From a virus, in IMG/VR virus record IMGVR_UViG_3300021963_000559, positions 1 to 26,601 of that record: DNA of 26,601 nucleotides; one strand, given 5' to 3'. Made by a program: the position numbers and the translations under genes. This document shows positions 1-26,601 of this stretch, one piece after another (within the stretch, counting starts at the first letter, position 1; every line of letters begins with the position of its first letter). The notes beneath the pieces were generated by a model. The model was not told the origin of the DNA. It was given only the letters and a program-made list of their open reading frames with translations, and made no database searches.

Positions 1-560
1 CTAGGGCAGTGTGGGTCTTCTTTGATAGCCAATTCAAGCAATGGCATATATTGGCCACGAGACTTGGTTGGGTCAGGATGGTGGCTGACCAAAAGCATAT
101 CTGTATGGGCATAGATCTCATTAGTTCTGCCATCAGGACGGGGATATTCATGGACAGGGTGATGCCAGTGATATCCATGGCGGTGGTGGATTTTCTCGTA
201 AAAGAACGATATTCCAGAACCCCAATCAAACTTGTATCTCAAACGAGTTGTTTCAGCAGTCCAAACCCTCTCAATCTCTTCCCGCCAACCTTCTTCCATA
301 ACTTCATCAAGATCTAATGAAATACAGACATCAAAATCACGGGGAATCATTGCAAGGGCAGCATCCCTAGCTTTATCAAACCGCCAAGGGCTAATGCAAA
401 TATCATGCACTTTTGCACCACATTCCAATGCTAGTTTTACAGTGTCATCAGTAGAGCCTGTATCTGCAATCAGAATCAGGTCTGCATCTTTAGCTGAATC
501 ACAAAAACGCTGAACAAATTGCTCTTCGTTTTTGGATATTGCATAAACTGCTATTTTCAT
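1..560 (-). CDS. Family 2 (GT-A) glycosyltransferase, C-terminus cut by window edge
   Basis: The gene starts at an ATG at 560 behind AGGAATAG and runs off the left edge, leaving 186 residues. The N-terminus (KIAVYAISKNEEQF) followed by a DTGSTDDT nucleotide-binding signature at about residues 33-40 and a DLDE (DxD-type) metal site near residue 83 is the classic GT-A fold of family 2 glycosyltransferases. These transfer sugar from a nucleotide-sugar donor. A His-rich stretch (HHRHGYHWHH) follows at about residues 124-133. It is the last visible gene of the tail-adhesin cassette, so it may glycosylate a virion protein or modify host surface sugars; that is inference. Acceptor and donor cannot be told from the sequence. 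Confidence 0.85.
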   Translation of the reverse strand, partial: MKIAVYAISKNEEQFVQRFCDSAKDADLILIADTGSTDDTVKLALECGAKVHDICISPWRFDKARDAALAMIPRDFDVCISLDLDEVMEEGWREEIERVWTAETTRLRYKFDWGSGISFFYEKIHHRHGYHWHHPVHEYPRPDGRTNEIYAHTDMLLVSHHPDPTKSRGQYMPLLELAIKEDPHCP

Positions 561-581
561 TGCTATTCCTATGCTATTAAA

Positions 582-818
582 TTACAAAGCTTGAATTTTG
601 GCTGTTAATGTGGCAAGTTCAGCCATTAATTGTTCTTTTGTTGGTGTAATCACAGTAGGCTCTATAACAACAGGTTCTGTAAATACGCCATTGGCATAAG
701 TCCAAAAAGGGCCAGCGTCAGGGCATTCCACCCAACCATTAGCAGACGCAATTTCTGCGTCAGCAATCACAACATTGCTAACAATGCTATTTTCAATAAT
801 TGCGTATCTGTTTGTCAT
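582..818 (-). CDS. Small tail-region protein (78 aa)
   Basis: I chose the ATG at 818 (MTNRYAIIENSIV) over an upstream start because AAGGAATA sits just before it. The N-terminal pattern, a strand-rich segment ending in GWVECPDAGPFWTY, then a PTKEQLMAELATLTAKIQAL helix, is common in small proteins encoded directly after phage tail fibre genes, some of which act as fibre chaperones. The C-terminal 20 residues look like a short coiled coil. It lies 8 bases after the glycine-rich adhesin gene and probably shares its transcript. A chaperone or assembly role is possible but not shown; the safe label is hypothetical tail-associated protein. Confidence 0.75.
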   Translation of the reverse strand: MTNRYAIIENSIVSNVVIADAEIASANGWVECPDAGPFWTYANGVFTEPVVIEPTVITPTKEQLMAELATLTAKIQAL

Positions 819-826
819 GTTATTCC

Positions 827-1849
827 TTACCAAGTGTAAACACGGCACAGGCCAGCACCACCAGCACCACCAGCACCAGAGTTGAAGCTGTTTAAAGATG
901 CACCGCCACCGCCACCGCCAGCGCCAAATGTGCCTCCCGCACCGCCAGCACCAGCTGCGGCAGCAAGACCATAGCCACCACCACCACCGCCTTGGCGACC
1001 TGAACCCGCAGTACCCGCAGTACCCGCAGCGCCCCCAGCACCACCGCCACCTGTAACTCCAGTAATTGAACCACCAGCAGAAGCATTGTAGAGGGTGTTA
1101 TCGCTTGCAATTAGACCTCCACAACCACCACCAGGGCCGCCTTGAAATGAACAGCCCCCTGCATCTCTTGCACTATAGTCAGTTGTTTTTGCGCCTCGAC
1201 CACCACCCCAACCTGACGCACCAGCATCTGCAACATAGCCTGAGCCGAAATGTCCATTTTCCGATGGAGTACTTGGCTGCCCTCCACCAGTACCACTGCC
1301 AGCCGATAACGCACCGCCACCAGCACCTCCAAAAGTTTGTGGGCCAGTATTGGGGCCACCTTGCCCAGCACCACCACCAAACGCTGTTAAATATGTTCCA
1401 AAAGTTGTGTTACCACCATTTGTTCCATTGTTTCCGTCTGTGCTATCTACAGTTATTGCCGCACCGCCTGTACCACCAGCAGCAATGGTTACTGTGACTG
1501 TAGAAGTAAGGTCAGAGGCTTTAAATAGACGCTGTGTGTAAGCACCGCCACCACCGCCTGATCCACCCAATCGATTTGTGCTTGTTGCACCTCTGCGACC
1601 AGAACCACCACCACCAGCACCACCCCAACATTCAACCATTACAAAGGTTGCGCCAGAGGGTTTAGTCCAAGTGCCTGTGGATGTGAACTCTTGAAGATTT
1701 GCTCCACCACCAATAGTACCCCAAGTGCCATCACCTAAAAGTGCAGTAGAAGCTGATGGAGTACCAGTAGCATTGATACCAGTAACATTTAATGTTCCTG
1801 TACTTGTTAAATTGTCGGCAAAGTTGCCTAAATTGCGTGGGATGCTCAT
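827..1849 (-). CDS. Glycine-rich tail adhesin/fibre tip protein (340 aa)
   Basis: The start at 1849 follows AGGAGTAATT. Residues 1-50 (MSIPRNLGNFADNL, then LNVTGI and LGDGTWGT) match the short connector seen at the N-terminus of many phage fibre-tip proteins. From about residue 51, EFTSTGTWTKPSGATFVMVECWGG opens a glycine-rich domain that continues to the C-terminus with many GGGG and GAGG tracts and ends GGAGLCRVYTW. Glycine-rich domains of this sort occur in phage adhesins; the gp38 adhesins of T4-like phages fold such tracts into packed polyglycine-II helices. A receptor-binding role is inferred from this and from its place among fibre genes. It is the second glycine-rich protein in the cassette. 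Confidence 0.85.
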   Translation of the reverse strand: MSIPRNLGNFADNLTSTGTLNVTGINATGTPSASTALLGDGTWGTIGGGANLQEFTSTGTWTKPSGATFVMVECWGGAGGGGSGRRGATSTNRLGGSGGGGGAYTQRLFKASDLTSTVTVTIAAGGTGGAAITVDSTDGNNGTNGGNTTFGTYLTAFGGGAGQGGPNTGPQTFGGAGGGALSAGSGTGGGQPSTPSENGHFGSGYVADAGASGWGGGRGAKTTDYSARDAGGCSFQGGPGGGCGGLIASDNTLYNASAGGSITGVTGGGGAGGAAGTAGTAGSGRQGGGGGGYGLAAAAGAGGAGGTFGAGGGGGGASLNSFNSGAGGAGGAGLCRVYTW

Positions 1850-1851
1850 AA

Positions 1852-2211
1852 TTACTCCTGAGTAAGTGGGTATTGAGTAAGCAATTCAAACGCTTGCTCT
1901 GGGGTGATGTCTTGGGATGCGACAGCGTCAACATCACTTCCATCCCGAATTGCATGGATGCAACAAAAAATGGTGTTTGGCTCTTTGGCAATGAACTGAT
2001 GCACGATGCCCTTGGGTGTAACGATTAAGTGTGGGGCAGTAAAGTCTTTCTCACCATTATCATGTTTCATTGTGACTGAGCCAGTTGCCAACAAAGTAAT
2101 GTGGTCAAAAACATGGGCATGACCATTGTGTGTGTCACCAACATTTAAGAATTGGTGCATCTTGACAAACACGTTGTCAACAAGTTTGAGGTCTGTAACT
2201 GGATTAGACAC
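1852..2211 (-). CDS. Cupin-fold small protein (119 aa)
   Basis: The gene begins at a GTG (2211) preceded by AGGAG at 2216-2220 and overlaps the upstream gene by 8 bases. Cupin motif 1 is visible as GDTHNGHAHVFDHITLLATG (about residues 25-44), with three His positioned for metal and an Asp where Glu is usual. Motif 2 is visible as TPKGIVHQF (about residues 65-73). Size and motif spacing fit a single-domain cupin. Cupins range from sugar epimerases and dioxygenases to non-enzymatic binders, so no reaction can be assigned. Its place between two adhesin genes, two genes from a glycosyltransferase, hints at surface-sugar chemistry or a virion component; this is inference. Confidence 0.75.
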   Translation of the reverse strand: MSNPVTDLKLVDNVFVKMHQFLNVGDTHNGHAHVFDHITLLATGSVTMKHDNGEKDFTAPHLIVTPKGIVHQFIAKEPNTIFCCIHAIRDGSDVDAVASQDITPEQAFELLTQYPLTQE

Positions 2212-2581
2212 GGGTTACTCCTGTTTGTACGTTTGCCATAGCCTGCTCCATTGGGAGGTTTCTCCAAGTGCAAGTGGATTCGTCAAATGTCCAGCCTTCA
2301 CCCTCTGGTTGCGGCTCTATAAAACCATCAAGACTTGGGTTGTAGGTGTAGCCGATGCCCGCAAAGTTTTTTCTAAAAGGGGTTTTGCCATTGGCATGCA
2401 CATTTGCCAAAGTGTTATAGCTTGTTTGCAGCCACGTAGTGTTTTCACCAAATAGTTGCTTGCATCTAGCAATCCCAAGGGCTTCTACCTCGTTGCCGTT
2501 TTCATCAAGCAAGTCAGCGTCAGCAATAGCAACAACTCGCAGAACAATGTTGTTTGTATCTAGTTCAGCAAAGTAAGCCAT
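2204..2581 (-). CDS. Small phage tail-region protein (125 aa)
   Basis: The ATG at 2581 is preceded by GGAG nine bases upstream and overlaps the TAA of the previous gene as TAATG, which indicates translational coupling. The protein reads [17 protein letters not shown], then QTSYNT and FRKNFAGIGYTYNPSLDGF, and ends with a WTFDESTCTWRN-like segment. This pattern is very common in small proteins beside fibre genes in aquatic phages, where it is listed as hypothetical. A structural or fibre-associated role is likely from context. No catalytic motif is visible. Confidence 0.8.
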   Translation of the reverse strand: MAYFAELDTNNIVLRVVAIADADLLDENGNEVEALGIARCKQLFGENTTWLQTSYNTLANVHANGKTPFRKNFAGIGYTYNPSLDGFIEPQPEGEGWTFDESTCTWRNLPMEQAMANVQTGVTRV

Positions 2582-3435
2582 TATTGAAATCTCCACTTAA
2601 TAACGACAATACCGCTACCGCCAGAAGCACCATTGTTTGAACCACAACTACCGCCACCGCCACCGCCCGTATTTGCAGTTCCGTTTGTGCCAGTAGATGT
2701 GCTACCCGCACCACCGCCTCCACTGCCTCCACTTCCAGCACCAGCAAACCCAGAACCGCCACCGCCACCAGCATAAGTTACAGATGTGCCCGTAATAGAA
2801 GAAGCTGCTCCATTACCACCATTTCTTCCTATACTGGCATTAGTAGCAGTAGTCCCAGCAGCACCTTTGCCACCACCACCACCACCAGAAAAACCAACTT
2901 TTACTGCGTTAGCACCATTACCACCATTGTTGCCTTGGCCAGAAGTTCCAGCACCGCCAGCACTGCCAGAACCTCCGCCTCCAGACCCGCCCGATGCGCC
3001 TGCAAAAACATTTCCGCCGCCGCCACCGCCAGTAGAAACAATTAAAGAACCAATGCTTGAACTATTACCATTATTTCCAGTACCACCAGTAGCCTTGCCA
3101 ACCCCCCCAGCACCAACAGTAACTGTGTAAGCAGTAGCTGTTACCGCTTGTCCAGAAGCCGCCCGCATACCGCCAGCACCACCACCTCCAGTACCACCAG
3201 CGTTGTCGTTAGTTCGGCTAGTTCCACCACCACCAGCAACAACTAGGTATTCAACGACTGCGCCTTCTGTTGGGTCTACTCCAAGAGAGTTAACTGTAAA
3301 ACTACCAGAAGAAGTAAATGAAGCAATTTTGTAATTGCCAGAAGTGGTGACAGTTGCGCCAGATGTTGTAGCATCCATGTATGGAACACCAAACGACCTT
3401 TGGTTTTGGAAAGTAGCTTGTAAAGCACCACTCAT
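2581..3435 (-). CDS. Glycine-rich tail adhesin-like protein (284 aa)
   Basis: The start at 3435 ([15 protein letters not shown]) overlaps the TGA of the collagen-like fibre gene as ATGA and has GGGAG upstream, so it is preferred over an in-frame start nine codons earlier. Residues 1-65 form an ordinary N-terminal part with [17 protein letters not shown] and [12 protein letters not shown]. The rest is glycine-rich with repeated GGGGGG and GGSGGGG tracts and ends [13 protein letters not shown]. It shares its architecture with the glycine-rich protein at 827-1849 but not a simple sequence repeat with it. It is probably a receptor-binding or fibre-tip protein; the evidence is composition and context. 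Confidence 0.82.
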
Positions 3436-5534
3436 GTCAGACCACTCCCGCTGATGAGCCAAGTTGTTGAAGTCATCTTAATTGCAGTTGCTGAACCATA
3501 TTGAGCCAGACTTCGTGAACCTGTAGTTCCAGCAGAAGACAAATACATTGTGTCAGTAGTAATTGCAATCGTCACTACTTGAGATGTCATATTTACAAAT
3601 GTGATAGCAGTACCAATAGGATACGCTACAGAACTATTTGCAGGGATTGTGAATGTTCTTGCATTAGCATCAGTTGATGGGTGGAATATATGCTTTCCAG
3701 CATCAGCAAGAACTAATGTGTAAGCAGCAGACTGACTATTCTGAGGAATGTTTAAATAACCAATATTTTGGGTCGGGTCACCTGCAAATGATGAAGTCCC
3801 CCATGCAGTGCCAGTAGATACCGCAATACCGCTTGCGGGATAAACCATGGTGGCAGAAGAGCCTGTTGGACCTGTAGGACCTGTAACAGATGGACCTGTT
3901 GGGCCTGTTGGGCCTGTAGGAGCTACGTTAACAGTGTAATAAGCAATAGTTTCAACAATGTCACCTGCAGTAGCACCAACTGCCAAAACAACTGATGTGC
4001 CATCTGTAGCGGTATAGTCTGTTCCATTTAAAAACACACCATTTAAATAAACTTCAACAAAACCTACTGTGTATGTAACAGAAAATGTTGTTTGACTTGC
4101 AGTTGCAGTAAAACTTGTGCGTGTGTAAGTAGCATTAAGAGCTGCGCCCGTAGGACCTGTGGGACCCAAAGCTCCAGCTACGCCTGTGGGTCCAGTAGGT
4201 CCCGCAACAGTTGAAACGGCTCCAGTAGGTCCTGTGGGTCCAACTGTTCCCGTATCACCTGTGGGACCTGTAGGACCTGCAACTGTAGATGCCGCACCAG
4301 TAGCTCCTGTCGGACCTGTGGGGCCAGTAATTGAAGTTCCTGTGCTACCTGTAGGACCTGTAGGACCAACAGATCCTGTTGGACCAAGGTTGGTGTACAT
4401 CACCTGAGTAGCAGTAAAAATTATTGATGGCGTTCTTGGATAACCGCCACTGGCAGCAAGTGTTTCTAAACTAACGCTTGTAGTTGCTGTTTGCCAAAAT
4501 ACTTGGATGTAATCAGATGCAGCAAGTTCTAATACAAAATTAACTGTAAAAACTTCTGATGAATATGCACTGCCTTGTTTATCAGGAACATCGTAATGAG
4601 AATTTGTATCTGCTAAATTTGTGCCGTTTTTCTTTAGCCAAATTTGTGTAGATCCATTAGATGTGCTTGTGTTTGTAAATTGAATTGAAAATGTCAGGCT
4701 ATAAACACCTGCATTTGCAAAAGTTACACGACTACTAGAAACAATTGATACACCATTATTTGCCGCATCTGCAGTGTTTATGGTAATTGCTTGCGGAGTA
4801 TTTATTGCAGCAACAGTTTGAGTTGTTGTGTCCCAAAAAGAACCCCAATAAGCCAAAGCACCGCCTGGCCCTGTAGGTCCAAGTGCGCCTGTGGGACCTG
4901 TGGGTCCTGCAATTCCTGTACTGCCTGTGGGGCCAACATTTCCTGTATTTCCCGTAGGACCTGTGGGACCTGCAACTGTTGAAGCAGCACCTGTTTCGCC
5001 AGTAGGTCCTGTTGCGCCCGTAGGTCCAGCAACACTTGAAGCCGCACCTGTTGGGCCTGTTGGACCAGTAGATCCTATTCCTGTAGGTCCTGTTGCGCCT
5101 GTTGGACCTACTGCCGTACTAGGTGCGCCTGTTGGACCTGTTGGGCCTGTTGCTCCTACTGATCCCGTAGGTCCTGCAACTGTAGATGCGGCTCCCGTAG
5201 GGCCTGTAGGTCCTGCGCTACCTGTTGGGCCTGTAGGTCCAATAGTACCTGCAAATGGAGCAGGAACTGTCCAAACTAAAGCAGCAGTACTGCGAGAATT
5301 GACAAGAGAAATAGAAAACCAAATAGTATTTGTAGGATTAGAAGGAGGAGCAGTTGTCCATCCTGTGGGAGGCACTCCTACATTGGTAGCAAAATTCCAA
5401 GAACCGCCAGTTGGAGTTGCAGGTTGTGTTGCTGAATCTTGAAAAATAAACCACTCAAAATACGTTCCACCAAAATTAACAGTGTTGCCGTATAAACCAA
5501 CAGATTCGGAACTGCCGTAAATGCTTGTAGCCAT
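3432..5534 (-). CDS. Collagen-like tail fibre with central C1q/TNF-like domain (700 aa)
   Basis: The start at 5534 follows AAGGAAAAATT. Visible architecture: a non-repetitive N-terminus at residues 1-98 (probably virion attachment); a collagen-like Gly-Pro-Thr tract at about 99-225; a beta-rich globular domain at about 226-383 resembling C1q/TNF-like jelly rolls ([23 protein letters not shown]); a second collagen tract at about 384-466; a domain at about 467-537 with [19 protein letters not shown], common in phage fibres; a short third collagen tract; and a 140-residue C-terminal part rich in Ala, Ser and Thr. Collagen-like G-X-Y tracts form trimers, so this is predicted to be a trimeric fibre shaft with receptor-binding knobs. 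It is the first fibre gene after the adaptor. Confidence 0.87.
3861..5240 (-). repeat. Collagen-coding Gly-X-Thr repeat tracts
   Basis: Three tracts inside the fibre gene (about 4860-5240, 4137-4385 and 3861-3923) repeat a nine-base unit that reads GPT on the minus strand. The + strand shows recurring CCTGTNGG blocks. The copies differ at third codon positions, so they look like old or diversified repeats and not recent slippage. The tracts could recombine and change fibre length. Confidence 0.85.
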
Positions 5535-5543
5535 AATTTTTCC

Positions 5544-6530
5544 TTACTTGAACGAATAGCGGTAGTTACGAGGTTGGAATTCAGATGTCAAATGCTGATC
5601 ACCACCAAGCCATTTACCCTTAAAGTTCTGATCTTGAATTAAACCATACGCATCTTCGTATCTAGCATTCCATTTTTGAGCTTCTTCATTGTTTTTGTTT
5701 TTATCGTAATAAGCCCACAAAGTTGCGTACATATAACCCTCAGGAAATGATGCAAGAGCCGCATTGTTTTGAACAATGGGTTCTAAAGTATCGCCTGTTG
5801 GTCCAAACAAAAATGGAAACGTGCGTTGATAGTACGCTTTGATTTCTACGTTTTCACCAGGGTTTGGAGTGAACACATAACGCTGACCAACTTCAGAAAA
5901 TGAGGCACGAATCACACGGGGTACACCAAATGGACGAACATAAAGTTGGTCAATCATGCGTCTACGAATAATTTCTCGGTCACCAACTCGGTCATAAATA
6001 ATCCAAGGACCCATAGAGGCAGCAGGAGTGCCTGGCGGGACTTGGCTATTAGGTGTTTCTTGGAAAAACAGAATAGGCTTGTTCATGTCGGCAGGAATAT
6101 CTGCCATACCTTGAGAATCAGTCAGCAAAGTTGCAGGTGTTCCACCATAAGGATCTGAACGTAAAGCAGGTAATTCAATAGTACGCATTTTCAGTTCACA
6201 TAACTGAATGCAAGACATAATTTCGGATGTAGATTGCGTAGGCAATTTAAGAATAGCTACAGGATATGTACTATTTGCCCAAATACCTTCAATGTCGCTT
6301 ACTGTAATAGTTGTGCTTGTTACATCTAAAACAGTTGTATAAGCTTTTAAAACGCTTGTACCAATAAAGTCCCCAACCATGACAATACCAACGGCAGATG
6401 CAGATGTTGTAATAACATTTGTCGTTGTATTAAATGCAGTGGCATTAATGCCTGTTGTGGTTGGAATGGCTCCCACCCATTGCGCTACTCGGCTAACTAG
6501 AGCGTTACCGGATTGGATGAAAAGAGCCAT
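5544..6530 (-). CDS. Head-to-tail adaptor protein, SU10-like (328 aa)
   Basis: The start at 6530 follows AAGGATGTCTT. The C-terminal third has the pattern of phage adaptor proteins of the SU10 type: a beta strand pair ending IKAYYQRTFPFL, then a segment with ASFPEGYMYATLWAYYD and a helix KWNARYEDAYGLIQDQ. In related short-tailed phages this protein binds the portal ring and forms the platform for the tail nozzle and fibres. The N-terminal part (VGAIPTTTGINATAF and a GDFIGTSVL-type beta region) is strand-rich. It lies between the capsid block and the fibre genes, as expected. The family call rests on recalled sequence patterns, so an alternative is a collar or tail-accessory protein of similar fold. 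Confidence 0.72.
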   Translation of the reverse strand: MALFIQSGNALVSRVAQWVGAIPTTTGINATAFNTTTNVITTSASAVGIVMVGDFIGTSVLKAYTTVLDVTSTTITVSDIEGIWANSTYPVAILKLPTQSTSEIMSCIQLCELKMRTIELPALRSDPYGGTPATLLTDSQGMADIPADMNKPILFFQETPNSQVPPGTPAASMGPWIIYDRVGDREIIRRRMIDQLYVRPFGVPRVIRASFSEVGQRYVFTPNPGENVEIKAYYQRTFPFLFGPTGDTLEPIVQNNAALASFPEGYMYATLWAYYDKNKNNEEAQKWNARYEDAYGLIQDQNFKGKWLGGDQHLTSEFQPRNYRYSFK

Positions 6531-6539
6531 AAGACATCC

Positions 6540-7049
6540 TTATTTGGTCGGGACAATTGGATTATAAGGCAGTGGAATTTTTCCGCTAGGGTGGCAAACA
6601 AAATCACTGTAAAACTGGTTCACAATTGCATAAAAAAGGATTTTGTCCTTTTTGTCTTGTTTAATCAAATCCCAAGGGCGGTTGTTAAACCACTTGCCAC
6701 TTATTTCATGGGCAAAGCATTTTGGTAGATTCATAGCCTCAAAAGTACCCGCAAATATTGGGTTATCTGTTGTGCCCATCATCTTATAAAACTCTCTGCG
6801 CTCTTTGCAATATTCCCTGACAGATTCCACGTTTTTTTGCTCATACTGAACATAACGCTCACCATCAATAGCCCCAACTTTATAGTTCATGTTGGGTGTG
6901 CTAAATGTCTGCGACCATGTTCCCGATTTAACCTCGTTGAACATTTTGTCGTTTTTAATTAACGCACCTTCCAAACCACCTGCAAGAACACCACCTGTAT
7001 AGTAGTCTTCGTTGACTTTGGCTTCTTCGTTGTTGAGATTCAATTCCAT
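6540..7049 (-). CDS. Uncharacterised protein between capsid and adaptor genes (169 aa)
   Basis: I do not recognise this family. The ATG at 7049 is preceded by GGAG with a six-base gap; an ATG four codons upstream (7061) is possible but has a poorer site. The protein is charged and mixed, with YYTGGVLAGGLEGALIK near the N-terminus, a KERREFYKMMG helix in the middle and a proline-rich end (HPSGKIPLPYNPIVP). No membrane segment, Cys pair or catalytic motif is visible. It sits in the slot that holds head-completion or connector genes in many phages, so a structural role is likely but not shown. Confidence 0.75.
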   Translation of the reverse strand: MELNLNNEEAKVNEDYYTGGVLAGGLEGALIKNDKMFNEVKSGTWSQTFSTPNMNYKVGAIDGERYVQYEQKNVESVREYCKERREFYKMMGTTDNPIFAGTFEAMNLPKCFAHEISGKWFNNRPWDLIKQDKKDKILFYAIVNQFYSDFVCHPSGKIPLPYNPIVPTK

Positions 7050-7108
7050 GCCATGCTCCATGATTTTCCAAAGAAGGCCCGTTAGGACCCTCTTCAGAAA
7101 CCCTAAGG

Positions 7109-8263
7109 TTAGGCCAAGTAACGCTGTACTTGTGCAGATGCACGAGGTGTAGTCACCACAGCACCTGTTGTCATGCCAGCCAAAACAGCAACACCAGCAG
7201 GATTACGCACAATCAATGTGCCTTCCATGATGTACTGATCCAAAGAGGCATCAGCGTTAGAGAACACTTCGTTGTTAGGACCAAGTTCACGCAAAGAACC
7301 CCACTGAACAACGTCAGGGTTCAGGAACAAGATGGAAGTGTTGTCTGCACCAGTTTGATCCATGACCCATGAGTCATCGATCTGGTAGGTGTAGTTGAAG
7401 TCACCTTCGTATGTACCAATCGTGTCACCCTTGTCAGCAGGGTTAAATCGGTTGATAGAACGGCTCTGAGGAATGTTGTCAGAGATAGATGTACGCAATG
7501 ATGTTGGGACTACCATGTTGGTAATCTTTGCATTAAAGCGTTGTTCAGCGGTGGTAACCAACTGCTTGTACAGCACAGGGCTGAAAGCTTGCAGAGTTTG
7601 ACCTGTAGAGAAGCTGAAATAACCCAAACCAGAGTTACTCAACACGCCATTGAAAGGAGTGTTGGTAGAAGTGGCAGAAGTTGTGTCATTGCTATCAGAA
7701 GCAGCCAAGTTCAGAACGGCAGTACCAGAAGTTGGGTTGCCTGAACGTGTGCCAGCAAAAGAATACAAAGAACCAAAACGACGACCATTGTTGGGTGATG
7801 CGCCTTGAGTAGCAGCTTGGCCTGAGTACTTGATGGAAGCACCATCAGCACGAACCATTTGCAACTCAACGTCAAACATGATCTCAGTCAATTGTTTGAC
7901 TTCTTGATATGCTTGTGGGTCGCCACCAGCTTGTTCCACGGCACGAGCAGTACCTGTAGCACCAATCACAGTCGTAAAGATCTGTGTGTAGTTGCCCAAG
8001 TTAGAACGTGTGTTAGAAGCGGCAGCAGTTGCGTCAACGGCAGCACCTTCCAATTTAGCGTTCAATGCGGGTGTGCGGAAATAGTCGTTAGGCCAAATGT
8101 GCAAAGTCGAATTGATTTTGCGTTTTTTGCTCATAGCCATGTTAGTAATCGGTGTACGATCTTTAACATAGTTAGAAACAGTCATATCGAGGTCTTTAAC
8201 CACGATGTCGGTTGCGTATGCGCCATTACCATTACCTAAAGAGGTAGATGTAATCGTTGCCAT
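7109..8263 (-). CDS. Major capsid protein, DUF5309/SU10-like (384 aa)
   Basis: The start at 8263 follows AGGAGAATTACT, the best ribosome site in the late block, as expected for the most abundant virion protein. The N-terminus (TTS-type residues, IVVKDLDMTVSNYVKDRTPI) and the following HIWPNDYFRTPALNAKLEG, then TQIFTTVIGATGTARAVE, match the DUF5309 capsid family, which includes the phage SU10 capsid protein and adopts the HK97 fold. The later GDFNYTYQIDDSWVMDQ and REL-type segments fit its C-terminal domain. Scaffold and portal genes lie directly upstream. No protease gene or separate delta domain is seen. Confidence 0.88.
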   Translation of the reverse strand: MATITSTSLGNGNGAYATDIVVKDLDMTVSNYVKDRTPITNMAMSKKRKINSTLHIWPNDYFRTPALNAKLEGAAVDATAAASNTRSNLGNYTQIFTTVIGATGTARAVEQAGGDPQAYQEVKQLTEIMFDVELQMVRADGASIKYSGQAATQGASPNNGRRFGSLYSFAGTRSGNPTSGTAVLNLAASDSNDTTSATSTNTPFNGVLSNSGLGYFSFSTGQTLQAFSPVLYKQLVTTAEQRFNAKITNMVVPTSLRTSISDNIPQSRSINRFNPADKGDTIGTYEGDFNYTYQIDDSWVMDQTGADNTSILFLNPDVVQWGSLRELGPNNEVFSNADASLDQYIMEGTLIVRNPAGVAVLAGMTTGAVVTTPRASAQVQRYLA

Positions 8264-8278
8264 AGTAATTCTCCTGAA

Positions 8279-9388
8279 TTAACGCCTACGTCTATTTGAC
8301 GCAAGCATAGTTGCTAAAAGGTCACGAGCCGCACCCTTATCACCGCTTTGCGCTTTCCTTTGAAGTTCGACTGTCTTATCTTCAGGTGCTGTTTTGCCTC
8401 TTGCCATTGGTTTACTAGCTGCTGCCAATGAACCTCCTGCATTCTTCACTTTAGGACCTTCTCGGAATTTCATACCATCCCTTACAAGTCCCAATAGATA
8501 TTCATCACTAGATACCAAATCAATGTTTTGGACACCAGGGACAAACGATCCATTTGCACCTTTCCAATCTTTAGACAATTTTTCCCGTAACTCGGAAAAT
8601 ACTGCCTTGTTGGCCAATTCTTTATCACTGAAGTTTTGTCGAGCTTGTTCAAGCTGTTGCTTTACAACCTCACTCCGATGATTAAAAAACTGTTCAACTT
8701 TAGGTCGATTCGCCTGAATAAACTGTGACTTTTCCTGAATTAACTCGTTGTTCTGACGCATTGCTGCTTCAGCTTCACTTCGTCTAACTTCATCTGTGGC
8801 GTTGTCGTAGATTTGCTTCCATTGCTGGTTATATTGTTGAATTTTTACCAATTCATCAGCCGCTGATTGCAACTGAGGAACCAAGGTTAATTCCAACCCT
8901 ATCTGCAAACCATCTAGTTCAGACCTGCGCTTACTTTCGTATTCTTCAAAATCTGCTTTTTCGGCTTTAAGCTTACGAGCATTCTCATGGATAGCACTTC
9001 CTTGACCAAGGATAGCAGCCGCCTTAGATACAGGAATTTCAATAAAACCGCCATCGGCATCTTTATTGGGAATTCTCCACATCATGTCAGGATTCTGCTC
9101 CGCAAATTCTAAGAAGTTAATCGGTTCAGTTACACCATCGGTGGCTTCATCCGCATCTTCTGAATCTACAGTTTCTGTAGTCCCATCAATACTATCTTCA
9201 GGTTCGAGCCCCTCTTCAGGAGTCGCCTCAGGGGATTTGGCTTGCGCCTCTTCTTGTCCTGCTGGTGGTGTAACTGCTTCGTTTGGGGGAGTGTTACGCC
9301 TATTGGCGGCAATCATCCCTGCAATAGCATCTACAGGATTCACACCAGTTTGCTCAGTGGCGGTCGCATTAGCGATTACGTCTGACAT
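8279..9388 (-). CDS. Scaffolding-like head assembly protein (369 aa)
   Basis: The start at 9388 follows AAGGTAATAT. The first ~100 residues are acidic and low in complexity (SPEATPEEGLEPEDS, DSEDADEATDGV). A long helical region from about 130 to 280 is rich in Glu, Gln and Lys (NARKLKAEKADFEEYESKR, QLEQARQNFSDKE) and is predicted to be coiled coil. The C-terminus is basic and ends NRRRR. An acidic, coiled-coil protein with a basic tail, encoded directly before the capsid gene and after the portal, is the usual shape of a phage scaffold, whose basic tail binds the capsid inner wall. No sequence family was recognised with certainty. Confidence 0.75.
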   Translation of the reverse strand: MSDVIANATATEQTGVNPVDAIAGMIAANRRNTPPNEAVTPPAGQEEAQAKSPEATPEEGLEPEDSIDGTTETVDSEDADEATDGVTEPINFLEFAEQNPDMMWRIPNKDADGGFIEIPVSKAAAILGQGSAIHENARKLKAEKADFEEYESKRRSELDGLQIGLELTLVPQLQSAADELVKIQQYNQQWKQIYDNATDEVRRSEAEAAMRQNNELIQEKSQFIQANRPKVEQFFNHRSEVVKQQLEQARQNFSDKELANKAVFSELREKLSKDWKGANGSFVPGVQNIDLVSSDEYLLGLVRDGMKFREGPKVKNAGGSLAAASKPMARGKTAPEDKTVELQRKAQSGDKGAARDLLATMLASNRRRR

Positions 9389-9396
9389 ATATTACC

Positions 9397-9726
9397 TTAT
9401 TTCGTTAAAGTTTCAACATTTTTGTTAGCTACCTTAGCGAGATATTCAGTTCTTTCTATGAACTCAATGAAATCTCGGACTCCGGCAACACGCTGTGCAT
9501 TATCAATACGATTAACATCGTCCTTGCTTTCTTCTAGCATTTCTAGCAAGTAAAACCTATACAGGTTAAATAACAATGCAAAATCATCATTTCTTAAGAG
9601 CCGTTTTGCGCTCTCTCCATTTTCTATAACCAGAGCTTTGCGATTTACATTAGCCTCCTTGTAAGTGTCAATTACTTTAGTCCTGCGATTAAAATAATCA
9701 CGAATATTCGATACCAAGCTTTTCAT
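9397..9726 (-). CDS. Small charged protein between portal and scaffold (109 aa)
   Basis: The start at 9726 follows TAAGGATTGCA. The protein is short and helical, with a basic N-terminus (NIRDYFNRRTKVIDTYK) and a repeating hydrophobic pattern (DDFALLFNLYRFYLLEMLEESK). I do not recognise the family. Its place between portal and scaffold, with gaps of 8 bases on each side, marks it as part of the head operon; a head-assembly role is inferred. Confidence 0.75.
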   Translation of the reverse strand: MKSLVSNIRDYFNRRTKVIDTYKEANVNRKALVIENGESAKRLLRNDDFALLFNLYRFYLLEMLEESKDDVNRIDNAQRVAGVRDFIEFIERTEYLAKVANKNVETLTK

Positions 9727-9734
9727 TGCAATCC

Positions 9735-11906
9735 TTAATCTACTTGTACGGCAGTAAGTTTACCCCTCTTAGCTGCCAAACCTTCAAAGTAATTATCCAT
9801 ATCAATATCTTCTGCCTTTTTCATATTCAAAGCAGATACTGTTGCACTTTCTTGTGTTTTTGCCTTATTCAACTCAACTTTAGATTGGGTTTCCTGTTGT
9901 TCAGCAGAAGGTCCTTTTGATGATTGAGCTTGAATAATCTTTACCGCTTCATCCATTGTAGGCAAATAAGCATCTACATCTTTAACACCCAAAACCCGCA
10001 AAGTATCCTCAAAAGGTCTGCGAACCTTAATAAACATTTCAGGCACTTCGGGTGGAATCATCATCATTGCTTGGGCAAACTGTTGTTGCGCCTGAAGAAT
10101 CATTTGTTGGCGGGTCAGGCGGTTTTCCTCTGAAAGGAAGCCTAAAGCCAAGTCAATATTGATCATTTTGCGGTCAATAAACTCAAAGTTTTCAATTGAC
10201 ATGGCATCCATAAATGGCGCACCTTTAAGACAAGTGCCAGCCAATTGCTGAATGTTGTAATCGTCAGAATATTGAACCAAAGTCTTCCAAGTAATGTAGA
10301 TAACATCCCGCAGACCAATGGCGCAATTTTTGACCATTTCATCTTGGATCAACTGATTTGGACCCATAGCCAACTGAAGCTTAAATCCTGAATTCCCGTC
10401 TTTCATTACTTCAGGATTGAGGGTGTCGCTAGGGCTAGTCATGCCAATCATGGCCATCTTGTCCGACTCAAAGCGGTTCATGGCTGATTCAACATATGCC
10501 AAGTTACCTTGCATAGGTTGGAATTCAAAAATGTGCTTTGTAGGATCAAACTTACGATCCAAAATAAACATGGCACTTACACCACGTTGAATTTCTTCAG
10601 CATCCAAAAATTCTGGATTTACACCAATTCTAGGGGTGGAAGACTGCATGGCAAAGGACATTTCTGCCCTGCGGATTGCCGTTGCATACTCTTGAAGCGG
10701 AACCAAACGCTCACCCAAAGAGTAACCAAAGAAGTTACCTGTAATGGGTTTAGGGCACATATTGGCCAAAGGAATAAAGTCTACTTCTTTGGCATACAGA
10801 ATGTATGAGCCTGAAAAACAGCACTCAACAATCTCTTCTTCCCCGTCACCATCAATGTCCCTGCGAATCCAAGCAGTGGTCAACATAATGACTCGGCTAT
10901 AGCGGTCTGCGCCTTGGGATGCAATAACGCCTTGACCTGGCACTGGGGTAGAGTCACGGGCATGAAGGGCTAAGTCATTCTCCAAAGCACCCGCTTGGTA
11001 AGCACCCGCAGGACCATAAGCAGCATGGTCAGCCAACAATTCTAAATCCACAAATGGGAATTGGCTCTTACATTCATGGATTGTCATTGGGTCATAAAAA
11101 CCCACAAAGTCTTGATCCTGAATAGTTGAGATAGTTGGGTTGCAAACAAAGTAATGTTGAGCAACGTGCTTAACCCGAATGCTTGTTTCGTAGCCAGTTA
11201 ACTTGTACTTTGCACGATAAATAGTGTTATTGCGTAAAGCTTCTTGAATCTCATCATCTGTAGGTTCTTGTACAGCTTCTGTCTCATCGGGAGCCATAGC
11301 TTCTTGCATTGCGCCTTCAAGGTTTACATCAACCTTACGCATATTTTGACGTTTGGCGGTTAAACCTTTTTCACCTGCCAAAGTTTCAAATACTCGGAGT
11401 TGATCACGAGTTCCTTCAACTTCTTTATATTGCGTAATAGGACTACGCAAAGGAGAAACCATCACAATGCCATTTTTGTGAAGCAAAGAGTCTTGTGCCC
11501 AATCCCGAATAACCTGATAAGAATCATTCTTACTATTAAGCATATATTTGACCATTTCAGTGGCTTGACGGGCTTGATCGCCATCCATCTCACTGAATCG
11601 TTCAAATTCAAAGTTAATTTTGCCATTGGGCATTAGGCACTTGGTGATAACGGCAGTAGCGTAGTCAATGCCAGGCGCAACAATAGGCTGAATGTAATCA
11701 ATACCACGAATAGGTTCAGTAGAATTGGATACAGGAATATTGAGATAGTGATAGTCAGTAAAGCGGTTATAAGTATTCTTGGACTGAGTAAGTCTTAAGT
11801 AATCTACCATCTTTACATAAACTTCATGGCAAACTTGTTCGGTAAGTCCACGATTACCAGAAGAGGATGCAAGATTCTCTACGATTACATTCTGTTTATC
11901 TAGCAT
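9735..11906 (-). CDS. Portal protein, SU10/P22-like large type (723 aa)
   Basis: The start at 11906 follows AAAGGATTTAAAT. The protein lies directly after the large terminase and before the scaffold, the conserved portal position. It has the portal layout: an N-terminal helical/strand region with LRLTQSKNTYNRFTDYHYL and IDYIQPIVAPGIDYATAVI; a wing region with DRYSRVIMLTTAWIRRD; the clip/stem area around GNFFGYSLGERLVPLQEYATA; and a long C-terminal helical crown rich in Gln and Lys (MILQAQQQFAQAMMM). Length of about 720 residues is typical of the large portals of P22- and SU10-type short-tailed phages. The dodecameric ring serves as the DNA channel and binds the terminase motor. Confidence 0.88.
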   Translation of the reverse strand: MLDKQNVIVENLASSSGNRGLTEQVCHEVYVKMVDYLRLTQSKNTYNRFTDYHYLNIPVSNSTEPIRGIDYIQPIVAPGIDYATAVITKCLMPNGKINFEFERFSEMDGDQARQATEMVKYMLNSKNDSYQVIRDWAQDSLLHKNGIVMVSPLRSPITQYKEVEGTRDQLRVFETLAGEKGLTAKRQNMRKVDVNLEGAMQEAMAPDETEAVQEPTDDEIQEALRNNTIYRAKYKLTGYETSIRVKHVAQHYFVCNPTISTIQDQDFVGFYDPMTIHECKSQFPFVDLELLADHAAYGPAGAYQAGALENDLALHARDSTPVPGQGVIASQGADRYSRVIMLTTAWIRRDIDGDGEEEIVECCFSGSYILYAKEVDFIPLANMCPKPITGNFFGYSLGERLVPLQEYATAIRRAEMSFAMQSSTPRIGVNPEFLDAEEIQRGVSAMFILDRKFDPTKHIFEFQPMQGNLAYVESAMNRFESDKMAMIGMTSPSDTLNPEVMKDGNSGFKLQLAMGPNQLIQDEMVKNCAIGLRDVIYITWKTLVQYSDDYNIQQLAGTCLKGAPFMDAMSIENFEFIDRKMINIDLALGFLSEENRLTRQQMILQAQQQFAQAMMMIPPEVPEMFIKVRRPFEDTLRVLGVKDVDAYLPTMDEAVKIIQAQSSKGPSAEQQETQSKVELNKAKTQESATVSALNMKKAEDIDMDNYFEGLAAKRGKLTAVQVD

Positions 11907-11908
11907 AT

Positions 11909-13501
11909 TTAAATCCTTTGGACTTTGCCTTCAGGCATTTCAATTCGCCTAAAAGTAAAGTTATTTGCCCTACTTACCACAGATTCACCATGACCTTGAA
12001 TCAGAGCTAAAACGCCAATACGAGCAGAATCAATGTGGTCATCTGGATCAGAAAACCGACCTGCATCATCAATAGCGTAATTCCTAGCTTCATCAAGAAA
12101 TGCTTTGCAAGACTCGTTAATCATAAAAGATTTACGTTCCATGCCCATCCGCATTATATTGATTCCATATGCTTTATGGTTCGTTACCTTACCTTGATCG
12201 TTTGGTGGGTTTAATATAGCACCAGATATACAGTTTAGTCCATACGAATCTTCAAAGACTTCTCTGACAGATTGTTCTGTCAAAGTGTACCTACCTGCAA
12301 GCCCTGCATCATGGGGTAGGGCAATTGGCACATCCCTAGATTCCCTGTCTAGCAGGTAATGGACGTATTCATCAGGTGTTTCCCCGCTTGGAATAGTAAT
12401 CTGTTTGTGCAAATAAATGATCTCTTCCACTGGATTGCGGAAAAAGAAAGAAATAACAGTCGGGTCATTTTTGATGCCCAAGTCAAAGCTAATAAGCCTT
12501 TCAAGCTTTTCATTAGCCCTAAGTTCAATGTCTTGAGCATTGTAAGTAGGCCATTCAAGCAATGGGAATACCACGCCTTTGCCAACCAAGGGAATGCCAT
12601 TAATACGACAATCCCGCTCCCAAGGCATAAAGTCTCTAGCTAATTGTTCCCGTTCTTTTTTGGGAAAAAATGACTCACCCCATTCGTTTTGGTATGGGAT
12701 GTCATCCCAAGTTACCCGCACATGGGCATACCCATCTATCTGATCCCAGAATTTACGAACTAAACCCGATAGACCTTTAAGTGGAGTGAACGAACAGATA
12801 ACCTGCCCGTTTCGGGACGCTGTACGAACAACAAGTTCTGAGAAAGTCTCATCTGGTGGTTGCTCATCAAGAACCACAAGGTCCAGTTCAAAACCTTGCA
12901 AATGTCGGACTTGTTGGGTGTAGTTGGAGAAGTAAAGCTTAGACTTTCCTCCAGACTCATGCCAAATTTCAATGGCAAGGACGTTGGCTCCATCTGTTCG
13001 GATTGACTTGTCATCAATGCACTCCCTTGGAATAGATCCCGTGCCCAACTTGTAACTTTGCTTAATGTCATCACAACCTAACAACTTAGACTGTAATGTT
13101 TTGGCAACCTGTTCCCAAGATTCGCCAGAACACATAGCGATAATGGGTTTGTCCCATGTTACGCCTTTCCAATCTTTAGGATACCGACCTGTTAAATGGT
13201 AGGCAGTTTCATAGGTTGATGCAATTGTTTTACCTGCACGATTAGCAGCAATCATACCCCTACGGGAGAATTTTGCCCCAAGGTCAAAGAATTTTTGTTG
13301 GTACTTAAACGGCCTAAACCATTTTAAAGAGTTGAATTGCATATCTTGAGCAATCTTGTCCCTAGCAATTTTCATTGCTTTGAGTTGCTCAGAATCTAGC
13401 GTTTTAACTTTTTCTTTACCACCAGCTAGTTTGATCAAATGCTTGATAGCCCTATCTTTGTAGAGCGGAAGAACATAATCACTGGCTTCACTTTTTGCCA
13501 T
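11909..13501 (-). CDS. terL: Terminase large subunit (530 aa)
   Basis: The start at 13501 follows GAGATAACT and overlaps the preceding gene by 14 bases. The Walker A motif is AANRAGKT at residues 85-92 and Walker B is LVVLDEQ at about 208-214 with the catalytic Glu. A coupling motif SFTPLKG follows at about 237-243. The C-terminal RNase H-like nuclease shows an acidic residue in ISFDLGIKNDP near 340, a HDAG segment near 397-400 and a final DPDDHIDSARIG near the end. The protein is the ATP-driven motor and nuclease that packages DNA into the prohead. Length and motif order are normal. Packaging strategy (cos or pac) cannot be told from this. Confidence 0.95.
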   Translation of the reverse strand: MAKSEASDYVLPLYKDRAIKHLIKLAGGKEKVKTLDSEQLKAMKIARDKIAQDMQFNSLKWFRPFKYQQKFFDLGAKFSRRGMIAANRAGKTIASTYETAYHLTGRYPKDWKGVTWDKPIIAMCSGESWEQVAKTLQSKLLGCDDIKQSYKLGTGSIPRECIDDKSIRTDGANVLAIEIWHESGGKSKLYFSNYTQQVRHLQGFELDLVVLDEQPPDETFSELVVRTASRNGQVICSFTPLKGLSGLVRKFWDQIDGYAHVRVTWDDIPYQNEWGESFFPKKEREQLARDFMPWERDCRINGIPLVGKGVVFPLLEWPTYNAQDIELRANEKLERLISFDLGIKNDPTVISFFFRNPVEEIIYLHKQITIPSGETPDEYVHYLLDRESRDVPIALPHDAGLAGRYTLTEQSVREVFEDSYGLNCISGAILNPPNDQGKVTNHKAYGINIMRMGMERKSFMINESCKAFLDEARNYAIDDAGRFSDPDDHIDSARIGVLALIQGHGESVVSRANNFTFRRIEMPEGKVQRI

Positions 13502-13676
13502 AGTTATCTCGTATGTTTAACAAGATTTGTGCAGCATAAGCTAGATAGTAAACTTCATCCGGCTCAAGCTTGTGTGTTCCCTGAAGGTCTTTTTGCAACC
13601 ATTCTAGAGTTTTACGGGCACAAGCTTCAGCTTGGGATGACAGTCTGTTTTGGAAGATTTTGGATGGGTCTTCCAT
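13488..13676 (-). CDS. Small helical protein before large terminase (62 aa)
   Basis: The ATG at 13676 overlaps the stop of the upstream gene as TAATG, which supports it over an in-frame GTG three codons earlier. The protein (MEDPSKIFQNRLSSQ, then EPDEVYYLAYAAQILLNI) is mostly helical and overlaps the terL start by 14 bases. It is too short to be a usual small terminase with a helix-turn-helix, and no DNA-binding motif is clear. I do not recognise it. Confidence 0.75.
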   Translation of the reverse strand: MEDPSKIFQNRLSSQAEACARKTLEWLQKDLQGTHKLEPDEVYYLAYAAQILLNIRDNYGKK

Positions 13677-14317
13677 TACGCCCACGGGTCAGCAATGTTC
13701 TTGGCAGAAATACTAACAATGTCTCGGTCAATTAAAGTCCAAACCCCACCGCCTTTTTCACCAATTAAGAATGTGTGTACGCCACGACCTTCTTTGGTGT
13801 AAGTGCCATCAGGATTACGCAAAATACGTTCTTCAGTACGGGGGTCAATCCATGAATATTTTTCAGGAACTTTTTGCCCATACTTGTTAGTTTTTTCACC
13901 AACAGGAATTTGTTCTACAGGACCAGTAATCTGGTATGTGATTAAGCCGTTTTCGTATTTGCGAAAATCAATATATACCTTTTTATCAGACTGTGGGTCT
14001 AATGGGTGAGGCATATTGGTTGCGCCAAAGTAATGCACCTGTGCCTCAGGGTCTGGCAAATCAGGATTACGTTTTGGCAAAACCCGCAATGGATCTTCAG
14101 GAATAATATCTTTTTTATCCACCCACGGGTTATCGTCTGTCAAATACTCTGAAGGAATTTTTTTACCCTCAAGAGCATTTTTAGCAACAGTGTATTGTTC
14201 CTCTTTTGGTTTACCAATAAGGTCCAATGAAATGTTTACTTTGTCGTAAACAAACTGAGCTAGTTCTTTAGCTGTTGGAAGGTCTTCCTTCAGCGATGCA
14301 ATATCATACGTTGCCAT
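13676..14317 (-). CDS. Uncharacterised late protein (213 aa)
   Basis: The start at 14317 follows TAAGGAAATGT. The protein begins with a helical part (LPTAKELAQFVYDKVNISLDL), then a proline-rich linker with many Asp and Pro (NPWVDKKDIIPEDPLRVLP), and ends with a strand-rich region holding YGQKVPEKYSWIDPRTEER and HTFLIGEKGGGVWTL. No catalytic signature is evident. It lies in a run of small genes between the probable small and large terminase genes. A virion role is plausible; the family is not recognised. Confidence 0.78.
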   Translation of the reverse strand: MATYDIASLKEDLPTAKELAQFVYDKVNISLDLIGKPKEEQYTVAKNALEGKKIPSEYLTDDNPWVDKKDIIPEDPLRVLPKRNPDLPDPEAQVHYFGATNMPHPLDPQSDKKVYIDFRKYENGLITYQITGPVEQIPVGEKTNKYGQKVPEKYSWIDPRTEERILRNPDGTYTKEGRGVHTFLIGEKGGGVWTLIDRDIVSISAKNIADPWA

Positions 14318-14325
14318 ACATTTCC

Positions 14326-14484
14326 TTATTCAGTTTTAGCTTCTTCTACAGTTTCTTCAACCAAGGTATCACCGATCTGAGGCTTGTGAGCTATCACATA
14401 CTCAGCAGTCAGATGAATCTTTTCACCAGCAACAACGGCATAAATCTCGTTGGCTTCGTCACGAACAAAATCTTCAATGATCAT
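14326..14484 (-). CDS. Small acidic protein (52 aa)
   Basis: The ATG at 14484 is preceded by AAGGAC. The 52-residue product starts MIIEDFVRDEANEIYAVV and ends EETVEEAKTE; it is acidic and beta/helix mixed, with no Cys and no membrane segment. The gene fills the gap between its neighbours with spacers of 8 bases on both sides, the same spacing as elsewhere in the late operon, which supports it as real. Function unknown. Confidence 0.72.
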   Translation of the reverse strand: MIIEDFVRDEANEIYAVVAGEKIHLTAEYVIAHKPQIGDTLVEETVEEAKTE

Positions 14485-14492
14485 AATAGTCC

Positions 14493-14723
14493 TTAAGCTG
14501 CGTAGTCTTTGCTGCGATTGCTAGGCTTGGTAAAGCTACCGCCTTTGGTGTTATTAGTGTGCTGAGATGAAATCGTGTTCACCTTGTACGCACTGTTAAC
14601 AGCACCTGCAACTGTTGCTCTGCGATCATCTTCAGCAGAACGTGTAGACAGTTTGTCGTTGATGTTTTTAGTAACACCCTTACGCATTTGTGCGCCACCA
14701 TTAATTACTGTTCCATAGGACAT
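14493..14723 (-). CDS. Small basic low-complexity late protein (76 aa)
   Basis: The start MSYGTVINGGAQ at 14723 was chosen because a longer reading in the same frame would overlap all of the next gene. GTGAGA lies upstream. The product is rich in Lys, Asn, Ser and Thr (KGVTKNINDKLSTRSAEDD, ending SNRSKDYAA) and probably partly disordered. It resembles its neighbour at 14731-15012 in composition. The role is unknown; a minor head or DNA-binding protein is possible. Confidence 0.68.
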   Translation of the reverse strand: MSYGTVINGGAQMRKGVTKNINDKLSTRSAEDDRRATVAGAVNSAYKVNTISSQHTNNTKGGSFTKPSNRSKDYAA

Positions 14724-14730
14724 AATAATC

Positions 14731-15012
14731 TCACTTTGTGTAAGAAGAGTTTTTGAGATAGCCAGTATTTGTTGAATGGCAATTGTAAGAGTCAGGGTAA
14801 GAAACGCTAACCTTTTGACCACGACCTGCAGTTGCAGATCCACCAGTTTTAGGCGCACCTTGGTGTGGGCCACTGTAGTTAGTACCACCGCTACCACGAG
14901 TTACAGTAGTAACACCACCAGAGCCTGGTGTGTGCTTAGAGACATTGCCTTTACGATTGGGGGCTTGAGCCATCAATGTAGGGGCGTTATTGCCAGAGGT
15001 ATATCCACTCAT
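14731..15012 (-). CDS. Small basic Gly/Ser/Thr-rich late protein (93 aa)
   Basis: The ATG at 15012 follows AAAGG. The product (MSGYTSGNNAPTLMAQAP, then KHTPGSGGVTTVTRGSGG) is basic and low in complexity, with no predicted fold that I can name. It lies 29 bases after the probable small terminase gene. Composition suggests a disordered DNA- or capsid-binding protein; this is inference. Confidence 0.68.
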   Translation of the reverse strand: MSGYTSGNNAPTLMAQAPNRKGNVSKHTPGSGGVTTVTRGSGGTNYSGPHQGAPKTGGSATAGRGQKVSVSYPDSYNCHSTNTGYLKNSSYTK

Positions 15013-15041
15013 ATCGAGCCTTTCATAAAAGTATGCATATA

Positions 15042-15557
15042 TTACACCTTTCTTAGAGATTCCATAAACTCATTTAACGCATCATCTGCATCCCCCTCAT
15101 CTTCCCTAGTCACATTTTGGATGTGTTCTACAGAAATAATAGGGGCACGAGAGGATTCAAAAGGAGCCAGTTTGTCAGCAATCTTGGCTTTGTCCTTGAT
15201 ATCTAGTTCATCAGACTGCATGGCATCAATCAAGACTTCCATGGCAGTTTTAAGGGGTGGCAATCCACGGGAGGTACGCTCATCGTTTAGCTTGTTAAAC
15301 AAAGCACCATATTCGGTAACCTTGTTAACTATAGATTTTGGGCGACCACCCGTTGCCTTTTGTGACCGAGGCGTAAAGTTGGTCATGTCAAACTCATCCA
15401 CCACAGGGACAGTCTCAATGGCTTTAGGTTCAATTTGACCAGTGGCTAGTTTCATGGCTTTTTTCTGCGCTCGTCTAACTTTGGCGTAATCACGGGCTTT
15501 CTGTTTATCTTCTTCAGAATTAACAGTTGAGCCTTCAGGTCTTATTTCGTCAAACAT
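15042..15557 (-). CDS. Probable terminase small subunit (171 aa)
   Basis: The start at 15557 follows AAAGGGTATGCA and lies inside the end of the acetyltransferase-like gene. A basic N-terminus (ARDYAKVRRAQKKAMKLA) is followed by a GGRPKSIVNKVTEYGALF segment and a C-terminal block AMEVLIDAMQSDELDIKDK then AKIADKLAPFES. The block of a short helix, an acidic turn and a second helix ending in a proline is typical of small terminase subunits of short-tailed phages. The acidic end (EDEGDADDALNEF) may contact the motor. It would recognise the packaging site. No textbook helix-turn-helix is clear, so this is a moderate call. Confidence 0.6.
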   Translation of the reverse strand: MFDEIRPEGSTVNSEEDKQKARDYAKVRRAQKKAMKLATGQIEPKAIETVPVVDEFDMTNFTPRSQKATGGRPKSIVNKVTEYGALFNKLNDERTSRGLPPLKTAMEVLIDAMQSDELDIKDKAKIADKLAPFESSRAPIISVEHIQNVTREDEGDADDALNEFMESLRKV

Positions 15558-16081
15558 TGCATACCCTTTTCAGTTCTAATCCAAGCATATGAGCCATTCA
15601 CAGTGAACCCACGTTTTTTGTGGATCTTCATAAACCCATTATGTTCGGTACGAATAGAAGTAGAACATACCACGGGTATACCCCATCGGTGTGCCCACAG
15701 TATATGTTGGTCAATCATCTCATTAATTAACCTGACACGCAAGCGAGGGCTTAATTGTAGGTCAACATGGTGGAATTTGGCATTAGAGATTTCTTCATTG
15801 GCATAGGTGGTATACCCACCCCTATCAAACCAACAGTACCCAAGAAGGGCATTTTCAGCAGCGTCACCTATAAAGGTTTTAACAAGCTTGTCCCCACGGC
15901 AGACAGCAATAAACTCTTTGCTCTTGTCAAACACTTGGACTGTAGTGGCCACAGTAACGTGCTTGCGGAACACTGTTTTGTCCCTAGTCAATATGCCATC
16001 AGCCTCATGCCCAAAGATTGAGTCTGCCATGTCCACAATATCATCCACATCATGCAGTGGGTGCGCCAATGTCCATTCCAT
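15542..16081 (-). CDS. GNAT-like acetyltransferase, first gene of the late operon (179 aa)
   Basis: The start at 16081 follows AGGAATAGC. The C-terminal half carries the GNAT pattern: strands with HHVDLQLSPRLRVRLINEMI, then HRWGIPVVCSTSIRTEHNGF, then MKIHKKRGFTVNGSYAW, in which an Asn-x-x-x-x-K-x-h-x-x-x-Gly-Phe ending is the usual acceptor-side motif. The fold uses acetyl-CoA to acylate amines. The full acetyl-CoA pyrophosphate loop (Q/RxxGxG/A) is not obvious, so it may be degenerate. Small GNAT-like proteins are recurrent in phage genomes near terminase genes. Target unknown. Its 5' leader is unusually rich in inverted repeats. Confidence 0.68.
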   Translation of the reverse strand: MEWTLAHPLHDVDDIVDMADSIFGHEADGILTRDKTVFRKHVTVATTVQVFDKSKEFIAVCRGDKLVKTFIGDAAENALLGYCWFDRGGYTTYANEEISNAKFHHVDLQLSPRLRVRLINEMIDQHILWAHRWGIPVVCSTSIRTEHNGFMKIHKKRGFTVNGSYAWIRTEKGMQCLTK

Positions 16082-16098
16082 GCTATTCCTATAAAAGT

Positions 16099-16200
16099 GT
16101 TGGGACTCAATTTGGTCTTCAGCTAGGCAAGATGGAAAGCCAGAAAAAATCTTGCATCGACATCCTTGAGTGCTGGCTTAACGTCCCAACAAACAAATTG
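16099..16200 (-). ncRNA. Pseudoknot-capable 5' leader of the late operon (candidate)
   Basis: Immediately upstream of the acetyltransferase-like gene, five perfect inverted-repeat pairs fall within about 100 bases: GTTGGGAC 16099-16106 with GTCCCAAC 16183-16190; CAATTTG 16108-16114 with CAAATTG 16194-16200; GCAAGAT 16127-16133 with ATCTTGC 16149-16155; AAGCCAG 16137-16143 with CTGGCTT 16173-16179; and ACTCAA 16105-16110 with TTGAGT 16166-16171. The third and fourth cross, which would make an H-type pseudoknot inside the outer stem; the second and fifth would be alternatives. It would be read on the minus strand. Confidence 0.5.
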
Positions 16201-16202
16201 TA

Positions 16203-16260
16203 GTCCAGAAAAGTTTTAAACAAAAATTTTTATACAGGAACACTTATACAGAATTATCCA
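16203..16260 (-). promoter_or_regulatory. Possible promoter of the late leftward operon
   Basis: On the minus strand the sequence gives TTGTTT, 15 bases, then TACAAT near 16198-16225, and further upstream two TGTATAA boxes. All are plausible sigma-70 elements and all lie just before the inverted-repeat leader. None has both boxes at full consensus, so the exact start is not fixed. The DnaA-like sites overlap this region. Confidence 0.35.
16207..16231. other. AT-rich tract beside DnaA-like sites (possible unwinding element)
   Basis: Between the leader and the DnaA-box-like cluster lies a 25-base tract of almost only A and T (AAAAGTTTTAAACAAAAATT and on). It touches the first TTATACAG site. 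AT-rich unwinding elements flank DnaA-box arrays at bacterial origins. Function here is inferred only from position. Confidence 0.4.
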
Positions 16261-16262
16261 CA
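16230..16262. other. DnaA-box-like cluster (candidate replication origin)
   Basis: Three sites in the same orientation: TTATACAGG at 16230-16238 (7 of 9 to TTATNCACA), TTATACAGA at 16244-16252 (8 of 9), and TTATCCACA at 16254-16262 (9 of 9, the consensus DnaA box). The first two are 14 bases apart. The perfect box in a 1-kb non-coding region at the divergence of leftward and rightward genes fits an origin that uses host DnaA. The phage's own replication protein gene lies at 24739-25491. Confidence 0.5.
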
Positions 16263-16280
16263 GGATATCCTCTTTACATA

Positions 16281-16297
16281 GGGGTAAACCCTAATAG
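16281..16297. promoter_or_regulatory. Operator-like motif copy 1 (GGGGTAAACCCTAATAG)
   Basis: This 17-base site differs by one base from the copy at 16966-16982 and by two bases from the reversed copy at 26003-26019. It contains GGGT-AA-ACCC dyad symmetry. It lies just upstream of the leftward promoter area and 19 bases from the perfect DnaA box. Confidence 0.5.
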
Positions 16298-16619
16298 AAT
16301 GATTACGGGGCCATCATCCAGCCCTTGGGAAGGCAGGTAGCTTACCGACCCAGATAAACGTACTGAATCTATCAGTCTCTCTAGTAAGCAATGAACGGGA
16401 ACATACAGGTAGAGCCCTCAAGGGTTAAGTTAGATAAACAAGGTGCTACTTCTTTGAAAGAAGAAAAAACAGTGGATGCCATAGTTCGTCCACAGCTAAC
16501 CATCACACAACCCCTCTCCCTACTAGTTATCAAGCACTGTTGTTTTTGTACAACCTAAAAAGTTTTAGAAAAATTTCGGGGATGGGTGAGTGGGCCCCCC
16601 CTTTTGGGGCTTGTTCCAG

Positions 16620-16661
16620 TGCTACCCCCCCCCAGGTTCTGTGTGGCATAGGGGGGCAGCA
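16620..16661. repeat. C-tract/G-tract hairpin
   Basis: TGCT at 16620-16623 pairs with AGCA at 16658-16661, and C6 of the nine-C run at 16625-16633 pairs with G6 at 16651-16656, giving a 10-pair stem with one mismatch and a loop of about 20 bases. A smaller CCCC-TTTT-GGGG hairpin lies just left at 16598-16609. They could act as terminators, as structured origin elements or as polymerase pause sites. Confidence 0.45.
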
Positions 16662-16700
16662 GACCAGGTGAGGGGGGTGAAATACTCCAGGGTTTGAAAA

Positions 16701-16716
16701 GTGACTGAGCAGTCAC
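16701..16716. repeat. Perfect dyad GTGACT-GAGC-AGTCAC
   Basis: Six-base perfect arms around a four-base centre, followed by AAAA on the right. It could be an operator for a dimeric regulator or a short hairpin. No second copy was seen in the window. Confidence 0.45.
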
Positions 16717-16965
16717 AAAATAGACTGAGGGGGTCAGGGATCACAATCCGATTAATTCTGAGCTAGAGATAATCACATAATCACCCGCAAACCCGCATAG
16801 ATATTGGCAATAGGGGATTGGATAGGGTTTAGATAATGGCAAGCTTGAGGGGCTTATTAGGGGCTTGCTTGAGGGATTAATAATCCAATGCCTAGATTTA
16901 CCCTAATTCAAGAGGTTATCAAGATGTGAGCGATACTAAACCCTGAAATGAATACTTTTTTACCA

Positions 16966-16986
16966 GGGGTTAACCCTAATAGGGTT
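16966..16986. promoter_or_regulatory. Operator-like motif copy 2 with two overlapping palindromes
   Basis: The GGGGTTAACCCTAATAG core at 16966-16982 contains the perfect palindrome GGGTTAACCC (16967-16976) and overlaps AACCCTA-A-TAGGGTT (16972-16986), also perfect. It lies about 40 bases upstream of the candidate promoter of the plus-strand operon, a usual place for a regulator site. Confidence 0.55.
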
Positions 16987-17011
16987 TTGGAGGGGTCTTA
17001 TAGATCAACAA

Positions 17012-17049
17012 CTTACAAGAGTTGGCACGATTCTATTATGCTATATATG
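17012..17049 (+). promoter_or_regulatory. Candidate promoter of the plus-strand early operon
   Basis: Two overlapping sigma-70-like readings exist: TTGGCA (17022-17027) with TATATG 16 bases on (17044-17049), or CTTACA (17012-17017) with TATTAT 16 bases on (17034-17039). Both give a start just before the leader hairpin at 17051-17073. The choice between them cannot be made from sequence alone. Confidence 0.5.
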
Positions 17050-17050
17050 T

Positions 17051-17080
17051 GAAGGCCTCAATTTTTAGCCTTCTCTTTTA
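17051..17080 (+). terminator. Leader hairpin with T-rich tail (possible attenuator)
   Basis: GAAGGC (17051-17056) and GCCTTC (17068-17073) form a perfect six-pair stem with an 11-base loop, followed by TCTTTTA. It lies between the promoter area and the first gene of the operon, so it could end transcription early or protect the 5' end of the message. The stem is short, so full termination is doubtful. Confidence 0.45.
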
Positions 17081-17104
17081 TAACCTCAAGTCCGAAAGTA
17101 AACC

Positions 17105-17443
17105 ATGAACCACATTGATCCTATCATTGCTCAAGCCCTTCAAGCTTTTGCCCCTCCATCTACTGATTCATCATTGATTCCATTGATTGATGAATTAGGC
17201 GCAATAGATGCACAAATAAAAGCCCTCACAAAGACCTCAGATGCACTCAAGGCAAGCTTGAAAGCATTAGGTGAGGGTGAGTATGTAGGTAGTGCTTACA
17301 AATGCTTAGTGTATGGATCTAAAGGTAGAGACATTACCGATTGGAAAACCATTGCAGAGCAATTCAATCCCTCTTATCAGTTAATTACCGCTCATACTAA
17401 AAAGGGTGAGCCCACATTGACCGCCAAGCCTTCAAAAATCTAA
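17105..17443 (+). CDS. Uncharacterised early phage protein with coiled coil (112 aa)
   Basis: The ATG at 17105 is preceded by CCGAAAGTAAACC, not a standard Shine-Dalgarno site. The middle (LIDELGAIDAQIKALTK, then SDALKASLKALGEGEYVG) is a coiled-coil helix pair ending in a GEGEY turn, followed by a strand region and a QLITAHTKKGEPTLTAK end. This shape recurs in small early proteins of many phages, listed without function. It is the first gene of the operon. Confidence 0.78.
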   Translation: MNHIDPIIAQALQAFAPPSTDSSLIPLIDELGAIDAQIKALTKTSDALKASLKALGEGEYVGSAYKCLVYGSKGRDITDWKTIAEQFNPSYQLITAHTKKGEPTLTAKPSKI

Positions 17444-17453
17444 GGGGCTCACA

Positions 17454-17549
17454 ATGAAAAACCTATTATTGGATATCCTCTCCGCAATTGCCATTGGTCT
17501 ATTGCTTGCCATCGGTGCATTGGCCTATTTTGACGTATTAACTAAGTGA
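17454..17549 (+). CDS. 31-residue single-span membrane protein
   Basis: ATG at 17454 follows AAGGGG with a six-base gap, a good ribosome site. The product is MKNLLLDILSAIAIGLLL and then AIGALAYFDVLTK: a lone hydrophobic helix with a Lys at each end. It sits 10 bases after its upstream neighbour and 8 before the next start. It may be a small inner-membrane effector such as an exclusion or antiholin-like peptide; no function can be assigned. Confidence 0.62.
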   Translation: MKNLLLDILSAIAIGLLLAIGALAYFDVLTK

Positions 17550-17557
17550 GGCAAACC

Positions 17558-17788
17558 ATGAAACGATTCGTTACTAAAACCCCCAATGGTTTCAGAGTTT
17601 ATGGTTCATATTCAGGCATCATGGATTTTGATGCTAATGGACAAGTTACATATTCCAATGTGAAACAAGGATGTCCTGAATATATGGCAATGTTCAGGAC
17701 ATATGTCAATTCATCCTATTTTGACGATTCATATTCTCGCATTGACAAGATGTGGGAAACAAAAATAATGGAGGCAAACAATGTTTAA
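17558..17788 (+). CDS. Uncharacterised early protein (76 aa)
   Basis: The ATG at 17558 follows TGAGGCAAACC; an in-frame GTG four codons upstream is less likely since it would overlap the previous stop without a site. The product is small and strand-rich (MKRFVTKTPNGFRVYGSYS, then YSNVKQGCPEYMAMFRTY). No known motif was recognised. It overlaps the next gene by 8 bases and so is probably coupled to it. Confidence 0.72.
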   Translation: MKRFVTKTPNGFRVYGSYSGIMDFDANGQVTYSNVKQGCPEYMAMFRTYVNSSYFDDSYSRIDKMWETKIMEANNV

Positions 17789-18002
17789 AGCTCTTTTTGA
17801 TTCCCGCCATTTTTCTTTTGAAGCATATGGTGAAACCGAAAAGGTGGCCATTGATTCTCTCAAGGTTGGATTAACCAATCACGCTAAACAATATGATATT
17901 GAAAAAGATTGGTGGCACAAATACGATTCAGATTTCTACACTATCGAAATTCATTGTGGCTCATGTTATCGAGATAATGGGGAGAAAATACCCCAATATT
18001 AA
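17781..18002 (+). CDS. Uncharacterised small early protein (73 aa)
   Basis: The ATG at 17781 follows GGAGGCAAACA, almost the same leader as the gene before it. The product starts MFKALFDSRHFSFEAYGE, has a helix (KVAIDSLKVGLTNHAKQY) and a short HCGSC pair of Cys near the end. Its compact strand-helix pattern is common among early phage proteins of unknown role. Two Cys alone are not enough for a zinc site. Confidence 0.74.
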   Translation: MFKALFDSRHFSFEAYGETEKVAIDSLKVGLTNHAKQYDIEKDWWHKYDSDFYTIEIHCGSCYRDNGEKIPQY

Positions 18003-18069
18003 GAGTTAATATTTTGCAGCAAAATCCAATTTTGAAATTTTTAATCAATTTAAGCCCGAAAGTAACATT
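18003..18069 (+). promoter_or_regulatory. Intergenic leader with mutually exclusive hairpins
   Basis: A perfect dyad ATTTTGC-A-GCAAAAT lies at 18011-18025. The same CAAAAT arm (18020-18025) also pairs with ATTTTG at 18029-18034, so two hairpins compete. A CCGAAAGTAA block follows at 18056-18065, directly before the start of the GP88-like gene. The layout resembles a small attenuation or translation switch. Confidence 0.42.
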
Positions 18070-18828
18070 ATGTACAATCCTTATAAATCAATCATTAAAA
18101 CCGATGGCCTAATCTATAAAAGATTATTGGGCACATCATCCACTAAAACCCTCAAGGGTGAAAAGATCGGTTATTTAACCGCAATCCTTTATTTAACCCC
18201 TAATGAAGATTTATGCCCATTGGCTAAATTAGCAGGATGCATGGAGGGATGTCTCTATTCATCCGGTAGAGGGGCTTTTAATTCAGTACAAAAAGCAAGG
18301 CAAGCAAAAACTGATTTTTGGTATGCACAACAAGCTTCTTTTTTAATGTCCCTATGTGCAGATATTTGGGAATTGAGAGCAAAAGCAAACCGCAATAATC
18401 AAAAGCTTTTAGTCCGATTAAATGGGACAAGCGATATTGCATGGGAGAATTATCACGTTATACCCAATCGGACAATATTTAGTTTATTTCCCGATGTGCA
18501 ATTTTATGATTATACAAAACATCCTTCACGCAATCTAGAAGGCAAAACAGTAGGCAATTATGACCTCACCTATTCATTCTCAAGCATTACCCCAAAACCG
18601 ATCTCAATTAAGGGATTGACCAATCCTAATAATTCGAGAGTAGCGGTAGTTTTCCAAAAGAAGGAGGATATCCCCTCAAGCTTTAGAGCATGGGATGTTA
18701 TCGATGGGGATGATACCGATGTGAGACATATTGAGCCCAAAAATGTAGTTGTTGCCCTATATGCAAAAGGTAAGGCTAAAAAGGATCAATCGGGTTTTGT
18801 TCAAATTAAGGGGATTCATTATGCTTGA
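18070..18828 (+). CDS. GP88/DUF7227-like phage protein with Cys motif (252 aa)
   Basis: The ATG at 18070 follows CCGAAAGTAACATT. The product matches a phage family recalled as Gene product 88 / DUF7227. Diagnostic blocks are YLTAILYLTPNEDLCPLAK and AGCMEGCLYSSGRGAFNSVQ (about residues 33-72, with Cys near 48, 57 and 61), KARQAKTDFWY, VRLNGTSDIAWENY near 115-128, and FPDVQFYDYTKHPSR. The Cys triad and the conserved NGTSDI and YDYTK blocks suggest an enzyme with a metal or Fe-S centre in a barrel-like fold; that is inference, and no radical-SAM CxxxCxxC spacing is present. It is the largest gene of the early operon. Function is undescribed as far as I know. Confidence 0.8.
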   Translation: MYNPYKSIIKTDGLIYKRLLGTSSTKTLKGEKIGYLTAILYLTPNEDLCPLAKLAGCMEGCLYSSGRGAFNSVQKARQAKTDFWYAQQASFLMSLCADIWELRAKANRNNQKLLVRLNGTSDIAWENYHVIPNRTIFSLFPDVQFYDYTKHPSRNLEGKTVGNYDLTYSFSSITPKPISIKGLTNPNNSRVAVVFQKKEDIPSSFRAWDVIDGDDTDVRHIEPKNVVVALYAKGKAKKDQSGFVQIKGIHYA

Positions 18829-19141
18829 TTACAAATTTGACTACAAAAGAGAATTCAGATTTTTTGATTTTGAGATTCCGCAATTGCCTGAGGGTTTTGT
18901 AGATGATTCATGGCATAACAATGTATGCCCATCATTTATCAGAATTTTAGATGATCAAATCATTACTCTTTGGGTAGATTATAAAAACCCAAAAAGGAGA
19001 GAGTTAAAAGCAAAACAATTTTTTGTAACAAGTGAGCCAAATAATGATGAAATAAACGAAGTCACCCATCTTTTTGAAACTAATAGTTGGCAAGTTGCAA
19101 TGAATAAAATTGAGAGATTATTTAAAAAGGCAAAAAAATGA
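18821..19141 (+). CDS. Uncharacterised early protein (106 aa)
   Basis: The ATG at 18821 follows AAGGGG and overlaps the end of the GP88-like gene by 8 bases; a longer in-frame start lies inside that gene and is less likely. The product begins MLDYKFDYKREFRFFDFEI, has a middle strand segment (RILDDQIITLWVDYKNP) and a lysine-rich C-terminus (MNKIERLFKKAKK). Coupling with the GP88-like gene may mean joint function. Family not recognised. Confidence 0.73.
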   Translation: MLDYKFDYKREFRFFDFEIPQLPEGFVDDSWHNNVCPSFIRILDDQIITLWVDYKNPKRRELKAKQFFVTSEPNNDEINEVTHLFETNSWQVAMNKIERLFKKAKK

Positions 19142-19356
19142 AACCATGGCATACATTAAATGAATCATATTTGGATCAATTTATCAATGATGCATACGAA
19201 GCGGGAATTAATGCATCATGCTTATATATTCAAAATGAACTGAAAATAAACAATGGAGATATTGCGGGAATATGCTTCTCTCAAGAGGTGGAAACCTTTA
19301 AAGATCGATTGAGGGAATACATTAAAACTGAATTCATAATGAACGAGAAACAATAA
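19138..19356 (+). CDS. Uncharacterised early protein, last gene of the operon (72 aa)
   Basis: Its ATG overlaps the stop of the previous gene as ATGA. The product is helical and acidic (MKPWHTLNESYLDQFINDA, then QEVETFKDRLREYIKTEF). A strong intrinsic terminator begins seven bases after its stop codon. No motif was recognised. Confidence 0.73.
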   Translation: MKPWHTLNESYLDQFINDAYEAGINASCLYIQNELKINNGDIAGICFSQEVETFKDRLREYIKTEFIMNEKQ

Positions 19357-19362
19357 CCAATT

Positions 19363-19388
19363 AGCCCCCTTGAGGGGCTTTTTCTTTT
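19363..19388 (+). terminator. Intrinsic terminator of the early plus-strand operon
   Basis: AGCCCC (19363-19368) and GGGGCT (19374-19379) form a six-pair GC stem with a five-base loop, followed by TTTTCTTTT. It lies seven bases after the last stop codon of the operon. Confidence 0.85.
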
Positions 19389-19578
19389 GTCTATAGGTTT
19401 TGGCCTAGGGATTGTCACGTTTAAAGGGTTTAAAGCTTGCCATTGATTGGCATGGGATTGCTTGCGTTTTGCAATAGTGCTAGAAGGCCGTTTTTAGCCC
19501 TTTTGAGCGGGTTTTGATGGGTGGCCTAGGGCATGGTAGCATGATTGCGCTTGGATCGATTCTAGGGGCTTAAATTGA
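19389..19578. other. Non-coding stretch without a convincing gene
   Basis: No gene with a ribosome site was seen. GGCCTAGGG occurs twice (about 19398 and 19523), and a short ATTGC/GCAAT dyad lies near 19457-19475. The sequence is G/T-rich on this strand. It leads into the GATTAT cluster. Confidence 0.5.
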
Positions 19579-19581
19579 TTG

Positions 19582-19687
19582 GATTATGTGCGGATTATGT
19601 CAAAATATTATCGATTATATGGGGAAAATCGGACGATTATCATTATCGATTATGTCTCCCCTCCCCGATGGGATTATATAGATAATC
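19582..19687. repeat. GATTAT iteron-like cluster
   Basis: GATTAT occurs six times on the plus strand (starts 19582, 19593, 19613, 19635, 19648, 19672) and once reversed (19682-19687) within 106 bases. A 12-base unit ATTATCGATTAT is repeated exactly at 19607-19618 and 19642-19653, 35 bases apart. The spread resembles iterons bound by a replication initiator or an operator array. It is flanked by terminators facing both ways. Confidence 0.5.
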
Positions 19688-19707
19688 GCCTGGTCGTTTT
19701 CGGGCGT

Positions 19708-19737
19708 AAAAAAGGAGTCTCCCAAAATTTGGAAGAC
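19708..19737 (-). terminator. Intrinsic terminator of the minus-strand early operon
   Basis: Read on the minus strand, GTCTTCC and GGGAGAC (19737-19731 and 19723-19717) pair with one G-U wobble around an AAATTTT loop and are followed by TCCTTTTTT. It lies about 45 bases after the stop of the last gene of that operon. A second short CTGT/ACAG hairpin around a T run lies at about 19761-19774. Confidence 0.7.
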
Positions 19738-19782
19738 CCCCCCGTCAAAATTTTAGACCTCTGTTTTTTTACAGATTGGAAA

Positions 19783-20142
19783 TCATGGAAATCGCAGAAG
19801 ATAAAGTGTTGAATCAATCAGCTGCTGAATTTCATCGGCAATGTTTTGAATCTCGGAGTCCTGTGGCAAAACAGAGCGTTTTTCTTCAAAGTATTCTGAC
19901 AGATCATGCAGTTCACGTTTACCAGTTTTTTCGGGTGGATAGTAATCCGCAGGGAATTGGATTGTTGAATCGTATCGGCCTTGAATGGCTTCAACAAGTT
20001 CATCGACCTTGCCTGGCAAAGCTTCATAGAATGCGCCAAGGGCTTGATGTTCTGCATAGGACTTTGATTGCCAATGCAAAATGTGGGTGTTGGTCGCTGA
20101 GTGCAACAAGGTCAGAACGAGATCACCAATTTCATTATCCAT
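19783..20142 (-). CDS. DUF5856-like ferritin-type helical protein (119 aa)
   Basis: The ATG at 20142 follows TTGGGAGTCCCAC and overlaps the previous gene by 8 bases. The product (DLVLTLLHSATNTHILHWQ, then SYAEHQALGAFYEALPGKVD and LVEAIQGRY) has the spaced His and Glu of a Dps/ferritin-like four-helix family known in phages as DUF5856. Conserved features are HWQ, the EH pair, the FYE helix and LVE. In Dps proteins such residues bind iron, but whether this phage family does is not known. It is the last gene of the early minus operon. Confidence 0.75.
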   Translation of the reverse strand: MDNEIGDLVLTLLHSATNTHILHWQSKSYAEHQALGAFYEALPGKVDELVEAIQGRYDSTIQFPADYYPPEKTGKRELHDLSEYFEEKRSVLPQDSEIQNIADEIQQLIDSTLYLLRFP

Positions 20143-20536
20143 GTGGGACTCCCAAGTGGGTTAAAACACGCCTAGCTGCTTCTCTGCGCCAAGGCTTGAT
20201 GGTTATATTATCTGCCAAATCCATCCATGCGTGAAGTTGTCTTTTATACGCCTCTTGGAATGCTAGATTTTTGGTGTCGTAATCGGTTTGGGATGAGTCT
20301 AGCCATGTGTGGCAGTGATAGCACCCCCACACTGAATGATGGTCATCTGCCTTGATTGAGCGACCTTTGCCATGGATCAGCAGGTTGGAATGACAAGCCA
20401 CTGTTGTGGACCCATCCCCCCCCAAACAATTTTTGGCCGCCTGTAAAAGACAAGGCTCACCCTCTGCAAGTTCTAGGAGCTTTTTGTCTCTGTAATATTC
20501 ATGCTTTCCATAGCCACGTTTGCGCCAACCGCTCAT
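20135..20536 (-). CDS. YbcO-like (DUF1364) nuclease (133 aa)
   Basis: The ATG at 20536 follows AAGGAGAAGAACAC and overlaps the previous stop as ATGA. The core reads GEPCLLQAAKNCLGGDGST then CHSNLLIHGKGRSIKADD and SVWGCYHCHTWLD. The paired Cys (PCL, NCL, GCYHCH) and central His match DUF1364, the family of the DLP12 protein YbcO, which is an HNH-type single-strand nuclease with a structural zinc. It probably processes recombination or replication intermediates, as does RusA encoded in the same operon. Confidence 0.82.
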   Translation of the reverse strand: MSGWRKRGYGKHEYYRDKKLLELAEGEPCLLQAAKNCLGGDGSTTVACHSNLLIHGKGRSIKADDHHSVWGCYHCHTWLDSSQTDYDTKNLAFQEAYKRQLHAWMDLADNITIKPWRREAARRVLTHLGVPHG

Positions 20537-21009
20537 GTGTTCTTCTCCTTGAGTTTGGCTTCAATATCTCGCGCAAAGTCGTCCATCCATGCGCCATAAA
20601 CAATTCGCCATTCAGCCGATAGTAGTTTTAAATCTTCCTCTGTCAGCCCAACCCATGTGCGCTGTGGACCATATTCAACAGCAACAACCTCAATACCACC
20701 ATTGGGCAGTCGTTTAATGATGGTTGCACAAGAACCATCTTTGCTCCAATCAACACCCCATTGCACAACCTCTTCTTTTACAATTTTTTTTGGTGGCACA
20801 TAGTTGCTACAAATGTCCAAGTCTGCGCCTTTTGATGAACAACGATCTATGCAACATTCTTTGCAACTTGGAATTTGCTCTGGCGTTAAGATTTTTTTAA
20901 TAGCGTTAACAGCGGCAGGGACAACGTGTTGTTGGACATACCATTCAGCCAAATAATGTTCTGGCTCCAAAGCTTCTAGCGCCAGCTTTAATGCTTCGTC
21001 TTTAGTCAT
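20533..21009 (-). CDS. Phage protein with central Cys cluster (158 aa)
   Basis: The ATG at 21009 overlaps the stop of the small gene before it as ATGA. An N-terminal helix MTKDEALKLALEALE is common in uncharacterised phage proteins. A Cys-rich stretch CKECCIDRCSSKGADLDIC (about residues 50-68) could bind metal. The C-terminal part has QWGVDWSKDGSCATIIKR and TWVGLTEEDL, then YGAWMDDFARDIEAKL, again a recurrent phage module. It seems a mosaic of common small phage segments. Function unknown. Confidence 0.76.
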   Translation of the reverse strand: MTKDEALKLALEALEPEHYLAEWYVQQHVVPAAVNAIKKILTPEQIPSCKECCIDRCSSKGADLDICSNYVPPKKIVKEEVVQWGVDWSKDGSCATIIKRLPNGGIEVVAVEYGPQRTWVGLTEEDLKLLSAEWRIVYGAWMDDFARDIEAKLKEKNT

Positions 21010-21101
21010 AGCGGTGCGTCCTCTTCATTCTCAGGATTGAATTTAGGTTTGCGTTGATCTTTGTGCTTGGGGTTTGGGAATGGTGGGAATGGCCATGTCA
21101 T
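21006..21101 (-). CDS. 31-residue Pro-rich small protein
   Basis: The ATG at 21101 overlaps the stop of the upstream gene as ATGA, and its own stop overlaps the next start as ATGA. The product is MTWPFPPFPNPKHKDQRK, then PKFNPENEEDAPL: a Pro/aromatic head, a basic centre and an acidic tail. The tight overlaps on both sides and conservation-like composition support it as real. Function unknown. Confidence 0.68.
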   Translation of the reverse strand: MTWPFPPFPNPKHKDQRKPKFNPENEEDAPL

Positions 21102-21415
21102 AGCTTCATCTCCACTCGTTTTGTGTATTCTTCGGTTTTCCACACCTCCACACGAAGCTTGGCTGCCTCAAGTTTCCAACGCAATTCCTCTTCTTGGGCT
21201 ATTGCTTCTTTGATCTCAAACAATAAAGCTACATAGTCTGCATGGGCATAGGCATACATTTCTTTTGCGCCTAGTGTGCCCTCCTCGTTTGACATGAGAA
21301 TGGCCTTTTTTGACTTGCGATATTCTTCTAATTGCACCCGAATAGCCTTTGATCGGGCATATTTAGGAGCGTTTTCAATAATAAAGTTGATTGCTTTGTG
21401 TGCGGGATTTTCCAT
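21098..21415 (-). CDS. Helical early phage protein (105 aa)
   Basis: The ATG at 21415 overlaps the previous stop as TAATG; GAGG lies upstream. The product (MENPAHKAINFIIENAPKY, then RVQLEEYRKSKKAILM and EEELRWKLEAAKLRVEVWK) is almost wholly helical with a long C-terminal coiled coil. Such short proteins recur next to replication genes in phages of Gram-negative bacteria. No catalytic or DNA-binding motif is clear; a partner of the replication or recombination set is a guess. Confidence 0.76.
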   Translation of the reverse strand: MENPAHKAINFIIENAPKYARSKAIRVQLEEYRKSKKAILMSNEEGTLGAKEMYAYAHADYVALLFEIKEAIAQEEELRWKLEAAKLRVEVWKTEEYTKRVEMKL

Positions 21416-21684
21416 TACATTGCCTCGTTGATTAACTTTTCTATGCCTTTGTCTATGCTGCCATCACCCATTTCAGCCAATACTTTCTTTTGGACTGCAT
21501 TGAGTTCTAGTTTGGCAACAGTGTTGTAGGTCAATTGCCTAGGCTTTCCTGCGCCTTTACGCTTACCTCCCCATGTGCCCACAGTTCTGCCAAGCTTTTT
21601 AGAAAGCTCTTCTTTGCGTCTACGCTCCATGATCTCCCATGCTTCAGCAAGGGCTTCCGGTGGGATATTGCTTATCAAGCTCAT
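21415..21684 (-). CDS. Small putative DNA-binding protein (89 aa)
   Basis: The ATG at 21684 overlaps the upstream stop as ATGA. A basic glycine-rich stretch GTWGGKRKGAGKPRQLTY at about residues 36-53 resembles a nucleic-acid-binding arm, and the end QKKVLAEMGDGSIDKGIEKL then INEAM has the shape of a ribbon-helix-helix second half. The N-terminal helix EALAEAWEIMERRRKEEL is amphipathic. It could be a regulator of this operon or a replication accessory; the DNA-binding call is moderate. Confidence 0.7.
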   Translation of the reverse strand: MSLISNIPPEALAEAWEIMERRRKEELSKKLGRTVGTWGGKRKGAGKPRQLTYNTVAKLELNAVQKKVLAEMGDGSIDKGIEKLINEAM

Positions 21685-22139
21685 ACGATCTCTACCACCC
21701 TGTCGTTATTTGATCTGATGTAGTCCCTTGTTTTTTTGACGTATTTCTCAAATTCACTTCGGCAAATACTGCCTTGCTGAAGGTCTGCATATTCGATTAA
21801 TTCCCTAATGGCTTGAATGCCAAGCCCATCTAAACCCATTTTCATGGTTGCCTGGTAGCGCATGGCCGCCTTATGCAGGGCATCTTGGGCTTTCTCACAT
21901 ACAGGCAGGACTTCAGGACCCACACCTGCTTTGGCCATGACTTCTGACAAATTCAAAACATCTACCAATGTGCGCCAATCCTGAACTGTCCCTGCGCCTT
22001 TGGTCATTGCGTCCAAAGCGGAATATTCTGTCATTCTCAGTTTGTCTAAGGTTTGCCTAGGGGTGATGGCTGCGCCCACAATCCCATGTTGGATTGGGTC
22101 AATCAGGTTCCACATTTTGCGTTTAGTGCGTTTACGCAT
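21681..22139 (-). CDS. Uncharacterised helical phage protein (152 aa)
   Basis: The ATG at 22139 overlaps the previous gene by 8 bases, with only a weak ribosome site. The product opens MRKRTKRKMWNLIDPIQHG and continues LRMTEYSALDAMTKGAG, then VLNLSEVMAKAGVGPEV. I recognise it as a family common in phages and prophages of Betaproteobacteria that has no known function. The basic N-terminus suggests nucleic-acid contact. Confidence 0.76.
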   Translation of the reverse strand: MRKRTKRKMWNLIDPIQHGIVGAAITPRQTLDKLRMTEYSALDAMTKGAGTVQDWRTLVDVLNLSEVMAKAGVGPEVLPVCEKAQDALHKAAMRYQATMKMGLDGLGIQAIRELIEYADLQQGSICRSEFEKYVKKTRDYIRSNNDRVVEIV

Positions 22140-22317
22140 TTTTTACTTGGTTCTGTCTAAGGTATTTGCCTGTAATGCGCTTGTTCCAACACGCTTGGCA
22201 GATCCACTTATGTCCCATGTCAATCCCACCCTCAGGCGGTTTACTTATTTCGCATTTGGTACAAAGCTTGAATTTGTGATTGGCGAATCTTGCACCAATG
22301 TCTATTTGTGGCATCAT
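22132..22317 (-). CDS. Small zinc-finger-like protein (61 aa)
   Basis: The ATG at 22317 overlaps the previous stop as ATGA. The two Cys pairs LCTKCEISKPP and ICQACWNKR, about 20 residues apart, form a C-x2-C, C-x2-C zinc-ribbon-like site. A basic tail follows. Such tiny zinc proteins often bind DNA, RNA or polymerase subunits; no target is known here. Confidence 0.74.
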   Translation of the reverse strand: MMPQIDIGARFANHKFKLCTKCEISKPPEGGIDMGHKWICQACWNKRITGKYLRQNQVKNA

Positions 22318-22484
22318 TTTTTAGCTGGGCAGTCTCTGCCTTGGTTACAGTGGTTGTTACAGGGTGGGCAAGATTTAGGCTCATAGATGCCATGGTAGGC
22401 TTCTACCCACCGAATGATCTCCTCCAAGGACCGCCATGGTCCAAGGTGTCGTTTGATGTAATCGTCAGGCATTGGTGTGTTCAT
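22314..22484 (-). CDS. Small Cys-rich protein (56 aa)
   Basis: I chose the ATG at 22484 (MNTPMPDDYIKRHLG) because it overlaps the stop of a newly found membrane microprotein gene as ATGA; a longer start 20 codons earlier lies within that gene. The C-terminus (SCPPCNNHCNQGRDCPAKK) has four Cys and one His and may bind zinc. Function unknown. Confidence 0.7.
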   Translation of the reverse strand: MNTPMPDDYIKRHLGPWRSLEEIIRWVEAYHGIYEPKSCPPCNNHCNQGRDCPAKK

Positions 22485-22561
22485 AAAAATAATCCAATCA
22501 TCAAAGTCCAAAAAGCAATTACGCCAATAATTACTAAAGTCCAAATGGTTCGGTTGCTCAT
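22481..22561 (-). CDS. 26-residue single-span membrane protein
   Basis: The ATG at 22561 overlaps the stop of the upstream gene as ATGA and its TGA overlaps the next start as ATGA. The product, MSNRTIWTLVIIGVIAFW then TLMIGLFL, is one hydrophobic helix with a short polar N-terminus. The double overlap supports translation. A membrane-acting early peptide is likely; role unknown. Confidence 0.6.
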   Translation of the reverse strand: MSNRTIWTLVIIGVIAFWTLMIGLFL

Positions 22562-22794
22562 GGCTCGTGGTTCACAATTTCCCAATGACGCTGGGTTTCA
22601 ATTGCTCTGATACCCTTGGCTTCGAGGTCGGCAAACTGCTCGTCTGTCATCAATCCCATGATGTCCATGCCATTGAATGTGACCATCTCAATGTTCTCAG
22701 CCCAAGTTGAATATTTATCTGCCTTGAAAGACATAGTGACCTTAACGTCTACATCACCTGCGCCTGTTGTGGCATCAAAATTGATTGTGTGCAT
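22558..22794 (-). CDS. Uncharacterised small early protein (78 aa)
   Basis: The ATG at 22794 is preceded by TAAGGAGAAAGTA, the same 13-base site used by the plus-strand genes at the right edge. The product begins MHTINFDATTGAGDVDVKV and has a helix DEQFADLEAKGIRAIETQ. It is acidic and lacks Cys. No family was recognised. Confidence 0.75.
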   Translation of the reverse strand: MHTINFDATTGAGDVDVKVTMSFKADKYSTWAENIEMVTFNGMDIMGLMTDEQFADLEAKGIRAIETQRHWEIVNHEP

Positions 22795-22868
22795 TACTTT
22801 CTCCTTAAAAATTTGTTGATGTCGTGACTGTAACTTGAAATCTTGATTAGATGTGTAGGTGTTTACCC

Positions 22869-23297
22869 TTAGTCCAAATCTTCCCTAACCATGACCTCCA
22901 CCATGCCAACAGTGCCATAAACTTTGGTCACATGGAGGGTCAGCACTTGGGTATCGTCTTTGTAAACAATGTCGTTCATGGCATCTAAGAAGCATTTGGC
23001 AATGTTGTCGATGTCGGGCTTCTTTGTTGGCCTCTCAATGTCCTTTAAACAGGCTTCTGTGCGCTTTTTGGAGTACGAGGCAGGGATTGGTACAGTGATG
23101 TAGATTGCGACTGTTACAGGCGTTTCTAAAACTGCATTGCTTCCCATGGCTTTTTGGGCAGCTTCTTTGATTACAGTTTCGTAATCTCTAGTTTTGGTAG
23201 GGGTGTAGGTAGAAACAAAGTTCCCCCTCCTAGCAAATTTTGGTCGGCCTTTCCCGATTGGGTTGCCTTCAACCATATAGGTCAGCATAAATGTCAT
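22869..23297 (-). CDS. rusA: RusA-type Holliday junction resolvase (142 aa)
   Basis: The start at 23297 overlaps the methyltransferase stop as ATGA. Typical RusA signatures are GNPIGKGRPKFARR (residues 11-24), YTPTKTRDYE (31-40) and KPDIDNIAKCFLDAMND (93-109) with VYKDD (111-115); Asp 95, Asp 97 and Asp 115 match the three catalytic acidic residues of E. coli RusA. The dimeric enzyme cuts four-way DNA junctions made by replication and recombination, which would make branched phage DNA ready for packaging. Length is as usual for the family. Confidence 0.93.
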   Translation of the reverse strand: MTFMLTYMVEGNPIGKGRPKFARRGNFVSTYTPTKTRDYETVIKEAAQKAMGSNAVLETPVTVAIYITVPIPASYSKKRTEACLKDIERPTKKPDIDNIAKCFLDAMNDIVYKDDTQVLTLHVTKVYGTVGMVEVMVREDLD

Positions 23298-24439
23298 TTA
23301 ATTAAATCCTCAACTTTTTGTATTTTTTGTCCGATCCAGTTCATAACTGGAACTGCCATGCTATTTCCTAGTGCTTTGTATCTTGGACCATCAGGGGTTT
23401 GCTTTCCCTTTGGTTTGATATCGGTGTAATGGTCAGGAAACCCTTGAAGTCTTTCGCACTCAACAGGAGTCAATCTACGAACTGCCATTGTTGTTTGAAC
23501 CATTGGAGTATTCCCGCCACCTGTCCCTGCAAATGCTTGCAAAGTGTTTGTGATGTCCCCATACAAACGAACACCATCTCTACGATTATTTTCAAATGCC
23601 ATTGATTCCATCTCCGAAGAAGCGGAAACCTGACTTGTCATTGGGATGTATGTTTCATGTTCTGTAACGGCATTGCCAGGTCTAGAAATTCCTGCCGTAG
23701 AAGACAGTAAAGTAGCCATAACATCTGGCACACCAGTTGGCACTAATCTGCCAGTGTAGGCATCTTGTCCACTGTAACTGCCAGGGTGTGTGTCAGCACA
23801 TAAAGTGCCTACAGTGAGCTGGATGCCACTTTCGTCAACGCTTGAAGAAGAGCGGGAGGAAGCTCCTTCCCCCTTTTGTCGGCTCGGTGGAGAATTCCCT
23901 TGCAAGCTCTCTCGCTCAAAAAGAACCGCTGCGGCAGGTCGCCAGTTTCCAAGATATCCGACAACGAACACACGTTTGCGTCTTTGGGCCACTCCGAAGT
24001 ATTGAGCGTCAAGCACCCTGTATGCGAACCCATACCCGCAGATTGCCAACCCTCCGAGGAAGCTACCAAAGTCCCGTCCATCAGCGGAGGACAAAACGCC
24101 AGGGACGTTCTCCCAGACCAACCAGCGGGGGCGATATTGTTTAGCAATGGCAAGATAGGTAAGCATGAGGTTACCACGAGGGTCATCCAATCCTTTTCTG
24201 AGTCCTGCGACTGAGAAAGACTGGCATGGTGTTCCTCCAACGAAAACATCGACATTTGGTTCAATTTTCCACTCCTTAAATTTTGTCATGTCGCCATGGT
24301 TTGGGACATTTGGATAATGATGTTTCAATACTTGGCTCGGAAAAGAATCAATTTCAGAAAAGCCAACAGGATTCCAACCTAATGGATGCCAAGCTACTGT
24401 TGCCGCTTCAATTCCACTGCATACCGATAAATAGTTCAT
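23294..24439 (-). CDS. DNA (cytosine-5) methyltransferase (381 aa)
   Basis: The start at 24439 follows GGAAGTATTGA and overlaps the previous stop as ATGA. All main C5-methyltransferase motifs are present: I (SVCSGIEAATVAW, 5-17), IV (GGTPCQSFS, 68-76, catalytic Cys 72), VI (WENVPG, 109-114), VIII (AQRRKRVF, 151-158), IX (RRLTPVECERLQGFP, in the last quarter) and X (ALGNSMAVPVM, near the end). The target-recognition segment between VIII and IX is about 160 residues and Ser/Thr-rich. No cognate endonuclease is seen, so it is probably an orphan enzyme that protects phage DNA from host restriction. Target sequence unknown. Confidence 0.95.
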   Translation of the reverse strand: MNYLSVCSGIEAATVAWHPLGWNPVGFSEIDSFPSQVLKHHYPNVPNHGDMTKFKEWKIEPNVDVFVGGTPCQSFSVAGLRKGLDDPRGNLMLTYLAIAKQYRPRWLVWENVPGVLSSADGRDFGSFLGGLAICGYGFAYRVLDAQYFGVAQRRKRVFVVGYLGNWRPAAAVLFERESLQGNSPPSRQKGEGASSRSSSSVDESGIQLTVGTLCADTHPGSYSGQDAYTGRLVPTGVPDVMATLLSSTAGISRPGNAVTEHETYIPMTSQVSASSEMESMAFENNRRDGVRLYGDITNTLQAFAGTGGGNTPMVQTTMAVRRLTPVECERLQGFPDHYTDIKPKGKQTPDGPRYKALGNSMAVPVMNWIGQKIQKVEDLIK

Positions 24440-24648
24440 TCAATACTTCCATCTTTGATTTTGTTCATGTAACCTCGAATTCTGTCTCTTGCGCCAGATC
24501 CATAAATTCGTTCAGCTCTTTCAAGTCTGGCTCGAATCAAGTCTGCATTTTTCGATGATTCCCAATTGCGATATAGCTCACGAGCTTCTGCTTGCTCTAG
24601 GATGACCCTATCGCTTGGGTTTTCAAGATTGCGTCTGCTGTAAGTCAC
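24436..24648 (-). CDS. Uncharacterised charged small protein (70 aa)
   Basis: The gene starts at a GTG (24648) with GGAG seven bases upstream and ends in an ATGA overlap with the methyltransferase start. It overlaps the preceding 39-codon gene by 26 bases. The product (ENPSDRVILEQAEARELYR, then DLIRARLERAERIYGS) is highly charged and helical. Function unknown. Confidence 0.7.
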   Translation of the reverse strand: MTYSRRNLENPSDRVILEQAEARELYRNWESSKNADLIRARLERAERIYGSGARDRIRGYMNKIKDGSIE

Positions 24649-24742
24649 CAGTAAGCTCCAAAGCCATGCGGATTATTTTGATTGGATAAGGCACTCCATC
24701 CCTCACCTTATCCAAGATTCTCATTGCTTCAGCGTGGGTCAA
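24623..24742 (-). CDS. 39-residue small protein with TTG start
   Basis: A TTG at 24742 overlaps the stop of the replication gene as TTGA and is preceded by AAGGAGAAAAGC. The product, read as MTHAEAMRILDKVRDGV then PYPIKIIRMALELTGDL, is helical and resembles short proteins found next to phage replication genes. Its coding region overlaps the next gene by 26 bases in another frame. Support is from the ribosome site and overlap. Confidence 0.6.
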   Translation of the reverse strand: MTHAEAMRILDKVRDGVPYPIKIIRMALELTGDLQQTQS

Positions 24743-25491
24743 GCTTTTCTCCTTAATGCTTCCATTGCTTGTCGAATATGGTCAGGCATGGGGGCGGCTT
24801 TTTTTTCATCGGCCTTAATCTTTTCCAAAGCAGGATCTGGCAGGTTAGATGGCGCAACAGTAACTCTGACAATGTCGGCAGGGTTCATCTTTGGTGCTTT
24901 TTGGTTTCTCACCCAATTACGCCAAGTGGCTGCCCAATCCAACTTCACCCCATCTTTGCCAGGTTTAGCACACCAAAAATCTTTGAACTGATCTGCTACT
25001 TGCATGGCATTCAAATCAGGTCTTTCCTTGTTGGCCCAATATTCCCATTCGTTTGGCAAAACCCAATCATTGGCGAGGCGTAAGCCACGCTTACTATTCT
25101 GTTTCTTATCTGTATCTGCTTCTGTATCTATAGCGTTACTTGGACGTTTCTGTAACGTTTCATCATCGTTACTTGGTAGTTTCTTTTTATCTCGATACTT
25201 GCGAACCCGCATGGTGCTTGAGTCTGAGACAAATTGACGCTTGTCCCAATTCAAAATGTTCCAGTGTTTATCAATGAAGTTTTTGCTAATGAACAGTTGT
25301 TTAGTTTCTAGCAATTGCGCCTCATCTAAACGCAATTGAAAAGCAATCTCTGTTTCATGTAACGTTTCAAGTACTTCACTACATCTAAGGCATAAAAGCA
25401 TGACATAACGTCTTTGCATTGCCTCGGGAAGCATTTGAACTTTGGGGTCGTGTGCGAACTCTGAATAGAGTCTGAACCATGGGTTAGCCAT
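24739..25491 (-). CDS. Phage replication protein, O/DnaD-like (250 aa)
   Basis: The ATG at 25491 overlaps the end of a 37-codon gene. The N-terminus (MANPWFRLYSEFAHDPKVQM, then RYVMLLCLRCSE) is the winged-helix part of a phage replication-initiator family; a KRQFVSDSSTMRVRKYRDK linker follows, then a C-terminal DNA-binding or helicase-loader segment with FKDFWCAKPGKDGVKLDW and ATWRNWVRNQ near residues 165-195. Such proteins bind the origin and load a helicase. Either the iteron cluster at 19582-19687 or the DnaA-like cluster at 16230-16262 may be its target. No separate helicase gene lies in the window. Confidence 0.82.
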   Translation of the reverse strand: MANPWFRLYSEFAHDPKVQMLPEAMQRRYVMLLCLRCSEVLETLHETEIAFQLRLDEAQLLETKQLFISKNFIDKHWNILNWDKRQFVSDSSTMRVRKYRDKKKLPSNDDETLQKRPSNAIDTEADTDKKQNSKRGLRLANDWVLPNEWEYWANKERPDLNAMQVADQFKDFWCAKPGKDGVKLDWAATWRNWVRNQKAPKMNPADIVRVTVAPSNLPDPALEKIKADEKKAAPMPDHIRQAMEALRRKA

Positions 25492-25597
25492 AATGTGTGC
25501 CGCTTTTTAAACACCCTTGAAGGAACTGCCAGCAGGAGAAGGGATAACTCTTTTCGGGTGGGTAATTAGTCCAACCTATCTGGGTTCCATAATACAT
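25484..25597 (-). CDS. 37-residue small protein coupled to neighbours
   Basis: The ATG at 25597 overlaps the stop of the gene before it as TAATG, and its TAA lies inside the start of the replication gene (ATGGCTAA). The product is MYYGTQIGWTNYPPEKSY, then PFSCWQFLQGCLKSGTHYG, rich in aromatics with two Cys. No ribosome site stands alone, so it would depend on translational coupling. It fills an otherwise odd 105-base gap in a dense operon. Function unknown. Confidence 0.55.
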   Translation of the reverse strand: MYYGTQIGWTNYPPEKSYPFSCWQFLQGCLKSGTHYG

Positions 25598-25794
25598 TAT
25601 TTACCAGAACGTTTCAAGTTCTTGTAATTTGTAGTCGAATGACCCATGTGAAAAAATCCGCAATGAGGGCATTTGTAAATCTGAAAAGAATGATCTCTTT
25701 TCTTGGAAATTGTAGATTCAGCAACAGTGAATGTAGGGAAAGGATGCTTTCCAATGCACTGGATAACAGGATCGTACTTGTCTGTTGTTTTCAT
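25597..25794 (-). CDS. Small zinc-ribbon-like protein (65 aa)
   Basis: The ATG at 25794 overlaps the previous stop as ATGA. The product has a YKCPHCGFFHMGH block near residues 40-52 with Cys and His spaced as in small zinc ribbons; a single Cys (QCIG) lies earlier. The Lys-rich tail (NYKNLKRSGK) may bind nucleic acid. The C-P-H-C-G-x-x-H motif recurs in small phage proteins of unknown function. Confidence 0.74.
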   Translation of the reverse strand: MKTTDKYDPVIQCIGKHPFPTFTVAESTISKKRDHSFQIYKCPHCGFFHMGHSTTNYKNLKRSGK

Positions 25795-25970
25795 TGGTAC
25801 ATCCCAATTATGTTTATTGGTCGTTCCACATGAAGCTCCAATGCTCTAGCTATTAAACCAACCATGGCAGCATCTCGGTCACCAGGGTGTTGGTTGTAAG
25901 TTATAACTAAATTGTAGGCATAAGCAAGGAGTGCTTCAGCACAGGCTTGTTCGGATTGTTCGATGTTCAT
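25791..25970 (-). CDS. Small helical early protein, first gene of the minus operon (59 aa)
   Basis: The ATG at 25970 is preceded by CTGAGC, a weak site, and the stop overlaps the next start as ATGA. The product (MNIEQSEQACAEALLAYAY, then HPGDRDAAMVGLIARALEL) is helical with no recognised motif. It opens the early minus operon and lies next to the operator-like copy at 26003-26019. Confidence 0.68.
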   Translation of the reverse strand: MNIEQSEQACAEALLAYAYNLVITYNQHPGDRDAAMVGLIARALELHVERPINIIGMYQ

Positions 25971-26072
25971 GCTCAGAATATTAGTGTTGTTTTTTTGTCT
26001 GTCTATTAGGGTTTATCCTAATACAAATAATCTTTTAGCCATGGCACATTAGTGGCTCTAAAGGAGAAAGTA
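25971..26072. promoter_or_regulatory. Divergent control region between minus and plus early operons
   Basis: About 100 bases separate the start of the minus operon from the plus genes. It holds the third copy of the operator-like motif (26003-26019), a T-rich tract on the plus strand (25988-25996) and a weak sigma-70-like TTGTCT with CTAATA 17 bases on (25995-26023). No consensus -10 box was found, so a phage-modified or activator-dependent promoter is possible. Confidence 0.45.
26003..26021. promoter_or_regulatory. Operator-like motif copy 3, reversed (CTATTAGGGTTTATCCT)
   Basis: This is the reverse complement form of the motif at 16281-16297 (15 of 17 bases) and 16966-16982. Here it adds a TTAGG-GTTTAT-CCTAA dyad (26006-26021), so each copy has an added palindromic element. 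Confidence 0.55.
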
Positions 26073-26273
26073 ATGGCAACACTAAACGGCAGAAAAGTTA
26101 TCGACATTGAAGTAGATGGTGTCGATAGTAGGGATTATCCTGATTTCGCAGATGCGTACTTCAGTTACGCTTGCTACGAAGATGGCACAAAACTTACTGA
26201 TGAGGAACTAGTCAAACTAGCCGATCAGAATGGTGATGTCCTCTTTGACAAAGCATACGATTCACTTCACTAA
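26073..26273 (+). CDS. Uncharacterised small early protein (66 aa)
   Basis: The ATG at 26073 follows AAAGGAGAAAGTA; a GTG seven codons earlier is in frame but less likely because it would lie upstream of the strong ribosome site. The product (MATLNGRKVIDIEVDGVDS, then FADAYFSYACYEDGTKL) is acidic and compact. I recall similar small proteins in phages of Betaproteobacteria, all of unknown function. Confidence 0.76.
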   Translation: MATLNGRKVIDIEVDGVDSRDYPDFADAYFSYACYEDGTKLTDEELVKLADQNGDVLFDKAYDSLH

Positions 26274-26285
26274 GGAGAAAGTAAA

Positions 26286-26450
26286 ATGATAAGTATGGAA
26301 TTTACAAAAGTAATTGATGTTGAACTTGGTTCAATTGTTGAAATCACTTCAGGCATTTATAGAGAGCTTGTTATCCGCACAAAAGATGGCGATATCAGAA
26401 TCACTCTTGTTGCTGAAAGTGATGAGTCCGAAATTAAAATTTTATCTTAA
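26286..26450 (+). CDS. Uncharacterised small protein (54 aa)
   Basis: The ATG at 26286 follows TAAGGAGAAAGTA, whose TAA is the stop of the previous gene. The product (MISMEFTKVIDVELGSIVE, then RELVIRTKDGDIRITLVAE) is strand-rich and acidic, suggesting a small beta sandwich or barrel. Function unknown. Confidence 0.72.
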   Translation: MISMEFTKVIDVELGSIVEITSGIYRELVIRTKDGDIRITLVAESDESEIKILS

Positions 26451-26460
26451 GGAGAAAGTA

Positions 26461-26601
26461 ATGAACACACACGCCCTCAAATATGTACGTCAATTGTTCC
26501 AGACATATGACGCACCCCCCAAAACAATTCGTAGCTACCAACGTCAATGGATTCGTTCTATTCGATATCTTGGCGACAACTGGTTGTTGGCTAAGAAGGT
26601 A
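26461..26601 (+). CDS. Uncharacterised protein, cut by right window edge
   Basis: The ATG at 26461 follows TAAGGAGAAAGTA, whose TAA is the stop of the gene before. Forty-seven residues are visible (MNTHALKYVRQLFQTYDAP, then YQRQWIRSIRYLGDNWLL) and the frame is open to the edge. The visible part is basic and helical. Not enough is present to name it. Confidence 0.72.
   Translation, partial: MNTHALKYVRQLFQTYDAPPKTIRSYQRQWIRSIRYLGDNWLLAKKV

Follow-up and report, generated by a model that had tools for sequence, protein, structure and literature searches.

The minus strand of the window, by which we mean the whole 26,601-nucleotide stretch of viral DNA analysed here, carries at 16099-16190 a 92-nt pseudoknot RNA (P1 to P1') that resembles Atu_At1 (RF02496) and that, judging by covariation in alignments of 71 and 32 sequences, almost certainly represents a real structured RNA class. 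Comparison of homologues shows the fold to be a nested stack of helices P1, P3 and P4, whose terminal loop pairs back, through helix P2, to the internal loop between P1 and P3. We favour the reading that it is a stand-alone phage small RNA of about 92 nt, putatively acting in trans, and consider its distant homology to Atu_At1 very probable. The RNA is compact, occurs in many phage records and in none of the sampled bacterial genomes, appears tied to an expressed, unexplained small RNA of Agrobacterium and rhizobia, and supplies the pseudoknot missing from the description of that RNA.

The element had initially been noticed for five perfect inverted-repeat arms of at least 6 bases within 16099-16200, and all five are indeed found: one of 8 bases (16099-16106 with 16183-16190), one of 6 (16105-16110 with 16166-16171, containing helix P3a) and three of 7 (16108-16114 with 16194-16200, 16127-16133 with 16149-16155, and 16137-16143 with 16173-16179). 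When these 102 bases are shuffled with their dinucleotides preserved, 1.2 such arms are found on average, and five or more with P=0.006; any crossing pair of 7-base arms occurs with P=0.008, while the combination of a crossing pair with an enclosing 8-bp arm, as had been claimed and as is present here, was seen in 0 of 5000 shuffles. That said, the pseudoknot-free fold of the window sequence alone reaches z=-2.26 against shuffles, which is only a modest gain, and the case for structure therefore rests on the comparison of relatives. The arm 16108-16114/16194-16200, which had been proposed to compete with the others, did not survive this comparison: it lies outside the covarying structure and overlaps the probable -10 box TACAAT (16202-16197), so that its upstream strand would stay untranscribed.

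In the minus-strand transcript, P1 is formed by GTTGGGAC (16183-16190) and GTCCCAAC (16099-16106), with double-sided changes in 8 of 8 pairs and 96% of pairs formed. The crossing helix P2 joins AAGCCAG (16173-16179) to CTGGCTT (16137-16143), P3a joins TCAA (16166-16169) to TTGA (16107-16110), P3b joins GTC (16159-16161) to GAC (16115-16117), and P4 joins GCAAGAT (16149-16155) to ATCTTGC (16127-16133), with double-sided changes in 6 of its 7 pairs. A U-rich loop (16144-16148), in which TTTT is invariant among the aligned homologues, connects P4 to the 3' strand of P2. The covariance model R1 matches the window at 16095-16191 with 111.1 bits (E 3e-30). Unsupervised covariation, calculated as mutual information with average-product correction over 82 sequences, ranks P1, P4 and P3 highest, nearly all of them with at least 96% standard pairs. 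In the alignment of 71 phage sequences, on which the assignment of P1, P3a and P4 is based, 96.6% of the paired cells are standard, double-sided changes occur in 20 of 26 pairs, and the 389 double-change cells observed, against 118 in shuffled alignments, exceed all 500 shuffles as well as all slides; pair counts in the 32-sequence alignment likewise lie above shuffles and slides. P3a, in particular, appears among homologues as TCAA/TTGA, TCGA/TCGA, TTGA/TCAA and ACGA/TCGT. The three pairs of P3b (GUY/RAC) fit all sequences and are 100% paired, with a single variable pair (C-G, U-G or U-A) matched by 1 of 500 shuffles, which, taken alone, is weak support.

P2 is almost fixed as AAGCCAG/CUGGCUU in the common form of the RNA, and variants were therefore sought on purpose. 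About eight differing, complementary forms were found among homologues, including AAGACAG/CUGUCUU, AAGCUCG/CGAGCUU, AAGUCAG/CUGACUU, AAGUUAG/CUAACUU, AGGCAG/CUGCCU, AGGCAAG/CUUGCCU and AGGUAG/CUACCU, and in a few members (loci L126, L152 and L188) one P2 pair is broken. Taken separately over 32 sequences, P2 is 99.1% paired, with double-sided changes in 5 of 7 pairs and 27 double-change cells against 5.1 after shuffling, a value reached in 0 of 500 shuffles. With only about 3 nt in the loop 3' of P2', there may be strain on the outer A-U pairs of this helix. By this comparison of sequences we regard the pseudoknot as established as a pairing, which is distinct from its three-dimensional form. 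The preliminary description had proposed looking for conserved pairing in related phages, and compensatory changes are present in all four main helices; homologues that kept the genes and lost the pairing were not encountered. Moreover, G-U pairs are frequent in the given orientation, which points to a minus-strand transcript. The natural compensatory variants of P2 also make the function of the RNA directly testable.

Where does this RNA occur? The first late gene of the window (15542-16081, minus strand; 179 aa), which by eye has the look of a GNAT-type acetyltransferase and has no PHROG match, was used as a query for relatives and led to 80 viral loci, 12 of which carry the pseudoknot RNA upstream. 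A DNA pattern built from the conserved RNA core retrieved many more viral contigs, for a set of at least 86 distinct sequences, and the phage members score 60-112 bits with R1. The same pattern gave 66 matches in bacterial genomes, which were discarded as they have no fold and score at most 21 bits, and R1 had no match in 289 Alphaproteobacteria and 300 Burkholderiales genomes. Likewise, blastn of cultured phage records returned none with the RNA, and the first plasmid matches (Mesorhizobium, Bradyrhizobium) proved to lie inside coding genes and not to be homologues. In the records sampled there is one copy per record. No neighbouring protein is shared consistently, with no cluster present in more than 21 of 85 loci, the flanks being incomplete.

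The probable -10 box TACAAT (16197-16202, minus strand) is separated from P1 by 6 nt; as it lacks a good -35 box, a strict promoter scan did not report the site. Of the 49 members without a preceding element of another structured family, termed family B here, 53% have a strong -10 hexamer shortly before P1, mostly at a distance of 5-7 nt, as compared to 1% of control positions and 0 of the 36 members that follow a family B element. P1 is thus the probable point at which transcription begins. At the other end, a Shine-Dalgarno sequence AGGA (16087-16090) begins 8 nt past the end of P1' and serves the ATG at 16081; it is kept in close relatives both with and without the RNA. This layout bears out the suggestion that a probable promoter precedes the element and that the first late gene follows it. 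Further upstream on the minus strand, a block at 16220-16420 is conserved in close relatives (L014, L019) in the order CTACCTGCCTTCCCAAGGGCTGGATGATGGCCCCGTAATC, the DnaA-box-like CCTGTGGATAA and TATAAAAATTTTT...AAAACTTTTT, and a block GGGGGGCCCACTC-ACCCATCCCC-AAATTT-AAAACTTTTT at 16565-16640 recurs upstream of the same gene in the distant loci L026, L045, L048 and L068, where it is possibly a second promoter or control region.

The genes downstream of the RNA vary and include acetyltransferase-like, terminase, DNA polymerase and other genes, the terminase and DNA polymerase neighbours having been named by eye from sequence. Several loci (L096, L098, L134, L166, L179, L181, L182, L192) carry the RNA in antisense orientation, flanked by or adjoining genes of the opposite strand; there it has a -10 box of its own and is not directly followed by a sense gene. 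In the terminase group (L084, L086, L102, L144, L156) and in the DNA polymerase group (L091, L138, L178), a start codon follows about 0-10 nt after the RNA with no clear Shine-Dalgarno sequence. Such close start codons could mean either that initiation proceeds without a Shine-Dalgarno sequence or that the RNA influences translation in a way that went undetected, and a cis effect is possible in these two groups.

Compared across relatives, the RNA shows itself to be an accessory cassette that trades places, within one slot, with tRNAs or other structured RNAs. Namely, with promoter, ribosome site and gene all kept, the slot is empty in the close relatives L014, L019 and L023 and holds a tRNA-Asn in the close relative L079. 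Other close relatives (L009, L011, L012, L018, L006, L010) carry other structured RNAs there, and the more distant L022 and L029 carry tRNA-Asn/Thr pairs. In the DNA polymerase lineage, the RNA is inserted where the stop and start codons of many relatives touch or overlap (L273, L278, L282), and other loci of that lineage have unrelated hairpins, or a tRNA T-arm-like RNA (L292), at that junction. Slot exchange, diverse neighbours, antisense copies and the single copy per record together argue for a stand-alone RNA gene and not a dedicated regulator of the late operon. Consequently, we do not retain the proposal that the RNA times late gene expression, given the 12 of 80 same-gene loci that have it, the varying contents of the slot and the other genes downstream elsewhere; nor does that of an antitermination leader of the late operon agree with an RNA that is missing or replaced in relatives and that also precedes terminase and DNA polymerase genes.

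Several further structured RNAs were seen in the neighbourhood. Family B, which has no Rfam match, has as its conserved frame AACACG-CA-UGGGGAUUG ... CAGUCCCCA-GC-CGUGUU, which encloses inserts of about 20-130 nt, and occurs at about 40 loci, among them L006 (1059), L010 (2848), L027 (2833), L090, L099, L121 and L159. Its GGGGA/UCCCC stem has compensatory forms, while the inserts differ greatly and recur in other places (for example GGTTCATGTGGTTGCCGC... and GTTTTAATGCTGGCTCTTGTCGCCC...). Family B often abuts the pseudoknot RNA directly, and TGTTGG is common to both. Some inserts (L006 1059-1160, L060 2821-2910, and L292 upstream of 1501) contain a tRNA T-arm-like stem-loop such as GTGGGTTCGATCCCCAC; they are not tRNAs by ARAGORN and are possibly tRNA mimics. 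The slot upstream of the first late gene also holds family C (TTGTCTTGGACACGCAGACATTAAAGCGAAGTGGGG...; L009, L011, L012) and family D (GTTGGTTAAGC...GTAGGGCTGGGGGTTCTTGGTCGCCAAC; L006, L010, L037, L043), both structured-looking and unmatched, with GGUUAAGC common to family D and the pseudoknot RNA. Two possible resemblances, that of family B to integron attC sites and that of AGGAUGUUG to the GTPase centre of 23S rRNA, were dropped for lack of evidence.

How might such an RNA work? If it is a small RNA in its own right, the late promoter would start transcription at P1, the folded RNA would persist or be released as a separate molecule, and it would then act in trans. More speculatively, it might bind a host factor, whether to compete with a host RNA of the At1 type or to block a protein of host defence or RNA processing. 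We put forward this putative host-factor or counter-defence role only tentatively: it is faintly suggested by the RNA being accessory, absent from the sampled bacterial genomes and, in the incomplete flanks, accompanied by no obvious partner gene. A broader and equally speculative version, which we think rather doubtful, is that a large group of phages holds a dedicated slot or array of interchangeable structured RNA cassettes (the pseudoknot RNA, the ACACG-CAUGGGG framed RNAs with their varied inserts, others and tRNAs), fired from phage promoters as trans-acting effectors against host factors or defences, with the pseudoknot member mimicking or displacing the At1-like host RNA. If phages do carry exchangeable RNA effectors beside their tRNAs, this would be a little-explored layer of phage-host conflict.

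It should be noted, against the small-RNA reading, that many members, including that of the window, lie directly upstream of a sense gene. The RNA could then be a cis-acting 5' leader of the late mRNA, that is, an element acting on translation, stability or antitermination from the beginning of the transcript, with P1 beginning about 6 nt past the -10 box and ending 8 nt before the Shine-Dalgarno sequence, and with several members placed 1-10 nt before a start codon that has no clear Shine-Dalgarno sequence. However, a leader should stay with its operon, whereas this RNA is missing from most same-operon relatives, which have tRNAs or other RNAs instead; its downstream genes are many and unrelated, no sense gene comes directly after its antisense copies, and at least 36 copies are directly preceded by another RNA element and not by a promoter. 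We consider a leader function unlikely as a general account of the RNA, and it is the small-RNA reading that is further supported by the Agrobacterium C58 relative, which is similarly placed upstream of a gene and accumulates separately.

A new self-cleaving ribozyme, which could separate tandem RNAs, is an improbable alternative that the architecture nevertheless brings to mind, as the pseudoknot is compact, the joining segments are conserved, the helices vary freely and the terminal loop reaches back to pair with an internal loop of the nested stack. Twister ribozymes have a terminal-loop-to-internal-loop pairing of this kind in a nested stack. Extra linker stems in L004, L085, L121, L128 and L180 and the tandem arrangement with structured neighbours would also fit, but among the members searched there is no Rfam ribozyme or riboswitch match up to E 10, and the RNA that accumulates from the relative in Agrobacterium has 118 nt and covers P1 to P1' (PMC3738593). 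Even less probable, in our estimate, is mimicry of a type III toxin-antitoxin RNA, namely by a ToxI-like pseudoknot inactivating a host toxin in the manner of PhiTE: the RNA is a phage-borne pseudoknot, and PhiTE is a precedent for RNA mimicry (PMC3475682), yet the unit is a single one of about 92 nt, present once per record with no short tandem repeats, its fold differs and has an enclosing stem, and it has no Rfam antitoxin match. Finally, chance inverted repeats or a DNA-level structure with no RNA role may be set aside almost entirely. Short perfect arms are common, with 1.2 expected here, but neither explanation would account for compensatory changes throughout the main helices or for the strand-specific G-U pairs.

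Among known systems, phage tRNA genes share with the RNA its slot upstream of the first late gene (relatives L022, L029, L079, L082), but the pseudoknot RNA has no cloverleaf, and ARAGORN finds no tRNA or tmRNA in the window. The ToxI antitoxins and the PhiTE mimic are likewise small pseudoknot RNAs and indicate that a phage can use an RNA decoy (PMC3475682); ToxI antitoxins, however, consist of short tandem repeats beside a toxin gene and have another fold. GOLLD and ROOL RNAs are, like the present one, phage-borne, structured and non-coding, lie near tRNA genes, contain pseudoknots and have no known function (PMC12286853), but they are hundreds of nt long, and there is no sequence or Rfam match to them.

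The closest comparison is with Atu_At1. At the gathering cut-offs of Rfam 15 the pseudoknot RNA has no match. At permissive thresholds RF02496 is the best Rfam match of three members (L109 with 26.5 bits, L282 with 22.2 and L088 with 15.8), all of them below its gathering cut-off of 60 bits, while the window member has no match to RF02496 even there. The three alignments cover the model at full length (1-108), on the same strand, with the exact boundaries of the RNA and with P1, P3 and P4. The reverse search fails, as R1 scores the loci of Atu_At1 at only 8-14 bits and so does not find Atu_At1; for this reason we take the homology to be distant and keep the phage RNA outside the Rfam family. 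Rhizobiales Atu_At1 sequences share the crossing P2, which the Rfam model lacks; in these sequences it is 99.2% paired, with two covarying pairs. Both RNAs have the same order of elements, P1, P2, P3, P4, U-rich loop, P2', P4', linker, P3' and P1', and the same core, GUYAA...GGAUGnCGA...UUUUUC...UUUC. The GAU/CAA internal-loop letters of the C58 Atu_At1 and of the phage RNAs are alike, and the C58 sequence GGGATGACGAACGCGATGGTTTTTCCGGTTTC closely resembles AGGATGTCGACGCACAGATTTTTCTGGCTTTC of phage locus L109.

The C58 copy (NC_003064.2, 55183-55264, minus strand) lies inside the ncRNA pAT_55271R, a stable RNA of 118 nt, or about 140 nt by Northern, with ends determined by RACE (PMC3738593); it starts 3 nt ahead of P1 and spans P1 to P1'. 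The same strand carries ligD 44 nt downstream of this Atu_At1. As a side observation, Atu_At1 stands just upstream of ligD, the ligase of non-homologous end joining, both in C58 pAt (L402) and in R. rhizogenes pTi (L406). Our literature search found no function for Atu_At1. Like the phage RNA, it is stand-alone and intergenic, with a 5' end near P1 (in the phage case a probable one). The phage RNA differs in its shorter P3a, its 7-bp P2 and a linker that lacks a fixed hairpin, and also in location, since it occupies late or intergenic slots of phages, whereas Atu_At1 resides on chromosomes or plasmids of Rhizobiales and relatives. In other words, Atu_At1 of Agrobacterium and rhizobia is the known part, and what looks new is a phage branch of this uncharacterised kind of RNA.
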